A stretch of 64,000 bases of DNA, from NCBI RefSeq assembly GCF_000377745.1, contig NZ_KB898706.1, forward strand, positions 1,015,955-1,079,954. Direction: 5' to 3'. The notes below the pieces were generated by a model. It had not been told where the DNA came from. It did no database searches and saw only the letters and a program-made list of their open reading frames with translations. Source of the DNA: Gilvimarinus chinensis DSM 19667. Its GTDB lineage: Bacteria > Pseudomonadota > Gammaproteobacteria > Pseudomonadales > Cellvibrionaceae. Below are positions 1 to 64,000 of the stretch, in pieces; position 1 is the stretch's first letter, and each line of letters opens with the position of its first letter. The translations under genes were made by a program, and so were the position numbers.

Positions 1-1
1 C

Positions 2-133
2 GGAGAGCCTTCGGTAGCGGCCAATCCTGACAGCGCTGAGAGCCTGGAGTATTACGCTATCGCCCGGCGATTGGCTGCGCGCTTGTGGCAAGCCAACCGC
101 CAGGCTGAGCCGGTAACGGTTATCGAGACATAG
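2..133 (+). CDS. C-terminal fragment of an unidentified protein (5' truncated by window edge)
   Basis: The frame is open from the window edge to a TAG at 131-133 and encodes about 43 residues ending in QAEPVTVIET. The segment LEYYAIARRLAARLWQANRQ looks like an amphipathic C-terminal helix. I cannot assign a family from so little sequence. It converges with the ChbG-like gene, whose stop lies only 10 bases away on the other strand. It could be the end of a real gene or a chance open frame, though the composition is protein-like. Confidence 0.4.
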   Translation, partial: GEPSVAANPDSAESLEYYAIARRLAARLWQANRQAEPVTVIET

Positions 134-143
134 CCTTCAGCTT

Positions 144-1022
144 TTATTTGGCAAAGGGATTGGCCACCTGATGGTAATTTATGAGTCTCACCTCGTTTGA
201 CTCAAACCACTGTTTCGCTTCTTCGGAGAGCAGCATGTGTAGCTCTGTGGCTCGGTGCTGAGCCACTAACGGCTCCAGATCGTCAGTGTTCATTACGGGA
301 TTGTTGAGGTCTATTAAGGCCTGCATCTCCGGTTGATTGCGGGCGGCATGAATGACCAGAACATTGACTTTGTCGCTTTCCAACCCATTTTCCAGGTGCT
401 TAAAAAAGCGCTCTTGTTTTTCCGCTACAGGCACATCAAACATCGTCATGACCGCTTCGCCCATCCGCATAGACATGCGCAACTGATACTTTTCGGCCAG
501 CTCGGTGACCACCTGCGTTAATTCTGGCGTGGCCAGTGCGGTTCTCATGTGGTAATCCACATAGGCGATGTTTAAACCTGTGGCGAGGGCGCGTTTTATC
601 TGCGCTTCCAGTTCCAAACGAACTTCATCAAGGTTGACGTTCTGCGCCAAAAATTCAGCGGTGGAGGGGTAAAAATAGCCGGTTTCGTTTATCAGGCTTG
701 AGACTTCGGTGCGCCCAGCAATCGGCCCCCAGCGATAGTGACGCCACTCGGCATTTAGGGTCAGGTGGACACCGACTGAAATTTGCGGGTTTTGTTTGAG
801 GATCTCAACGCCCTCCTGATACCAGGGGGTGGTAAACATAACCGACGCGGCAAAGGGTATCCCCAAATCGGCCAGATCTTGTAAGCCCTGGTTAGTGGCG
901 TGAGTCATACCAATATCGTCGACTCGCAAAATCAGCTGTTTCGGGGCGGCGAGGCTGGCCTGGGCCACGGTTAGCAGCCATAGGCATGACAATAAGGCGA
1001 TGGTTAGTCGTAATCGAGACAT
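144..1022 (-). CDS. Secreted ChbG/YdjC-family carbohydrate deacetylase
   Basis: ChbG/YdjC proteins are metal-dependent deacetylases; ChbG removes an acetyl group from chitooligosaccharides. The start used is the ATG at 1022, giving 292 residues, because CAGGAG lies just upstream and the N-terminus is then a clear signal peptide (about 25 residues ending ASLA). A longer frame to 1082 lacks these features. Visible motifs are VDDIGMTH near residues 34-41 (metal-binding Asp pair), VGVHLTLN and YVDYHMR, all typical of the family's metal/active site. Unlike cytoplasmic ChbG, this copy is exported. It is divergent from a chitin-type LPMO, which supports a role on acetylated amino-sugar oligomers. 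The exact substrate is inferred. Confidence 0.8.
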   Translation of the reverse strand: MSRLRLTIALLSCLWLLTVAQASLAAPKQLILRVDDIGMTHATNQGLQDLADLGIPFAASVMFTTPWYQEGVEILKQNPQISVGVHLTLNAEWRHYRWGPIAGRTEVSSLINETGYFYPSTAEFLAQNVNLDEVRLELEAQIKRALATGLNIAYVDYHMRTALATPELTQVVTELAEKYQLRMSMRMGEAVMTMFDVPVAEKQERFFKHLENGLESDKVNVLVIHAARNQPEMQALIDLNNPVMNTDDLEPLVAQHRATELHMLLSEEAKQWFESNEVRLINYHQVANPFAK

Positions 1023-1060
1023 AATTATTCTCCTGTTTTTATCTATCATTAAGCCTTGGT

Positions 1061-1072
1061 ACAACGTTGTCA
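1061..1072. promoter_or_regulatory. Candidate NagR/LacI-type operator upstream of the deacetylase
   Basis: ACAACGTTGT at 1061-1070 is a perfect 10-bp palindrome, followed by CA so that the right half reads TTGTCA. It lies 39 bases upstream of the deacetylase start. The same core, extended to AGACAACGTTGTCT, recurs upstream of the LPMO. The core resembles the LacI-family NagR operator consensus as I recall it (GACARCGYTGTC). The left half here is degenerate (TACAA instead of GACAA). The regulator is not in this window. Confidence 0.45.
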
Positions 1073-1104
1073 GATTGACCAAAAGTAATGGCCGGTGTTC
1101 AGTG

Positions 1105-1120
1105 TGTGAAGTTGATCACT
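1105..1120. promoter_or_regulatory. Candidate CRP/Vfr-type binding site
   Basis: TGTGA, six bases, then TCACT at 1105-1120 matches the TGTGA-N6-TCACA consensus at 9 of 10 fixed positions. It lies in the divergent control region between the deacetylase (start 1022) and the LPMO (start 1527), about 85 bases from the deacetylase ATG. Catabolite activation would suit chitin-use genes, but this is inference. Confidence 0.45.
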
Positions 1121-1459
1121 TTCACCCTCGAGTACTGGCAAAATTAATGTAATCAATAGTTAATATTAATAAGAATAAATTTAAATTTATAAGTCTTGAG
1201 TTAATTAGGAAGTGCTATATCGGTGTTTTTAAATGTGCCATTTTGCGTGCTGTTGGCCCATTTTTAGCCCAAAGGGGTGCGACAATGTTACGCATTGACA
1301 CAAGATAAAACATAAGCATTCTGTTAGTAACTAACACCAAAAGTAGGGTGTGTTGTAAGAAAATAACCCATGTGGTTTGATGCTTGGCGTCTGGCAGGTG
1401 GTGCTCAATTGCAGAGATTGGCGATTAGTGGGTGCTTTCCTGCTCGTCTCGCTCGACTT

Positions 1460-1473
1460 AGACAACGTTGTCT
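1460..1473. promoter_or_regulatory. Candidate NagR/LacI-type operator upstream of the LPMO
   Basis: AGACAACGTTGTCT is a perfect 14-bp palindrome with the central CG typical of LacI-family operators, 53 bases before the LPMO start. The matching core upstream of the divergent deacetylase suggests joint control of both genes by one regulator, probably of N-acetylglucosamine/chitin use. Confidence 0.55.
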
Positions 1474-1526
1474 GTCTGGCGTGTAATTCCTGTCAAACAA
1501 CCATCCACAACAAGAGGGTTAATAGG

Positions 1527-2429
1527 ATGAAAGCTCAGTGGTTTAAAACAAAAACGTTTAAAGCGGCATTGATCGGCTGCTTCTCGCTTGCGGGCATTGC
1601 GGCAACGAATACCGCAATAGCACACGGCACTATCACATCTCCGGCAAGCCGTGTCTGGAACTGTAAAGAGGAAGGTCCTGAGACATTAACGTCTGATGCC
1701 TGTATTGCAGCCAAGGCCGAAAGTGGTAGCCAGCAGTTTTACGACTGGAATGGTATTCGTCAGGGTAATGCCGGTGGTAATCACACCGCGGTAGTGCCTA
1801 ATGGACAATTGTGTTCAGGTGGCGACCCAAATACTTTCGGCGGTATGGATTTAGCGCGTAACGATTGGGTGGCCACGCCTGTCAATGGAAACCAAACCTT
1901 TACCTGGTATAACTCTGCAGCCCATGCCACTGCTTACTATCGTTATTACATTACGAAGCCTGGTTATAACCCTTTACAGCCTTTAGCCTGGAGTGATCTT
2001 GAGCTGCTGGTTGAAACCCCGCCGGAGGCCGCTGAGTTTTATCCGTCGCACACGGTAAGCTTGCCTGCGCGCACGGGTCGTCATGTTGTTTACGCCGTAT
2101 GGCAGCGCTCTGATAGTCCAGAAGCCTTTTACGCCTGTGTTGATGTGATGTTTAACGGTGACGGAAGCAGTAGCAGCTCTTCTTCCAGTAGCTCTTCAAG
2201 CTCTTCATCGGTCAGCTCTTCGAGCTCTTCGAGTTCCAGTTCGACCGATACAAACACTTGTGTGGGCGTGCCTAACTGGGATGCGGCTGAGGTTTATACC
2301 GAGGGTGATCAAGTCCGCTACAACAATAGCCGTTTTGAAGCCAAGTGGTGGAGCCGTGGTGACGTGCCAACGGACCATGACGGCCAATGGGATGTGTGGA
2401 TCAACCAAGGCAATTGCTCTGGTAATTAA
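1527..2429 (+). CDS. Secreted AA10 lytic polysaccharide monooxygenase with poly-Ser linker and chitin-binding module
   Basis: AA10 LPMOs are copper enzymes that oxidatively cleave crystalline chitin or cellulose. The start at ATG 1527 gives 300 residues. A signal peptide ends in AIA, so the mature protein begins at His33 (HGTITSPASR), as required for the histidine brace. The second brace His is His133 in AAHATAYYRYY. Phe201 in EAFY matches the axial Phe of chitin-active AA10s. The catalytic domain spans about 33-209, then comes a serine-rich linker (about 213-242), then a module of about 55 residues (CVGVPNW...YTEGDQV...AKWWSRGD...C) of CBM5/12 or CBM73 type that should bind chitin. Poly-Ser linkers are typical of Cellvibrionaceae secreted enzymes. 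Chitin is the likeliest substrate; C1/C4 specificity cannot be read here. Confidence 0.93.
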   Translation: MKAQWFKTKTFKAALIGCFSLAGIAATNTAIAHGTITSPASRVWNCKEEGPETLTSDACIAAKAESGSQQFYDWNGIRQGNAGGNHTAVVPNGQLCSGGDPNTFGGMDLARNDWVATPVNGNQTFTWYNSAAHATAYYRYYITKPGYNPLQPLAWSDLELLVETPPEAAEFYPSHTVSLPARTGRHVVYAVWQRSDSPEAFYACVDVMFNGDGSSSSSSSSSSSSSSSVSSSSSSSSSSTDTNTCVGVPNWDAAEVYTEGDQVRYNNSRFEAKWWSRGDVPTDHDGQWDVWINQGNCSGN

Positions 2430-2453
2430 GTCTCTATCGTTCTCATGACGATT

Positions 2454-2486
2454 AGCCCCGGTAGCTTTGCTGTCGGGGCTTTTTTA
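2454..2486 (+). terminator. Rho-independent terminator of the LPMO gene
   Basis: AGCCCCG at 2454-2460 pairs with CGGGGCT at 2474-2480, followed by a run of T, 24 bases after the LPMO stop. Confidence 0.85.
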
Positions 2487-2563
2487 TGGGTTTCCGCTGC
2501 CTCGAAAAACCGCTATGATGCGGCCCCATCTTTTGACTATGAATCGGCCCCAGGGGAGCGTTA

Positions 2564-3133
2564 ATGAGCATTAAATCCGATAAGTGGATGCGTCGCATGG
2601 CAGAGCAGGAGGGTATGATTGAGCCCTTTGAGCCAGGACAGGTTCGCTACAATGAGCAACAGCAACGCATAGTCTCTTATGGAACTTCCAGCTACGGCTA
2701 CGACGTACGCTGTGCTGACGAGTTTAAGATTTTCACCAACGTGTTTTCCTCTGTGGTGGACCCAAAAAACTTCGATGAAAACAGCTTTGTTGATGTCAAA
2801 AGCGACGTGTGTATCATTCCTCCCAACTCGTTTGCACTGGCGCGTACCGTAGAATATTTTCGCATTCCCCGTTCTGTGTTAACCGTGTGCTTGGGTAAAT
2901 CCACTTATGCCCGCTGTGGGATTATTGTCAATGTGACACCCTTGGAGCCCGAGTGGGAAGGCCATGTGACTTTGGAGTTTTCCAACACCACCCCATTGCC
3001 TGCAAAAATTTACGCCAATGAAGGGGTGGCGCAAATGCTGTTTTTTGAATCCGATGAAATCTGCGAAACCAGTTACAAAGATCGCGGCGGTAAGTATCAG
3101 GGGCAGCGCGGAGTGACCTTGCCGAAAACCTGA
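2564..3133 (+). CDS. dcd: dCTP deaminase
   Basis: Dcd deaminates dCTP to dUTP, the first step to dTMP in most Gram-negative bacteria, in the cytosol as a homotrimer. The protein has 189 residues, the usual length. The start [13 protein letters not shown] and the segment [12 protein letters not shown] (near 45-50) are hallmark Dcd sequences. [11 protein letters not shown] and [19 protein letters not shown] hold the active-site Arg and catalytic Glu of the family. GGGGAGCG lies before the ATG, and a TATGAT box at 2514-2519 is a possible -10. It stands alone between two terminators. Function is confident from near-complete motif conservation. Confidence 0.96.
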
Positions 3134-3178
3134 TTGCGGCCTACTGCGTCGGTTCAATTGCGAAAAGTAATGTGTTGA

Positions 3179-3207
3179 AAAAGCCGCTGAATAGAGTGGC
3201 TTTTTTT
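3179..3207 (+). terminator. Rho-independent terminator of dcd
   Basis: AAGCCGCT (3181-3188) pairs with AGTGGCTT (3195-3202, one G-U pair) and runs into seven T residues. Confidence 0.8.
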
Positions 3208-3337
3208 CGTGTAATGCCGATATTAATTTTATTGAACTAAATTGTTTTTTTGGTAATCTTTATCGCTGCGATTGCTTCGCGGCGCAATCGCCTAAAAATA
3301 AATGTACGGAGAGCAAGTCAATTCACAAGGAGTCAGT

Positions 3338-4192
3338 ATGACAAAACTTCCCTTTTTCTTGGTTTTACCTTTATCTGGCCTGGCAGCTTTCGCCGAGGCT
3401 CAAAATGCATCAAACAACAGCTATCAATTTGAGTTCGGTGCAACTTATTCCACCAGTGATGCGGATTTTATTACGAAGTCTAATAACTACTCTGTGGACG
3501 GAACCTACTACTTTGCGCCTGTGCAACTAAAAGATAACCCTTACGCTGAAGCGGCGTTTATGGAGCGCGCCGGGTTTGTCAGCTTGGGTGGAGGCTACGG
3601 TGAGAATGAAACCAAGACTGCCTGTGTGAGCGCTGCAAGTGGGACAGGCAGAACTTCATGCAGAACGGGTCAGGAAGGCTCCAGCGCTGGTGTGACGACC
3701 GGCTTTTATGTTGCGGATATTTTCTATTTTGAGGGCAGCTATTCGTATAGCGATAACGAGAATAAGTACAACGGAAGGACCTTTAGTTCGAATAATGACT
3801 ACTGGTCTGCGGCTATTGGTATTGCGCCCATGGAAAATATGCTGTTGACCACCAGTTTTGCCGAGGGTAATGATTTGTTCGGCGATAACTATAACATCAG
3901 TGGTAAGTACGTTATTCCCTTTACATCCGGACAGGCGCTTAACCTTGAAGCAAGCTACGCCTATTATAAAGATGCGCCGGACATAGCCGATGATGACGAC
4001 TGGATTGTAGGCGGCGATTATTATTTCAGTCGAGCTTTTAGCGTCGGTGGTACGTTTAACTCAAGTGACAATTATACCCTGCGTTCACGTTATTTTTTCA
4101 ATCAGGCGTTGAGTCTTGATGTTGAATACAGTGAGCAAAGGGATTTTCTGGATATTGATACCTACTCTGTTGGGCTCAGCGCTCGCTTCTAA
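3338..4192 (+). CDS. Outer-membrane beta-barrel (putative porin) paralogue 1
   Basis: This 284-residue protein has a signal peptide (MTKLPFFLVLPLSGLAAFAEAQ) and alternating aromatic/polar strands throughout. It ends in SVGLSARF, with the terminal Phe of BAM-assembled barrels. The start is ATG 3338 with AAGGAGT upstream. It shares a fold with the proteins at 4358-5176 and 12883-13767. All three have YYF(A/T)PV-like turns followed by PYAEAAFMERA, a W(S)A.IGI.P central strand and a D(D)W..GGDYY strand near the C-terminus. Likely a small porin or channel of unknown substrate; I do not recognise a named family. Cys pairs near residues 102 and 111 could form a loop disulfide. Confidence 0.72.
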   Translation: MTKLPFFLVLPLSGLAAFAEAQNASNNSYQFEFGATYSTSDADFITKSNNYSVDGTYYFAPVQLKDNPYAEAAFMERAGFVSLGGGYGENETKTACVSAASGTGRTSCRTGQEGSSAGVTTGFYVADIFYFEGSYSYSDNENKYNGRTFSSNNDYWSAAIGIAPMENMLLTTSFAEGNDLFGDNYNISGKYVIPFTSGQALNLEASYAYYKDAPDIADDDDWIVGGDYYFSRAFSVGGTFNSSDNYTLRSRYFFNQALSLDVEYSEQRDFLDIDTYSVGLSARF

Positions 4193-4197
4193 TCGAT

Positions 4198-4224
4198 AAA
4201 AGCCGACGCGAGTCGGCTTTTATT
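4198..4224. terminator. Terminator after barrel paralogue 1
   Basis: AAAAGCCGAC (4198-4207) and GTCGGCTTTT (4212-4221) form a 10-bp stem with a GCGA loop directly after the stop. A-rich on one side and T-rich on the other. Confidence 0.85.
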
Positions 4225-4357
4225 CAACATTTATTACATTTCTAGTCAATATATCGCGCCTTGCCCAGGTGCTCGCAGGCTTGTTTCGATTCGCTAAAAC
4301 CTAGTCGCTAATTATCATAGTACGTCGTCAGGAGAGTCCCTACCACATGGAGTTGTT

Positions 4358-5176
4358 ATGCAAAAACTACCTCTCGTAGTACTTCTTTCGTTTACATCCG
4401 TTCCGGTGTGGGCGGATTTAAGAATGATAAACGCCAACAGTCAGTACCAATTTGAACTCTCTGGTTGGTACGGCGAAGATAACGACCTTTATCCCGAGCC
4501 CGCGCAAACTTACGGTGTTAAAGGAACCTATTACTTTACCCCGGTTTGGCAATCTGACCACCCCTATGCCGAAGCCGCGTTTTTAGAGCGTGCAAGCTCG
4601 GTGAGCTTAAGTGCGAGGCGCTGGGATGATTCGGACCAATATCCCTGCGGGCTGGATGCAACCGGCCTTTGTCATAACGAGTATCTGGAAGATAAAATTC
4701 TGCTGACCGGAAGCTGGTACTCGGCGGGCTGGCTATTTGTTGAGACCACGTATTTTTATGAGCAAACCGATAACCGTTGGCGCGATGATCGCGAAGCGAG
4801 TTTTGATCGCAACAGTTGGAGTGCTCAGATCGGGATTACACCGCTTGCCGGACTTCGGGTTTCGACCGGTTATTCCGAAGAAAATGATCTGGGGGAAAAT
4901 GACTGGAATGTCGAGGCTAAATACGTTGCGTCTTTATCGGATACCCAGGCGATCAATGTTGAGCTTGCTTATGAGTATGCCGAGGACGATGAATGGATGC
5001 TGGCAGGGGACTATTATCTCACCCAGGCATTCAGCATTGGCGGCGGGCTTGCGACCAACGACGATTATCTGTGGCGCTCCCGCTATTTTGTGACTGATTT
5101 TATCAGTGTGGATGTCAGCTATTACGAATACGAAGATGGCGATGCCTATCAGGTAAGGGTATCTACTCGGTTTTAG
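4358..5176 (+). CDS. Outer-membrane beta-barrel (putative porin) paralogue 2
   Basis: A 272-residue secreted barrel whose signal peptide is MQKLPLVVLLSFTSVPVWA. The conserved core is YYFTPVWQSDHPYAEAAFLE, followed by NSWSAQIGITPLAGL and EWMLAGDYYLTQAF. It ends in QVRVSTRF, a barrel-assembly C-terminus. It lies 165 bases after paralogue 1 and is separated from it by a terminator, so the two are probably independent transcription units that arose by tandem duplication and have since diverged. A Cys pair in PCGLDATGLC corresponds to the extracellular loop Cys pair of paralogue 1. The substrate is unknown. Confidence 0.72.
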   Translation: MQKLPLVVLLSFTSVPVWADLRMINANSQYQFELSGWYGEDNDLYPEPAQTYGVKGTYYFTPVWQSDHPYAEAAFLERASSVSLSARRWDDSDQYPCGLDATGLCHNEYLEDKILLTGSWYSAGWLFVETTYFYEQTDNRWRDDREASFDRNSWSAQIGITPLAGLRVSTGYSEENDLGENDWNVEAKYVASLSDTQAINVELAYEYAEDDEWMLAGDYYLTQAFSIGGGLATNDDYLWRSRYFVTDFISVDVSYYEYEDGDAYQVRVSTRF

Positions 5177-5235
5177 ATTGACAGCCTAAAAAAGCCAGCT
5201 GCTGCTCGCTGCTGGCTCACTGTTTGACTGCCATC

Positions 5236-5268
5236 AGACCAGCCTTATCTAAGGCTGGTCTTTTTGTT
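5236..5268 (+). terminator. Terminator after barrel paralogue 2
   Basis: AGACCAGCCTTA (5236-5247) and TAAGGCTGGTCT (5250-5261) are perfectly complementary and followed by TTTTGTTT. A second, weaker stem (AGCCAGC 5193-5199 with GCTGGCT 5211-5217) lies just upstream. Confidence 0.85.
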
Positions 5269-6182
5269 TAGTAAGGCTTGCTGGCCTTGGTGGTCACATA
5301 ACTTGTGTCGAAGCTGACAATGCTGTCCTGAAGAAAACATAACATACGCCTCTCCACCCCCGCTTTCATTACCCTCTCTGAGCGCAAAGGCTCGAGAGTA
5401 GTGGAGAGATGATACTTTTGTTACCTGGTGTACTTGGCTCTAAAGATAGATGTCGAGTTGATTGGGAATAGGTGTATAGCGCGAACATTAGAGCTGATTA
5501 AGTTTGGTTAAGTAGCGTCAATTATCCTCAGTGTGCTTAATGGTCCTATGGACAATATGAGTATTGCTAATGATAATGGAGTGAGGGTGGAGCGAGCGTG
5601 AAATGTTAACGGTGTTACCTGGCCTGGTTCTCCAATCACGAAAAGTGCACGGTTTGATAATAATAGCAATTTTGCCCAAAGCTTGTGACTTTAGCGGTGC
5701 AGCCCTTGTACCAGCTTAAGTTCCTACACTTAGTTTTTTTCATAAATGGTTGACCAGTGTGGTCGTAGGGCGTCCTCATGCCAGTGGTTGTAACGAGTTA
5801 TATCACTTTGCTAACACTTGGGTTTTGGATGTTGGTTTTAGATGAAGGCCGAATTGCCACCGTTACATTGGCTGATTTACCGGGCCGCTTGGGTTTCAAA
5901 TAATCGCCCGGGTTTCAAATAATCGTCCGGGTTTCACATAATAAAGTAACAGCAATTGAGCAAACATACGCCGTATCGTGAGTGAGTATCGGAGCCTAGT
6001 TCGGCATCGTATCGTCAGTACTTGTTTTTGTTTTGGATCTATCGGGGCGATCACCCTCGATACAAAATAGATTTACGTTGAAAGCCTTTTGGGTGAGTCA
6101 ATGGAAGGTGATAGGCGAGCTGACAAGACAGTGTTGACTGAAAATATCACTCCGTGCGTGTAAAAGTTTAGGAGACCAGAGC
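5269..6182. other. About 0.9 kb without a recognisable gene upstream of the GH5 operon
   Basis: No coding frame with protein-like composition and a ribosome-binding site is seen on either strand. Contents include an imperfect hairpin with CTCTCCAC (5351-5358) and GTGGAGAG (5401-5408) as outer arms, a GACA-ATGC-TGTC motif at 5316-5327, and three copies of a 19-bp tandem repeat at 5891-5947. It may be a long control region, a decayed gene, or hold an unrecognised RNA. It ends in AGGAGACC, the ribosome-binding site of the next gene. Confidence 0.5.
5891..5947. repeat. Three tandem copies of a 19-bp repeat
   Basis: The unit GGGTTTCAAATAATCGCCC occurs at 5891-5909 and, with one change, at 5910-5928. 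A degenerate third copy (GGGTTTCACATAATAAAGT) is at 5929-5947. The spacing is close to two helical turns, so repeated protein binding upstream of the GH5 gene is possible. Confidence 0.8.
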
Positions 6183-7451
6183 ATGAAAGTTATTCAGCTG
6201 GCACTGTTGGGTTTGCTGACATGTGCCGCAACGGTTTTAGCGCAAGAGACCATTTATGTAGACGATGGCAAGATTAAAACCGCTTCAGGAGAGATTCTTG
6301 TTATGCGCGGCTTTAATGAGATGTTTGTCTGGTCAACCGATCCAACCGGTGAACGATTGATTCCCGAGATTGCTCAGTCGGGCGCAAATACCTTACGCCT
6401 AGTGTGGAGTTATAAAAACGCAAACACAGACGATCTTGAAAGTCTCGTCAATCGCACCGTAGAGCACAAGATGGTACCGGTAGTTGAATGCCATGATGCG
6501 ACGGGTAAATGGGGGGAAGAGTTACAAAAGTGTGTTGATTTTTGGAAAGACCCAGTGGTTTTTGAGACGATTGAAAGCCAGAAACGATGGGCGATTCTTA
6601 ACATTGCAAACGAGGCCGGTGCCCATGATATTAATGACCAGGAGTTTGTGAAAACGTATAAAAAAGCAATCTCCGAACTACGACAGCGGGGTTATACCGT
6701 TCCTATTATGGTAGATGCCGCCGTCTGGGGGCAGGATATTTCACAGTTGATCCGTACCGCGCCGCAACTGATCGAGCATGATCCCTTGCACAATATTATT
6801 TTCTCGGCGCATTCCTATTGGCCGCAAGAGCAAGCACTGGAAAATTATCGCCTTGCCGCCGCTAGCGCCAGCCAGCACTCCATTGCCTTAATTATTGGGG
6901 AGGGTCCATCCGTGACCCGTGTGGGCCAATGTGAGAACCCCAAACCTTTGCCTTATTTGGAGGGAATGGAGATTCTGCAGAATGCGGATATTGGTTGGTT
7001 GAATTGGTCCTGGGGTGGAATGAAAAATGGCGATTGCGATCAATACCTCTATTTCGACATTTCTGAGCAGGGGCGATTTGGTCGTTGGACCCACGAGCCA
7101 GGTGCTCAAATAGTAGCAATGAGTCCAAACAGCGTGATGCAAACCTCCAAGCGTCCCGCCTCATTTTACCCGGACGGAAAAGTTGATGTGTCCGGCGTCT
7201 ATCTACACTTAGAAAACGCCACTGTCGAAGTTGGTGAAACCGCCCGCTATACCGCTTTAATCGCACCAGTGAATGCCCATAACAAAAATTATTCTGTCGT
7301 GTGGAGTGGGGATGAAGAAACTTTACTCATAAATTCCCGCGACGGCACTGTTACCGGGAAACGTCCAGGTCAGGGAGAGCTTATTCTGACGAGCGAGATG
7401 GGGAATCTGAGCTGGTCTGTTCCCGTTACAGTGATCAAGTCACAGCATTAG
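6183..7451 (+). CDS. Secreted GH5-like glycoside hydrolase with C-terminal Ig-like (BIG2) domain
   Basis: A 422-residue exported protein (signal peptide to about residue 20, ...TVLA/QETI). The TIM-barrel part (about 24-315) has GH5 landmarks: MRGFNEMF, ANTLRLVW, VVECHDATG, the acid/base Glu144 in NIANEAG, the HSYW strand, the nucleophile Glu240 in IIGEGPS and GWLNWSWGG. The HDATG and WSW segments resemble bacterial beta-mannanases (GH5_8-like). NEAG replaces the usual NEP, so the subfamily is uncertain. Residues about 338-418 form a bacterial Ig-like domain. The start is ATG 6183 after AGGAGACC. It is first in an operon, 13 bases before the nucleoside-hydrolase-like gene. Substrate is inferred to be a plant or algal beta-glycan, possibly mannan. 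Confidence 0.8.
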   Translation: MKVIQLALLGLLTCAATVLAQETIYVDDGKIKTASGEILVMRGFNEMFVWSTDPTGERLIPEIAQSGANTLRLVWSYKNANTDDLESLVNRTVEHKMVPVVECHDATGKWGEELQKCVDFWKDPVVFETIESQKRWAILNIANEAGAHDINDQEFVKTYKKAISELRQRGYTVPIMVDAAVWGQDISQLIRTAPQLIEHDPLHNIIFSAHSYWPQEQALENYRLAAASASQHSIALIIGEGPSVTRVGQCENPKPLPYLEGMEILQNADIGWLNWSWGGMKNGDCDQYLYFDISEQGRFGRWTHEPGAQIVAMSPNSVMQTSKRPASFYPDGKVDVSGVYLHLENATVEVGETARYTALIAPVNAHNKNYSVVWSGDEETLLINSRDGTVTGKRPGQGELILTSEMGNLSWSVPVTVIKSQH

Positions 7452-7464
7452 TTGGAGATACTCT

Positions 7465-8367
7465 ATGAGACCGTTGCAATACATTTCTACATTATGGTTG
7501 TTCATTGTATTGGGTATAAGTGTTAGTGCTTGGGGACGCACGGTTGTTCTCGATGCGGATACGGCTAATGAAGTGGATGACCCTTATGCAATCGTCAAGG
7601 CGTTTTCTGTGCCGGGTTGGAATATCGTCGCGTTGAATGCCGCACAGTGGCAGGCAAGCCAATGGGCCTCCCCGGATACCATGGAGCAGAGCTTTCGGAT
7701 GAACCAGGAGATGGCGGCTTATCTGGAGTTTCCATCAAGCGTAAAAGTTTTGCGCGGGGCGCATCGCAGAATCTTCGATTGGGGAGAAGATCGAGCGATA
7801 TACTCTTCCGCTAGCCACCATTTAATTGGGCTTGCGCAGCAGGCTAAAAGCAATGAACCGATTACTGTTATCGCCTTAGGGGCGCTAACCAATATCGCCT
7901 CCGCTTTACTTATTGCCCCAGAAATAGCCTCAAAGATCGAGGTCTATTGGTTGGGTACGACCTTGTCCCCTGATTCTAACCGATTAGAGTTTTTAGATTT
8001 CAACCCTCTGATGGACCCTCAAGCGGTTGATGTCTTGCTCGATTCGCAAGTGCAATTGCATATTCTTCCGGTGAGCAGTCTGGGGGCTTACCAGGCCGAT
8101 TTCACAAAAGCTAAACAACATTTTTTAGGCAAAGGCGAGCTTGGTGATTACTTGATTCGGCGCTGGAGAGAGCATGGAGATGGCGGAAAGTACCAGCGCA
8201 TACTATGGGATGTCGCTTTAATTCAGGCGGTGCAATACCCAGAGAGGTTTACGAAGAAAAAGATCTCTGCGTACCCGAATAGTAACCTGTGGGTGTATGC
8301 CGAGGTGGATAATGAGTTTTTGCTGAAAGACCTTTACCAAAGTATCGAAGATCGTCTACAAAAATAA
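7465..8367 (+). CDS. Exported nucleoside-hydrolase-fold protein
   Basis: The 300-residue protein has a signal peptide (about residues 1-24) and then the N-terminal metal-binding signature of the inosine/uridine nucleoside hydrolase fold, in the variant DADTANEVDD (residues 30-39), rather than the DTDPGxDD of classical enzymes. TVIALGALTNIASAL matches the conserved ALGPLTNxA strand. The variant motif plus export suggests a member of the nucleoside-hydrolase-like group acting on glycosides outside the cytosol, not purine/pyrimidine salvage. GGAGA precedes the ATG. It sits between the GH5-like gene and the ThuA/dehydrogenase chimera, with 13- and 26-base gaps, so co-transcription is likely. Enzymatic substrate unknown. 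Confidence 0.78.
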   Translation: MRPLQYISTLWLFIVLGISVSAWGRTVVLDADTANEVDDPYAIVKAFSVPGWNIVALNAAQWQASQWASPDTMEQSFRMNQEMAAYLEFPSSVKVLRGAHRRIFDWGEDRAIYSSASHHLIGLAQQAKSNEPITVIALGALTNIASALLIAPEIASKIEVYWLGTTLSPDSNRLEFLDFNPLMDPQAVDVLLDSQVQLHILPVSSLGAYQADFTKAKQHFLGKGELGDYLIRRWREHGDGGKYQRILWDVALIQAVQYPERFTKKKISAYPNSNLWVYAEVDNEFLLKDLYQSIEDRLQK

Positions 8368-8393
8368 ACGCGTAAATATTATAGGACAGGGCA

Positions 8394-11300
8394 ATGAAAA
8401 GAATAACGGCCACACTGCTAGCAACCTTTTTACTTTCGATTGTTGTTCAATCGAAAGCCGGTGGACTTCCCTATCTGGTATTTGAGCCTCAGGAAAAGCT
8501 GGACCGAGACAAGCACATTGTAATTGTAACCGGAGATGAAGAGTATCGCTCGGAAGAGTGGGGGCCGATGCTTGCCAAAATCTTCAGCAAAAAGCACGGT
8601 TTTAAAACCACTGTGCTGTTTGCACAGAACGATGAGGGTATTGTTGACCCGAACAACATTTACAACATTCCCGGTATGGAGCTGCTGAAGCAAGCTGACT
8701 TGATGGTGCTGGGCACGCGCTGGCGCAAGCTGCCCGAGGAGCAGATGCTGCCGGTGCTGGATTATCTCAACGCGGCCAAGCCGATTATCGCCCTGCGCAC
8801 CGCCACGCATCCGTTTAACAACGACGAAGAGTATGGCGGTTACGACTGGAAAAACTTTGGTCGCGAAATCGTGGGTGAAAACTGGTTGAACCATCACGGA
8901 GAACACAAAGTTCAGGGCGGTCGCTCGGTGGTTAATCCCGCGCAAAAGAACCATCCTCTGCTCAATGGTGTGGAGCCATTTTTCACCTACTCGGATATTT
9001 ACGGCATTGAACACCTAAACAATGTTGAAGCGGATGTGTTGTTGCGCGGTGCCGTGACCGAGTCGCTCGACCCACAGTCGCCTGCGGTAGAAGGTGAGTT
9101 GAACAGCCCGATGATGCCGCTGGCTTGGCTCAAGCCTTACCCTGCGCCCAATGGCAAAGAGGGGGTGTGCTTTGCCACTACTGCCGGTGCCGCTGTCGAT
9201 TTAGTGGATGAAAATCTGCGCCGCCTGGTCGTCAACGCCGCTTATCACTTGCTGGGTTACGATGTGCCCCAACAGGCCGATGTAACACCGATTGATCGTT
9301 TTGAACCCTCTTTTTACGGGTTTCAGGACAAAGACTATTTTGTTAAACGCGGTCTGACTATCGACGACTTTGCCTTAGGTCGTTCCGGTCGCGCTATCCT
9401 CAGCGAAGAAGACGCTCAGTGGTTAAGCAAAAGTAAGCTGGCGAGCGAGGTTGATGTTGAATTTGATAAAGACGATTCCGTTGCCATTGTCGGCAATGGT
9501 TTGGCCGAGCGGATGCTGCATTACGGCTTTTTCGAAAGTCAGCTATACGCCCGCAATGCCGGTAAGAACCTGAGCATTCACAACCTGGCGCGTCCGGGCA
9601 TGACGCCTGTGTTCCGTCCTCACCCTTCGCGCGATACTCAGTGGCTGTTCCCAGAAGCGGCAGAGCTTTACCCGGAGCTTGCCGAGCACAGTGGCGTGGG
9701 TACTCACCCAAGCCCGGATGAATGGCTGGAGAAAATCGAGGCCGACAAGATCTTTGCCTTCTTTGGTTTTAACGAGTCGTTCGATGGCCCCGAGGGCCTA
9801 GAGCGCTTTAAGAAAGAGCTGCGCGCTTACATCAAGCACACCCGCGCCCAGCGTTACAACGGCAAAAGTGCTCCTGAGTTAGTCTTGGTCTCGCCCATCG
9901 CTTTCCAGGATTTGTCCGCTGATCACGATCTGCCTAAGGGTAAAGAGCAAAACCGCAACCTTGCGCTTTACACTCAGGCCATGGCCGAAGTGGCGCAAGA
10001 AGCCGATGTGGACTTTATCGATATCTATACCCCCACACGTCGCTGGTTTGTTGAGTCGACCGAGCAGCTTACCGTTAATGGTGCGCATCTAAACCAAGAG
10101 GGTTATGAGCGTTTAGCGGCTGAGTTGGCGCAGCAGTTAATGGCCGATCAAGGTCAGACCCCGAGCGATGAGCTGGTGTCACTGGTGGTGGAGAAAAACG
10201 TCCACTGGTTTAACCATTACCAAATGCCCAATGGTGTGCATGTTGATGGTCGTCGCTTTGAGCCATACGGCCCCGACAACTATCCGGCAGAAAAGAAAAA
10301 AACCTGGCAGTTAACGCAAAACCGCCAGGCGGAAATTTGGGCGCTGGTGCAAGGTAAGCGTTTTGATAGACAAGCGGCTGATGCCAAAACCGTGACCTTG
10401 CCAGAGGTGCAAACCAATGCGCCCGAGCGTGCCGAGCAGCAGTATTTGTACGGTAGGGACGCGTTAGAGCGCTTTAGCCTGGCCCCAGGTTACGAAATTG
10501 AGTTGTTTGTATCGGAAAAAGAGTTCCCCAATATGGCGAACCCGGTACAGCTGACTTTCGATGGTAAGGGGCGCTTGTGGGTCGCGGTAATGCCGAGCTA
10601 CCCTCACTATCGCCCCGGCGACCCAGCGCCCAACGATAAAATTCTGATTTACGAAGACACCGACGGCGACGGCAAAGCCGATAAAGAAACCGTGTTTGCC
10701 GACAAGTTGCATCTGCCGATTGGTTTTGAGCTGACGCCCGAAGGTGTGTTTGTATCTCAGGCGCCAAACCTGGTGCGTCTGCGCGATACCGACAATGACG
10801 ATCGCGCCGATGTGCGCGACATTATTATGAGTGGCTTTGACACTCACGATACTCACCATGCCATCAGCGCATTTACCCGCGACCCCTGGGGTGGTTTGAT
10901 TTTCGCCGAGGGCGTGTTTTTGCACACCAATGTGGAAACCGCCTATGGCCCAGTGCGTGCGGTAAACGGTGGGTTTTATCGTTTTGAGCCGCGCAGCCAT
11001 AAACTGGAGCGCATTGTACAAACCCATATCCCCAACCCCTGGGGTGTGGCTTTCGATCGCTGGGGGCAGGGCTTTTTCTTGTCCACCTCCAACCCGGATA
11101 TGCATTGGATGCTGCCGGTTGAACTTGCCACTCATTATGGTCAGTTGACCGTGGGCACTGAATCATTGATTGAGTCTGATCATCGGGTGCGCCCGACCTC
11201 GGGTTTGATTTTTGTCTCCAGTGATCACTTCCCCAAAGAAGTGCAGGGCGACTTTATCCTCAACAACTCCATCGGCTTTTTGGGTGCCAAACAGCACCGT

Positions 11301-12494
11301 CTGAACGACGACGGCGCGGGTTACACCAGTAAGTTCGTGATGGATTTATTTAAATCCAGCGATCCGAACTTCCGTGCGGTGGATTTGGACTTCTCCCCGG
11401 ATGGTTCGCTCTATGTGGTGGATTGGCACAACCAGTTGATCGGCCACATGCAGCACAATGCTCGCGACCCGCTGCGAGATCATGCGCACGGTCGTATTTA
11501 TCGCATTACCCATAAAAAAGGTAAGTTGTCGCCGGTACCGGATCTGACCACTAAGTCGCCCGAGCAATTGCTAACCATGCTCCCCAAGGCTGACTGGCAT
11601 CAGCGTATGCGCATCTATCGCGAACTGCGCAAACTGCCGGCTCATGAAGTGGCCCAGCAACGCGCTCAGTGGCTCTTAGCGTTGCGCACTGCTGGCGAGT
11701 TGAATGAGTATCGTCAGCTTGAAGCTTTGTGGTTGGATAACCGCTCGCTGGATACCGGCCTGGTGCGCTCACTGCTTGAAGCCGATGACTTTAGAGTGCG
11801 CGCCGCCGCTGTGGAAGCGCTGCGTTATCACCGCGAGCAGTTCGACGATACCCGGGCTCTGTTGCTGCAAGCCGCCGCCGATAAGCACCCACGTGTGCGT
11901 TTGGAAGCGGTCGTAGCGTCTACCTGGTTGAACGATAAGCGCGCCTTGCAGGTGGTGCAAAAAGCGGCCGAGCAGCCCGTGGATGCCTGGGCCCGTCAGG
12001 CGTATCTGCAGGCCGCCGCTTATTGGGGGGGCAAGGTGGACTTGCCAGCGGTTGAGTCCGAAGAGCAAGAACGCGATTTGCCGCCCGAGGTAGCCGCTGT
12101 GTGGGAAGAGGGGCGTGAAATCTACCGCCGCGAAGGTTACTGCGCAACCTGTCACCAGGAAGATGGTAATGGTCTGCCGGCGGCGCAGTTCCCGCCTTTG
12201 GCTGGCACCGAGTGGGTGACAGGTAATCCCGCGCGTTTGATTGATATTGCGCTCAACGGTCTGACAGGCCCAATTGACGTTAACGGTCGTCACTACCCAG
12301 GTCATGTGCCCATGACGCAGTTTAAAGGTTTGCTCAATGATCAGGAGATGGCAGCGGTGCTGACCTATGTGCGCAACGCGTTTGGCAACAGCGCTTCAGC
12401 CATTACCCCAGAGCAGGTTGAAAAAGTGCGCGCCGAAACGGCCGACAAAACCGGCTTTTGGTTGGCGCCAGAGCTAAATCAGAAATACCCCTAG
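8394..12494 (+). CDS. 1366-residue exported chimera: ThuA + SGNH-like + PVC-type dehydrogenase + HEAT-like + cytochrome c
   Basis: A signal peptide ends near residue 22 (VVQSKA). Domains in order: ThuA-like flavodoxin-fold domain (about 30-300: HIVIVTGDEEYRSEEWGP, ALRTATHPF); SGNH-hydrolase-like domain (about 358-585: SVAIVGNGLAERM, block V NGAHLNQEGY with His565); PVC-type dehydrogenase beta-propeller (about 695-1040: GYEIELFVSEKEFPNMANP, DGDGKADKETVFAD, PNPWGVAFD, HGRIYRITHKKG); HEAT-like helices (about 1120-1220); class I cytochrome c with CATCH at 1250-1254 and a likely axial Met1307 in VPMTQF. Such fusions are common in Planctomycetes and Verrucomicrobia. The SGNH block I reads GNG, not GDS, so the catalytic Ser is absent. 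Expected role: periplasmic oxidation of a sugar or glycoside with electrons passed to the fused haem. It is last in the GH5 operon; substrate unknown. Confidence 0.85.
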   Translation: MKRITATLLATFLLSIVVQSKAGGLPYLVFEPQEKLDRDKHIVIVTGDEEYRSEEWGPMLAKIFSKKHGFKTTVLFAQNDEGIVDPNNIYNIPGMELLKQADLMVLGTRWRKLPEEQMLPVLDYLNAAKPIIALRTATHPFNNDEEYGGYDWKNFGREIVGENWLNHHGEHKVQGGRSVVNPAQKNHPLLNGVEPFFTYSDIYGIEHLNNVEADVLLRGAVTESLDPQSPAVEGELNSPMMPLAWLKPYPAPNGKEGVCFATTAGAAVDLVDENLRRLVVNAAYHLLGYDVPQQADVTPIDRFEPSFYGFQDKDYFVKRGLTIDDFALGRSGRAILSEEDAQWLSKSKLASEVDVEFDKDDSVAIVGNGLAERMLHYGFFESQLYARNAGKNLSIHNLARPGMTPVFRPHPSRDTQWLFPEAAELYPELAEHSGVGTHPSPDEWLEKIEADKIFAFFGFNESFDGPEGLERFKKELRAYIKHTRAQRYNGKSAPELVLVSPIAFQDLSADHDLPKGKEQNRNLALYTQAMAEVAQEADVDFIDIYTPTRRWFVESTEQLTVNGAHLNQEGYERLAAELAQQLMADQGQTPSDELVSLVVEKNVHWFNHYQMPNGVHVDGRRFEPYGPDNYPAEKKKTWQLTQNRQAEIWALVQGKRFDRQAADAKTVTLPEVQTNAPERAEQQYLYGRDALERFSLAPGYEIELFVSEKEFPNMANPVQLTFDGKGRLWVAVMPSYPHYRPGDPAPNDKILIYEDTDGDGKADKETVFADKLHLPIGFELTPEGVFVSQAPNLVRLRDTDNDDRADVRDIIMSGFDTHDTHHAISAFTRDPWGGLIFAEGVFLHTNVETAYGPVRAVNGGFYRFEPRSHKLERIVQTHIPNPWGVAFDRWGQGFFLSTSNPDMHWMLPVELATHYGQLTVGTESLIESDHRVRPTSGLIFVSSDHFPKEVQGDFILNNSIGFLGAKQHRLNDDGAGYTSKFVMDLFKSSDPNFRAVDLDFSPDGSLYVVDWHNQLIGHMQHNARDPLRDHAHGRIYRITHKKGKLSPVPDLTTKSPEQLLTMLPKADWHQRMRIYRELRKLPAHEVAQQRAQWLLALRTAGELNEYRQLEALWLDNRSLDTGLVRSLLEADDFRVRAAAVEALRYHREQFDDTRALLLQAAADKHPRVRLEAVVASTWLNDKRALQVVQKAAEQPVDAWARQAYLQAAAYWGGKVDLPAVESEEQERDLPPEVAAVWEEGREIYRREGYCATCHQEDGNGLPAAQFPPLAGTEWVTGNPARLIDIALNGLTGPIDVNGRHYPGHVPMTQFKGLLNDQEMAAVLTYVRNAFGNSASAITPEQVEKVRAETADKTGFWLAPELNQKYP

Positions 12495-12882
12495 CCACCC
12501 ATGGGTAAAGACTTTCTGGCCCCAGCAGGTGCATCAATAACTACTGTGGGACAGATTGCAAGCGCAGCCTATTAAAAGCAGGATAAGTTTTCCCTCTGGC
12601 TATTGCGCGCTAGAGAGCGCGCTTCATCCACTGCACTCATACAGAAATTAAACGTTCATTCACTTAGTCGTTTCTATGTGCAAATTGGGCGTGGTGCTGA
12701 GCTGCCGTCAAATTGCTTTCCTTGTACCGACCATCCACATTTAAATTATAAACACCTTGCAGTTTTAGAGTCTGTGCAACTTTTGCGTAACTCGCGAGTC
12801 GTATGCACGGTGGCGAAGCTGCCATTCATACAATAAGACAGTAGCCATTGGATATTGGGGGTTATCTTATCAAGGAGTTGAA
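12495..12882. other. 388-bp intergenic region after the chimera gene
   Basis: No supported gene. GCGCGCT (12605-12611) and AGCGCGC (12616-12622) form a 7-bp GC hairpin about 110 bases after the chimera stop, without a T-run. A 77-codon open frame at 12603-12836 lacks a ribosome-binding site and family features. The 3' end carries AAGGAG for the next gene. Confidence 0.5.
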
Positions 12883-13767
12883 ATGCAATCTGAAATCGTT
12901 AGAAAACCCTTAGCCCTGCTCGCGTTTATCTCTCTTCCCGCAGCCGCAGCTCCCTATCAGTGGGAAGTCGGAGGCGACTACCTAAGTAAGGATTATGATT
13001 CCGTCGTTGTTGGCGATGGAGACGACTATAAGCTGTGGGGCGCCTATTACCTGAGTCCAGTGACAACCGATAAAGGGCCGCTGGCTGAGGCGGCTTTTTT
13101 ATCCCGTGCCAGTAATGTTTCAATTGACCTGGCCAATGAGCAATACAGTTCGGATTATTATTACGAGTACCGAGTGTGTGCCTCGGGATCGAATTGCATG
13201 GCTACACAATACGGCCGTTCCATAGAGAATAATAAAGCAACGCTCGGATTTGAGTACTATTTGCCCGACTCTTGGTTGTATGTTGCGGGCAGTTATCAAT
13301 ACTTGGACCGGAGCTATGAGTCAAAAAGGTCTGTGGGCGGGGAACCTGTTTTTTCGCAATCTTCCAGTACGCATGAATACTGGTCTGCCTCTGTCGGTGT
13401 GACGCCGTTAGAGGGCTGGTTGCTGGCGGCTCAGTTTGGTGAAGGGGGCGATGGCGAATTGTTCGCGGGCGAGGCGGCGATTAGCAGTAAGTATTTATGG
13501 CAGCTTGGCGGTGATAGGGCGCTAAATGTAGAAGGAACTTATTTTGTTGATAATGGCTACAACGACTGGCAGATTGGGGCTGATTTTTACCTCAATAAAA
13601 CTCTGAGCCTTGGTGCCAGCTATGCAGATAATCAATCTTCCGAAATTCGTTTGAAAAAGTTTGTAACGGATTCAATAGCGCTGGAGGCCAGCTATATTGA
13701 GTTTGAAGAAGATTATGGTTATCAAAGTGGCGATGGGTTTTCTGTGGGTGTTAGTACGCGATTTTAA
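12883..13767 (+). CDS. Outer-membrane beta-barrel (putative porin) paralogue 3
   Basis: A 294-residue exported barrel protein with AAGGAG seven bases before its ATG and a signal peptide ending near PAAAA. It shares with the paralogues at 3338 and 4358 the YYLSPVTTDKGPLAEAAFLS segment, a loop Cys pair (CASGSNC), EYWSASVGVTPLEGW, DWQIGADFYL and the terminal VGVSTRF ending in Phe. It lies 388 bases downstream of the ThuA/dehydrogenase chimera, so the exported operon is bracketed by members of one barrel family. The barrel may be a specific uptake channel; no substrate can be read from the sequence. Confidence 0.72.
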   Translation: MQSEIVRKPLALLAFISLPAAAAPYQWEVGGDYLSKDYDSVVVGDGDDYKLWGAYYLSPVTTDKGPLAEAAFLSRASNVSIDLANEQYSSDYYYEYRVCASGSNCMATQYGRSIENNKATLGFEYYLPDSWLYVAGSYQYLDRSYESKRSVGGEPVFSQSSSTHEYWSASVGVTPLEGWLLAAQFGEGGDGELFAGEAAISSKYLWQLGGDRALNVEGTYFVDNGYNDWQIGADFYLNKTLSLGASYADNQSSEIRLKKFVTDSIALEASYIEFEEDYGYQSGDGFSVGVSTRF

Positions 13768-13791
13768 GCGTATTAAGGTAGGTTAAATAAA

Positions 13792-13820
13792 AGAGGGCCA
13801 GTCCAGCTGGCCCTCTTTCT
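13792..13820. terminator. Bidirectional terminator between barrel paralogue 3 and aroA
   Basis: AGAGGGCCAG pairs with CTGGCCCTCT around a short loop and runs into T residues on the plus side and AAAATAAA on the other, between two convergent genes. Confidence 0.85.
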
Positions 13821-13838
13821 TAATCTCTTTAAAGTGAC

Positions 13839-15125
13839 TTAAGCCTGGCTGATGCGGGCAAACTCATCAAAGTAAGTGGGGAAGGTTTTTGACGTGCACT
13901 TGGGGTCATTGATAATAATATCCGCATCACCAAAGCTTGCCAGGGAAAAGCACATGGCCATGCGGTGATCGTTATAGGTATCAATCGCCGCCGAGGTCAT
14001 TTTTTCCGGTGGTTCAATGTGAATATAGTCTTCACCTTCTTCAACCACGGCGCCAACTTTGCGCAGCTCGGTGGCCATGGCGGCTAAGCGATCGGTTTCT
14101 TTCACACGCCAGTTGTAAATGTTGCGGATGCGTGTAGCGCCTTCGGCAAATAGCGCGGTGGTGGCGATGGTCATGGCGGCATCGGGAATGTGGTTTAAGT
14201 CGACATCCACACCGTGTAATTCACCTGTACCTTCCACTTCAATCCACATATCCGAGTAGGTGACCTTGGCCCCCATTTGCTCAAGTACCTCGGCAAATTT
14301 CGCATCGCCCTGAATGCTGGCGCTGCCGGTACCGTGTACTTTCACAGGCCCTTTACCGATGGCGGCGGCGGCCAGAAAATAAGACGCGGAAGAGGCATCC
14401 CCCTCAACCATAATCTCGCCCGGTGTTTGGTATTGCTGGCCACCGGTAACGGTAAACGACTGGTAATTGTTGTTGGCAACCTGTACGCCAAACTTGGCCA
14501 TGGTGTCCAGGGTAATATCAATATAGGGCTTGGATACCAACTCGCCTTCGACATTAATCTGGGTGTCACCGGTAAACAGCGGCGCCACCATCAGCAGCGC
14601 GGTAAGGTACTGGCTGGAAATATTGCCTTTGATGGACACTTCGCCGCCCGCCAAGGGTTTGCCGTTAATTTCCAGTGGGGGAAAGCCGTCGTCTTTCAGG
14701 TAGGTTACGTCCGCGCCCAGAGGGGCGAGTGCATCAATCAAATCGCCGATGGGGCGCTCGTACATGCGTGGCTCGCCGGTGATGGTAAAGGTGCCGTCGC
14801 TGATAGCCAGCGCTGCGGTTAAAGGGCGCACGGCGGTGCCAGCGTTGCCCAAAAACAGGGTTTGCGGCTCGCTGACGCTAAAGGCACGCCCCAGGCCTGT
14901 CACCACACAGGTGCGGCGGTCGTCGGCCAGTTGGTAGTCAACCCCTAAAGCGCTGAGCGCGGTGAGCATATGGCGCACGTCGTCGCTGTCGAGCAAGTTG
15001 GTGATGGTGGTTTGCCCTTTGGCCAAAGCCGCCAGCAGCAGTATGCGGTTTGACAGGCTTTTCGAGCCGGGTAGGGTCACTTCACCGCGAACGGTGCTGA
15101 TGGGTTTAAGCGTCAGGGTTTCCAT
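13839..15125 (-). CDS. aroA: 3-phosphoshikimate 1-carboxyvinyltransferase (EPSP synthase)
   Basis: AroA transfers enolpyruvate from PEP to shikimate-3-phosphate in the chorismate pathway. The ATG at 15125 gives 428 residues beginning [10 protein letters not shown], which matches the E. coli-type N-terminus; an upstream TTG would add five residues. [18 protein letters not shown] (about 21-38) and [11 protein letters not shown] (about 93-103) are the two signature regions of class I enzymes, with GNAGTAMRPL-type Gly/Pro residues associated with glyphosate sensitivity. [11 protein letters not shown] and [12 protein letters not shown] complete the active site. Downstream (plus-strand left) it converges with barrel paralogue 3. 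Confidence 0.97.
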
Positions 15126-15235
15126 GAATCTTGCTCGCAACGGGAAAAAGCGGGCATTTTACCTAATGCTTGCCGGTGGTGCCATGGCAACGATGATGCC
15201 GGGCGTCTGCTGGCGGACGCCCGGCGACGGTTGGG

Positions 15236-16228
15236 TCATTCGAAATCGTAGCGAAGGGGGAGCTTGGCGCGTATCTGATCCAGGACTTTCATGATGGCCA
15301 CGGATTCATCCAGTGGAATAATCGGGCTCTCGCCGAGGCCTGCACGCAAGCAGCGGGCGGCTTCTTCCACCTGATGGACAAAACCGTTTTCGGCGTTCTC
15401 GGCACCGACTGTACCGGTATGAGTGTATTCTCGGCCTTCAATCTGTTTCAGGGTGTATTCACTTTGACCCTGAAAGTTTTCATAGGCAAGGGTCCCGGCG
15501 TCGCCGTACAGTGTCATTTCCTGGCCCAGCATCAGGTTAAAGCTGGTGTTGACGGTGGCCAGTACGGGGCCTGGGAAACGCAGCTGAAAACTGGTGATCT
15601 CATCCACCCCAGTGTCGGTAAATACGCACTGGGCGCTCACCACCTCGGGCAGCTTGCCCAATGCCGCGCACAGCATGCTCACCGGGTAAATCCCCATGTC
15701 CAGGGTGACGCCACCGGCCACCGCCGGGTCGTACAGCCGACCGCGGTAGTGATCGGGCGCAATACCGCCAAAGGTCACGTGGGCGGCTTTCACCTGGCCG
15801 ATGGCGCCTTCGCTGATGTGTTCTTTCAGTGAGAGCATGCTGGGCAGAAAACGCGTCCAGATGGCTTCCATGACAAAGCATTTCGTGGCTCGCGCCTTGT
15901 CGACAATGGCTTGGGCTTCAGCGGCGTTGACGGTAAAAGGTTTTTCGATCACCAGATTCTTGCCGTGTTCTAAAGCCAGCAAGGCGTTGTCAGCGTGAAA
16001 GTTATGGGTGGTGGCGATGTAGACCACATCAATGTCATCTCGCGTTAGCAGGCTTTCATAGGTTTCGGCCGTAATGTCGTATTCAGCCGCAAAGGCGTCG
16101 GCTTTGTTGGGGGTGCGTGAGGCAACCGCTAATAATTGGTTGTCCTTGGCAAGGTTAATGGCCTCGGCCATTTTATGGGCAATAACACCGGCACCTAAAA
16201 TGCCCCAGCGGATGGTTGGATCGGTCAC
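15236..16228 (-). CDS. Gfo/Idh/MocA-family NAD(P)-dependent oxidoreductase
   Basis: A 330-residue cytosolic enzyme of the Gfo/Idh/MocA family, which oxidises or reduces sugars, polyols or related compounds with NAD(P). It starts at a GTG (16228) preceded by AGGAGAG. The Rossmann motif is WGILGAGVIAHKMA (8-21). The family Lys is in VIEKPFTVN (about residues 93-101), and GGVTLDMGIYPVSM holds the downstream D-x-G-x-Y active-site region. The sequence resembles the trans-1,2-dihydrobenzene-1,2-diol/xylose dehydrogenase subgroup, but substrate cannot be fixed. It is the gene upstream of aroA on the same strand, with about 110 bases between. Confidence 0.85.
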   Translation of the reverse strand: MTDPTIRWGILGAGVIAHKMAEAINLAKDNQLLAVASRTPNKADAFAAEYDITAETYESLLTRDDIDVVYIATTHNFHADNALLALEHGKNLVIEKPFTVNAAEAQAIVDKARATKCFVMEAIWTRFLPSMLSLKEHISEGAIGQVKAAHVTFGGIAPDHYRGRLYDPAVAGGVTLDMGIYPVSMLCAALGKLPEVVSAQCVFTDTGVDEITSFQLRFPGPVLATVNTSFNLMLGQEMTLYGDAGTLAYENFQGQSEYTLKQIEGREYTHTGTVGAENAENGFVHQVEEAARCLRAGLGESPIIPLDESVAIMKVLDQIRAKLPLRYDFE

Positions 16229-16336
16229 AGTTCGCTCTCCTATTCATTTTTTATCAGTTTGCGGTAGAGCCTAATCTACGGTCAAATAGCAACGTGAATT
16301 CTTATCATTTATTTACCCGAGCAGTGGTCAAAGCTT

Positions 16337-16879
16337 ATGAGCAAAATCACGCAGTTGGACTCCCAAGAGGTCTATAAGAATTATTGGATGCGGGTACGCG
16401 AAGATAAAATTCGCCGCCCCAGTGGGGCCGAGGGCATTTATGGCGTGGTGGAAAAACCGGACTTTGCGGTCATTGCCGCCATTGAAAACGGCCATATTTA
16501 TTTAGTGCAGCAGTACCGCTATACCGTGGGCGGACGCTTTTGGGAAATGCCGCAGGGCGCCTGGGAGCAAAACCCGGATGCTGCCCCCGAAGACTTGGCC
16601 GCCGGTGAGTTAAAAGAAGAAACCGGCCTGGTCGCCGCTAAAATGACGCAACTGGCCTACCAGTATTTGGCCTACGGGTTTTGCAATCAGGGGTATCATA
16701 TTTATGTGGCAGAGGAGTTAAGCCAGCAGGCGCGGGAGCTTGATGCCGAAGAAGAGGACTTAATCGTTAAGCCTTTTACGCTGGCCGAGGTGGAGCGCAT
16801 GATCGAGGCGGGAGAAATACGCGATGCTACCACCGTCAACGTGTGGGGTTGGTTGCATCGGAAGGGGTATCTCTCTTAA
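16337..16879 (+). CDS. Nudix hydrolase, ADP-ribose pyrophosphatase-like
   Basis: Nudix enzymes hydrolyse nucleoside diphosphates linked to another group. This 180-residue protein has an intact Nudix box: G in PQGAWEQ, then AAGELKEETGL (roughly residues 75-97), with the REUXEEXGU core as GELKEETGL. The upstream strand VYLVQQYRYTVGGRFWEMPQG resembles ADP-sugar pyrophosphatases. No signal peptide; cytosolic. It is divergent from the Gfo/Idh/MocA gene and 63 bases before the HAD gene on the same strand. Substrate choice within ADP-sugars or other nucleotides is inference. Confidence 0.88.
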   Translation: MSKITQLDSQEVYKNYWMRVREDKIRRPSGAEGIYGVVEKPDFAVIAAIENGHIYLVQQYRYTVGGRFWEMPQGAWEQNPDAAPEDLAAGELKEETGLVAAKMTQLAYQYLAYGFCNQGYHIYVAEELSQQARELDAEEEDLIVKPFTLAEVERMIEAGEIRDATTVNVWGWLHRKGYLS

Positions 16880-16942
16880 TAACGCAGTAATACATATTAG
16901 GGAATCTCGTCGGTGTGGGTGAGGTAACAAGAGGAGTGGTGC

Positions 16943-17710
16943 ATGGCTATCCGCGCGGTGTTTTTCGATTTGTCCGGTGTGCTTTATAACGGCGACCGGG
17001 TCATTACCGGTGCTAATGATGCAATCACAGCTGCGCGCAAGCGCGGCCTGGCGGTACGCTTCGTTACCAATACTGCGACCAAATCTCGCGAGCAGATTCT
17101 TGCCAAGCTGAAAACCCTCGGGCTTGAGGTAAATTCACAAGAATTATTCACAGCGCCCGATGCGGCCTTAGGTTTTGTTCAGCAGCGCGGCTTAACGCCT
17201 TTCGCTTTAGTGCACGAGTCCATCGCGCCCTTGTTCCATAAAGCGTTCTATAAAACGCCGCATAAAACGGATGAGCCCGATTGCGTGGTGCTGGGGGATG
17301 CGCGTGAGCAACTGACGTACGCCCCTCTTAATCGCGCCTTTGCTTTGCTGATGCAAGGTAAGCCGCTGATTGGCATTGGCGATAACCGCTATTTCAGCGA
17401 TGGCGATCAATTGCTGCTGGACGCGGGGCCTTTTATTCACGCACTGAGTTATGCCGCCGATACCCGCGCCGTAATTATGGGAAAACCGAGCGCCGATTTT
17501 TTTGCTCAAGTGGTCAGTTCTGTAAATCTCAAAGCCGGCGAGTGCTTGATGTTGGGGGACGACATATTGGGTGATGTTGAAGGCGCCTTGAAGGCGGGCT
17601 TGCAAGCGGCATTGGTGCGCACAGGTAAGTACCAGCAGGGTGATGAAAACCGCGTGGCTGGCAACTTTGCGGTACTAGACAGCGTTGCTGCGTTGGAGTC
17701 GCTCCTTTAA
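16943..17710 (+). CDS. HAD-IIA family phosphatase, LHPP-like
   Basis: The 255-residue protein has HAD motif I as VFFDLSGVLYNGD (residues 6-18), with Ser after the Asp as in LHPP (phospholysine/phosphohistidine/pyrophosphate phosphatase) proteins. Motif II is FVTNTATKSRE, and a C2 cap is followed by motif III Lys in IMGKPSADFF and motif IV MLGDDILGDVEGA. The cap type and the GVLY signature place it in HAD subfamily IIA. AGAGGAG precedes the ATG. Probably co-transcribed with the preceding Nudix gene and with the oxidoreductase 24 bases downstream. Physiological substrate uncertain. Confidence 0.85.
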   Translation: MAIRAVFFDLSGVLYNGDRVITGANDAITAARKRGLAVRFVTNTATKSREQILAKLKTLGLEVNSQELFTAPDAALGFVQQRGLTPFALVHESIAPLFHKAFYKTPHKTDEPDCVVLGDAREQLTYAPLNRAFALLMQGKPLIGIGDNRYFSDGDQLLLDAGPFIHALSYAADTRAVIMGKPSADFFAQVVSSVNLKAGECLMLGDDILGDVEGALKAGLQAALVRTGKYQQGDENRVAGNFAVLDSVAALESLL

Positions 17711-17734
17711 ACTGGCCGGATTTGCGAGATTGTT

Positions 17735-18649
17735 ATGCGTATTGCGTCAGTGGGTTTGGGTGATATTGCCCAAAAAGCGTATTTGCCTTTGGTGTGTCGT
17801 CATCCTGCTATTACGCCTGTGTTGTGTACGCGTAAACCTGAGCTTTTACAGCAACTGGGTAGTCAGTACCGGGTAGAGGAACGCTACACCGATTACCGCG
17901 AGCTGCTCTGCAGTAAGCCTGACGCCGTTATGATCCACTCAAGTACTGACTCCCACGCAGCATTAGCCATGCAGGCGTTGGAAGCGGGTATCGCAGTCTT
18001 TGTTGATAAGCCTGTCAGCGACACCCTGGCCGATTGCGAAGCGGTCATCGAACTGGCAGCACGCAAAAATCTGCCCTTATTCTGCGGTTTTAATCGTCGC
18101 TATGCGCCTTTGTATCAAGGTGCTCTGGCTGCCAGACCGTTGAGTATCCATTACCAAAAAAATCGCCATGCCTTGCCTGCACAGGCGCGCCAGTTTATTT
18201 ACGACGATTTCATTCACGTGTTGGATTTTGTTTGCCATGCGGGCGGGTTTCCGGCGGCCAATTGGCAGGTAATGACCGGCCACGAGCAAGGCTTACTCGC
18301 TCACATTCAGGTGAGTTGGTCACACGCTGGCCAAAGCTTAAGCGCCGCGATGAACCGTCTGTGCGGCCGCACCTTTGAGCGTTTGGACTACAGCGCGACA
18401 AACGAAAGCTGGCATGTGGAAAACCTGCGCCAGGGGTCGCACTGCGCGAATAACGAAACTCGTGAGCTGACTTTTGGCGACTGGCAAGACACGTTGTTTA
18501 AGCGTGGCTTTGTCTCGATGCTGGAGGATTTTTTAACCCAGCTACGCACGGGGCAGGCGGATACCGCCTATCTGGATCAACTGCGGCGCCTGCACCAGCT
18601 GTGCGAAGCCTTGGTGATAAAGGTTAGTGAAGAGCATACCCGTGGTTGA
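17735..18649 (+). CDS. Gfo/Idh/MocA-family oxidoreductase (second copy)
   Basis: A 304-residue cytosolic protein. The Rossmann segment MRIASVGLGDIAQKAYLPL is at the N-terminus; the conserved Lys lies in AVFVDKPVSDTLADCE (about 95), and FCGFNRRYAPLY follows. The C-terminal half YDDFIHVLDFVCHAGG matches the family active-site region. This is the virulence-factor-MviM-like group of short Gfo/Idh proteins often found alone. It follows the HAD gene by 24 bases on the same strand. Substrate unknown; low similarity by eye to the 15236-16228 enzyme argues against recent duplication. Confidence 0.82.
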   Translation: MRIASVGLGDIAQKAYLPLVCRHPAITPVLCTRKPELLQQLGSQYRVEERYTDYRELLCSKPDAVMIHSSTDSHAALAMQALEAGIAVFVDKPVSDTLADCEAVIELAARKNLPLFCGFNRRYAPLYQGALAARPLSIHYQKNRHALPAQARQFIYDDFIHVLDFVCHAGGFPAANWQVMTGHEQGLLAHIQVSWSHAGQSLSAAMNRLCGRTFERLDYSATNESWHVENLRQGSHCANNETRELTFGDWQDTLFKRGFVSMLEDFLTQLRTGQADTAYLDQLRRLHQLCEALVIKVSEEHTRG

Positions 18650-18755
18650 AATCGCCATTTCAAACATCGCTTTCAGACTCGAATACAATTTGAACTATAG
18701 TCACAGATAAGTAAACACCAGTCACAACTAACCAAACTCTGGCAAAGGAGCCGCT

Positions 18756-20762
18756 ATGAACGACTCGCCCGCACAGCCGCAACAGACCGACTCAGAACCC
18801 AAGCCCTGGATTAAAGTAAATCCGCCGGTGTTTATCGGTGCCGGAGGTCTGTGTTTTTTGTTTGTGTTGTTTACGGTGATTATGCCCACAAGGGCCGAAA
18901 ACCTATTCGCCGCGGTGCAAGGCTGGGTGCTGACATCAGCGGGCTGGTTTTACATTCTCGCGGTTGCGCTTTTTTTGATTTTTGTGGTGGGCCTTGCCAT
19001 ATCTGGGTTTGGCAAGATTAAGCTGGGCCCCGATCATAGCGAGCCGGATTATAGTTACACCTCGTGGTTTGCCATGCTGTTCTCTGCCGGTATGGGCATC
19101 GGCCTGATGTTTTTTGGTGTGGCGGAGCCTGTAATGCACACCATGACCCCGCCGGTGGCGGACCCGGCCAGTGCCGATGCGGCCCGCGAGGCGATGCGCA
19201 TTACGTTTTTTCACTGGGGCGTGCACGCCTGGGCCATTTACGCGGTGGTTGCTTTGTCTCTGGCGTATTTCGCGTTTCGTCAGGGGTTGCCGCTGACGAT
19301 TCGCTCGGCGTTTTACCCGCTGATTGGAGAGCGTATTTACGGCCCCATTGGCCACGCGGTGGATATTTTCGCGGTACTCGGCACTATTTTTGGTGTTGCC
19401 ACCTCGTTGGGCTTTGGCGTGATGCAGGTCAACGCAGGGCTCAATTATTTATTTGATGTTCAAATCAGTACCTGGGTACAAATTAGCCTTATCGCCATTA
19501 TCACCGTATTTGCCACCATTTCGGTGGTAATGGGGCTGGATGGCGGTATTCGCCGGGTGTCAGAGTTAAACCTTATTTTGGCGGTACTGCTGCTGGTGTT
19601 TGTGCTGATAGCAGGGCCCACTGAGTATTTGCTGCAAACCTACGTGCAAAACACTGGTTATTATCTGTCGGGCCTGATTGAAACCACATTCAATTTATAC
19701 GCTTATGAACCCTCCGGCTGGATTGGGGGCTGGACGCTATTTTACTGGGGCTGGTGGATCGCCTGGTCGCCGTTTGTGGGTATGTTTATCGCGCGGGTCT
19801 CAAAGGGCCGCACCATTCGCGAATTTGTGGTGGGCGTATTGCTGGTGCCAGTCGGTTTTACTTTTATGTGGATGACCTTTTTCGGCAATACCGGTATTCA
19901 TATGATTCTGGATGAAGGTATCACCCAGTTGGCGGATGCGGTTGCGGCGGATACCTCTCTGGCACTGTTTCAATTTTTTGAATACCTGCCTTTCAGTACG
20001 ATTGCGTCCCTGTTGGCAACCATACTCGTTGTGACCTTTTTTGTGACCTCGTCGGATTCCGGCTCTTTGGTGGTGGATATGCTGACCTCTGGCGGGGTGG
20101 ATGAGGATACGCCGGTGTGGCAGCGCATTTTCTGGTCAGTGACTGAGGGTGTTATTGCCGCCGCATTGCTGCTGGCAGGCGGGTTAACGGCGTTGCAAAC
20201 CGCCACCATTGCCAGCGCCTTACCGTTCGCCATCATCATGCTGTTGATGTGCTGGGGCTTGTTAAAAGCCTTGCGGCTGGAGCTGGTAAAACGCACCAGT
20301 TTAAAAGAAGCCATGTTGGCACCTCGCGTAGCTACGAACCCGGTGCCGTGGGAAAAACGCTTAGCGCGTATCGTACGTCAGCCCGGGCGAGAGGATGTGT
20401 TAGCGTTTATCGACTCCACCGTGCAGACTGCATTGCAACGGGTGGCCGACCAGTTGGAAAAGGCGGGGGTAAAGGCTGAAGTAGGGCGGGATGAAAAAGA
20501 CCGCTTGTGGCTTGAAGTGAATCACGGCACAGAGCAGGACTTTTTCTACTCGGTACACGCCAAACCTTATTCGCCACCGGCGTTTATTATGCGCGATACC
20601 CGCGCTAATCGCGGTGAAAAATTACGCTACTACCACGCCGAGGTTTATCTAAAAGAAGGCGGGCAGGATTACGACATTATGGGCTGGAGCGAAGAGCAAG
20701 TCATTGCTGATGTGCTCGACCAGTACGAAAAGCACATGTACTTTCTCTCGGCTGTGCGCTAA
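18756..20762 (+). CDS. BCCT-family transporter (BetT/choline-glycine betaine type)
   Basis: BCCT transporters import choline, glycine betaine or carnitine coupled to Na+ or H+. The 668-residue protein has about 12 membrane helices and the glycine-rich SAGMGIGLMFFGVAEP region. The substrate-site helix is YWGWWIAWSPFVGMFIARVS, rich in Trp as in BetP/BetT. A long soluble C-terminal tail (about 520-668) resembles the regulatory tail of BetT. The start ATG follows AAAGGAG. It probably imports an osmoprotectant, fitting a marine host. No betA/betB or dddD genes are adjacent, so substrate is inferred. It converges with gltS. Confidence 0.92.
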   Translation: MNDSPAQPQQTDSEPKPWIKVNPPVFIGAGGLCFLFVLFTVIMPTRAENLFAAVQGWVLTSAGWFYILAVALFLIFVVGLAISGFGKIKLGPDHSEPDYSYTSWFAMLFSAGMGIGLMFFGVAEPVMHTMTPPVADPASADAAREAMRITFFHWGVHAWAIYAVVALSLAYFAFRQGLPLTIRSAFYPLIGERIYGPIGHAVDIFAVLGTIFGVATSLGFGVMQVNAGLNYLFDVQISTWVQISLIAIITVFATISVVMGLDGGIRRVSELNLILAVLLLVFVLIAGPTEYLLQTYVQNTGYYLSGLIETTFNLYAYEPSGWIGGWTLFYWGWWIAWSPFVGMFIARVSKGRTIREFVVGVLLVPVGFTFMWMTFFGNTGIHMILDEGITQLADAVAADTSLALFQFFEYLPFSTIASLLATILVVTFFVTSSDSGSLVVDMLTSGGVDEDTPVWQRIFWSVTEGVIAAALLLAGGLTALQTATIASALPFAIIMLLMCWGLLKALRLELVKRTSLKEAMLAPRVATNPVPWEKRLARIVRQPGREDVLAFIDSTVQTALQRVADQLEKAGVKAEVGRDEKDRLWLEVNHGTEQDFFYSVHAKPYSPPAFIMRDTRANRGEKLRYYHAEVYLKEGGQDYDIMGWSEEQVIADVLDQYEKHMYFLSAVR

Positions 20763-20772
20763 TTTTCACGTG

Positions 20773-20791
20773 GGGCGGCTACCAGCCGCCC
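20773..20791. terminator. Hairpin between BCCT gene and gltS, overlapping the gltS stop
   Basis: GGGCGGCT (20773-20780) pairs with AGCCGCCC (20784-20791) around ACC. It lies in the 16-base gap of two convergent genes and covers the last codons of gltS, so it may serve both directions, though no long T-run is present. Confidence 0.5.
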
Positions 20792-21981
20792 AGTACGCCA
20801 ATAAAGAACTTAATCGCCGCGGCATTAAGAATATCGATAAAAAACGCGCCCACTAAAGGGATCACTAAAAACGCTTTTTGCGAGGGGCCAAAGCGAGTCG
20901 TAATGGCATCCATGTTGGCGATTGCTACAGGCGTTGCGCCCAACCCCAAACCGGCAAAGCCCGAGGTAATAACCGCGGCATCGTAATCGCGCCCCATAAA
21001 GTGAAACACCACGTAAAGCGCAAACAGAGTCATTACCAGAGTTTGCACCGCCAAGGCTAATAAAATGGGGGTAAAGGCGCGCTCCAGTGACCACAACTGC
21101 AAGGCCATTAAACTCATGGCCAAAAACAAACTGAGCGAGACCTGTCCAAACTTGCTGATATTGACAGTGTTTAGCGGCATTTTGCAGGCGTCGGCGGCAT
21201 TGGTTAAAACGATGCCGGAAAACATCGCGGTTAAAAATCCTGGTAATAAAATGTTGTAGTTTGCTAACAGGTCGTTCGCAAAGCGACCCAGCTGAATGCA
21301 CAAAGCCAACACAAAAATGGTGCGCAGCAGGTTAACCAGGCTATAAGGATCACTGGTTTCAGGGCTGGCTGCGTTAAACGCAATTTCAGGGGCGGTTTCA
21401 TCGCTGCTGTAAAGCTGGTTTTTTTGAATCAAAAAGCGAGCTATAGGCCCGCCTATCATGCCGCCCATCACCAGGCCAAAAGTGGCAAAGGCAATGCCTA
21501 ACTCGCCGGCGCGCAGTAACCCTGCTGCTTCAGCCTCTTGCCCCCAGGCGATAGCGGTGCCGTGCCCACCCGCAAACGAGACGCTGCCTGCCATTAAACC
21601 GTAACCGGGGTGAACGCCCCACAGCCAGGCAATCAATACGCCAGTGATATCCTGTACCAGCAAAAACACCGCAGCAATGGCCACCAGCTTGGCCAGTGCC
21701 CGGCCGCCAGCGCTCAAGGTATTAAGTTTAGCCGAGAGGCCAATGGTGCTGAAAAACACCAGTAGCAAAAAATCGCGTATTTGCATGTCGAACAACATTT
21801 GCACATCGCCCATAAAATACAGCGAGGCGGTAATCAGGCTAAAGATTATGCCGCCGGTTACGGACGGCGGAATATTACTGCGCTCCAGCCAGGCAAAGCG
21901 GCGGTTGAGGTAAAGGCCTAAAAACAGCACCAGAATACTGAGCGTCAGGGTGGGTAGGGGCGGTAACGTTAGACTTTGCAT
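20779..21981 (-). CDS. gltS: Sodium/glutamate symporter
   Basis: GltS is an inner-membrane Na+:glutamate symporter of the ESS family. The protein has 400 residues, the family length, with about 10-12 helices in two inverted repeats. The N-terminus LTLSILVLFLGLYLNRR and NIPPSVTGGIIFSL, the motif GSVSFAGGHGTAIAWG (GGHGTA, first re-entrant loop), and AGLGLGATPVAIANMDAIT (second loop) are hallmark GltS sequences. The final segment VPLVGAFFIDILNAAAI is also typical. Monocistronic, convergent with the BCCT gene. Confidence 0.95.
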   Translation of the reverse strand: MQSLTLPPLPTLTLSILVLFLGLYLNRRFAWLERSNIPPSVTGGIIFSLITASLYFMGDVQMLFDMQIRDFLLLVFFSTIGLSAKLNTLSAGGRALAKLVAIAAVFLLVQDITGVLIAWLWGVHPGYGLMAGSVSFAGGHGTAIAWGQEAEAAGLLRAGELGIAFATFGLVMGGMIGGPIARFLIQKNQLYSSDETAPEIAFNAASPETSDPYSLVNLLRTIFVLALCIQLGRFANDLLANYNILLPGFLTAMFSGIVLTNAADACKMPLNTVNISKFGQVSLSLFLAMSLMALQLWSLERAFTPILLALAVQTLVMTLFALYVVFHFMGRDYDAAVITSGFAGLGLGATPVAIANMDAITTRFGPSQKAFLVIPLVGAFFIDILNAAAIKFFIGVLGGW

Positions 21982-22077
21982 GCGGTTCCTTAGCAGCAGA
22001 AAGTAAAGCGTGAGGCGTCGATTATAGCGGTGGCATCGCAGGAGATAAACGCACTGCAGTCTAGGGTATGCTTAGAT

Positions 22078-23301
22078 TTAGCGCCTGTAGCGGTAGTAAA
22101 GCGTTAGGCCCAGCACCGTGACACTACCGAGAAGCAGAGAAATAAGCGGGACGCTCAAGGCCAGCAGCAGGCAGGCGATTAACCCTGCATAACTGTAGGC
22201 GATTGGCCAATGCCGCTCCTGCGGAGCGAGCTTGAGGGCGGCCGCGTTGGCCAGTGCGTAATACAACAAGACGCAAAATGCGCTAAAACCAATCGCTTCG
22301 GTAACCTCTAAAAACATAATGACAACGGCTATAACCCCTGCTACCGCCAGCTCGGCACGCACCGGAATATTACGCTCAGCCGATAGCGTAGAGAAATAGG
22401 TGGGCATATCCCGATTGCGACTCATAGCCAGCAAGGTGCGACTGATGCCTGCAATCAAGGCGACTAACACACCCAGACAGGCCAGGCTTGCTACTAAGCG
22501 TAAAACCGGCGAGAAGCTTGCCAAAGCGGTGTGGCTTAAGGCCAGCGTAAGGGGTGCTTTTGCCTGCACGAGTCGGTCAGGCGGAGTTACCAGCAATACG
22601 CCAATCAATACGCACAGATAGAGCCCTAGAACCAAAAATAACGACAGCGGAATTGCACGTGTTAACACTCTTGAGGGGTTGTTGACTTCTTCGGCTAAAG
22701 TGGCCAAACGCGCATAACCGGCAAACGCGAAAAACCAGATGGCAGCGCCCTGAGCCAGACCGTATAGCGAGAAATCTGCAGTGGGAATCAGCCGGTTTGG
22801 CTGCGCTGCAGGGGCGCTTAAACAGGCTGCGACGAGTAAAAGCAAGGCTAGCACCACCAGCGTCACAATTATTCGACTGACACGAGCGGTTTTTTCAATC
22901 CCCCACAGGTTGAGTCCGGTCAGCAGGCATAAAGCACCCAGGGCGGCAGGTTTCTCGTAACCAGGTGCAGCGTAGTGAGCAAAAGTGAGTGCCATAGCCG
23001 CGCCACTGGCGGATTTGCCTGATAAAAAACAGGCCCCGGCGATGAATCCGGCCGTTGGATTTAGCCGCTCGCGGGCGTAAAGATAAGTGCCCCCCGCCTG
23101 GGGGTGGCAGGCCGCCAGTTGTGCCGAAGAAACCGCGTTGCAGTAGGCGATTGCGCCGGCGATCAGCAGGGAAAAAATAATATAGCCGCCCGCAGCTGCG
23201 AAGGCTGGGGTAATGGCTGCAAAAATGCCAGCACCAAGCATTGCGGCTAAACCTAAGAATACGGCGTCGGTTAAATTAAGGCTGCGATAGAGAAAGGGCA
23301 T
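22078..23301 (-). CDS. APC-superfamily amino acid permease
   Basis: A 407-residue inner-membrane protein with about 12 helices. The start is placed at ATG 23301 (MPFLYRSLNLTDAVFLGLA). A longer frame to 23379 would read through a 47-base hairpin and is unlikely. The first helix LGAMLGAGIFA-type motif (LAAMLGAGIFAAI) and the second-helix region CNAVSSAQLAACHPQAGGTY match the conserved APC substrate-binding segments. Helix 6 reads IWFFAFAGYARLATLAEEV. Substrate is unknown; the YjeH/YhdG-like composition suggests an amino acid. It lies 111 bases downstream of the TonB receptor on the same strand, separated by the hairpin. Confidence 0.85.
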   Translation of the reverse strand: MPFLYRSLNLTDAVFLGLAAMLGAGIFAAITPAFAAAGGYIIFSLLIAGAIAYCNAVSSAQLAACHPQAGGTYLYARERLNPTAGFIAGACFLSGKSASGAAMALTFAHYAAPGYEKPAALGALCLLTGLNLWGIEKTARVSRIIVTLVVLALLLLVAACLSAPAAQPNRLIPTADFSLYGLAQGAAIWFFAFAGYARLATLAEEVNNPSRVLTRAIPLSLFLVLGLYLCVLIGVLLVTPPDRLVQAKAPLTLALSHTALASFSPVLRLVASLACLGVLVALIAGISRTLLAMSRNRDMPTYFSTLSAERNIPVRAELAVAGVIAVVIMFLEVTEAIGFSAFCVLLYYALANAAALKLAPQERHWPIAYSYAGLIACLLLALSVPLISLLLGSVTVLGLTLYYRYRR

Positions 23302-23329
23302 GATAAGTCCGTCACTGATCGGCCCGCTA

Positions 23330-23376
23330 ACATACAAAGGCCGCACCATTGATGCAATGGTGCGGCCTTTGTATGT
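23330..23376. repeat. Perfect 22-bp inverted repeat (3-base loop)
   Basis: The arms at 23330-23351 and 23355-23376 are exactly complementary (starting ACATACAAAGGCCGCACC) with an ATG loop. It sits between the stop of the TonB receptor and the start of the APC permease, both on the minus strand. As RNA it would be a very stable hairpin, possibly a terminator or attenuator, but neither strand has a clear T-run after it. Confidence 0.85.
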
Positions 23377-23412
23377 CATGAAACTGTCGCTTTAACGCAA
23401 GGCTTACTGCCC

Positions 23413-25479
23413 CTAGAACTGATAGGCAATGGTCGCTTTGATGTTGCGACCTGGTTCGTAGTCGGTCAGGAACAGCTCACCGAAGCGCGGATGAAAACTG
23501 GTGCCGGTGCGTGATGATTGCGAGGCGTAAAACTCATCAAACAAATTGTCTACACCCGCGGTCAGCAGCAGACCTTTGGTCGGCTCCCAGCTCATGGACA
23601 CATTGTGTACGGTGTAACCGTCTTTTGAGTTTTCAAGCGTGGCACCGTCCAAATCCAACGCGGCCGGAACATCGCCTACCAGCAGAACATCGTAGTGGAA
23701 GTTCATGTTCAGCGAACGCAAATCGTAATCGAGGTTCAGGCTCCAGGTGTCGCCCTGCTGGCGGTCCAGGCGCGCGCCTTCGTATTGTTCGTAACCCTCG
23801 TAAGCCGCAAGATCACTTTCGGCGTCTGAATAGGTTAACAATGTGCGCAAACCGCCAATGTCGTAGCCGATGTAGGCTTCACCACCGGTGATTTCCATAT
23901 CGCCGATATTGTCCATAACCGGGCTGGCGTATTGGTAGATGTAGCCTTCGATTTCGGTGCGGAACAAGGTCGCCCCTATGGAAAAGTGGCTGGCACCCAG
24001 CACCGAGTCGCCGTAGGCGAATGAGATCTCATCGTTGCGGCCGGTTTCGGCTTCAAGCTCAGGGTTTGGATCTTCAAATAACCCAGCACCGGTGAAGACT
24101 TCGGATAACTCCGGGCCTTTGAACAGTTCGGTCGACGACACTTTAAAAATCAACGCATCGGTGGGCTGAAATTCACCGGCCAGCGAGAAGGTGACATCAT
24201 CGTAGGTGTTATCAACGACCGCTGAGTCGATGTCGTAATCGTTGTAGCGCGCCCCCGGAATGATCGCGAAAGCGCCGATTTCAATACGGTCTTGAATAAA
24301 CAATGCCGCATCGGTTGCCTCTTCACCGGCTTCGTCAACACCGCCTTCGACGTAGGTGGCTTGGTACTCGGTCTCGTAGTTAATGATATCCAAACCGTAG
24401 GTGAGTGTTTGTTGAACAGAACTGCCAAATACGGTTTCGGCTAACACGTTAAAGCCAGTATTTTTTGCATCGCCATCGACAATGGCCGCCCAGGCGGCAA
24501 ACCCCGGGTTTTGGGCGTAGCCTGATTCGTCCCGCCACAGGTTGCTTTCGTTCATAAACGCGGCGGCTTTTACGGTGGTGCTGCCAAGCTGCAGATCGTA
24601 ATTGGCGGTGTAGGTATCGCGCGAAAACTCGGTAGGCCACAACAGGGGCACTTGCAAAGAATCGGTGATGGCCAGATCGGTCGCCAGTCCCATGTCCGGG
24701 CGGTAACTGTAGTCGCCTTCATCAATGTAATGCTCGTAGCCAAACTCCAGACGTTGGTCGGGGGTCAGGTCAAAGCCGACCTTGATCAGTGCATCGTCCA
24801 GCTCGCCCGCCAGGCCTCGCACCATGCCATCGGTGCCAGGCAGCACATTGCCATCAGCGCCTTTAATTTCGCCGCCGCCGACTTCGTAGTCATCGCGGTC
24901 CACATGGTTGTAGTAGGCCAGTAAATCGACGCTATCGCTTAATTGGGCAAAGGCGGCGATGGAGTAGTTGTGGCCTGAGTTGTCGCCATAGGTGGCAGAT
25001 ACCCGGCCGCCAAAGCGCTCGCCATCGCTCAGCATGTCTTTTGCTTCTTTGGTTTCGAAACGCACGGCGCCGCCCAGGCCACCGTTAATGACCGAATTGG
25101 TACCCACGTCGATATCCACAGACTTAAGGATGTCCGCGTGAATCTGCAGGTTGCCCATGTGGTGGTACATATAAGTGTTTTGGTTGGCGCCATCGATGCT
25201 GATGCGCAGGTCTTTATCGTCCATGCTGCGGATGGTGATGCGCTGGTTCATCGAATGCGCACCGCCCACATCTACGCCGGGAATCGTGCGCAAAAGGTCA
25301 CTGATGTGGTCCGCCTGGCGCATTTCAATGTCTGCCGTATTCATGTGAACCGAAGAGGCGCGTACCTCAGTGCCCCACACCACCAGTTCTTCAATTTTAG
25401 GCTGCTCGGTGCTGTCTTGAGCCCAGCTGTTAGATGCCGCTGCTAACAGGGCTGTTGCGGCGCAAAATGTTCTTTTCAT
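23413..25479 (-). CDS. TonB-dependent outer-membrane receptor (probable siderophore receptor)
   Basis: The 688-residue protein starts at ATG 25479 (MKRTFCAATALLAAASNSWA, a signal peptide) after GGGGAAAGAC. A TonB-box-like EELVVWGTEV (near residues 28-37) precedes the plug domain (HISDLLRTIPGVDVGG, MDDKDLRISIDGA, LGGAVRFET). The barrel ends with NIKATIAYQF, a C-terminal Phe. Divergent AraC regulator and a Fur-box-like sequence between them point to iron-siderophore uptake, as in PchR/FptA-type pairs. No siderophore synthesis or periplasmic binding genes are adjacent, so a xenosiderophore or haem-free chelate is likely. Ligand is inferred. Confidence 0.88.
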   Translation of the reverse strand: MKRTFCAATALLAAASNSWAQDSTEQPKIEELVVWGTEVRASSVHMNTADIEMRQADHISDLLRTIPGVDVGGAHSMNQRITIRSMDDKDLRISIDGANQNTYMYHHMGNLQIHADILKSVDIDVGTNSVINGGLGGAVRFETKEAKDMLSDGERFGGRVSATYGDNSGHNYSIAAFAQLSDSVDLLAYYNHVDRDDYEVGGGEIKGADGNVLPGTDGMVRGLAGELDDALIKVGFDLTPDQRLEFGYEHYIDEGDYSYRPDMGLATDLAITDSLQVPLLWPTEFSRDTYTANYDLQLGSTTVKAAAFMNESNLWRDESGYAQNPGFAAWAAIVDGDAKNTGFNVLAETVFGSSVQQTLTYGLDIINYETEYQATYVEGGVDEAGEEATDAALFIQDRIEIGAFAIIPGARYNDYDIDSAVVDNTYDDVTFSLAGEFQPTDALIFKVSSTELFKGPELSEVFTGAGLFEDPNPELEAETGRNDEISFAYGDSVLGASHFSIGATLFRTEIEGYIYQYASPVMDNIGDMEITGGEAYIGYDIGGLRTLLTYSDAESDLAAYEGYEQYEGARLDRQQGDTWSLNLDYDLRSLNMNFHYDVLLVGDVPAALDLDGATLENSKDGYTVHNVSMSWEPTKGLLLTAGVDNLFDEFYASQSSRTGTSFHPRFGELFLTDYEPGRNIKATIAYQF

Positions 25480-25558
25480 GTCTTTCCCCATATCCGTTTG
25501 TTGTGCATATAAAAAAACCCTCGCTTGCGAATGAATGTCGCAATCGAAGGTTTATGTT

Positions 25559-25577
25559 TATTAGAATCATTCCCATT
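25559..25577. promoter_or_regulatory. Candidate Fur box between TonB receptor and AraC regulator
   Basis: On the minus strand the 19 bases read AATGGGAATGATTCTAATA, matching AATGATAATGATTATCATT at about 14 of 19 positions. It lies 80 bases upstream of the receptor start and about 50 bases before the regulator start, well placed to repress both when iron is plentiful. Confidence 0.6.
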
Positions 25578-25629
25578 CATGATACAGTTATCACCTCGCC
25601 AAAACAGCCTGCAAAATCGTCAAGCTATT

Positions 25630-26601
25630 ATGAGAAATGATCACGCTCGATCCGAGCCAACGGATTTGCTCAGCGCAGCTGAGTTACATCGCCGGGCGCG
25701 CCCCTGCAGCCCCGACCACCGAATTGACAGTGCGCCAGAGGAGCCGGTTTTACAGGGACACTTGCGTTTTTTTCGCATCGGTAGCGAAGTCTCTGTGCAT
25801 TGCGTGGATGCTACTGAGCTATGCAATAAACGCAGCAGTGGAGAGTGCCCAGCCGGTCTTAGCGTGAATATTTTGTTACAGGGGCAAGTGAGCTTTGCCG
25901 TGGGGGCAGAGCGCTATCGCTGCAGCGCTGAAGTAAAGCCGATGGGTATCGCGCTTATGCTGCAAGAGGCCGAACCCTTTACTCGTTTTTTAACCGCTGG
26001 AATGCACGTCTGCAAAGTTAACGTCAGTGTTTCTCGTCAGTGGCTCCGTGAGCGGTTGGGGGATGCCCAGGCCGCTCGAGTGCTGCAGCGTAATATCAGG
26101 TTATGGGCTGCCGAGCCTGCGCAGGTACAGCTTGCTCGAAGTTTGTGTGCTTTGAGTGAAAAATCAAGCACCTCGACCATCGCCATAGAGGTGATGGCCT
26201 TGCAATTAATTGACGCTGTCGTAAGCGCTGCCGAAAACACTGCTCCTTCGGTAGCACCTGTGCAGTTGGCGCAGTCAGCAGATGAGTTACGCCGAATGCT
26301 TGAGCCTTATATACAAGGGGAGTGTGATTTAACGGGGCTTGCTGACAACCTTGGTATGAGCGTCAGTACCTTACAGCGTCGTTTTAAGCGGCTGTGTGGT
26401 GTTACGGTTATGGAATATGTGCGAAGTCAACGGCTTGAGCAGGCGCGCCGCGCGTTGTTGTTACAGGGAATGAGCCTGCAGCAGGCGGCTTATATCGCAG
26501 GTTACGATCACCCTTCCAATTTTGTCAGTGCGTTTAAGCGGGTGTTTGGCTCAACCCCGGCGGCACTGGTAAAGGCGCACCGCTACCCGGCGGACGACTG
26601 A
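25630..26601 (+). CDS. AraC-family transcriptional regulator (PchR-like)
   Basis: Predicted 323-residue activator. The C-terminal AraC domain has two helix-turn-helix motifs (LTGLADNLGMSVSTLQRRFK and SLQQAAYIAGYDHPSNFVSA) followed by FKRVFGSTPAAL. The N-terminal region (about 30-200) lacks a clear cupin signature but resembles PchR-type sensors (VNILLQGQVSFAVGAERY). Start is uncertain: ATG 25630 was chosen; an in-frame ATG at 25579 would overlap the Fur box. Divergent from the TonB receptor, so it probably activates that gene when its siderophore is imported. Confidence 0.85.
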   Translation: MRNDHARSEPTDLLSAAELHRRARPCSPDHRIDSAPEEPVLQGHLRFFRIGSEVSVHCVDATELCNKRSSGECPAGLSVNILLQGQVSFAVGAERYRCSAEVKPMGIALMLQEAEPFTRFLTAGMHVCKVNVSVSRQWLRERLGDAQAARVLQRNIRLWAAEPAQVQLARSLCALSEKSSTSTIAIEVMALQLIDAVVSAAENTAPSVAPVQLAQSADELRRMLEPYIQGECDLTGLADNLGMSVSTLQRRFKRLCGVTVMEYVRSQRLEQARRALLLQGMSLQQAAYIAGYDHPSNFVSAFKRVFGSTPAALVKAHRYPADD

Positions 26602-26787
26602 GCCAGGCCGCTGATGCGGGCATTTTTATACGCGGGGTTAAAGATAAGAATAAGGATTGAATTCAACACCTCCTGTCGGGTGAGGGTGTGTGTGCGAGTA
26701 ACCCATAATCGGTCGGGCTGCTCATGATAGACACTGTCACATTCCCTTGGCTACACTTCGGCCAAAATAACCGGCAAGGGAAAAATT

Positions 26788-28644
26788 ATGCGTGCAGCAA
26801 TCATGAACATTCTGGCTGTTACGGTCTTGGCTAGTGGATCATCGCCTGCGTGGGCTCATTCTGACCACAACCACTCTGAAGGCGTCATCATCGAGGGTTC
26901 CGCTGAAAACCCGTGGACCCACCTTAAATTCAACAATAATCCTGATGCTTTTCAGTTTGCAATTGTCACTGATCGCACCGGCGGGTTACGCCCTGGCGTT
27001 TTTTCCGAGGCTGTCGACAAACTGAATTTACTGCAGCCGGAATTTGTTGTAAGCGTGGGAGATTTAATCGAAGGTTACACCGAAGATCGCGCTCAGCTAG
27101 AAACGGAATGGAATGAGTTTGACTCAATGGTGCAGCGGCTGGACATGCCATTTTTTTATCTGGCCGGTAACCACGACTACACCAATGAGGTCATGGCGGA
27201 TGTATGGCGCGAGCGCTACGGTGACAGCTACTACCACTTTGTTTATCGAGATGTGCTGTTTGTCATGCTTAACTCGAATGACGGCGGTAAAACCCACACG
27301 TTTTCGCAACAACAAATTGACTGGCTTGGCCAAACATTAAAGGCCAACCCTAAGCCTAAGTGGACCCTCATTTTTACCCATGCACCCTTGTGGGACAGGC
27401 CCGACTCCGATCGCTGGAGCGACATTGAGGCGTTATTGTCGGACAGAAAATACACGGTTTTTGCAGGCCACCACCATCGCTATGTAAAAGACAAACGCCA
27501 CGGGCGCAAGTACTTTACCCTGGCCACCACCGGTGGTGTTACCAGTGGGCGAGGCACCCGGTTTGGCGAGTTTGATCATGTGGTGTGGGTTACGATGAGT
27601 GACGAAGGGCCCATTATTGCCAATATGATGTTGGACGGAATCTGGGGCGAAGATGTGCGCACTGCAAAAATGCGCGATTTGCAAACGGATATGATTGATA
27701 AAGGCAGATTGTCGTTACCAGCTATTTTGTATCGTAACGCTTTTAAAGAAGGCGAGGGAGCCCTGCGACTTAAAAATGATTCGGATATCCCTTACCAGTT
27801 TAAGGCTACTTATCGGTCCTTGGGGGATGTGACACTCAGCGGTGATACATCTATCAGCGTGCAAGTGCCACCCAATGAAATTGTCGCGCCAGCCATAAAA
27901 TTACAGGCAGACAAAAAGTTAACCGATGATCGAAACGTTGTGACTGTTGACTGGCATTTGAGCTATCAGCTGAACGGGGAAACCATTGAGTACCGGGGTG
28001 AAGAGCAACTGGCGATTGCCCGCGAACGACCACTGAAAAAACTACGTCAGTTAACCTTAGATGGGTCGCTTAAAGAGTGGCCAGAAAGCCGCTTTTTAGC
28101 CAATGCTGAAGGTGCATTTTTCAATACGCAGGGCTTTACCGGTGATGCCGATGCGAGTTTTCGCTGGGCAGCGGTTGAGTACGAGAAGGGTTTGGGGCTG
28201 GCCTTAGAGGTAACTGACGATCAAGTACAGCGCAGTGAAGACGGTGCCATACCCAGACAGGATTTTGCATTTTTCAGTATTGATGCCCGCACCAAGACGC
28301 GTCGAAGTATTAAGCAAACCTACGATAACCGGGTGCCCGGTGAGCTGACGTTGGCACTGTTAGCCCCTTCCTCCACGGTTGAGCCAGAGTTGCGCGGCGA
28401 TCCCAGTTTGCCCGAAGGTATCGAATACGCAGCCCGACTTACCCCGCAGGGCTATAGCGCTGAGATCTTTATTCCACAGCGAGTGCTGGATAAAATTCAC
28501 GGCAGCGTGTGGGATGGTGTGCGAATCAATGCCCAGCTGCGTGATGCCGACCCGCAGGAGCCTGGCCCAACGGGGCGTGAATGGTTGCCATCCTGGGGTA
28601 CTGAATGGGCTGTAGGTGGCTCGGGTGGGTTTTTCAGGCCCTGA
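26788..28644 (+). CDS. Secreted calcineurin-like metallophosphoesterase with CBM9-like tail
   Basis: A 618-residue exported protein; AAGGGAAAAATT precedes the ATG and the signal peptide ends near AWA/HSDHNH. The dinuclear-metal motifs are TDRTGG (in place of DxH), SVGDLIEG (GDxxxG), YLAGNHDY (GNHD), FTHAPLW and FAGHHHRY (GHxH), covering about residues 50-260. A middle beta domain follows, then a C-terminal region (about 425-618) starting LDGSLKEWPESRF, like the CBM9/DOMON-type domains that open with LDG..D.W. Phosphoesterase activity is probable; the substrate, perhaps an organic phosphate or glycan-linked phosphate, is not evident. His-rich mature N-terminus may bind metal. Confidence 0.82.
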   Translation: MRAAIMNILAVTVLASGSSPAWAHSDHNHSEGVIIEGSAENPWTHLKFNNNPDAFQFAIVTDRTGGLRPGVFSEAVDKLNLLQPEFVVSVGDLIEGYTEDRAQLETEWNEFDSMVQRLDMPFFYLAGNHDYTNEVMADVWRERYGDSYYHFVYRDVLFVMLNSNDGGKTHTFSQQQIDWLGQTLKANPKPKWTLIFTHAPLWDRPDSDRWSDIEALLSDRKYTVFAGHHHRYVKDKRHGRKYFTLATTGGVTSGRGTRFGEFDHVVWVTMSDEGPIIANMMLDGIWGEDVRTAKMRDLQTDMIDKGRLSLPAILYRNAFKEGEGALRLKNDSDIPYQFKATYRSLGDVTLSGDTSISVQVPPNEIVAPAIKLQADKKLTDDRNVVTVDWHLSYQLNGETIEYRGEEQLAIARERPLKKLRQLTLDGSLKEWPESRFLANAEGAFFNTQGFTGDADASFRWAAVEYEKGLGLALEVTDDQVQRSEDGAIPRQDFAFFSIDARTKTRRSIKQTYDNRVPGELTLALLAPSSTVEPELRGDPSLPEGIEYAARLTPQGYSAEIFIPQRVLDKIHGSVWDGVRINAQLRDADPQEPGPTGREWLPSWGTEWAVGGSGGFFRP

Positions 28645-28942
28645 TGGATCACGCGCCGCTCGCATGCTCAAGGCTGAGCCGCGTTATCGGTAAAGAGCGG
28701 GTTAAAAAAGGAGTGTTTGCGTATTTTTTAGGCAATACAGTTGTTCAAGTTCAGAGAGTTGCGGCCGATAATCTTCTACAGGTAAGTGAAATGGCAGCCA
28801 GGCAGCGTTGTGGCGAGAAAGCGCAACGGAGCCGGCTGCTAAAAGGTAAGGTGCAGCGCTTAGCACGGCCCCCCTGGTCTAATGAGGGTTTAGTGGCGAC
28901 TACTTACCACCGCGTCAATTACTTTAAGTGTGAGTGGGTTGT

Positions 28943-30259
28943 ATGTTTTTTAAAAATAAATGGCTTGTGGAAAGGGTTCGTCAGCTTGAAGAAGAGTTAA
29001 AAATCTTTTCCGATATCCAAGATGACCTACAGCAGGAAATGATCAGTTTTTCGCTGGATGCGACAGGTAAAATTCTGGGGGTGAACCAAAATTTTACCGA
29101 TGCCATTGGTTACACAAAAAACGACGTAGAAGGTAAGTTGTTAAGCGACTTGCTGGTGCCAGCCTCAATAGAAAAAGACCATTGTCGCCGCATGCTGGAA
29201 TGTGTGTCTCAAGGGCGTCATTGGCATGGCGCCGTTCAGTTGCTGAAAAAGAACGGCGAACAAGCATGGCTTAGAAGTATTATTCAGCCGCAATTGAAAA
29301 AGCCGGGTCAATCTACACGGCTGGTAACTTACTCTACCGAGCTTACTCGAACGATCTCCGATTCCCGCGAAAGACAGGATATGCTGCAGGCGCTTAATCG
29401 GTCTTCGGCGGTTATCGAGTTTACTCTGGACGGCATGATTCTCGATGCCAATGATAATTTCCTCAAGTGTGTGGGGTACAGTAAGGGGGAGATTGTGGGC
29501 AAACATCACCGTCTGTTCTGTACTCATGAAACCACTGAATCTAATGAGTACAAAGAGTTCTGGGCGAGGCTTGGTCGTGGTGAGTTTGTTTCCGGGCGGT
29601 TCCAGCGCATAGGTCGCAATGGTAATTTAATTTGGTTGGAGGCGAGTTACAACCCTATACGTGATGAAACAGGGCAGTATTATAAAGTGGTTAAGTTTGC
29701 CACGGATATCACCGAGCAAATGAACCGTGAAGCAGCGATATCGGAAACCTCGAATATTGCCTACGAAATATCGCAAAAAACCGATGCCGATACCTCTGAA
29801 GGCATTAAGGTTATTCACTCTACCATTGAAACCATGAAGGGTTTGTCCGCATTAATGGAAGATGCCAGTCAGGGAATTAACGAGCTGGATACTCAGTCGG
29901 AAAGAGTGTCTGCGTTGGTGGATAGCATTAAAGGTATTGCCGATCAAACTAACCTTTTGGCCCTGAATGCGGCTATTGAGGCTGCACGTGCGGGTGAGCA
30001 GGGTCGGGGGTTCTCGGTGGTGGCAGACGAAGTGAGGCAGCTGGCTTCCAGAACCAGCGCCGCCACTGAGCAGATTATTGAAGTGGTATCAGAGAATAAA
30101 CAGCTGACCAAAAAGTCTGTGTCGCTTATCGAGTCCAGCCTTGCCGATGCTCAGCGAGCCTTGGAGTTGTCAAGTGAGTCGGGAACCATGATGAATGAAA
30201 TTCAATCCAGCGCCCGTCAGGTTGTGGATGCTGTGAGTCAGTTCAAAAGAACACTATAG
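28943..30259 (+). CDS. Soluble methyl-accepting chemotaxis protein with two PAS domains
   Basis: The start is taken at ATG 28943 ([11 protein letters not shown]); an upstream GTG adds three residues. A short coiled coil precedes PAS1 (about 30-135: [27 protein letters not shown]) and PAS2 (about 145-260: [36 protein letters not shown]). The MCP signalling domain follows (about 265-438) with the conserved tip [20 protein letters not shown] and [15 protein letters not shown]. There are no membrane helices, so it is an Aer-like cytosolic receptor that may sense redox state or a small ligand through PAS. It stands alone with no che genes nearby. Confidence 0.92.
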
Positions 30260-30583
30260 CCCTGCCTAAAATTAAAAACGGCTCTTCGTGCGGTGGTACG
30301 GATTGGGACAGTTTCATCGCTTGATTGATTTCATTACCGGAGGTAGTCTTTAACCTTCGCTTTTACCGCTGGCCCGCAAACGAATAATTGTGCGGGCGGC
30401 ACTGGATGTTGACGTGCCGCACGAATAAATAGCGATGCTTTATGCCAGTCAGGGTAGAGCGTAATACCTTCCGGCAGAGAACTGTATTACCCCAACACCA
30501 AGAGAGCTTTGTATTACCCAGCTTAGATGTTTACTGTAAATCTGAGTGACAGATGAGTTGCCCGCCATCAGGAAGGGGCAGTA
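30260..30583. other. 324-bp intergenic region, nothing recognised
   Basis: No coding frame, repeat or RNA family was recognised between the chemoreceptor and the DUF1801 gene. The only clear element is GGAAGGGG just before the ATG at 30584. Confidence 0.5.
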
Positions 30584-31048
30584 ATGAAAGCTGGTCCCTT
30601 GTTTCTAGCGATTTATGACCAGTCGATGCCTATGAATAGCGCAATACCAGCACAGATAAATGACTTGTTTCGCTCGTACCCACCGCCAGTCTGCGAACAT
30701 TTGTTGGCTGTGCGAACGCTGATTTATGATATGGCAGCCGAACATGAGTTGGGCAAGGTCGATGAAGCCATCAAGTGGGGGGAAGCCAGCTTTCTGGTGA
30801 AAGGCGGCACCGCTGTCAGAGTAGACTGGAAAGAGAAACGGCCAGAAGTTGTTAAGGTGTTTTTCCATTGTCAAACGCGCTTGATTGAAACCTTTCGTGA
30901 GGTATACCCCGATGTATTTGCCTACGAGGGGAATAGGGCGCTGCTTATTCCCCTTGCGGATTATTCCAAGCAAAGCGAACTTGCCCACTGCTTAAGTGTT
31001 GCCATGCGTTATCAAGCGCTTAAACGATTACCTATGTTGGGAATGTAA
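30584..31048 (+). CDS. DUF1801-family protein
   Basis: A 154-residue cytosolic protein. The segments [32 protein letters not shown] and [19 protein letters not shown] match the DUF1801 (YdhG-like) family, small alpha/beta proteins of unknown biochemical role. The ATG at 30584 has AGGAAGGGG eight bases upstream and is preferred, although an internal ATG (MNSAIPAQ) 16 codons later would give a more typical family N-terminus. It precedes the YnfA gene by 29 bases and may share its transcript. I do not propose a function. Confidence 0.78.
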
Positions 31049-31077
31049 TTGTTGCCTATCGCTACCGGAGTAAAACA

Positions 31078-31410
31078 TTGCCAGAACTAAAAACCTTTGC
31101 GCTGTTTGTGCTGACGGCGTTGGCCGAAATTATCGGTTGTTATCTGCCTTATTTGTGGCTGCGTGAGGGTAAGTCGGTTTGGTTGCTGGTGCCCGCGGCT
31201 GCCAGCTTATCGCTATTTGCCTGGCTTCTCACTCTGCACCCAACGGCATCGGGCAGAGTGTATGCGGCTTATGGTGGTGTTTATATTTTTATGGCGGTTC
31301 TTTGGCTGTGGCAAGTGGACGGCATAAAGCCCACCGTGTGGGATATGGTGGGCAGTGCTGTGGCTTTGTTGGGCATGGCGATTATTATGTTCGCACCGCG
31401 AAGTGGCTAG
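31078..31410 (+). CDS. YnfA/UPF0060-family small membrane protein
   Basis: The 110-residue protein has four membrane helices and starts at TTG 31078 after [25 protein letters not shown] and [20 protein letters not shown] are near-identical to the family signature of E. coli YnfA. The family belongs to the DMT superfamily and is related to small multidrug resistance pumps; YnfA has been linked to drug efflux. Here it precedes an EmrE-like gene by about 220 bases, so two four-helix small transporters lie close together. Confidence 0.92.
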
Positions 31411-31443
31411 GACGTGGCTAGAGAGTGCTTAGGAAGTGCCTAA

Positions 31444-31620
31444 ATGATGATCAGAGCGCTGGAGTCGAGGGACATGCCCTCAGTAATGCAGCTTATGAAG
31501 CACAATAGGCAGCGTTATTACCAGCAGCGCGGAGAAATATGGAACGATGCGGCGTTGCCCCGATTTTTAGAGCGAAAGAAAAATCGGTTAAGGCGATTTG
31601 TTTATTCGCTTAATGAATAG
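31444..31620 (+). CDS. Possible small 58-residue protein or acetyltransferase remnant
   Basis: An open frame of 58 codons starts at ATG 31444 with AGGAAG eight bases upstream and ends at TAG 31620. Its beginning, MIRALESRDMPSVMQLMKHN, resembles the first strand and helix of GNAT acetyltransferases (IR.L...D...V..L). It then ends in a basic helix, well short of the acetyl-CoA motif. It could be a truncated GNAT gene or a genuine small protein in the ynfA-SMR transcript. The start region is itself palindromic (TTAGGAAGTGCCTAA), which might hide the ribosome-binding site. Confidence 0.4.
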   Translation: MMIRALESRDMPSVMQLMKHNRQRYYQQRGEIWNDAALPRFLERKKNRLRRFVYSLNE

Positions 31621-31633
31621 TGTGGAGGTTTGT

Positions 31634-31963
31634 ATGGCCTGGTTGTATCTGGCAATAGCCATTGTGTCTGAAGTTATTGGCACCTTAGCGTTAAAAGCGT
31701 CCGACGGCTTTAGCGAGTCCGGCGCCAGTACGGTGTGTGTTCTTGCCTATGGTATAGCGTTTTATGCGTTGTCGCTGGTGGTTAAATTCATACCTCTGGG
31801 GATTGCTTACGCTATTTGGGCCGGAGCAGGTATTGTGTTAATCACCGCCGCGGGGGCGGTATGGTACAAGCAATTACCCGACGCGCCAGCGCTGATTGGT
31901 ATGGTATTGATTATTACCGGTGTAGTGATTATTAACGTGTTTTCAAAAAGTGTCAGCCACTGA
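31634..31963 (+). CDS. EmrE-like small multidrug resistance (SMR) transporter
   Basis: A 109-residue inner-membrane protein with four helices. The start is ATG 31634 after TGGAGGTTT; a longer frame from 31598 has no such site. Helix 1, YLAIAIVSEVIGTLALKAS, holds the essential Glu13-14 position of SMR pumps in SEVIGT. KFIPLGIAYAIWAGAGIVLI and GMVLIITGVVIINVFSKS match the EmrE subgroup rather than the SugE/Gdx subgroup. It would export cationic toxic compounds against protons as a dual-topology dimer. Co-transcription with ynfA is possible. Confidence 0.92.
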   Translation: MAWLYLAIAIVSEVIGTLALKASDGFSESGASTVCVLAYGIAFYALSLVVKFIPLGIAYAIWAGAGIVLITAAGAVWYKQLPDAPALIGMVLIITGVVIINVFSKSVSH

Positions 31964-31993
31964 CCCCCGACGCCTGAAATTTTAGTGTAAAAC

Positions 31994-32018
31994 GCCCTCA
32001 ACGATTTACGTTGAGGGC
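31994..32018. terminator. Terminator between SMR gene and aldo/keto reductase gene
   Basis: GCCCTCAACG (31994-32003) and CGTTGAGGGC (32009-32018) make a perfect 10-bp stem between convergent genes. GTTTTAC follows on the minus strand, so it mainly serves the reductase. Confidence 0.75.
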
Positions 32019-32027
32019 TCGTCGTCA

Positions 32028-33086
32028 TTACGCGCGATACTCTCCCTGCCTTTCAAGCATCCAGCCCGGATACTCTGCGGGTAAACGGCTTACTTCGTGT
32101 AAGGCTTGTAGTTCATCTTCACCGAGCACAATACGCGCGGCGTTTATATTATCCTGCAATTGCGAGGCGCGTTTAGCGCCGATAATGACGCTGGTGACGG
32201 CTTTTTGATGCAGCAGCCAGGCAAGCGCTACTTGCGCAACGCTGGCGGTTTTGCCGTCTAAGGTTTTGCCGGCGGCTATGTCACGCAGGGTGGTGATGAC
32301 TTTACTGCCGCGGTTGCGGTTAACCGGCGGAAAATCAAATTGCGTGCGACGGTTTTCTTCAGAGGCGCCTGGCCCTTCATACTTGCCCGATAGGTAACCG
32401 CCTGCCAGCGGGCTCCAGACCATTAAGCCGATGTCTTCTGAGTGCAGCATGGGAATGACTTCTCGCTCTAAATCTCGGCCCACCAGTGTGTAGTAAGCCT
32501 GCAGAGAAATAATCGGGCAAAGCTGACGCGCCTGGCTGATGCCTACGGCTTTTACCACTTGCCATGCAGCCCAATTTGATAAACCAATGTGATGCACATG
32601 ACCGTGTTGCACCAGTGTATTGAGTGCCTCGAGGGTTTCTTCCATGGGCGTGGCGGGATCAAAGCCGTGTATTTGATAAAGGTCGATATAATCCGTTTGC
32701 AGTCTTGTTAGGCTCTCTTTGCACTGCGCTATGATATGACCGCGTGACGCTCCGCGGTGATTGGGCCCTGGGCCCATGGGGCCGAGCACCTTGGTAGCGA
32801 GCACGATGTCCTCACGACGTACCTGTAAGTTGTTAAGTGCCTGGCCGAGTATTTTTTCGCTATTGCCAGCGCCGTATACATTGGCGGTGTCGATGAAATT
32901 GATGCCTGCGTCTAAGGCCTGGGCAATAAGCTCTTGCGCCTCTTGCAGTTGCAGCTTGCCAATTTTTCCCCACATATCATCACCGCCGCCAAAGGTCATG
33001 GTGCCCAGGCAAAGCTCAGAAACAAACAGGCCTGAGCGCCCCATGGTGCGCATGGCTAAGGCGGGTTTTTCGCTAGAGTCGGTCAT
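32028..33086 (-). CDS. Aldo/keto reductase
   Basis: A 352-residue cytosolic NADPH-dependent reductase of the AKR superfamily. The start is ATG 33086 with AGGACT upstream; the frame extends to 33161 without support. Active-site residues are visible: Asp and Tyr in IDTANVYGAGNSE (about residues 56-68), Lys in VLATKVLG and His in YQIHGFDP. The NADPH-binding SVIIGAKRASQL is near the C-terminus. The layout resembles YajO/Tas-type AKRs. It is divergent from an AraC regulator, a common pairing for AKR genes induced by electrophiles or aldehydes. Substrate is unknown. Confidence 0.9.
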   Translation of the reverse strand: MTDSSEKPALAMRTMGRSGLFVSELCLGTMTFGGGDDMWGKIGKLQLQEAQELIAQALDAGINFIDTANVYGAGNSEKILGQALNNLQVRREDIVLATKVLGPMGPGPNHRGASRGHIIAQCKESLTRLQTDYIDLYQIHGFDPATPMEETLEALNTLVQHGHVHHIGLSNWAAWQVVKAVGISQARQLCPIISLQAYYTLVGRDLEREVIPMLHSEDIGLMVWSPLAGGYLSGKYEGPGASEENRRTQFDFPPVNRNRGSKVITTLRDIAAGKTLDGKTASVAQVALAWLLHQKAVTSVIIGAKRASQLQDNINAARIVLGEDELQALHEVSRLPAEYPGWMLERQGEYRA

Positions 33087-33272
33087 TATAGAGTCCTCAC
33101 TGGGTTTGGGTGTGTTCACAGACACTAGGCTAGCGCCGTGAGCGGGGTAAGGGGCAGACATAAACTCTCAGGCTTATGCACAATTCTCTCAATCGTAAAG
33201 AACAGGCTCCTTTAGAATACGCAATTCCGGTAGGCTTAGTGCATAGCAGACCAGGCGAAGCAGGTAAAGGTT

Positions 33273-34205
33273 ATGTCAATTCAAACTGAACCCCGGTGGG
33301 CGGTGAATCAGGCGGATTTATACCAATGTTTACGCACCACCGTTGAGCAACAGTGGCTAAGTGGTGGCCCCGAGTGCGCTATTAACGGGTTGCGCTTAAC
33401 CCGTGCGACTGAGCCCAGTGGCACCATCCGCGCGATTTATCAAACCTCGTTTTGCCTTGTATTACAGGGCAGTAAATGCAGCGCCATTGGGGATACGAGC
33501 ATCGACTATGGCGTAGGTGAATGTCTGGTCGCCTCGGTCAATGTGCCTGTGCATTCCCGTATTACTCAAGCGAGTAAGAGCAAGCCCTATGTTGCGTTGA
33601 GTTTGGCAATAGACCCGGCGATGGTTGCAGAACAATTGTTGGGCCACCCGGAGCTTGCGCAAAGCTCGTCCAGTCGCCTGGCCTTGGCGAAAGGAAAGGC
33701 ACCGAATGAAGTTCTCGATCCTATCATGCGGCTGCTGGCGTTATGCCGGCAACCGGCCGATCAAGCCGTGCTTGAGCCGTTAATTCGGCGGGAAATCTGC
33801 TGGCGCCTGCTGCGCTCGCCCATGGGCGCGGCCTTACAGCAAGCCGGGTTACAAGACAGTGAAACGGCCCGTATCGGACAGGTAACGGCGTGGATGCGGG
33901 CAAATTACTTTCGGGCTTTTCAGGTGCCTGAGTTGGCCGCTATGGCCTCCATGAGCCCTGCCTCCTTTTACCGCCACTTTAAAACCATCACGCAAATGAC
34001 ACCGGTGCAGTTTCAAAAACAGGTGCGCCTGCAAGAGGCTCGCCGTTTGTTGCTCAGTGAGCACGAAGTGGCGGGAGTGGGTTATAAAGTGGGTTACGAA
34101 AGTCCGTCGCAATTTAGCCGTGATTACCGCAAACTGTTTGGTGCGCCACCGGGAAAAGACGCTGCGGTGATGCGCTCCAGTGTTGCCATAGAAAGTGGTG
34201 TCTAA
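33273..34205 (+). CDS. AraC-family regulator (AraC_N/cupin_6 type)
   Basis: A 310-residue regulator. Its N-terminal cupin-like domain (YQTSFCLVLQGSKCSAIGDT, VASVNVPVHSRITQAS) belongs to the AraC_N group often paired with aldo/keto reductase or alcohol dehydrogenase genes. The C-terminal domain has two HTHs (VPELAAMASMSPASFYRHFK and VAGVGYKVGYESPSQFSRDY) followed by RKLFGAPPGKD. It begins 187 bases from the divergent aldo/keto reductase start and most likely controls that gene. Confidence 0.9.
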   Translation: MSIQTEPRWAVNQADLYQCLRTTVEQQWLSGGPECAINGLRLTRATEPSGTIRAIYQTSFCLVLQGSKCSAIGDTSIDYGVGECLVASVNVPVHSRITQASKSKPYVALSLAIDPAMVAEQLLGHPELAQSSSSRLALAKGKAPNEVLDPIMRLLALCRQPADQAVLEPLIRREICWRLLRSPMGAALQQAGLQDSETARIGQVTAWMRANYFRAFQVPELAAMASMSPASFYRHFKTITQMTPVQFQKQVRLQEARRLLLSEHEVAGVGYKVGYESPSQFSRDYRKLFGAPPGKDAAVMRSSVAIESGV

Positions 34206-34222
34206 CGTCAATAGGCCGGAAG

Positions 34223-34609
34223 ATGAACTACGACCAATTTAACGAGTATTGCCGTTCGCTACCCGCCACCACTTATGTGGTGCAGTGGGGCGGGGCGCAC
34301 GTATGGAAAGTGGGCGGTAAAGTCTTTGCTATTGGCGGCTGGGCAAAGGCCAACAATGGAACGGGTAACCCTGCTTTTACCTTTAAAACATCCGAGCTGC
34401 ACTACGAATTGTTAAAAGATGAGTCCGGCTATCGTCCGGCGCCTTATTTGGCATCGCGGGGTATGAAGTGGATACAGCAGGTGAGTACTGATAAATCTTT
34501 GGATGAGCCGTTAACTTATTATTTGCGCGAGTCTCATCGATTAGTCTCGCTAAACCTAACGAAAAAGTTGCAACGCGAGCTGGGTTTAAACCAGCCCGCC
34601 TGTGAATAA
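34223..34609 (+). CDS. MmcQ/YjbR-family protein
   Basis: A 128-residue small cytosolic protein with the CyaY-like fold of the MmcQ/YjbR family. Typical sequences include the N-terminal YDQFNEYCRSLPATTY, VVQWGGAHVWKVGGKVFAI (GxxxxKV.GK.F), FKTSELHYELL and APYLASRGMKWIQ. The family is probably DNA-binding or a structural domain, with no firm biochemical role. GGAAG precedes the ATG. It follows the AraC regulator by 17 bases, so it may share its transcript, and it abuts the next convergent gene with no gap. Confidence 0.88.
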   Translation: MNYDQFNEYCRSLPATTYVVQWGGAHVWKVGGKVFAIGGWAKANNGTGNPAFTFKTSELHYELLKDESGYRPAPYLASRGMKWIQQVSTDKSLDEPLTYYLRESHRLVSLNLTKKLQRELGLNQPACE

Positions 34610-35707
34610 TTACAATTCGATTCGCTTTTTCTTTTCTGACGACTTAATCGCCGCGCGCACAATGGCGATGTCTTTTAACCCTTCTTCGCCCGGTACTTTA
34701 ACGGGGGTGTTGTTGATAATGGCCAGGGCGTCGCTATCCATTTGTGCTGCCTGCTGATTGGCGATAAATTTATTCAGCTTTTTGCCGTCGCTGGTAACGC
34801 CTTGCACACCGTTATAGGATTGCATGGGGGCCAGCTCGTACCAGCCTTCGGCGCAATTAACGCGCAGCTTATTGCCGGGTTCAACCACTGACGTGCGACA
34901 CTTGGCAATAATCCCTTTTGGAAATTCCAGAGTCAGGCTGGTGGTATTGTCCACCTCCTTGAATTTGGGGTGGCTAAAATCGCGCGTGGCTGTGACGGCA
35001 ATAGGCTCAAGGCCCGCCGCGTAGCGAGCGCCGTTAATGGCGTACACGCCCATATCGTAGAGTGCACCGCCGCCCATATCCGCTTGCATACGCCAGTTGT
35101 CCGCCGGCAGGCCGTTACCCGCGTAGGCGGCTGTGGCATTGATGGTTTGCAAAGCACCGTAAGGGCGGCTGTGGGCGTACTGGATAACGGTCTGGGTGTT
35201 GGGCTCGTGCTGCATGCGGTAGCCCACCGACAGTTTTACCTTATTTTTACGGCAGGCATCGATAATGGTTTGGCACTCTTGCACGCTCATGGCCATGGGC
35301 TTTTCGCACCACACATGCTTGCCGGCATTGGCGGCGATAATCGAGTATTTCATGTGCAGGCCGGTGGGCACCACAATATAAATAACATCAATATCTGGGT
35401 TGTTGGCCAAGCGGTGCATGTTACCGTAGTTATACACGTTGGTGTCTTTAATACCGTATTTCTGCTGCCATACCGGAATTTTCTCGGGGCTGCCGGTCAC
35501 AATCCCGCGCAGCTCACAGTGTTCGGTTAACTGCAGAGCGGGAGCTAATAAGTCGCGGCTGTAGTAACCCAGCCCCACCAGGGCCACACCCAGTTTACGT
35601 TTAGGTGTGGCAGCCCAAACCTGCCTGCCGGCCCCGGTGCTTAGCAGTGCGACGCCAAGGCCGGCGCGTTTAATCAGTTGGCGGCGAGACGTGTTTAACT
35701 TGTCCAT
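34610..35707 (-). CDS. Tat-exported Gfo/Idh/MocA-family oxidoreductase
   Basis: A 365-residue periplasmic oxidoreductase like glucose-fructose oxidoreductase. The start is ATG 35707 after AGAGGGA; the N-terminus carries a twin-arginine signal (TSRRQLIKRAGLGVALLSTG, then VWA). The Rossmann segment is LGVALVGLGYYSRDLLAPAL. The catalytic-region Lys is in VWCEKPMAMSVQECQ, and GGGALYDMGVYAINGARYA holds the D-x-G-x-Y motif. Tat export of a folded, cofactor-loaded protein fits Gfo-type enzymes with tightly bound NADP. It may act on periplasmic sugars, perhaps alongside the exported glycan genes elsewhere in the window. Convergent with the MmcQ gene. Confidence 0.87.
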   Translation of the reverse strand: MDKLNTSRRQLIKRAGLGVALLSTGAGRQVWAATPKRKLGVALVGLGYYSRDLLAPALQLTEHCELRGIVTGSPEKIPVWQQKYGIKDTNVYNYGNMHRLANNPDIDVIYIVVPTGLHMKYSIIAANAGKHVWCEKPMAMSVQECQTIIDACRKNKVKLSVGYRMQHEPNTQTVIQYAHSRPYGALQTINATAAYAGNGLPADNWRMQADMGGGALYDMGVYAINGARYAAGLEPIAVTATRDFSHPKFKEVDNTTSLTLEFPKGIIAKCRTSVVEPGNKLRVNCAEGWYELAPMQSYNGVQGVTSDGKKLNKFIANQQAAQMDSDALAIINNTPVKVPGEEGLKDIAIVRAAIKSSEKKKRIEL

Positions 35708-35840
35708 GGCAAATCCCTCTTCTGGTCGTATTTTCTCCATTGCAGCAAGGAGGGCGTGGCAGCGCAATGGGCTTTACATTTTCTTGCTGAGCAGGGCACA
35801 TTCGCTGGGCGCTGTCAGCACCGAACCCTTGCGTCTAAAT

Positions 35841-35868
35841 TGACAAAACCCTGGTCACGCCTTACATT
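35841..35868 (+). promoter_or_regulatory. Possible promoter of the cobalamin locus
   Basis: TTGACA at 35841-35846, a 16-base spacer and TTACAT at 35863-35868 lie just before the riboswitch. The -35 is perfect; the -10 matches at only three of six positions. Confidence 0.45.
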
Positions 35869-35879
35869 GCGCGGCGCGA

Positions 35880-36090
35880 TGTGAGGTGCCTGCTGCGCTC
35901 AAAGTTCAAACTCTTGACGCTGAGCAGGTTAAACGGGAAGTCCGGTCAATCCGGCGCTGCCCCCGCAACGGTGATCAAGCTCTGGGTGCTTTACACAAAG
36001 TTATCCTGGTTTGTCAGCCCGATACCGGCCCACATCAAATCGTGATGGAGCGGAGGGCTGCCATCAGCAAGTCTCACACCTGCCTTTGGG
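35880..36090 (+). promoter_or_regulatory. Cobalamin (B12) riboswitch
   Basis: The conserved core GCTGCCCCCGCAACGGT at 35956-35972 is the hallmark of cobalamin riboswitches. It is preceded by GGTGCCTGCTGCGC and GGGAAGTCCGG..AATCCGG, and followed by a long variable arm and GCCCGATACCGGCC (about 36018-36031). The remainder up to 36135 probably holds the expression platform, including CACACC/GGTGTG pairing near 36075-36093 and a pyrimidine-rich stretch. It should shut off the btuB-like receptor, and perhaps the whole downstream cob/btu transcript, when adenosylcobalamin is abundant. The ends are approximate. Confidence 0.9.
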
Positions 36091-36147
36091 TGTGCCGCAT
36101 GCTATTCCTCCCCTCGATCCCAACTGTTGATTTTTAGGGATTGAACC

Positions 36148-37968
36148 GTGAAAAAAACATTGTTAGCTGCAGCCATCGTCGCTGCTGTGCCTGCTATGGC
36201 GCAAACCAACGAAGCACAACAACAATTACTGCCAAGCCTTGAGACAATTGTGGTGGTCAGTTCGCGCCAGCCAGAGGCTATGCGTCAGGTGGCCACGTCA
36301 GTGGCGGTGCTGGATGAAGCGCAGATCAAAGCGCGTGGCTTTACTGCCCTGGCCGATGTGCTGCGCACTATGCCTTCGGTCTCGGTCACCAATGCAGGTG
36401 GCATGGGTAAAGCCAGCTCCATTCGCGTGCGCGGTGAGTCCGGTTATCGCACCATGGTACGTGTGGATGGTGTGGATGTCACCGACCCCACGGGCACCCA
36501 GGCCAGTGCGCAAATTCAGCACATTATGAGCGCCGATGTGGGCAAGGTAGAGCTGCTGCGAGGCCCCCAGGGCTTAATGTACGGCGCCGATGCCGGCGGT
36601 GTGTTGAATATCGACACAGTTGCCCCGCAGGATGACACACAGGTTAAGTTGTCCGCCGAAGGTGGCAGCTTTGACAGCCAGCGCTATAACGCCAGTGTCG
36701 GTGGTGGCAGCGATCGGGTGGATTATTTTGTCGGTGCGTCTTACGCGGAAACCGAAGGCTTCAACACCAGCCTGAAAGATACCGTCTTGCAGGATGACGA
36801 TGGCTACGAAAATACCACACTGCACGGCCGTGTGGGTTGGAATGCTACTGAGGCGTTGCGTTTAGAAGCTGTGGTACGAAATACCGATGCTACCAACGAA
36901 TTTGATCAATGCGGTTGGCCTTATGTTGATGACTGCGTGGGCGATTTTGAACAAACCAATGCCCGCGTAAGTGCCGCCTATAACACGGGTCATTTCAGTA
37001 ACGAGTTGGCTTTTTCAACCACCGATGTTGAGCGCAAAAACTACGCCGAGGGCGCTGTCTCTTACGACACCGAAGGTGATATTCAAAAGCTGGAGTGGCT
37101 GGGCAGCGCTAAACTGAATGACATCCATACGATTGCCTATGGGTTAGAGCAGCGTGAAGACTCCGTGCGCGAGATGAACCGCGACCAATGGGGCGCTTAC
37201 GCTGAGTATCAGGGGCATTATGGTGAAGGGTTGTACGTTACCGCCGGGTTGCGCCACGACGACAGTGACGACTTTGGCGATTACGATACCTACCGCGTGA
37301 GCGGGGCTTATGTGTTGGACACGAGTGCCGGTTCGGTCAAATTTAAATCCAGTTACGGCACCGGCTTTCGTGCCCCGAGCCTGTTTGAAATTGACTACAA
37401 TCGCCAGCAAAACAATCCGGACTTGGCACCGCTCACGCCCGAAGAGAGCGAAGGCTGGGACGCCGGGGTAGAGTTTTACGCAAATTCTGGTCTGCACCTG
37501 GAGCTGGTGTATTTTGATCAGAGCATTGAGCGTGAAATTGAATGGGATGGAGGTTACGTACAAAGCGCCGGCGAAAGCACATCCGAAGGTGTGGAAGTGA
37601 TTGCCGATTTCCCTGTGGCCGATTGGTTAGTGGTTAACGCCAACTACACCTACACAGATGCCAAAACCGCTGAAGATACCGTGCGCGCACGTCAGCCCGA
37701 AAGTATGGCGAACCTCGGGTTCACCTTTATACCGGTTAGCGCATTGCAGGCATCTGTTAACCTGCGTACCGCCGAGGGTACTTACGATCGCTACGGCGAC
37801 CCGATCGGCAGCTATCAGGTGTTAGACGCTAGTATTCGCTATGCGTTAAGCCCAGCATTGACTTTTTATGTGCGCGGCGAAAACTTAACCGATGAAGATT
37901 ATATTGAGGTGCCCAACTACCGCACCGCAGGCGCTTCTGGCTATGCGGGTGTGGAAGTGACGTTTTAA
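36148..37968 (+). CDS. btuB: TonB-dependent cobalamin receptor, BtuB-like
   Basis: BtuB imports vitamin B12 and cobinamides across the outer membrane using TonB energy. The protein has 606 residues, close to E. coli BtuB (614), with signal peptide MKKTLLAAAIVAAVPAMA. The TonB box is LETIVVVSS, then the plug (ALADVLRTMPSVSVTNAGGM, RVDGVDVTDPTG, VELLRGPQGLMYGADAGGVL) and a 22-strand-type barrel ending YAGVEVTF. The cobalamin riboswitch directly upstream and the B12 genes downstream make the ligand assignment strong. An inverted repeat separates it from cobO, so read-through may be controlled. Confidence 0.95.
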   Translation: MKKTLLAAAIVAAVPAMAQTNEAQQQLLPSLETIVVVSSRQPEAMRQVATSVAVLDEAQIKARGFTALADVLRTMPSVSVTNAGGMGKASSIRVRGESGYRTMVRVDGVDVTDPTGTQASAQIQHIMSADVGKVELLRGPQGLMYGADAGGVLNIDTVAPQDDTQVKLSAEGGSFDSQRYNASVGGGSDRVDYFVGASYAETEGFNTSLKDTVLQDDDGYENTTLHGRVGWNATEALRLEAVVRNTDATNEFDQCGWPYVDDCVGDFEQTNARVSAAYNTGHFSNELAFSTTDVERKNYAEGAVSYDTEGDIQKLEWLGSAKLNDIHTIAYGLEQREDSVREMNRDQWGAYAEYQGHYGEGLYVTAGLRHDDSDDFGDYDTYRVSGAYVLDTSAGSVKFKSSYGTGFRAPSLFEIDYNRQQNNPDLAPLTPEESEGWDAGVEFYANSGLHLELVYFDQSIEREIEWDGGYVQSAGESTSEGVEVIADFPVADWLVVNANYTYTDAKTAEDTVRARQPESMANLGFTFIPVSALQASVNLRTAEGTYDRYGDPIGSYQVLDASIRYALSPALTFYVRGENLTDEDYIEVPNYRTAGASGYAGVEVTF

Positions 37969-37985
37969 TGGGAGGCCGATCGACC

Positions 37986-38090
37986 AGGGCTTGGGGTGGT
38001 CGCGCTTAAAACAGGCTGTAAACCCATCCCTGGGAGCTCGGCGCCCGAATCCCTCGGGCGACGGTTTTAAGCGTAACCACCCCAAGCCCT
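37986..38090. repeat. Long inverted repeat with nested hairpins between btuB and cobO
   Basis: The arms at 37986-38012 (AGGGCTTGGGGTGGTC...) and 38064-38090 are complementary at 25 of 27 positions. The 51-base interior holds two further hairpins with similar loops: CCCA-TCCC-TGGG (38023-38034) and CGCCCGA-ATCCC-TCGGGCG (38042-38060). The repeated (A)TCCC loop suggests a dispersed palindromic element of the host genome. As RNA it would form a branched structure between the two genes. Confidence 0.85.
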
Positions 38091-38123
38091 TAATGCCATT
38101 GACAATTTAAAAGGTAAGACACC

Positions 38124-38735
38124 ATGAACGACGAGCAGAGCAAAAACGAACGCCATAAAAAGGCGATGGAAAAACAAAAAGCCAAGGTGGATTCACGCAT
38201 TGAAGCGGCGAGCACCGAACGTGGTGTAGCCATTGTGTTAACCGGCAATGGCAAAGGCAAATCCAGCTCGGCGTTTGGTATGGTCATGCGCGCTTTGGGT
38301 TATGGTCATAAAGTTGGTGTGGTGCAGTTTATTAAGGGTGAACAATTATCCGGTGAAGAGCTGTATATAAAAAATCAGTGCCCCCAGGTGGATTTATACC
38401 AAATGGGCACGGGCTTTACCTGGAACACACAAGATCGCAGCGGCGATATCCGCGAGGCGGAAAAAACCTGGGCCGTGGCCAGCAAAATGCTAGCCGATGA
38501 CAGCTACGATCTGGTGGTGCTCGATGAGCTTACCTATATGATTGCCTATAAATACTTAGACGAGCAAATGGTGTTAGACGCCATTGCCAACCGCCCGGTT
38601 GAACAGAGTGTGGTGGTCACCGGTCGCGGCGGCGGCAGTGCGCTGCAAGAGTTGGTGGATACCGTCTCCGAAGTGAAAGATATCAAACACGCGTTTAAGT
38701 CGGGCATTAAAGCGCGCAAAGGTGTGGATTACTAA
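38124..38735 (+). CDS. cobO: Cob(I)yrinic acid a,c-diamide adenosyltransferase (CobA/CobO/BtuR)
   Basis: This enzyme transfers the adenosyl group of ATP to the cobalt of corrinoids, making the coenzyme form. At 203 residues it has the family length. The P-loop GNGKGKSSSAFGMVMRALG lies near residues 41-59, with VGVVQFIKG after it, and LVVLDELTYMIAYKYLD (Walker B) and VVVTGRGG further on. The N-terminal helix (ERHKKAMEKQKAKVDSRI) is typical of the BtuR type. It is the first gene after the 105-bp inverted repeat, and its stop directly abuts the GTG start of cobQ. Confidence 0.96.
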   Translation: MNDEQSKNERHKKAMEKQKAKVDSRIEAASTERGVAIVLTGNGKGKSSSAFGMVMRALGYGHKVGVVQFIKGEQLSGEELYIKNQCPQVDLYQMGTGFTWNTQDRSGDIREAEKTWAVASKMLADDSYDLVVLDELTYMIAYKYLDEQMVLDAIANRPVEQSVVVTGRGGGSALQELVDTVSEVKDIKHAFKSGIKARKGVDY

Positions 38736-40214
38736 GTGACCTGTTTAATGGTGCAGGGGACCACCTCCGATGCCGGTAAAAGTACTCTGGTAGCGGGGCT
38801 GGCGCGCCTGCTGCAAAGGCGCGGGATTAAGGTCGCTCCGTTCAAACCGCAAAACATGGCTTTAAACAGTGCGGTCACCGAAAACGGCGGAGAAATAGGC
38901 CGCGCTCAGGCATTGCAAGCGCAAGCTGCCAAGCTGGCCCCCCATACGGACATGAACCCGGTACTGCTTAAGCCCTCATCCGATACCGGCGCGCAAGTGA
39001 TTATTCACGGCCAGGCTATTGGCACTATGCAGGCGTTGGATTATCACCATTATAAAGCCACGGCAAAAGCGGCTGTGCTTGACGCTTTCGGTCGGCTGAG
39101 TAATCAATACCAGTGCGTTTTGGTGGAAGGCGCCGGTAGCCCAGCGGAAATTAATCTACGCGAAAACGATATCGCCAATATGGGTTTTGCCGAGGCCGTC
39201 GACTGCCCGGTGATATTAATTGCCGATATCGACAAGGGCGGCGTGTTCGCGCATTTGGTGGGCACACTGGCGTTGCTGTCGGAAAGTGAAAGAGCGCGTA
39301 TTGCAGGCTTTGTGATTAACCGTTTTCGCGGCGATATGGCGCTGCTGCAATCGGGTCTGGATTGGCTTGAGGAATACACTGGCAAACCGGTGTTGGGGGT
39401 TATCCCCTATTTGCACGATTTTTATCTGGACGCCGAAGACGCCATCAGCCGCGCGCAACAATTAAGCGATACGCAATTGACGGTGGTGGTGCCGGTATTA
39501 CCGCGCATCAGCAATCACACTGATTTTGACGCACTGCGTCTGCACCCGCAGGTGAACTTACATTATATTTCTGTGGCCGATGAAATTCCCCCCTGCGATT
39601 TAATCATCCTGCCGGGTAGCAAAAACGTGCGCGCCGACTGCGCCGCGCTTAAGCGCAATAACTGGCAAAAAAAACTCAATAAGCACTTGCGTTACGGCGG
39701 AAAACTAGTGGGCATTTGCGGCGGTTTGCAAATGCTGGGTAACAATATTTCGGACCCAGAGGGCATAGAAGATACGCCAGGGGAGATAACCGGCTTTGGC
39801 TTTTTGAACTTTACCACGCGCTTAACCGCGTCAAAAACGCTAACCAATGTGCAGGGAACATTGCAGCTAAACGGGCAGCAGGCCAATGTCAGCGGCTATG
39901 AAATTCACTGTGGTGTGAGCGAAGGGCCAGCGTTTGCTCATTCTTGCGAAAACGCGCCGCTGGTGTTTACGAAAGCGGGCCAAAAAGTTCCCGACGGAGC
40001 GCTGAGTTCCGACAACCAGTTGTTCGCCACCTATTGTCACGGTCTGTTCGATTCACCCGCTGCACTGCCGTTAATATTGCAGTGGGCAGGGCTTAGTGAT
40101 TCTCAACCATTTGATTTGCAACGCTACCGCGAAAGACAAATTAACCGACTGGCCGATACCCTGGAAGCGCACCTAAACCCCCAGTGGTTATCCAAGCTTG
40201 GGGTTCGGTCATGA
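38736..40214 (+). CDS. cobQ: Adenosylcobyric acid synthase (CobQ/CbiP)
   Basis: CobQ amidates four carboxylates of adenosylcobyrinic acid a,c-diamide using glutamine and ATP. The 492-residue protein starts at GTG 38736, immediately after the cobO stop. The N-terminal dethiobiotin-synthetase-like domain has [20 protein letters not shown] and [13 protein letters not shown]. The C-terminal glutamine amidotransferase domain has the nucleophile Cys in [10 protein letters not shown] (about 325-334) and a His in YCHGLFDS. CobQ without cobB/cbiA in this locus is a feature of partial pathways and implies that the cell receives a,c-diamides or keeps other steps elsewhere. The stop overlaps the btuC start (ATGA). 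Confidence 0.95.
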
Positions 40215-41248
40215 CGCCTGCCAGCAGTCGCCGTCGGCGAATCAAACTTTGCGCGTTTTTTCTTTCGGCATTGCTGTGCGTTAGTTTTTTACTGTCCTTG
40301 GGTTTAGGCGCCGTTGCGATTGCCCCTATGGATGTGTTGCGCGCTTTACTGGGCGCTGAGCTTGCCGGATACAGTGGCGATATTATTACCAGCATTCGTT
40401 TACCGCGCGCATTGCTTGCCGCGGGCGTAGGCGGCGTACTGGCGGTTTGTGGTGCGTATTTGCAAGGGCTGTTTCGTAACCCGCTGGCCGACCCTTCTCT
40501 TATTGGTGTGACGGCGGGTGCCTCGGTGGGCGCTAGCCTTGCGATTGTTCTTGGCGGCGGTGCGCTGTGGGGCAGTACGTTCGGCGGATTGTCGCTGGTA
40601 TCGGTTGGTGCGTTTACCGGCGGGCTGGTATGTGTGTGGCTGGTGTACCGGGTGGCAACCGGAATTAACGGCACCTCGGTGGCGACTATGCTGCTGATGG
40701 GTATTGCCGTTACGGCGCTGGCGGCAAGCTTAACCGGCTTAATGGATTATTTTGCGGATAACGAACAACTGCGACGTATGAGCTTGTGGCGCATGGGCGG
40801 GCTTGATGGTGCTACCGGCACCCGCGCGGGCATTATGTTGGTTATTCTGGCGTTATTGCTGTGCAGTATGGGTAAGTGTGCGCGGCAATTAAACACCTTG
40901 CTGTTGGGCGAATCCCAGGCGCGGCATTTGGGCGTGGATGTAGAGCGCCTGAAAACCTTGTTAATTGTACTGGTGGCATTGGGTGTGGGTATATCGGTCG
41001 CTATGGCGGGCAGTATTGCCTTTGTTGGTTTGGTGGTACCCCACATGGTGCGTTTATGGGCTGGGCCGGATCATCGCGCGCTGGTGCCTTTATCGGCATT
41101 GGGTGGTGCCAGCTTGCTCTTGTTGGCCGATACCCTGGCGCGCACTGCGCTCGCACCCACCGAGTTGCCCGTGGGTTTAGTGACCGCACTTGTGGGCGCG
41201 CCCTTTTTTATTGTGCTGCTTAAGCGTCAGCGCGGGTGGGTGCAATGA
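40211..41248 (+). CDS. btuC: Cobalamin ABC transporter permease, BtuC-like
   Basis: A FecCD-family inner-membrane permease with about 10 helices and 345 residues. The ATG at 40211 overlaps the cobQ stop (ATGA), and the basic N-terminus [10 protein letters not shown] follows. [41 protein letters not shown] is the FecCD signature in two parts, and [23 protein letters not shown] is the ABC-ATPase coupling loop. Position next to an ATPase and within the B12 genes supports B12 rather than iron-siderophore transport. It works with the btuD ATPase and btuF binding protein encoded here. Confidence 0.93.
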
Positions 41249-42021
41249 GCCTGTTGTCTGTGCGTAATTTACAGGTCACCATCGCGGATAAAACGCTGCT
41301 GCACGATTTTAGTGTCGAGCTGAATGCAGGGCAGGTGACGGCGATTATCGGCCCCAATGGCGCAGGTAAAACAACGCTGCTGAAAGCCATTTGCCATGAT
41401 CTTCCCGCTGATGGAACTGTGGATTTTGCTGGACAGCCGCTGGCTGAATGGTCAAGTGCTGCGCGGGCGAAAAAAATGGCGGTGCTCAGTCAGCACAACA
41501 CTTTGTCATTTGCGTTTACCGGTGCCGAGGTGGTGTCGTTAGCGCGCGGGCCCCACAGCACAGGCGCGCGTATTGATTCGCAAATTTGCATTGAGGCCAT
41601 GGCCGCCATGGACGTGCTGCATTTATCCAACCGTTTGTATCCAACCTTGTCGGGTGGTGAGCAGCAGCGCTTGCAACTGGCGCGGGTGCTGGCGCAAATC
41701 TGGCGCGCGGAAGATGCGGGCGAGCGTTTGCTGCTATTGGATGAACCTGTCACTAGCCTGGATATCGGCCACCAGCATCAACTGATGCGCGCGGTGCGCG
41801 ATTTCGCGGCAAGCGGAGTCGCCGTGTTAATGACGGTGCACGATATAACTTTGGCCGCTGCCTACTGCGATGACTTACTGGTATTACATAATGGCGAATG
41901 TGTGGCCACGGGGAAACCGGAGCAAGTGATTACCGAATCACTCTTGGCCGATGTGTTTGCCACCGAGGTTACGGTTATCGCACATCCTAAAACGGGTAAA
42001 CCCATTGTGGTGGGGCAATAG
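41245..42021 (+). CDS. btuD: Cobalamin ABC transporter ATP-binding protein, BtuD-like
   Basis: The 258-residue ATPase starts at ATG 41245, overlapping the btuC stop. The Walker A is GPNGAGKTTLLKAI (about 36-49), the signature is LSGGEQQRLQLARVLAQ, the Walker B is LLLLDEPVTSLD and the switch His is in MTVHDITLAA. It resembles the HmuV/BtuD group of FecCDE transporters. It energises import of B12 from the periplasm by the BtuC channel. The gene ends in a set of short tandem repeats that carry the TAG stop. Confidence 0.93.
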   Translation: MSLLSVRNLQVTIADKTLLHDFSVELNAGQVTAIIGPNGAGKTTLLKAICHDLPADGTVDFAGQPLAEWSSAARAKKMAVLSQHNTLSFAFTGAEVVSLARGPHSTGARIDSQICIEAMAAMDVLHLSNRLYPTLSGGEQQRLQLARVLAQIWRAEDAGERLLLLDEPVTSLDIGHQHQLMRAVRDFAASGVAVLMTVHDITLAAAYCDDLLVLHNGECVATGKPEQVITESLLADVFATEVTVIAHPKTGKPIVVGQ

Positions 42022-42057
42022 GTACGCGAGGCAATAGGTACGCGAGGCAATAGGTAC
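42016..42057. repeat. 16-bp tandem repeat spanning the btuD stop
   Basis: CAATAGGTACGCGAGG occurs at 42016-42031 and 42032-42047, with a partial copy CAATAGGTAC at 42048-42057. Each copy includes an in-frame-like TAG; the first is the btuD stop codon. It looks like a recent slippage duplication in the 39-base gap before cobU. Confidence 0.9.
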
Positions 42058-42060
42058 ATT

Positions 42061-42588
42061 ATGCAGCTTATTCTAGGAGGCGCGCGCAGCGGCAAAAGCC
42101 GGTTTGCGCAACAGCAGGCCGAGTCCTGGCAGCGGCAAACCGGCGGTCAGTTACGGTATTTGGCAACCGCCGAGGCCGGTGATGCAGAAATGCACGCTCG
42201 TATACAGCGCCATCAACAAGACCGAGGTGCGCCCTGGCAGACCCTCGAAGAGCCACTTAACCTTGCGAGCGAGTTAAAGCAAAACCAGAGCCGCGATACC
42301 TGCGTGTTAGTGGATTGCCTGACGCTTTGGGTGAGTAACTGTATGCACCACGGCCAGTGGGAGTCGCAAAAAGCCAGCCTGTTGCAGGCAATTGATGAGG
42401 CTAACGAAAAAGGCGTAACGCCCAATTGGATATTTGTCAGTAATGAGGTGGGCTCGGGTATTGTTCCTTTGGGCCCTTTATCGCGAGAGTTTGTCGATGC
42501 CAGTGGTTGGCTGCATCAAGCGTTGGCAGAGCGCGCGAAAACGGTCACCTTAGTGGTAGCGGGTTTGCCGGTAACGCTAAAAGCATAG
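42061..42588 (+). CDS. cobU: Adenosylcobinamide kinase / adenosylcobinamide-phosphate guanylyltransferase (CobU/CobP)
   Basis: CobU phosphorylates adenosylcobinamide and attaches GMP to make AdoCbi-GDP in the nucleotide-loop pathway. The 175-residue protein has P-loop LILGGARSGKSRFAQQQAE at its N-terminus, RIQRHQQDRGAPWQTLEEP (with the guanylylated His region), VLVDCLTLWVSN and FVSNEVGSGIVPLGPLSREF, all family landmarks. No clear ribosome-binding site is seen; the start is ATG 42061, 39 bases after btuD, within a repeat-rich gap. Confidence 0.96.
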   Translation: MQLILGGARSGKSRFAQQQAESWQRQTGGQLRYLATAEAGDAEMHARIQRHQQDRGAPWQTLEEPLNLASELKQNQSRDTCVLVDCLTLWVSNCMHHGQWESQKASLLQAIDEANEKGVTPNWIFVSNEVGSGIVPLGPLSREFVDASGWLHQALAERAKTVTLVVAGLPVTLKA

Positions 42589-42616
42589 AAAAGTCGTAAA
42601 GGGTTGACTCAGAGTT

Positions 42617-43660
42617 ATGAATGAATTTCCAACGTGGCTTACTCAAGCCATTCCAGCCCCGGACGCTAAGGCAATGGACGTCGCGCGGGCGCGACAATCT
42701 CAGCTCACTAAACCACCGGGTTCGCTCGGGCAGCTGGAGTCCATCGCTGTGCGCTTTGCCGGTTTTCAAGGGCGAGAAAAGCCGGTTTTGAACAAAGTAT
42801 TGGTGCGTATTTTTGCTGCCGATCACGGCATAGTGGCGCAGGGCGTGTCGGCTTTTCCGCAGGCGGTAACGGCGCAAATGCTGCAAAATTTTGCCACAGG
42901 CGGTGCAGCTGTGTGCGTGTTATCGAAAAATATTCACGCCGACTTTCGCGCCGTCAATGTCGGTTGCGCCAATGACATCGACTCGCAGCTTCCTGTCGTT
43001 CACGCGCCTATCGCTTGCGGTACGGCTGACTTTTCCCGCGAGCCCGCCATGACAAAAGCGCAACTGATAAAAGCGCTGAATATGGGCGCTGAACAAACAG
43101 GCAACGCCGATGTATTTATCGGCGGTGAAATGGGCATAGGCAATACAACGTCAGCCGCCGCTATTTTTGCGGCGCTGTTTCGTTTGCCCGCCGAGGTCAT
43201 CACCGGCCGCGGCACCGGGGTGGATGATAAAACACTCGCCAACAAAACCGCATTGGTTGCGAAAGCCTTGGCGCGGCACCAATCACAGCTGAGCACCCCG
43301 CTTGGAATTTTGCAGTGTGTGGGCGGTTTTGAAATTGCCGCCTTGGTGGGGGCGTTTCTTGCCAGCGCCCAGGCGCAAACGCCGGTGTTGGTGGATGGCT
43401 TTATCGCCACTGCGGCAGCGGCAGTGGCCGAGGCCGTTAACCCCGGTGTGAACCCCTGGTTGGTTTACGCTCACCAGTCTGAAGAGCAAGGGCATAAACT
43501 TGTGCTTGAAAAACTACAGGCAACGCCTTTATTGCAGCTGAACATGCGTTTGGGAGAAGGCAGTGGCGCGGTTTTGGCCGCGAGCATTATTCGCGAGGCG
43601 CTGGCGCTGCACAACCAGATGGCCACCTTTAATGAGGCGGGAGTCTCCGGTGCAGATTGA
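42617..43660 (+). CDS. cobT: Nicotinate-nucleotide-dimethylbenzimidazole phosphoribosyltransferase (CobT)
   Basis: CobT activates the lower-ligand base, usually 5,6-dimethylbenzimidazole, to its alpha-riboside phosphate. The 347-residue protein has the standard N-terminus RARQSQLTKPPGSLGQLE (about 25-42), then FAADHGIVAQGVSAFPQ, GEMGIGNTTSAAAIFAAL and the catalytic Glu in MRLGEGSGAVLA near residue 317. No bluB-like DMB synthesis gene lies in this window, so the base may be imported or made elsewhere. The 3' end overlaps the likely cobC start. Confidence 0.96.
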   Translation: MNEFPTWLTQAIPAPDAKAMDVARARQSQLTKPPGSLGQLESIAVRFAGFQGREKPVLNKVLVRIFAADHGIVAQGVSAFPQAVTAQMLQNFATGGAAVCVLSKNIHADFRAVNVGCANDIDSQLPVVHAPIACGTADFSREPAMTKAQLIKALNMGAEQTGNADVFIGGEMGIGNTTSAAAIFAALFRLPAEVITGRGTGVDDKTLANKTALVAKALARHQSQLSTPLGILQCVGGFEIAALVGAFLASAQAQTPVLVDGFIATAAAAVAEAVNPGVNPWLVYAHQSEEQGHKLVLEKLQATPLLQLNMRLGEGSGAVLAASIIREALALHNQMATFNEAGVSGAD

Positions 43661-44249
43661 TTTATTACGCCACGGTGAATGTGAAGGTGGGCAAATTTTT
43701 CGCGGTCACACCGACGTTGCCCTAACCGAACACGGTTGGCAACAAATGAATGCCGGTCTGGAGCAGCTGACAGCTAACTGGCAGAGTATTGTCAGTTCAC
43801 CGCTACAGCGCTGCCGCCTGTTTGCCGAACAGCTGAGCAGTAAAACCCAGTTGCCCTTAACCATTGAGCCCGCGTTTAAAGAAATTAATTACGGCGAATG
43901 GGAAGGCCAGTTGATAGAAAGTGTTTGGCGTGATCGCGAAGAACAAGTGCTGGCGTGGAGTCGTGACCCGGAAAAAAATGGCCCGCCGGACGGCGAGGCG
44001 TTTCATCATTTTCGTGAGCGTGTATTAAACGCTGTATTGAGTTTAGCCAAGCACGACCAAAAGGAAAAAACCCTACTGATTACTCACGGCGGTGTCATCA
44101 AACTGTTGTTGAGCATCGCCAATCAACAACCACCGGCGTGGATGATGCAGCTAAAAGCCGGTTACGGTTTCAGTGCCTCGCTGTCCTTGAAGCAGGGGCA
44201 ATTATCGGTGTTGTACCCTCAAGAGAGCGACTATGTTTACTCAAGCTAA
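43650..44249 (+). CDS. cobC: Alpha-ribazole-5'-phosphate phosphatase, CobC-type histidine phosphatase
   Basis: A phosphoglycerate-mutase-superfamily phosphatase removing phosphate in the last part of B12 assembly. The start is likely GTG 43650 (VQIDLLRHGECEGG), after GGGAGTCTCC and overlapping cobT by 11 bases; an ATG at 43632 is an alternative. The catalytic RHGE is at residues 6-9. IVSSPLQRCRLFAEQL, INYGEWEGQ and TLLITHGGVIKLLLSIA (second His) complete the active site. At 199 residues it has the usual CobC length. It overlaps cobS by 17 bases. Confidence 0.9.
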   Translation: MQIDLLRHGECEGGQIFRGHTDVALTEHGWQQMNAGLEQLTANWQSIVSSPLQRCRLFAEQLSSKTQLPLTIEPAFKEINYGEWEGQLIESVWRDREEQVLAWSRDPEKNGPPDGEAFHHFRERVLNAVLSLAKHDQKEKTLLITHGGVIKLLLSIANQQPPAWMMQLKAGYGFSASLSLKQGQLSVLYPQESDYVYSS

Positions 44250-45006
44250 GCAGGCGTTTTTATTTGCACTGGTGTTTTTAACCCGCCTGCCCGTCGGTCG
44301 CTGGATGCAAAAACCCGGCGCTCATACATCCACTCAGGCGGTGTATTTTTATCCTGCGGTGGGGGTGGTGATAGGTATTCTTTTGGCCGCGTTCTCGGTT
44401 GCGCTGTCGGGGTTGGGTGATTTTTTAAACGCGGCTTTGGTGCTGGCGTTATGGGTTGGGGTTACCGGGGCACTCCATTTAGATGGCCTTGCCGATTGCA
44501 TAGACGCTTACTACGCTGGCCATAAATGCGTGGATGCCGAGCAACGGCGCGAGCGAATTTTACACGTTATGCACGACCCCAACTGTGGCGCGGTGGCGTT
44601 AGTGTCTCTGGTGTTGTTGCTGTTGGTTAAGTTTTCTGCGCTGGCGAGCATGGCCACCAGCTGGCAAATGGTCGCTGCACTGATTATCGCCCCAGTGATT
44701 GCCCGCACCGCGATATTGCCTTTTGTTGCATTGTCCGAATACGCCCGTTACGAAGGTAAAGTGCCGGATAATCTGGCCACCAATAGCCAGCGCTTGTGGT
44801 TAATTACTCTGCTGATGTCGGCATTGGCGGTGTTAACGCTGGGCTTGGTGAGCGCCACTATTGTTGTAGCGGCGGTGGCGGCGTTGCTGGTGTATTGGCG
44901 CGCGCTATGGCAGCAACAAATTGGCGGGTACACCGGCGACTGTTTAGGCGCGCTGGTGGAATTAACAGAGACCTTGGTGCTGATTACATTGGTGGCCGTG
45001 TGGTAA
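44233..45006 (+). CDS. cobS: Adenosylcobinamide-GDP ribazoletransferase (cobalamin synthase, CobS)
   Basis: CobS joins AdoCbi-GDP with alpha-ribazole (phosphate) in the inner membrane. The 257-residue protein has about six helices. The N-terminus ALVFLTRLPVG, the metal-binding LHLDGLADCIDAYYAGH (DGLAD), REGRIL-like RRERILHVMHDPNCGAVAL and GYTGDCLGALVELTETLVLI are the family's signatures. The ATG at 44233 lies inside the end of cobC, and the stop overlaps the GTG start of cbiB, indicating tight translational coupling. Confidence 0.95.
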   Translation: MFTQAKQAFLFALVFLTRLPVGRWMQKPGAHTSTQAVYFYPAVGVVIGILLAAFSVALSGLGDFLNAALVLALWVGVTGALHLDGLADCIDAYYAGHKCVDAEQRRERILHVMHDPNCGAVALVSLVLLLLVKFSALASMATSWQMVAALIIAPVIARTAILPFVALSEYARYEGKVPDNLATNSQRLWLITLLMSALAVLTLGLVSATIVVAAVAALLVYWRALWQQQIGGYTGDCLGALVELTETLVLITLVAVW

Positions 45007-45920
45007 TTGCCTTAGCGCTATTGCTGGGTTTTGTTTTAGATGCCCGTTTTGCCGAGGTGCGCCGCTGGCATCCTTTAGTAGGCTTTGGTGGTTTAGCCAC
45101 ACGCCTGGAGGCAAGACTAAATCGCGGTGCTTATCGTCGCTTACGGGGGTTGTTAGCGGTCTTTGTACTCATTTCTCCTATCAGCTTAGCCGCTGCGGTA
45201 CTCTGGTGGTGGCTGCTTATTACCTCACCTTTTACGGCCATTTTCTGTGGTGCAATCGGGTTGTACTTTGCCCTTGGTGGTAAAAGTTTGCAGTTGCATA
45301 TTGAGCCTGTCATTAAGGCGCTCAACACCAAAGATCTGCAAGCCGCCCGAGAGGCGGTGCAAAAAATTGTCAGCCGTGACTGCCAAGCGCTTGATGCAAA
45401 TCAGGTCGCGTGCGCAGCGACCGAGTCATTGCTGGAAAACACGTCCGATGCGGTTATCGCTCCGCTATTTTGGTTTGCGCTGGCGGGGCTGCCGGGCGTA
45501 ATTCTGTACCGTTTGTCCAACACCCTGGATGCCATGTGGGGCTATCGTTCGGATCGGTTTCTGCAGTTTGGCTGGGCTGCAGCGCGTCTGGATGACGGGC
45601 TAAATATTATACCCGCGCGGCTGTGTGCATTGGCTTTTGCCGCCTGTGGCGACGCCGCTGGGGCGGTTCGAGTCTGGCGCCAGTGCGCGCACCAGTGGGC
45701 CAGCCCCAACGCCGGGCCGGTTATTGCCAGTGGCGCGGGTGCGTTGGGTATTGGTGTGGGGGGCGGTGCTTTTTATCATGGCAAGTGGTGCGCTAAACCC
45801 ATAACGCCTGGCAGGGCGCCGAGTGCTCAAGGCTTACAAGCGGGGCTCCGTTTAGTAGGCCGCGCCAATACGTGTGTGCTGATGTTGCTCGTGCTTTTAT
45901 GCTGGGGTATTTACTCGTGA
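45000..45920 (+). CDS. cbiB: Adenosylcobinamide-phosphate synthase (CbiB/CobD)
   Basis: CbiB attaches (R)-1-amino-2-propanol phosphate to adenosylcobyric acid. The frame is open far upstream, but the family N-terminus VVIALALLLGFVLDARFAEV begins at GTG 45000, overlapping cobS by seven bases; this gives 306 residues. HPLVGFGGLATRLEARLN and VACAATESLLENTSDAVIAP (conserved ESLxENxxD) and LYRLSNTLDAMWGYR are signature sequences. It is an inner-membrane protein with about four to five helices. It ends in GTGA shared with the next gene. Confidence 0.92.
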   Translation: MVIALALLLGFVLDARFAEVRRWHPLVGFGGLATRLEARLNRGAYRRLRGLLAVFVLISPISLAAAVLWWWLLITSPFTAIFCGAIGLYFALGGKSLQLHIEPVIKALNTKDLQAAREAVQKIVSRDCQALDANQVACAATESLLENTSDAVIAPLFWFALAGLPGVILYRLSNTLDAMWGYRSDRFLQFGWAAARLDDGLNIIPARLCALAFAACGDAAGAVRVWRQCAHQWASPNAGPVIASGAGALGIGVGGGAFYHGKWCAKPITPGRAPSAQGLQAGLRLVGRANTCVLMLLVLLCWGIYS

Positions 45921-46960
45921 GCGATGTCTGCGAGCACGGCGGTAACCTGCAAGCCGCGACCGAACGCTTTGGCCTGCCTGCGGGCGGGTGGCAAGATTTA
46001 TCCACGGGTATCAGCCCGTGGGGGTATCCGGTTAGCCAGGTGCCCAGTCACGTGTGGCAACATTTACCGATTGATCGAATCCCGTTAATGAATGCAGCGC
46101 AAAACGTTTACGGGGTAAGCGCCGAGTGTATTTTCCCCGTTCCTGGCACTCAGGCCGCGATTGCGGCAGTGCCGCGTTTTTTGCCGGCGGCGCGAGTGGC
46201 TCTGCCAAGCTGCGGTTATCACGAACATCAATATCACTGGACAAACACTGGCCACACGCCGGTTTTCTATTCAACCGCCGACGAGTTATTGCAGCTAGCC
46301 AAAAACGGCGCAGTTGATCATGTGGTGGTTATTAACCCCAATAACCCGACCGGGCAACGAATTTGTCGCGCTGATTTGCAAAAGGTTTATCAGAGCATTG
46401 CGGGTGTGTTGTTGGTCGATGAAGCTTTTATGGATTTTCAGCCAGAGCACACGATGGCCGCATTCGTGGCGCAGCAACCACGTTTAGTCGTCTTGCGTTC
46501 GGTGGGAAAGTTCTTTGGCCTTGCGGGCATTCGCGTCGGTTTTGTTTTAAGTTGTCATGCACAAATTAAAAACATAAAGCACCTGTTTGAACCCTGGGGG
46601 GTCAGTGGCCCTGCGATGTGGGTGGCAGAGCAGGCGTTATCAGACCGCGATTGGCAGCAAGCGCAACGTCAGCGGATTGATAACACGTTCCAATCGCTGA
46701 CAACGCTTCTTCAAGCTTTTACCGAGCGGCTACCAACTAAAATTACGCTATCTGGTGCAGGGCTTTTTATTTCTTTGGCAGGGCATGAGGCTCTGTTACA
46801 CGCTCTGCATAACGCATTGGCGGCGCGTGGTATCTACACACGCTGGGGCTATCAATGCAGGCGTTCTGCAACGGCGTATTTGCGCTTTGGCTTACCCGAT
46901 GATGATAACGTGCGTTTGCAATCGGCGCTGCACGCCATACAACAGGAATGGAAATTATGA
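45917..46960 (+). CDS. cobD: L-threonine-O-3-phosphate decarboxylase (CobD of Salmonella; CobC of Pseudomonas)
   Basis: This PLP enzyme makes (R)-1-amino-2-propanol phosphate, the linker used by CbiB. The start GTG 45917 overlaps the cbiB stop (GTGA) and gives 347 residues beginning VSDVCEHGGNLQAATERFG, typical of the family. DLSTGISPWGYP, VVVINPNNPTGQRI (substrate-binding NPNNPTG), LLVDEAFMDF (PLP Asp) and VLRSVGKFFGLAGIRVGF (PLP Lys in SVGKFFG) are present. It overlaps btuF by ATGA. Confidence 0.93.
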   Translation: MSDVCEHGGNLQAATERFGLPAGGWQDLSTGISPWGYPVSQVPSHVWQHLPIDRIPLMNAAQNVYGVSAECIFPVPGTQAAIAAVPRFLPAARVALPSCGYHEHQYHWTNTGHTPVFYSTADELLQLAKNGAVDHVVVINPNNPTGQRICRADLQKVYQSIAGVLLVDEAFMDFQPEHTMAAFVAQQPRLVVLRSVGKFFGLAGIRVGFVLSCHAQIKNIKHLFEPWGVSGPAMWVAEQALSDRDWQQAQRQRIDNTFQSLTTLLQAFTERLPTKITLSGAGLFISLAGHEALLHALHNALAARGIYTRWGYQCRRSATAYLRFGLPDDDNVRLQSALHAIQQEWKL

Positions 46961-47829
46961 GAATTGTTTTTTTGTGGCTGGCACTGCTGGCGGGCGTAAA
47001 CGTTTATGCCGATAAAATTGAAGTTGTGGATGCGCGGGGTAAAACGCTTCGCCTGGAGCAACCGGCAGAGCGTATTGTGGCCCTGGCTCCGCACATTGTT
47101 GAAAACGTATACAGCGCCGGGGCGGGCGGCAAATTGGTGGCCGCTGTCAGTTACAGTGATTATCCCCCCGAGGCGCAGCAGCTTCCGCAGGTAGGCAGCT
47201 ACAAAACCGTTAACTACGAAGCGGTGCTGGCGCTAAAGCCAGACTTGGTGCTTGGCTGGGCCTCCGGTAATGGGCCTGACGTAGCGCAGCAATTAGAGCG
47301 TTTGGGGCTTAAGGTGTATGTGGATGAGCTACGCACCATGGAGGACATTGCCGTCGCGGTGCGCACCATTGGCACTTTAGCAGGCACCTCGGAGGTTGCA
47401 GAGCACACAGCGCAACAGTGGTTGCACCGCTACAACACGCTGAAAGCTCGTTATCAGCAAGCAGAACCCGTCAGCGTGTTTTATCAAGTGTGGAATGATC
47501 CCTTGCAGACGCTGAATGGTGAGCACTTGGTCAGCGATGTGATTCGCCTATGCGGTGGGCGCAACGCCTTTGCCGATGCCATTTCTTTAGCGCCAAAAAT
47601 CAATATTGAATCGGTGCTGGCCCGTAACCCGGAGGCGATTGTGGCCAGTGGCATGGGTGAGCAACGCCCAGAGTGGTTAGACGAATGGAAGCAATACCCG
47701 GCCCTTACGGCGGTAGAAAATCAGCATTTGTATTTTGTACCGCCGGATATTATTCAACGCCACACGCTGCGAATTTTAGACGGTGCAGATTTACTGTGCG
47801 AACAGCTTGCCAGGGTCAGGACAGACTAG
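46957..47829 (+). CDS. btuF: Periplasmic cobalamin-binding protein, BtuF-like
   Basis: The 290-residue exported protein (signal peptide to about VYA/DKIEV) belongs to the class III substrate-binding proteins. RIVALAPHIVENVYSAGAG, YPPEAQQLPQVGSYKTVNYEAVLALKPDLVLGW and the long helix region are typical of BtuF. There is no lipobox, so it should be a free periplasmic protein. It delivers B12 to BtuCD. The ATG overlaps the cobD stop, with AGGAAT just upstream, and it is the last gene of the B12 unit, converging with the EamA gene. Confidence 0.92.
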   Translation: MRIVFLWLALLAGVNVYADKIEVVDARGKTLRLEQPAERIVALAPHIVENVYSAGAGGKLVAAVSYSDYPPEAQQLPQVGSYKTVNYEAVLALKPDLVLGWASGNGPDVAQQLERLGLKVYVDELRTMEDIAVAVRTIGTLAGTSEVAEHTAQQWLHRYNTLKARYQQAEPVSVFYQVWNDPLQTLNGEHLVSDVIRLCGGRNAFADAISLAPKINIESVLARNPEAIVASGMGEQRPEWLDEWKQYPALTAVENQHLYFVPPDIIQRHTLRILDGADLLCEQLARVRTD

Positions 47830-47858
47830 CCCTTAAGCTTGCTTTGCACCGAGAGGCA

Positions 47859-48728
47859 TCACAGTTTTTTACGGCACACCCACACAGACAGGGTGATGAT
47901 TAAACCGCCCAGCAGCAATCGGCCCCATTCGGCGTCGCGGCTCCAGAACACAATGTTCACCAAAATTCCGGCGGGAATCAGCAGGTTGTTCATGGTGGCT
48001 AACTGACCGGTATTAACGCGCTTGCTCGCCATGGCCCAGGCCAGGTAACCAAAACCTGAGGCGCCCAGGCCAAGCCACACCAGTACGGACCACTGCACGG
48101 CGGTAGTGGGCACACGCGTCCAATCGGTGAAAAGCAGGGTGCCCAATCCCGACACCAAGGTGGCGCCTAAGAAAAAACAGGCAAAGGTGTGTACCTGCGT
48201 GCGGCTACTGCCAAGCTCTAGCCGTTTATAGCCAACCTGACCGGCGGCAAAACACAGGTTGGCGGCCTGAATTAATAAAAATCCGGTCAGGGCATCGGCG
48301 CTGATATTTTCGTAGCGAATAATCGCCGCACCGGCAACCGCTAGGGCCGAGCCCGCCCACCAGCGCAGGGGAAGGTGTTGGCGGCGTAAAATCAGCTCAT
48401 CAATTAAGGTAATCCACAGCGGTGTAAAAATCGTGAACAGTAAAACCTCAGCAACACTGATATAACTGAAAGCGTGGTAGAGAAACTGGTAGGTAACGCC
48501 TACCTGTAAGGCACCGATACCGGTTAGCATGGCAAGGGTTTTAAATGGCAGTTGCGCGGGACGAAAAAACGGCAACAATAGCGCCAATGCTAAAGACACG
48601 CGAATCAGAACCGCCAGGTAACTGTCGACCTGGCCGCTTAAATAAACGCCAATTAAAGAAAAACTAAACGCCCAAACAATAGTGACAATTGATAAAACCG
48701 CAAGGGCAGGTACAGAATTGAATGGCAT
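47859..48728 (-). CDS. EamA/DMT-family transporter
   Basis: A drug/metabolite-superfamily inner-membrane protein with about 10 helices and two EamA repeats; 289 residues from ATG 48728 (MPFNSVPALAVLSIVTIVWA). A GTG at 48770 would add 14 residues. TIVWAFSFSLIGVYLSGQ is the start of repeat 1; FTIFTPLWITLIDELILRRQ and LLIPAGILVNIVFWSRDAEW represent the conserved middle and final loops of such exporters. It resembles YddG/carboxylate-amino acid exporters. Substrate unknown. Confidence 0.87.
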   Translation of the reverse strand: MPFNSVPALAVLSIVTIVWAFSFSLIGVYLSGQVDSYLAVLIRVSLALALLLPFFRPAQLPFKTLAMLTGIGALQVGVTYQFLYHAFSYISVAEVLLFTIFTPLWITLIDELILRRQHLPLRWWAGSALAVAGAAIIRYENISADALTGFLLIQAANLCFAAGQVGYKRLELGSSRTQVHTFACFFLGATLVSGLGTLLFTDWTRVPTTAVQWSVLVWLGLGASGFGYLAWAMASKRVNTGQLATMNNLLIPAGILVNIVFWSRDAEWGRLLLGGLIITLSVWVCRKKL

Positions 48729-48787
48729 GTTGAGTAAGCAATGAGGGTGATGGGGCGAGGAGTTTAACACAGCGTAGGAACAACACT

Positions 48788-48982
48788 ATGCAACAGCCCA
48801 TTGTTGGCTATCACAAAGATGAAGAAGACCACTGGGTTGCCGAGCTTGCCTGCGGCCATAACCAGCACGTGCGCCATAACCCGCCCTGGGTGGTGCGCGA
48901 TTGGGTCACCACCGAAATGGGGCGTGCGGCTATGTTAGGTTATAAGTTGGAGTGTAAGCTTTGCGATGAACTGAAATGTTGA
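48788..48982 (+). CDS. DUF3565-family small protein
   Basis: A 64-residue cytosolic protein. IVGYHKDEEDHWVAELACGH, NQHVRHNPPW and GYKLECKLCDE contain the conserved His/Cys set (C..H, H, C..C) of DUF3565, which suggests a zinc-binding mini domain. It is common in gammaproteobacteria as a lone gene. It is divergent from the EamA gene and followed by a terminator facing glk. No function is known to me. Confidence 0.85.
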   Translation: MQQPIVGYHKDEEDHWVAELACGHNQHVRHNPPWVVRDWVTTEMGRAAMLGYKLECKLCDELKC

Positions 48983-49005
48983 GCGTGTGGTGACAGTGTT
49001 AGGAA

Positions 49006-49038
49006 AACGCCCGATAACTTGGAATGTCATCGGGCGTT
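49006..49038. terminator. Terminator between DUF3565 gene and glk
   Basis: AACGCCCGAT (49006-49015) pairs with ATCGGGCGTT (49029-49038). On the minus strand TTTCCT follows, so it should end glk transcripts; it can also serve the plus strand. Confidence 0.75.
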
Positions 49039-49051
49039 CAACATGCGCAGG

Positions 49052-50032
49052 TTAAGACTGCAGCGCTTGGGTGGTATCCACCAGCCAGGCGGCGGCACCA
49101 ATCAGTGCGGCTTTGTCATTGGTAACCATGCGCACGGGAATGTCTTCAACGTAACCACGCATAATGCCTTTGTTTAAGTAACGCTTAATAAAGTCGGTTT
49201 GAGGTAGGTAATTGGCAATTTTGGGAACAATGCCGCCGCCTAAGTAAATACCGCCCATGGCGCCCCAGCTTAAGGCTTTATCCCCTGCGACTCCGCCCAA
49301 AATAGCGCAGAAAGTTTGTACCGCTTCTTCGCACAGGGCTTCTTTGTGTTTAATGCCGCGTTCGCTGACATCGGCAGGGGACAAGTCTTCTGCGTCTACC
49401 CCTTTAAGGGCGGCCAGCGACTTATAAATAGAGACCAAACCCTGGCCCGACAGCATGTGCTCAATGGAAACATGCGGATGGTGCTTGCGCATTTCCTGCA
49501 AAATACCGATTTCGGTATCGGTGGTGGGGGCAAAGCTGCAATGCCCGCCTTCGGTGGGAATAATTTTCCAGCCAGTAGAAACCGGGGCAAGCAGTGCAGC
49601 GCCAAAACCGGTGCCGGGGCCCATAACGCCGATGGGCGCGTAGGGGTTGGCATCGGTGCAATACAGGCTCGCGGTATCGCCTTTTTGTAAATGGGGCACG
49701 GCGTAGGCGAGGGCAGAGAAGTCGTTAATGACATCCAGCGCCTGCATGTTCAGCTCATCGCGCAGACGCGAGATGGAGAACTCCCAGTTCAGGTTGGTGA
49801 CTTTTACATGGCCGTCCTGAATCGGCCCCGCGATCGCCAGGCAGGCAAACTTGGGCATGGCGACGCCCGCTTGCTTCACGTAATCGCGAATCATATCGGC
49901 GAGGGTGTCATAGTTGGCGCTTGGCAAGCTGATTTGCTGCTCGGCGTTGTAGCCTTTGTTGTGGCTACAGGCGTTAACCAGTCCAAAACGGCCATTGGTA
50001 CCGCCGATATCGGCAACCAGAATAATACTCAT
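49052..50032 (-). CDS. glk: Glucokinase
   Basis: Glk phosphorylates glucose to glucose-6-phosphate in the cytosol. The 326-residue protein is of the E. coli Glk family. The phosphate-binding MSIILVADIGGTNGRFGL is at the N-terminus, LAIAGPIQDGHVKVTNLNWEFS follows, and the catalytic base Asp lies in VINDFSALAYA; GPGTGFGAALL and GGHCSFAPTTD complete the sugar site. GGAGATGCACCCC precedes the ATG. It is divergent from a GH3 beta-glucosidase, whose product is glucose, with a perfect LacI-type palindrome between them. Confidence 0.95.
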   Translation of the reverse strand: MSIILVADIGGTNGRFGLVNACSHNKGYNAEQQISLPSANYDTLADMIRDYVKQAGVAMPKFACLAIAGPIQDGHVKVTNLNWEFSISRLRDELNMQALDVINDFSALAYAVPHLQKGDTASLYCTDANPYAPIGVMGPGTGFGAALLAPVSTGWKIIPTEGGHCSFAPTTDTEIGILQEMRKHHPHVSIEHMLSGQGLVSIYKSLAALKGVDAEDLSPADVSERGIKHKEALCEEAVQTFCAILGGVAGDKALSWGAMGGIYLGGGIVPKIANYLPQTDFIKRYLNKGIMRGYVEDIPVRMVTNDKAALIGAAAWLVDTTQALQS

Positions 50033-50141
50033 TGGGGTGCATCTCCTCGCGCAGACGTTTTGTTTTATCTTACTTATTCGACAATTAAATGCCCAGAGGT
50101 GGCCATGTTATCGATATAAGTTTGTGAGCAGTCTAGTTTGA

Positions 50142-50159
50142 ATTGACAGCGCTGTCAAT
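50142..50159. promoter_or_regulatory. LacI-family operator between glk and the GH3 gene
   Basis: ATTGACAGCGCTGTCAAT is a perfect 18-bp palindrome with a central GC-CG step typical of LacI-family operators, 110 bases upstream of glk and 125 bases upstream of the GH3 start. It probably co-controls both genes in response to glucose or a gluco-oligosaccharide. Its core GACAGCGCTGTC differs by one base per half-site from the LPMO operator. Confidence 0.7.
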
Positions 50160-50283
50160 AATGGTGTAGTTTGCGCCGCAATTCGCTATGCTAGTGCGCC
50201 TGATATAAGGCGTCTGCCCATAAAAATGCCCAACATAAAAATAGCGACGACAAAACCCTGACAGATACCTTCGGAGGTAAATT

Positions 50284-52746
50284 GTGCCTTGGCCCAAAGT
50301 CACCAGTGTGGTTGCGCCCGACCCCGCTATAGAGGAAAAAGTTGAAGCAATACTCGCGCAGATGAGCGTAGAGGAAAAAGTGGGGCAAATGATTCAGCCT
50401 GAAATCAAACAGGTAACCCCGCAAGATATTAAAGACTACCACATCGGCTCGGTGCTGAACGGTGGCGGCTCTGTGCCCAACAACGACCGTTACGCCAAAG
50501 CCTCGGACTGGGTTGCGCTGGCCGACAGCTTTTTTGATGCCGCCGCCGATTGCTCAGACGGCAAGGTGTACGTTCCTATGATGTGGGGCACAGATGCTGT
50601 ACACGGCGTGGGCAACGTAGTCGGTGCAACTTTGTTTCCCCATAATATCGCTCTGGGGGCGACCGGCAATCCAGAATTGATTCGTCAAATTGGTGAAGTA
50701 ACCGCGCGCGAAATTGCCGCTATTGGTATCGACTGGGATTTCTCGCCCACCGTTGCCGTGGTGCGCGACGACCGCTGGGGCCGAACTTACGAGTCCTACT
50801 CGGAAGATCCGAAAATCGTTTACGACTATGCCGCCAAAATGGTTGAAGGCCTGCAGGGGGCTGGCGATGCCGATGAGTTTCTCAACACCGAACATGTGAT
50901 TGCCACAGCCAAGCACTTTATCGGCGACGGCGGCACCATCAACGGCATCGACCGTGGCGACTGTGTGGATGATGAGCAAGTGCTGTGCGACATTCACGGT
51001 GCCGGCTACATCAGCGCTATTGAGGCGGGTGTGCAAAGTGTGATGGCCTCATTCAACAGCTGGCACGGTGAAAAGCTGCACGGCCACAAACATCTGTTAA
51101 CCACGGTACTAAAAGACACCATGGGTTTTGATGGCCTGGTGGTAGGTGACTGGAACGGTCACGGCTTTATCGAGGGCGCCAGCGTGCTGGATTGCCCTCA
51201 GGCCATTAACGCCGGGCTGGATATTTTTATGGTGCCAGACCCGGACTGGAAAGTACTGTTTCAAAACACCGTGGAGCAAATCAACAGCGGTGTGATTCCC
51301 ATGGAGCGTGCCGACGATGCCGTGCGTCGTATTTTGCGCGTGAAACTGCGGGCCGGTTTGTTCGAGCGTGAAAAACCCTCTGCTCGCCCACTCGCCGGTC
51401 GCGATGAGGTTATCGGTTCTCCCGAGCACCGCGCCGTGGCCCGTCAGGCGGTGCGTGAATCTTTGGTGATGCTGAAAAACAAAAATCAGTTGTTACCGCT
51501 TAACCCCAAACAAAAAATACTGGTGGCTGGCGACGGCGCCGATAACTTATCCAAGCAGGCCGGTGGCTGGTCGGTTACCTGGCAGGGTACAGGCACCACC
51601 CGTAAAGACTTTCCTGGCGCCAGCAGTGTGCTGGACGGCATTCGCGATGCGGTAACCAGCGCTGGCGGCAATGTGGAATTTAATCAAGACGGCGCTTACA
51701 GCGAAAAGCCCGACGTCGCCATTGTGGTCTGGGGTGAGTCGCCCTATGCCGAAATGCAGGGCGATGTACAAAATTTGTTGTACAAAGAATCAGCCGGCCG
51801 CGATTGGGCGCTGTTGCAGAAGCTAAAAGCCGAGGGTATTCCGGTCGTTTCACTGTTTATTACCGGGCGGCCTTTATGGGTAAACCGCGAGCTGAATGCC
51901 TCCGATGCCTTTGTGGTGATTTGGCAACCGGGCACTGAGGGTGCCGGTGTTGGCGATGTGCTCTTTACCACGGCCAGTGGCGAGATCGCGCACCCCATAA
52001 AAGGCAAGTTGACTTTCTCTTGGCCGCGCACGCCAGATCAGGGCCCTCTAAATGTGGGCGATACCGACTATGACCCACTGTTCCCCTACGGTTTTGGTCT
52101 GACTTACGGTGAGGTAGACACCCTTGGCGACGACTTGCCCGAAGAATACGACGCGAGCTTCGAGGCCAGCGATGAAATGCCCGTGTTTAATCGCCGCCCC
52201 ATGGAGCCCTTTAGTATTATCCTTGAGGGGTGCAAAAACGACCGCGTAACCTTAACCGGCAATGCCGCTGAAACCACCAGTATCAGCGTTAGCTGTGTTG
52301 ATCGCGAAGTACAGGAAGACGCTCGCCGCGCGCTGTGGAATGGGGAAGGCGAGGGGTTTGTGGCGCTGTCCACCCGCGACCGCCAGGTGATGGTGGACTA
52401 TTTAGAGAACGACGGCGCGCTGGTCTTCGAACTGCGTGTTGATAGCGCTCCCACCGCGCCGGTTACACTGCGTTTAGGCTGCGGCCCCAACAGTAATTCA
52501 GACCTGGATATCACCGATACGGTAAAAAGTCTTGCGGATAAAGGCTGGGCAAAGGTCACGGTGCCGTTGCACCTGTTCCCAGATGTAGGCTCAGATTTTG
52601 GCCTGGTATTGCCACCGGAAGAGTTCTTTTACCGCATTCTGGAGCCTTTTACATTGGTTACTCAGGGCGCGCTGGATTTACGCTTTTCCTTCGTTGAGGT
52701 GCAAAAACATAAGGCGGGCAAAGCCATAGAAGTAAGTGCCTGTTAA
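50284..52746 (+). CDS. GH3-family beta-glucosidase / exo-1,3-1,4-glucanase
   Basis: An 820-residue GH3 hydrolase releasing glucose from beta-glucans. It starts at GTG 50284 with GGAGGTAAATT upstream. The first residues do not form a signal peptide, so it is probably cytosolic or uses an unseen export route; a truncated leader is possible. The (beta/alpha)8 domain has DRWGRTYESYSEDP, KHFIGDGGTINGIDRG and the nucleophile Asp289 in VVGDWNGHG. The second domain (about 385-630) ends TLGDDLPEEY. A further domain (about 640-820) matches the C-terminal extension seen in Cellvibrio-like exo-glucanases. Divergent glk would phosphorylate its glucose product. Confidence 0.92.
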   Translation: MPWPKVTSVVAPDPAIEEKVEAILAQMSVEEKVGQMIQPEIKQVTPQDIKDYHIGSVLNGGGSVPNNDRYAKASDWVALADSFFDAAADCSDGKVYVPMMWGTDAVHGVGNVVGATLFPHNIALGATGNPELIRQIGEVTAREIAAIGIDWDFSPTVAVVRDDRWGRTYESYSEDPKIVYDYAAKMVEGLQGAGDADEFLNTEHVIATAKHFIGDGGTINGIDRGDCVDDEQVLCDIHGAGYISAIEAGVQSVMASFNSWHGEKLHGHKHLLTTVLKDTMGFDGLVVGDWNGHGFIEGASVLDCPQAINAGLDIFMVPDPDWKVLFQNTVEQINSGVIPMERADDAVRRILRVKLRAGLFEREKPSARPLAGRDEVIGSPEHRAVARQAVRESLVMLKNKNQLLPLNPKQKILVAGDGADNLSKQAGGWSVTWQGTGTTRKDFPGASSVLDGIRDAVTSAGGNVEFNQDGAYSEKPDVAIVVWGESPYAEMQGDVQNLLYKESAGRDWALLQKLKAEGIPVVSLFITGRPLWVNRELNASDAFVVIWQPGTEGAGVGDVLFTTASGEIAHPIKGKLTFSWPRTPDQGPLNVGDTDYDPLFPYGFGLTYGEVDTLGDDLPEEYDASFEASDEMPVFNRRPMEPFSIILEGCKNDRVTLTGNAAETTSISVSCVDREVQEDARRALWNGEGEGFVALSTRDRQVMVDYLENDGALVFELRVDSAPTAPVTLRLGCGPNSNSDLDITDTVKSLADKGWAKVTVPLHLFPDVGSDFGLVLPPEEFFYRILEPFTLVTQGALDLRFSFVEVQKHKAGKAIEVSAC

Positions 52747-52781
52747 CATCGAGTAAGCCAACCTTAAATCACGCAAGTGAA

Positions 52782-52814
52782 AATCAAGCCCGCCGTTTTC
52801 CGGCGGGCTTGATT
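52782..52814. terminator. Terminator after the GH3 gene
   Basis: AATCAAGCCCGCCG (52782-52795) and CGGCGGGCTTGATT (52801-52814) form a perfect 14-bp stem with loop TTTTC. No long T-run follows, but stability is high. Confidence 0.75.
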
Positions 52815-52962
52815 AACCCTCATAAATGACTACCATAGCCGCCTCACAGGATGTTGGTGCTGAGAACTTTTGTCGCCTACGCGTGTCTTACGCGCGTTAC
52901 GGATCTCCCGTTGCACGGGAAGACAAAAAATAAGCGCCAGACGCAGCGCAAGCGAAAATACT

Positions 52963-55209
52963 ATGGTTAAAGTCCGCCAAGATCACCCCATTGCCGCAGA
53001 CGGCAGTGTCGACATCGATGCCTGGCTCCAGCGCCTTGAAGGTATCGAACAGCAAAGCTCACCCACGCTGGCCGAAATTAAGCGCGCCTGCGAACTCTGC
53101 CAAAGTGTGGATATTCTGCCGAGCACCGACCCCCACAGCTGGGGCGAGGGCACTAGTTGCTTTCGTATCGGTCTGGAAATGGCCGAAATTCTCGCCGACT
53201 TACAGCTGGACCAGGACACCCTGGTCGCCGCCGTGCTCTATCGCGCGGTGCGCGAGGGCAAGCTGGCGCTCACCGGGGTAGAGGCTCAGTTCGGTGAAAC
53301 CGTTGCCAAGCTGATTAAGGGCGTACTGCGTATGGCGGCCATCAGCTACCAGCGCAATGAGTCCGATGAAAAAGTATTCGGTAAACAATCCGAAGAGCAG
53401 GCCGACAACATCCGCAAAATGTTGGTGGCCATGGTGGATGATGTACGCGTTGCGCTGATCAAGCTGGCCGAGCGCACCTGCGCCATTCGGGCGGTAAAAA
53501 CCGCAAGTCCCGCGCGCCGCCGCCAGGTCTCGCGCGAGGTGTCAGACGTGTACGCACCCCTGGCGCACCGCTTGGGTATTGGCCACATTAAGTGGGAGCT
53601 GGAAGACCTCTCTTTCCGCTATCTGGAGCCTGCCGACTACAAACGCATTGCCTCGCTGCTGGATGAGCGCCGTATCGCCCGGCAAGAGTACATCGACAAT
53701 GTGCTGGAGCTTTTGCGCGGCGAACTGAAAACCGCTAATATCGATGGCGAAGTGAACGGTCGTGCCAAGCATATCTACAGTATCTGGCGTAAAATGCGCC
53801 GCAAGGGCATCGGCTTTTCTCAGGTGTACGACATTCGCGCCGTACGCATTCTGGTGCCCACGGTGCGCGATTGTTATACCGTGCTGGGTATTGTGCACAG
53901 CCTGTGGCGCAACATCCCCCACGAGTTTGACGACTACATCGCCTCGCCCAAAGAAAACGGCTACCGCTCGCTGCACACCGCGGTAATCGGCCCGGAAAAC
54001 AAAGTGCTGGAAATTCAGGTGCGCACCTACGCCATGCACGATGAAGCCGAGCTGGGTGTGTGCGCCCACTGGCGTTACAAAGGCACAGATACCGATGCCG
54101 CGCAGGATGGTTACGAACAAAAAATTTCCTGGCTGCGCCAAGTGCTTGAATGGCACGACGAGTTGGGTGGCAGCAGCGAGCAGCAGCTGCAGGATGATCT
54201 GAAAGCCTTCGATCAAGACCGCATTTACGTGTTTACCCCCGAAGGCCATGTGGTGGATTTACCCAAAACCGCCACGCCTTTGGATTTTGCCTACCGCATT
54301 CATACCGATGTTGGCCACCGCTGTCGCGGCGCCAAGGTGAACGGGCGCATAGTGCCGCTTAACTACCATCTGAATACCGCCGATCAGGTAGAGATTTTAA
54401 CCGGCAAGCGCGAAGCGCCCAGCCGCGACTGGCTGTCGCCGGCGCTTGGTTACGTCAACACCGCTCGCGCCCGCGCCAAAGTGCAGCATTGGTTTAAAGT
54501 GCAGGCCCGCGATGACAATATCGCCGAAGGGCAGGCGCTGCTGGATCGCGAATTTAAACGCCTGGCGCTGCTGGATTTAGATTTTGAAGCGCTCGCGAAA
54601 AAGCTCAATATGCAGACTCTGGACGATCTGTACGCCGCGGTAGGGGCCAGCGATATCGGCGTGGGCCAGGTGCTTAATGCCGCCCAGCGCTTGATTGACA
54701 AAGAGCATCCCAAAGAGCCGGTTATTCCGTTTAAAGCCCGCTCACCGAAAACGAAAAAAGATTCGGATGTGTACATTGAGGGTGTAGGTAACCTGCTGAC
54801 GCAAATCGCCAGCTGCTGTAATCCGGTACCGGGCGATGCCATTACCGGCTACATTACCCTCGGCCGCGGTGTTTCCATTCACCGCGCCGATTGCAGTAAT
54901 ATTCTGCAGCTGCAGGCGGATGAACCCGAGCGCATTATCAAAGTGGACTGGGGTCGCAAGCCCCAGAGCAGTTACTCGGTGGATATTATGGTCGAGGCCT
55001 ACGACCGCTCGGGCCTGCTGCGCGATATTACCTCACTGCTGGATCACGAGCGCATCAACATCAGCGCCATGCAAACCCTGTCCGACAAACAGAAAAACTC
55101 GGTGGATATGCTGATTACCGTAGAAATTCGCGGCTTTGATGAACTCAGTCGCGTGCTGACGCGGTTAAATCAGTTGCCAAATATCGCGTCGGCGAGAAGG
55201 AAGTTGTGA
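52963..55209 (+). CDS. relA: (p)ppGpp synthetase RelA
   Basis: RelA makes ppGpp/pppGpp on stalled ribosomes during amino-acid starvation. The start ATG 52963 (MVKVRQDHP) gives 748 residues, the usual RelA length; an open frame to 52870 is unsupported. The N-terminal hydrolase domain is degenerate: where SpoT has the HD metal pair this protein reads AAVLYRAVREG (about 87-97), so it is synthetase-only. The synthetase domain has RAVRILVPTVRDCY and HEFDDYIASPKENGYRSLHT (EFDD, RelA type). TGS (RIYVFTPEGHVVDLPKTATP), zinc-finger-like (ASCCNPVPGDAI) and ACT (YSVDIMVEAYDRSGLLRDIT) domains follow. mazG lies 58 bases downstream. Confidence 0.97.
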   Translation: MVKVRQDHPIAADGSVDIDAWLQRLEGIEQQSSPTLAEIKRACELCQSVDILPSTDPHSWGEGTSCFRIGLEMAEILADLQLDQDTLVAAVLYRAVREGKLALTGVEAQFGETVAKLIKGVLRMAAISYQRNESDEKVFGKQSEEQADNIRKMLVAMVDDVRVALIKLAERTCAIRAVKTASPARRRQVSREVSDVYAPLAHRLGIGHIKWELEDLSFRYLEPADYKRIASLLDERRIARQEYIDNVLELLRGELKTANIDGEVNGRAKHIYSIWRKMRRKGIGFSQVYDIRAVRILVPTVRDCYTVLGIVHSLWRNIPHEFDDYIASPKENGYRSLHTAVIGPENKVLEIQVRTYAMHDEAELGVCAHWRYKGTDTDAAQDGYEQKISWLRQVLEWHDELGGSSEQQLQDDLKAFDQDRIYVFTPEGHVVDLPKTATPLDFAYRIHTDVGHRCRGAKVNGRIVPLNYHLNTADQVEILTGKREAPSRDWLSPALGYVNTARARAKVQHWFKVQARDDNIAEGQALLDREFKRLALLDLDFEALAKKLNMQTLDDLYAAVGASDIGVGQVLNAAQRLIDKEHPKEPVIPFKARSPKTKKDSDVYIEGVGNLLTQIASCCNPVPGDAITGYITLGRGVSIHRADCSNILQLQADEPERIIKVDWGRKPQSSYSVDIMVEAYDRSGLLRDITSLLDHERINISAMQTLSDKQKNSVDMLITVEIRGFDELSRVLTRLNQLPNIASARRKL

Positions 55210-55267
55210 TTAACGTGGGACGTCTGATGCCGGACGTCTGACGTTTCAAGACACAGGATATAAATTC

Positions 55268-56074
55268 ATGCCTACCCCAACCTACACCCTCGACGATTTA
55301 ATCTACCTGATGCAACGCTTGCGCGATCCGCGTGATGGCTGCCCGTGGGATTTAAAGCAAACCTACGAGACCATAGTGCCGTCGACGATTGAAGAGGCCT
55401 ACGAAGTGGCGGATGCGATTGAGCGGGGTGATTTGGATCACTTAAAAGAAGAGTTGGGCGATTTACTGTTTCAAGTAATTTTTTACAGTCAATTCGGCAC
55501 TGAAGAGAAACGATTTGATTTTTATCAGGTGGTGGATACCTTAGTGGCCAAGCTGGTGCGGCGCCACCCGCATGTGTTCCCCAACGAAAAGTTGCGCGAG
55601 CGCTACGGCGATCAACCCGCCGATGAAACGGCTATTAAACAGCGCTGGGAAGACATTAAACAGGAAGAGCGCGAGGCCAAAGGCGTGCGCGGTACGCTTG
55701 ACGATATTCCGCTGAATCTAGCCGCACTCAGCCGCGCGGCTAAACTGCAAAAACGTGCGGCGCGCACCGGGTTTGATTGGGACGACATCAAAGGCCCCAT
55801 TGCCAAGGTGCGTGAAGAGCTGGAAGAAGTAGAGCAGGCACTGGCCTCGGGCGATATGGATGCCGTAGAGGCCGAGATGGGCGATTTGTATTTTGCCGCA
55901 GTAAATATCAGCCGTTATTTAAAGCAAGACCCCGAGGCATCGCTGCGCCGCGCGAACCGAAAATTTGAATCGCGGTTTCGCTACATTGAAGCCAATGCGT
56001 CTAAACCACTTGAGCATATGAGCCTGGAAGAAATGGACGCCCTATGGGACAAAGCAAAACAAGAGGGCTTGTGA
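55268..56074 (+). CDS. mazG: Nucleoside triphosphate pyrophosphohydrolase MazG
   Basis: MazG hydrolyses NTPs to NMP and pyrophosphate, limiting mutagenic nucleotides and affecting ppGpp levels. The 268-residue two-domain protein begins DDLIYLMQRLRDPRDGCPWD with the CPWD hallmark. EEAYEVADAIE and KEELGDLLFQVIFYSQ hold the EExxE and ExxD metal-binding sets of repeat 1; repeat 2 has REELEEVEQAL and EMGDLYFAAVN. It follows relA, the usual gammaproteobacterial order, and precedes a small ORF with a single-base gap. Confidence 0.97.
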   Translation: MPTPTYTLDDLIYLMQRLRDPRDGCPWDLKQTYETIVPSTIEEAYEVADAIERGDLDHLKEELGDLLFQVIFYSQFGTEEKRFDFYQVVDTLVAKLVRRHPHVFPNEKLRERYGDQPADETAIKQRWEDIKQEEREAKGVRGTLDDIPLNLAALSRAAKLQKRAARTGFDWDDIKGPIAKVREELEEVEQALASGDMDAVEAEMGDLYFAAVNISRYLKQDPEASLRRANRKFESRFRYIEANASKPLEHMSLEEMDALWDKAKQEGL

Positions 56075-56075
56075 C

Positions 56076-56321
56076 ATGAACAACGCCGTACAGCAAAAAG
56101 CCCTCGCCGCTATTGAGCAAGGGGATTGGCATGGCGCACACGAGCTGGTGCAGGAGGGCAATGACACGCTGTCGTGCTTATTGCATGCTTACCTGCACAG
56201 AGAAGAGGGCGACCTGGCCAATGCTGCTTACTGGTACCGCCGTGCGGGCCAGTCTATGCCTGATAATTCTTTGACTGATGAGTTGGCGCGTATCAAAGGG
56301 TTAATAAATACGCCTGAATGA
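56076..56321 (+). CDS. Small TPR-like protein downstream of mazG
   Basis: An 81-residue helical protein (QQKALAAIEQGDWHGAHELV, LLHAYLHREEGDLANAAYWY) that looks like two TPR/SEL1-type helix pairs. The segment EEGDLANAAYWYRRAG is a recognisable TPR half-repeat. It begins one base after the mazG stop, so it is almost surely co-transcribed and translationally coupled. Small proteins of this kind are common after mazG in marine gammaproteobacteria; no function is known to me. Confidence 0.8.
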   Translation: MNNAVQQKALAAIEQGDWHGAHELVQEGNDTLSCLLHAYLHREEGDLANAAYWYRRAGQSMPDNSLTDELARIKGLINTPE

Positions 56322-56641
56322 TACGTTCATCCAATCTGTAACATTGGTGAATGTTAAGCGACAATAAGTGAGCCGTTACCGTTGGCACATCACGATTTAT
56401 TTGTAGCGCCTTTCGTTGGTGCGCTTTCTTGTTTTTTTGCTCCAGAAAAGATCCCCGCTTATCAATAGCCCTGCCAGAATTCGGTGCGAATCTCGTCGCT
56501 TCCCGAGACACTTTGGCCCATAAAGTCTGAACGCTTGCCTTGCTGTTCGTCGCCTGAGCGTCCGTAAAATTTCTAAATAATAAGTTGGCCCACGCCTTGC
56601 TCTAGCTAGCCTAACGCAAATTGAAACCGTTAGGAGTTTTT
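56322..56641. other. 320-bp intergenic region, nothing recognised
   Basis: No gene, repeat or RNA family was identified between the TPR-like gene and cynS. TTAGGAGTTTTT at the 3' end is the cynS ribosome-binding site. Confidence 0.5.
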
Positions 56642-57082
56642 ATGGATAAGCAAGCAATGACCGATGCGCTGGTAAGCGCCAAAGCCGCGAAAGGGTTAAC
56701 CTGGGAAACTATGGCCGCTGACATTGGCGTCTCGCCGGTGTGGTTAGCTTCGGCCTGCTTGGGTATGAACAGCTCGCCTGCGGACACCGCCAAAAAAATT
56801 ACTGACTATCTTGAGCTGGGCGAGGAGGTTGCGAAAGCCTTAGAAGCCTTCCCCACAAAAATATGGGATCAAGCCGTACCCACAGATCCGCTGATTTATC
56901 GCCTGTACGAGGTGGTTGGCGTTTACGGCGAAACGCTGAAAGAAGTGATTCAGGAAAAGTTTGGCGACGGCATTATGAGCGCGATTGATTTTTCTATGGA
57001 AGTGGACAAAATTGAAGACCCGAAAGGCGACCGCGTACTGCTCACCTTAAACGGTAAGTTTTTGCCCTACAAAACCTGGTAA
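56642..57082 (+). CDS. cynS: Cyanate hydratase (cyanase)
   Basis: Cyanase converts cyanate and bicarbonate to ammonia and CO2. The start ATG 56642 after AGGAG gives 146 residues, close to the usual 147-156. The N-terminal HTH-like domain (AKAAKGLTWETMAADIGVSPVW) precedes the catalytic domain with LIYRLYEVVGVYG (catalytic Arg and Glu) and GDGIMSAIDFSMEV (catalytic Ser). The C-terminus NGKFLPYKTW is conserved. No cynT carbonic anhydrase or cynR regulator is adjacent, so it stands alone. Role may be cyanate detoxification or nitrogen supply. Confidence 0.97.
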   Translation: MDKQAMTDALVSAKAAKGLTWETMAADIGVSPVWLASACLGMNSSPADTAKKITDYLELGEEVAKALEAFPTKIWDQAVPTDPLIYRLYEVVGVYGETLKEVIQEKFGDGIMSAIDFSMEVDKIEDPKGDRVLLTLNGKFLPYKTW

Positions 57083-57143
57083 GCGGGAACAGCTTACTGT
57101 ACTTACTGTTAGTAAGTCGCGCGAGCGTCAACTGAGGTTCGCG

Positions 57144-58049
57144 CTAAGCCCATAGCTGATGGGCTTGCTTTACCACCAAAGCGTGCCGCTGGGCCAAGGC
57201 TTTGCGGTCGTCGTCATACCCACCGCCAATAACCGTTGCGGTGGGTATGTTGCGGGCCTGACAAATGCTCAGCACCAAGTGATCACGCTCGGCAATACCC
57301 GCTTCGCTTACCTTTAATAAACCGAGCGGATCGTCACGGTAAATATCGACACCGGCATCGTATAAAACCAGCTCGGGTTGCGCTTGGTTTATCACTTCTG
57401 TCAGGGTTTTCTCAACCACCTCTAAATAGTCGTTATCCGTAGTACCAGGTGGTAGGGCAATATCAATATCGCTAATCGCTTTGCGCGCGGGAAAGTTTTT
57501 TTCGCAATGAATCGAACAGGTAATCGCGCGGGGCTCGTTCGCTAGTATGCTGGCGGTGCCATCTCCTTGGTGGACATCGCAATCGAAAATCAGCAGTTTT
57601 TTAACTTTTCCCTGAGCGAGCAGGGTGCGCGCGGTAACCGCTAAATCGTTAATAATGCAAAACCCCGAGGCAAAATCGTAATGCGCGTGGTGGGTGCCGC
57701 CAGCAAGATGACAGGCAATGCCGTGACTTAGGGCAAGGTGGGCGGTGAGCAGCGTGCCGTTGGGAGAAATTAACGTTCTTTTGCGCAGGCCTTCACTCCA
57801 GGGCAGGCCCATGCGCCTTACTTCGCTGGCAGATTGCTCGTTGCGACAAAAACGTTCTATGTATTCGGGGCAGTGTGCACCGTAAAGCACGGCTTTGCTC
57901 GCGGCGCCGGGCCTGAAGGTATTGTTAGGCGTAAGTATGCCTTGCTCGCTCAGGTAGTCGTTAAGCAGGCCAAACTTTTCCATGGGAAAGCGGTGGCGCC
58001 CGGGAAAGGCAAACGAATAGGCGGGGTGAGTGACCAGTGGAATTGTCAT
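57144..58049 (-). CDS. Histone-deacetylase-family (class IV-like) deacylase
   Basis: A 301-residue zinc-dependent deacylase of the HDAC/acetoin-utilisation superfamily. The starting segment SFAFPGRHRFPMEKFGLL, catalytic His pair GGTHHAH, zinc ligands IFDCDVHQGDGTA (Asp, His) and YDAGVDIYRDDPLG (Asp) and the final GGGYDDD are all present. Bacterial members act on acetylated small molecules such as polyamines, or on proteins; substrate cannot be told here. It is on the same strand as, and 47 bases downstream of, greB. Confidence 0.9.
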   Translation of the reverse strand: MTIPLVTHPAYSFAFPGRHRFPMEKFGLLNDYLSEQGILTPNNTFRPGAASKAVLYGAHCPEYIERFCRNEQSASEVRRMGLPWSEGLRKRTLISPNGTLLTAHLALSHGIACHLAGGTHHAHYDFASGFCIINDLAVTARTLLAQGKVKKLLIFDCDVHQGDGTASILANEPRAITCSIHCEKNFPARKAISDIDIALPPGTTDNDYLEVVEKTLTEVINQAQPELVLYDAGVDIYRDDPLGLLKVSEAGIAERDHLVLSICQARNIPTATVIGGGYDDDRKALAQRHALVVKQAHQLWA

Positions 58050-58096
58050 TCGGTTGGTTCAATAGCGAGAGGCGAGCTTAAACTCGAAAGCTGGGT

Positions 58097-58594
58097 TTAT
58101 TCATAGTCAATTGCACTGATGTAATAAACCTTTTCGCCTTCTTCGTTGCGCAGCACCACCTCGTCGTCCAGCTGTTTTTTTAGCATGGCGCGGGCCAGCG
58201 GTGAATCCATGCTAATTTTTCCCTCGCTGACATTAAACTCATCCGGCCCCACAATGCGGTAGCGAGTTTCCTTGCCGTCTTCGTCTTCCAGGGTTACCCA
58301 AGCGCCAAAAAACACCCGGTCGCGATCATTGGGCAAGCGGTCAACAATGGTTAATGCTTCCAAGCGCTTGGTTAAAAAGCGCACGCGCGAGTCAATTTCG
58401 CGCAGGCGCTTTTTGCCGTAAATATAATCGCCATTTTCCGAACGGTCGCCGTTTTTGGCCGCTTCGTGCACTACGTCGGTCACCTTGGGGCGCTCTTCTT
58501 TCCATAGGTAGCGAAGTTCGGCGCGCAGTTTTTCCGCGCCTTCAGCGGTAATGTAAGCCGAGCCTTTGGGGCGCGGCGGTCGCCAGCGGCCCAT
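58097..58594 (-). CDS. greB: Transcription elongation factor GreB
   Basis: GreB rescues backtracked RNA polymerase by stimulating transcript cleavage. The 165-residue protein has an N-terminal coiled coil (YITAEGAEKLRAELRYLW, KNGDRSENGDYIYGKKRLRE), with the acidic tip in SENGDY, and a C-terminal FKBP-like domain (FFGAWVTLEDEDGKET, SMDSPLARAML). The run GKKRLREIDSR is typical of GreB rather than GreA. The ATG overlaps the stop of the S9 peptidase gene by one base (TAATG), so they are translationally coupled. Confidence 0.93.
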   Translation of the reverse strand: MGRWRPPRPKGSAYITAEGAEKLRAELRYLWKEERPKVTDVVHEAAKNGDRSENGDYIYGKKRLREIDSRVRFLTKRLEALTIVDRLPNDRDRVFFGAWVTLEDEDGKETRYRIVGPDEFNVSEGKISMDSPLARAMLKKQLDDEVVLRNEEGEKVYYISAIDYE

Positions 58595-60540
58595 TAGGCG
58601 CTGCCCAAATTTAATTGCTGTTGGTAAAACGCCAGCTCTTCGCGGGCGGCGGTTTGAATCGCCTCGGCGCTTCTAAAGCCGTGGGCTTCATCGGCGAAGG
58701 TTACGTAGCGGTTGGCTATGCCTTTTTGCTCAAGTGCGGCGACCATTGCTTCGGCCTGCTCGGGCGGCACGACTTTATCTTTTAAGCCTTGCAAAAAAAT
58801 CACCGGGCAGCTGAGTTGCTCAATGTGGTGAATAGGCGAGCGCTCGGTGTACACGGCTTTGGCTTCGGGGTAGGGGCCTACCAGCGTGTCTAAATAACGG
58901 GATTCAAACTTGTGGGTGTGCTCGGCCAGTGCCGACAAGTCGCCAATGCCGTACAAGCTGGCGCCCAGGCTAAAGGTGTCGGTAAAAGTAAGGGCGGCCA
59001 GCACGGTGTAGCCACCGGCGCTTGAGCCGCGAATAATCAGTTTGCTTGAATCCGCCAAACCTTGATCCGCCAAGTACTGAGCGCCAGCGGCGACATCGGC
59101 GACGTCGGCGACGCCCCAGTTACCTTTCAAGCTGTCGCGATAGTCCCGGCCGTAGCCGGTGCTGCCGCGATAGTTCACATCCAGCACGGCGAAGCCTCGG
59201 CTGGTCCAAAATTGCAGCTTTTCGTTCAGGGCGCTGCTGGTGGCGCCAGTCGGGCCGCCATGGCACATCACAATCAGTGGCGGTTTCTCACCTTCTGGTG
59301 CGGTAAATTTTGCGTTGGTTGGGGCGTAGTAAAAACCGTGGCAGCTTGCATTGCCTGAAGTAGCAAAACTAATCGCCTGTGGTTTGGCTAAATCGTCCGG
59401 CTCAAAGCTTGCGGGCTTTGAACGGCGTAGCTGCTGCATGGGGGGCGCGGCTTTGTGACCGATGGATTGGCTGAGAAAGTGAAATAAGGTGCTGGAGCGC
59501 TCGGCGTTGCCGCCGGTAAATACAATGTGGTCCGCGTTTGCCTGAATATTGCTGATATCGGTGAGCGGGCTTGCCAGGGCGCTGAACTGATAACCGCGCG
59601 CGGTCTTTTTGCGGGTTATTAACCCCAGTGACCACAGGCCGTTTTCGCTGTAACAGCAGATGATTTTGTCGTCGCTGATAAAACCATAGGTGGACATGCC
59701 AAACACCCACTGGGGGGTGGCAAATTCGGCTTCGCGTTCAATCACGCACAGATGTTTACCGCCTTCGTAGCAGTATAAATTCCACCAATTGCTGCGGTCG
59801 TTTACGTAGTACAGCGTGCCCTCCGGGCTCCAGCTGGGCTGGAAAATGGATTCGGTAGCGCTACCTGCGATAACCTGGTGGTTCTCTATCTCGCCTTTTT
59901 CGCTCAGCTTGGCCAGGCTCAGCTCGGTGCCATCCCAGGGCATATTGGGGTGCTGCCAGCTCAGCCACAGCAGTTCGCGGCCATCGGGTGACAGGCGTGG
60001 GTTGCTGTAAAAATCCGCGCCCTCGGCGAGCGTTGTCACCTTGTAGTTGGCGTTGATGTCTATGGCCACCAGTTGGGCAATTTCCTCACCTTCGCCGGTA
60101 TGATCTTCACGCACCGCTATTAAGCGTTCGCGCTTGGCATCGAAACAAAAATCCGCGTAGCGATAGTCGCCTTCCGGTGTAATGGCAACGGGGGTAAGGG
60201 AGTGGCCCTGGCGCAGGGGAATTTTATAGATGCGCTGGTCGGCGTCGAACACGGCAAAAACGGCATTTTCTGTGGCCAGGTAGGCCCCGCCGCCGTATTC
60301 GTTGGCGCGGGTGCGTACGCTCACGCTGGCGTCCAGCAGCTCACGCGGGTCTTTGCCCAGCTCCTGTCGCATTAACACATTGCGCCCGCCCTCATCGGGG
60401 CGCGACTCTAGCCAATACACAATGGCGCCGCACAGTTGCGGGGCATCCAAACGCAGAGAGTTGGCAGTGAGTGCTTCCGGGGTGATGGGGGAGTTCCAGG
60501 TGCCGAAAGGGGCGATGTGTTTGGTGTTTTTTGCGCTCAT
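58594..60540 (-). CDS. S9-family prolyl oligopeptidase / dipeptidyl aminopeptidase-like
   Basis: A 648-residue peptidase without signal peptide. The start is ATG 60540 (MSAKNTKHIAPFGTW); the frame runs on to 60669 through the tilS leader and is not supported. A beta-propeller region (about 30-390) precedes an alpha/beta hydrolase domain with VMCHGGPTGATSS (oxyanion), VLDVNYRGSTGYGR, nucleophile Ser in IRGSSAGGYTVLAAL, Asp in LQGLKDKVVPPEQ and His in ADEAHGFR. It cleaves short peptides in the cytosol. It shares a one-base overlap with greB and is divergent from tilS. Confidence 0.93.
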   Translation of the reverse strand: MSAKNTKHIAPFGTWNSPITPEALTANSLRLDAPQLCGAIVYWLESRPDEGGRNVLMRQELGKDPRELLDASVSVRTRANEYGGGAYLATENAVFAVFDADQRIYKIPLRQGHSLTPVAITPEGDYRYADFCFDAKRERLIAVREDHTGEGEEIAQLVAIDINANYKVTTLAEGADFYSNPRLSPDGRELLWLSWQHPNMPWDGTELSLAKLSEKGEIENHQVIAGSATESIFQPSWSPEGTLYYVNDRSNWWNLYCYEGGKHLCVIEREAEFATPQWVFGMSTYGFISDDKIICCYSENGLWSLGLITRKKTARGYQFSALASPLTDISNIQANADHIVFTGGNAERSSTLFHFLSQSIGHKAAPPMQQLRRSKPASFEPDDLAKPQAISFATSGNASCHGFYYAPTNAKFTAPEGEKPPLIVMCHGGPTGATSSALNEKLQFWTSRGFAVLDVNYRGSTGYGRDYRDSLKGNWGVADVADVAAGAQYLADQGLADSSKLIIRGSSAGGYTVLAALTFTDTFSLGASLYGIGDLSALAEHTHKFESRYLDTLVGPYPEAKAVYTERSPIHHIEQLSCPVIFLQGLKDKVVPPEQAEAMVAALEQKGIANRYVTFADEAHGFRSAEAIQTAAREELAFYQQQLNLGSA

Positions 60541-60644
60541 AGACTCGACAGGCTTGTGAATTTCAGGGCCCTGAACACTACCCATTGTGGCTTGTAATCG
60601 CAAGAGTTGTTGCCCGCTACCCGCGCCTGGGGTTAAATGCCGCC

Positions 60645-62015
60645 ATGACTCATTCCATCGTTCGCACACTACAAAGTTGCGCCCGCCAGCACAGCGCCAG
60701 CCGCTGGTTGGTGGGCTTTAGTGGCGGGTTGGATTCAACCGTACTTTTGCATAGCTTAAGTGCTGCTCAGCTGGGAGTGCCTGTTATTGCCGTGCACGTT
60801 CACCATGGCCTGTCGCCCAATGCCGATAGCTGGCAGCGCCATTGCCAAACGGTTTGCGATAGCCTTCAGGTGCCGCTGCTGACTCAGCGGTTAGGCTTAC
60901 ATTCGGCTACGGGCAATCTTGAAGAGCGCGCCCGCCAGGCGCGTTATCAGGCGATCAATGAGTTAACCCAGCCTGGCGATGTAGTGCTGTTGGGGCACCA
61001 CCGCGACGACCAGGCCGAGACGTTACTGTACCGGTTGATGCGCGGCGCCGGAGTCAAAGGTCTGGCGGCAATGGGTGAGCAGCGCCACCTGGGCAATGTA
61101 AGCCTATGGCGGCCGCTGCTTAATTACAGTCGGGCCGAGCTGCTCGCCTACGCTCGCGAACAGGACTTGCAGTGGATAGAGGATGAGTCCAACGAGCAGC
61201 TGCATTTTGATCGCAATTATTTGCGCCAGCAGGTGTTGCCCGCACTAACCGAGCGCTGGCCCGAGGCCAGCAAAGCCATGGCGCAAAGTGCTGAGCATTG
61301 CCGCGAGGCGCAATCACTGCTTACCGATTTAGCCATTCTGGATAGCCAACAACTGGCCGAGCGCCCCGAGCCCGGCGGTTACAGTGTTGATCTTGCGCAT
61401 CTGCGCGCCTTACCCCCAAGGCGGCAGAAAAACTACCTGCGCTTCTGGCTCGATGAACGTTTTGGGGTCAGCATCGGTCGTCAGGCGCAAGTGGATATCG
61501 AACAGCAGCTGCTGGCTGAGGGGGCTAGCGTGGCCGCCAGAATCTCGGTGGTAGATGTGCAGCTGTGTTGCTTTGCCAACCGGCTTTACGCGCTGGATGC
61601 CCGCGCCCAGTGGGCGCCGCGCACGGATGAGCCGAGCTTGCTGTGGCAGAGCGTTGCCGAACCACTGGCCCTGCCGGGCGGAGATTGCCTCAGCCTTATA
61701 CCCGTTCACCACATTGGCATCAACTGCATGGGCATTCACCCCGATGGCTTAACGGGCAAGGTCGAGGTACGCTGGCGTCAGGGCGGCGAGCGCTGCCAGC
61801 CTGCCGGTCGTGCGCATTCACAAACCCTTAAAAAACTGCTGCAAGAATACCAAGTGCCCACCTGGCTGCGCCCACGGGTGCCGCTGTTGTTTATTGATGG
61901 CGATCTGGCCGCTGTGGGCGATTATTGGGTCAATCAGGCTTATGCGGGCAAAGGGGCGGGCGCTATGGCCTTGCATTGGCACTTTGCCGCTGTGCAAAGG
62001 CCAACTTCTGATTGA
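60645..62015 (+). CDS. tilS: tRNA(Ile)-lysidine synthase
   Basis: TilS modifies C34 of the CAU-anticodon tRNA-Ile to lysidine so that it reads AUA. The start ATG 60645 (MTHSIVRTLQSCA) gives 456 residues; a GTG at 60585 opens the frame earlier without support. The PP-loop is LVGFSGGLDSTVLLHSLS (SGGxDS), followed by VHVHHGLSPNADSW, LEERARQARYQAI and LLGHHRDDQAETLLYRLMRGAG. The C-terminal region (about 350-456, VRWRQGGERCQPAGRAHSQT, KKLLQEYQVPTWLRPRVPLL) is the TilS tRNA-binding domain. pyrG follows. Confidence 0.95.
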   Translation: MTHSIVRTLQSCARQHSASRWLVGFSGGLDSTVLLHSLSAAQLGVPVIAVHVHHGLSPNADSWQRHCQTVCDSLQVPLLTQRLGLHSATGNLEERARQARYQAINELTQPGDVVLLGHHRDDQAETLLYRLMRGAGVKGLAAMGEQRHLGNVSLWRPLLNYSRAELLAYAREQDLQWIEDESNEQLHFDRNYLRQQVLPALTERWPEASKAMAQSAEHCREAQSLLTDLAILDSQQLAERPEPGGYSVDLAHLRALPPRRQKNYLRFWLDERFGVSIGRQAQVDIEQQLLAEGASVAARISVVDVQLCCFANRLYALDARAQWAPRTDEPSLLWQSVAEPLALPGGDCLSLIPVHHIGINCMGIHPDGLTGKVEVRWRQGGERCQPAGRAHSQTLKKLLQEYQVPTWLRPRVPLLFIDGDLAAVGDYWVNQAYAGKGAGAMALHWHFAAVQRPTSD

Positions 62016-62122
62016 GCCCGGTGGGGCTTTCTGGTATTCTGGCGCCCCATCTGAAAGCACATTGTGAGCCACAGATGCGGTCTGCACTGATCGCTGCAAA
62101 GCCACGAATGTGCGCCGAGTGA

Positions 62123-63799
<1,677 letters not shown>

Positions 63800-63805
63800 T
63801 CTTAC

Positions 63806-63829
63806 AATGCCCGGTACGCCGGGCATTTT
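63806..63829 (+). terminator. Terminator after pyrG
   Basis: AATGCCCGG (63806-63814) pairs with CCGGGCATT (63819-63827) and is followed by TTC. It is 7 bases after the stop; kdsA may still be reached by read-through. Confidence 0.7.
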
Positions 63830-63855
63830 CGTGACAGCGACAAGTGAGCTAAATA

Positions 63856-64000
63856 GTGACTGATAAAATCGTTAGCGTCGGCGGTATAGAAATCGCCAAC
63901 AATCACCCCTTTGTATTGTTCGGTGGCATGAACGTGCTGGAGTCTCGCGACTTGGCCATGAAAACCGCCGAAGCCTACAAAGCCGTGACCGATAAGCTGA
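63856..64000 (+). CDS. kdsA: 2-dehydro-3-deoxyphosphooctonate aldolase (KDO-8-P synthase), 5' part only
   Basis: KdsA condenses PEP and arabinose-5-phosphate to KDO-8-phosphate for lipopolysaccharide. The frame starts at GTG 63856 after AAGTGAG and runs off the window after about 48 residues. [20 protein letters not shown] closely matches the KdsA N-terminus. The position downstream of pyrG is typical. Confidence 0.92.

What the first reader, a model, noticed from the sequence alone, without database searches (positions are those of the whole stretch)
6183..12494. Three-gene operon of exported proteins: GH5-like hydrolase, nucleoside-hydrolase-fold protein, and ThuA/SGNH/dehydrogenase/cytochrome c chimera
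All three genes are on one strand with 13- and 26-base gaps, and each product has a signal peptide. The set couples glycan cleavage (GH5), possible N- or O-glycoside cleavage (nucleoside-hydrolase fold) and haem-linked sugar oxidation (PVC-type propeller with cytochrome c). ThuA and PVC-type dehydrogenases are known mainly from Planctomycetes, Verrucomicrobia and Bacteroidetes, so transfer into a gammaproteobacterium is plausible. I know of no described pathway with this combination; a periplasmic oxidative glycoside-use system is my hypothesis.
Basis: partly seen in the sequence, partly recalled or inferred. Interest (0 to 1): 0.72.

Follow-up and report, generated by a model that had tools for sequence, protein, structure and literature searches.

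The report
Verrucomicrobial haem-protein gene in Gilvimarinus operon
A marine bacterium carries a three-gene cluster built around a giant haem protein whose closest kin are in a distant bacterial phylum, and the genes found beside some of its relatives suggest, without proof, that it helps break down sugars by oxidising them.

Summary
The three genes are real: GH5 (6183-7451), nucleoside-hydrolase-fold (7465-8367) and a 1366-aa multidomain protein (8394-12494), gaps 13 and 26 bp. The host is a Gilvimarinus. The full trio was found in one other genome (G. gilvus), so it is not a widely conserved trio. The conserved unit is gene 3: ThuA-like / SGNH-like / DUF7133 / HEAT / cytochrome c in one ORF. 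Its SGNH domain lacks the catalytic serine in 25 of 25 homologues. Gene 3 is mainly verrucomicrobial; the six gammaproteobacterial copies in my tree form one clade nested there, so transfer is supported. Some contexts tie gene 3 to 3-keto-glycoside catabolism: one verrucomicrobial cluster (Gfo/Idh, isomerase-like, gene 3, 3-keto-disaccharide hydrolase, second haem protein, GMC dehydrogenase), one Alteromonadaceae cluster, and co-occurrence with a GMC dehydrogenase in Gilvimarinus (4 of 4 versus 0 of 4). GH5 orthologues lie near GMC dehydrogenases in two of four other genera. But 3-keto hydrolases are only 3 of 124 gene-3 neighbours elsewhere, and none adjoins the window operon. No activity is shown.

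The parts
6183..7451 (+). Gene 1: GH5 enzyme with C-terminal Big_2 domain and a signal-like N-terminus; Glu144 (NIANE) and Glu240 (IIGE) at the expected acid/base and nucleophile places
   Evidence: Pfam; nearest solved structures are beta-mannanases 3jug, 2whj, 2whl (E 4.7e-32 to 7.4e-29); both Glu kept in 6 of 6 orthologues
7465..8367 (+). Gene 2: nucleoside-hydrolase-fold protein with variant motif DADTANEVDD (Asp30, 32, 38, 39) and Asp249
   Evidence: IU_nuc_hydro 3.5e-18; weak PDB hits to nucleosidases (best 1.7e-6); these Asp invariant in 4 aligned relatives
8394..12494 (+). Gene 3: 1366-aa fusion protein
   Evidence: one ORF of over 1300 aa in each of the 25 aligned homologues
8475..9269 (+). 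ThuA-like N-terminal domain of gene 3 (about residues 28-292)
   Evidence: Pfam ThuA in 17 of 25 homologues, not in the window protein itself; limits set by eye
9474..10139 (+). SGNH-like domain of gene 3 (about residues 361-582), GNG in place of the Ser motif
   Evidence: GDSL_2 in 25 of 25; Gly369 in 25 of 25, block-V His in 8 of 25; limits set by eye
10458..11519 (+). DUF7133 / PVC-type domain, presumed beta-propeller (residues 689-1042)
   Evidence: propeller fold is recalled, not tested
11769..12014 (+). HEAT repeat domain (residues 1126-1207)
12105..12377 (+). Cytochrome c domain (residues 1238-1328); CxxCH at 1250-1254, Met1307 as likely axial ligand
   Evidence: CxxCH and Met in 25 of 25

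Best explanation
The cluster is an accessory glycan-use module. Gene 1 (shown: GH5 with both catalytic glutamates) is inferred to cut a beta-linked polysaccharide, mannan-like or glucan-like, outside the cytoplasm. Gene 3 (shown: a verrucomicrobial-type fusion with a c-haem site) is inferred to take part in periplasmic oxidation of the released glycosides, probably at C3, passing electrons through its haem towards the respiratory chain; its ThuA-like domain is inferred to act on the keto-sugar and its SGNH-like domain to bind sugar without hydrolysis. The keto-glycosides would then be opened by 3-keto-disaccharide hydrolases encoded elsewhere in the genome (8 matches). Gene 2 keeps the aspartate cluster of its fold and may cleave a glycosyl bond, but its substrate is unknown.
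For: Verrucomicrobial locus L102: Gfo/Idh/MocA, xylose-isomerase-like TIM barrel, gene 3, PF06439, second haem protein, GMC. Alteromonadaceae L056: gene 3 followed by PF06439, a haem/DUF7133 protein and a TonB receptor. Homologues of the first two (58 and 52% identical) and of the MFS and GH43 that precede gene 3 in Paraglaciecola (67 and 70%) sit in one cluster of the window's own genome (L150). GH10 adjoins gene 3 in G. agarilyticus and Paraglaciecola hydrolytica and lies 3 kb off in G. polysaccharolyticus. The four other DUF7133 genes that one search found in the window's genome each lie within 1 kb of a PF06439 gene. PF13618 (GMC subunit 3) is present in the 4 Gilvimarinus with gene 3 and absent from the 4 without; on a 7-species phoR tree three independent contrasts agree. 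GH5 orthologues lie 2-4 kb from GMC/subunit-3 genes in G031 and G019. GMC-type LacABC dehydrogenases and PF06439 proteins are reported to act together in 3-ketoglycoside use (PMC9007349, passages).
Against: Context is not general: 3 of 124 neighbours of gene 3 in 21 non-Gilvimarinus loci match PF06439; two are in L056 and L102, the third I could not place. The rest is a scatter of families (126 matched, the commonest 3 times). No 3-keto gene adjoins the window operon. The three contrasts give sign-test p 0.25. 10 of 18 Verrucomicrobiae with the full fusion lack PF13618. DUF7133 has no solved relative by sequence at E<=0.1, so oxidation itself is not shown. Adjacent PF06439 pairs like that of L150 also occur in Gilvimarinus without gene 3 (G001, G003, G004).
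Confidence: 0.4

Rival explanations
1. Gene 3 is not itself the dehydrogenase but the cytochrome partner (LacB-like role) of the GMC dehydrogenase encoded elsewhere, with its other domains holding the substrate.
For: GMC/subunit-3 in exactly the 4 of 8 Gilvimarinus with gene 3; no ORF of 90 aa or more with CxxCH in the 19 kb fetched around that GMC in those 4 genomes; the GMC's nearest solved relatives are fructose and glucose dehydrogenase large subunits, and the gene 3 haem domain matches the cytochrome subunits of the same enzymes (8hdd_B, 7w2j_C).
Against: The haem domain matches nitrite-reductase-fused cytochromes better (6e-27 against 6e-15 and 3e-11). G019 and G031 have such GMC genes, no gene 3 and also no nearby CxxCH ORF, so an unlinked cytochrome may be usual. 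10 of 18 Verrucomicrobiae with the full fusion lack PF13618.
Confidence: 0.2
2. The three genes are a lineage-specific cluster without a common pathway: GH5 for mannan, the nucleoside-hydrolase-fold protein for nucleosides or other glycosides, and gene 3 for an unrelated verrucomicrobial function.
For: Trio known from 2 genomes; gene 2 not found in the other gene 3 genomes searched; gene 3 neighbours elsewhere are a scatter; GH5 orthologues occur in 4 genomes of other genera, of which G019, G031 and G065 had no gene 3 at E<=1e-60 (they were among its 117 genomes).
Against: Order, strand and short gaps kept between two species with saturated synonymous divergence, all three proteins constrained; genes 1 and 3 each have relatives beside GMC-type genes.
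Confidence: 0.3
3. Gene 3 is a binding/redox helper for hydrolases on a sulfated or substituted polysaccharide.
For: Sulfatases beside gene 3 in L053 and L094; GH10 or GH43 in L017, L018, L051; esterase families near it in L091 and L101 and GH92 in L088.
Against: Sulfatase in 2 of 124 neighbours; no known auxiliary-activity domain in gene 3.
Confidence: 0.1

Closest known systems
LacABC-type 3-dehydrogenase with DUF1080/PF06439 3-ketoglycoside hydrolase (Caulobacter and others; PMC9007349)
   Same: Periplasmic glycoside oxidation with PF06439 hydrolases; GMC and subunit-3 genes and PF06439 genes are in the same Gilvimarinus genomes
   Different: None of these is in the window operon; gene 3 is a DUF7133-cytochrome fusion, not a GMC protein; GH5 and the nucleoside-hydrolase-fold gene are additional
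GlycDH / O-glycoside eliminase / Gfo operon (Agrobacterium; PMC10628242)
   Same: Locus L102 holds the same kinds of protein: GMC oxidoreductase, TIM-barrel isomerase-like protein, Gfo oxidoreductase
   Different: The window has only a Gfo/Idh gene beyond aroA (15236-16228, other strand)
PVC-type haem-binding CxxCH proteins (TIGR02604)
   Same: 219.6 bits against cut-off 122.2; c-haem domain
   Different: Fused to ThuA-like and serine-less SGNH-like domains
GH5 beta-mannanases (3jug, 2whl, 1bqc)
   Same: Best solved matches; both catalytic glutamates
   Different: GEGPS where 3jug has GEFG; Big_2 domain; 56-70% identical to its orthologues but 30-36% to the other GH5 proteins of the family

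Membership tests
PVC-type haem-binding CxxCH protein (TIGR02604) | Score above the NCBIfam cut-off | tested here: met
   219.6 bits, cut-off 122.2
PVC-type haem-binding CxxCH protein (TIGR02604) | CxxCH haem site | tested here: met
   25 of 25 homologues, with Met1307 also in 25 of 25
SGNH/GDSL hydrolase | Catalytic Ser in block I (motif recalled) | tested here: not met
   Gly369 in 25 of 25
SGNH/GDSL hydrolase | Block V His (motif recalled) | tested here: inconclusive
   His in the window protein, in 8 of 25 homologues overall
ThuA | Pfam PF06283 match | tested here: inconclusive
   17 of 25 homologues at E<=1, not the window protein
GH5 beta-mannanase | Two catalytic Glu | tested here: met
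   E144 and E240 in 6 of 6 orthologues
GH5 beta-mannanase | Activity on mannan | not testable with these tools
   needs an enzyme assay
Nucleoside hydrolase | Asp cluster that binds Ca2+ (roles recalled) | tested here: inconclusive
   Asp30, 32, 38, 39, 249 in 4 of 4 relatives, with a two-residue insertion against 3t8i
3-keto-glycoside pathway cluster | PF06439 hydrolase in the same locus | tested here: not met
   None of the 8 PF06439 matches of the genome lies in the window's stretch of contig C1
3-keto-glycoside pathway cluster | C3 dehydrogenase activity | not testable with these tools
   needs an assay

The most novel reading that the evidence does not exclude
Gene 3 is a one-polypeptide redox unit of a 3-keto-glycoside pathway: it either oxidises glycosides at C3 with its DUF7133 domain or serves as the missing cytochrome subunit of a GMC 3-dehydrogenase, with a ThuA-like domain that handles the keto-sugar and a serine-less SGNH domain as a sugar-binding module, and it has crossed from Verrucomicrobiota into marine gammaproteobacteria, where it is kept or lost together with a GMC dehydrogenase.
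Probability: 0.3. Interest if true: 0.72.

Novelty: new variant of a known kind. Interest (0 to 1): 0.5.

Why it matters
Relatives of gene 3 at E<=1e-60 are in 97 of 335 Verrucomicrobiae sampled, and my paper searches (see report) listed no study of what this class of haem protein does. If gene 3 oxidises or helps oxidise glycosides, Gilvimarinus species with and without it, two of them as close as 98% in PhoR, offer a direct way to test the role of a large protein class in marine glycan breakdown.

Tried and rejected
Rejected: a widely conserved trio (2 genomes). Rejected: SGNH domain as an active esterase (no Ser). Rejected: recent plasmid spread of gene 3 (plasmid collection: one record, 37% covered, 36.5% identity). 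Considered: remnants of the G. gilvus GH3/NrtR genes upstream of the window's GH5; none (one tblastn hit at E 1.3). Considered: a chitin link through the LPMO and YdjC genes upstream; not followed.

Led nowhere: paper searches with ThuA and related terms; promoter scan; Rfam showed nothing near the operon. In one search, six of the eight paralogue rows were the wrong ORF (a PhoR kinase), so I use only the six orthologue rows. In one search dS of genes 1 and 2 is undefined.

Limits: the tree is the quick method and its outgroup is not one side of a branch (7 of 12 rows on the wrong side); L055 (ThuA part only) was left out of tree and alignments. The phoR trees lack G006. The neighbour tally took 124 of the 126 neighbours listed (two dropped for size), ORFs of 120-1300 aa, up to three on each side; in 1 of 3 cases I could not say which neighbour gave the PF06439 match. 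The count of 18 full fusions is from a capped list. The named scan used two short exact patterns, so it misses diverged copies. ORF calls are mechanical.
Full report
Observation. The three ORFs, strand and gaps are as described, and the domains as well, with two corrections. First, the SGNH-like domain has GNG where the catalytic Ser should be: Gly in 25 of 25 homologues, and the block-V His in 8 of 25 (motif names recalled). Second, the N-terminal domain is ThuA-like through its relatives (17 of 25 match Pfam ThuA), not by its own score. Signal peptides were judged by eye only. That DUF7133 is a beta-propeller is recalled; no solved relative was found by sequence.

Host and distribution. Gene 3 at E<=1e-60 is in 4 of 117 relatives, own genome included, all Gilvimarinus; in 1 of 369 genomes of the class sample, the window's own; and in 97 of 335 Verrucomicrobiae. 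Of these I counted 18 with the full fusion, 13 by one match over the query and 5 by two matches in one ORF, from a capped list. The named scan gave 9 loci: three Gilvimarinus, Paraglaciecola hydrolytica, Alteromonadaceae BrNp21-10, Pelagicoccus, DG1235, a Verrucomicrobiae MAG, and Planctomycetes CA13 with the ThuA part only. The nucleoside-hydrolase-fold gene is in 4 of 117 relatives (window, G. gilvus, and two at 44 and 38% identity), in 0 of 6 named non-Gilvimarinus genomes from that scan (that call warns that an empty answer without a positive control shows nothing by itself), and in 16 of 335 Verrucomicrobiae, none of them among the 18. GH5 orthologues (E<=1e-80) are in 6 of 144 genomes of the family, own included.

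Transfer. In a 37-row tree the six gammaproteobacterial proteins are one clade (99*), sister to Pelagicoccus and DG1235 and nested among Verrucomicrobiota. This supports one entry into marine gammaproteobacteria. Within Gilvimarinus the cluster lies at the same place (dcd on one side; aroA, Gfo and NUDIX on the other) in the window and G. gilvus. In G. agarilyticus and G. polysaccharolyticus gene 3 lies among other genes, with GH10 adjacent in the first and 3 kb away in the second.

Operon in G. gilvus. A GH3 gene overlaps the GH5 start by 4 bp, and a divergent gene with NUDIX and NrtR/AraR-type DNA-binding domains stands beyond it, as one would expect of a sugar-use operon. The window lacks both there, and no remnant was found.

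Context for. L102: Gfo/Idh, TIM barrel, gene 3, PF06439, haem protein, GMC. L056: gene 3, PF06439, haem/DUF7133 protein, TonB receptor. L051: MFS, GH43, GH10, gene 3. L150 in the window's genome collects homologues of these L056 and L051 partners in one cluster. One search found four other DUF7133 genes in the window's genome (and one place matching only the cytochrome part); each of the four lies within 1 kb of a PF06439 gene. A fifth (L150) was found through PF06439 and is not counted. PF13618 follows gene 3 in Gilvimarinus, 4 of 4 against 0 of 4, and the neighbouring GMC is confirmed in G002, G005, G006 by Pfam and in the window's genome by similarity and NCBIfam. A phoR tree of 7 species shows three independent contrasts, all concordant. 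In Verrucomicrobiae 43 of 97 genomes with gene 3 relatives carry PF13618 against 16 of 238 others (Fisher p 7.6e-15, not corrected for kinship or genome size); for the full fusion 8 of 18 against 51 of 317, p 0.006. GH5 orthologues in G031 and G019 lie 2-4 kb from GMC/subunit-3 genes in different gene orders; those in G065 and G828 do not. G065 has no PF13618 match; G828 was not searched for it.

Context against. Of 124 neighbours of gene 3 in 21 non-Gilvimarinus loci, PF06439 matches 3, the most of any family, level with cytochrome c. Two are in L056 and L102; the third was not placed. The other families are a scatter, some carbohydrate-related (sulfatases in L053 and L094; GH92 in L088, esterases in L091 and L101; PEP-hydrolase and UPF0261 genes in L096; epimerase and aldolase genes in L095), many not (ORF lists). 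So the link is suggestive, not general.

Mechanism. Shown: domains; the Glu pair of GH5; haem ligands of gene 3; constraint. Inferred: GH5 cuts beta-mannan or beta-glucan (nearest structures are mannanases); gene 3 oxidises or helps oxidise glycosides; PF06439 proteins finish the cleavage. The haem domain resembles the cytochrome subunits of fructose and glucose dehydrogenases, whose large subunits are the nearest solved relatives of the Gilvimarinus GMC, and no CxxCH ORF of 90 aa or more lies within the 19 kb fetched around that GMC in 4 of 4 genomes; the same holds for the GMC loci of G031 and G019, which lack gene 3. The haem domain matches nitrite-reductase cytochromes better, so this is weak.

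Literature. PMC9007349 (passages): LacABC and DUF1080/PF06439 in 3-ketolactose use. PMC10628242 (passages): C3 oxidation, elimination, Gfo reduction. PMC5673643 (passages): DUF1080 abundance in Planctomycetes. Nasseri 2024 (doi 10.1038/s41586-024-07574-y) was seen only as a reference-list entry. The ten paper searches listed no paper whose title or abstract start deals with the function of the PVC-type haem protein; some of these lists were cut at 10-30 rows, and most subscription papers are not in the library. The family-specific terms brought only 8 papers, all through the generic phrase 'heme-binding CxxCH'.

Noticed in passing
window 3302-4192, 4358-5176, 12883-13767: Three Porin_7/Omp33-36-like porins flank the operon on both sides.
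   Followed up: partly
window 144-1082 and 1377-2429: YdjC-type deacetylase and LPMO_10 with CBM5/12, a chitin-type pair about 4 kb upstream of the operon.
   Followed up: no
window 5886-5942: Three tandem copies of a 19-bp unit about 240 bp before the GH5 start; could be a regulator site.
   Followed up: no
window 35866-36047: Cobalamin riboswitch (RF00174, 50 bits) before a TonB-receptor-like ORF and a run of genes that by eye look like cobalamin genes; ordinary.
   Followed up: partly
window 15236-16228: Gfo/Idh/MocA gene beyond aroA, kept next to the operon in G. gilvus too; far below the cut-offs of the curated glycoside 3-dehydrogenase families.
   Followed up: partly
L019 7100-10229, L020 7390-9708: Relatives of gene 2 directly follow a sulfatase in both loci and, in L019, precede a cysteine-rich-domain gene that looks like LutA.
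   Followed up: partly
L150 2912-9650: Cluster in the window's genome with GH43, MFS-like, a PF06439/cytochrome/DUF7133 fusion and a PF06439 protein.
   Followed up: partly
L055 9001-10014: Planctomycetes CA13 encodes the ThuA-like part alone as a 337-aa ORF.
   Followed up: no
L096 5366-7487: PEP-hydrolase-like and UPF0261 genes directly before gene 3 in one Verrucomicrobiae genome.
   Followed up: no
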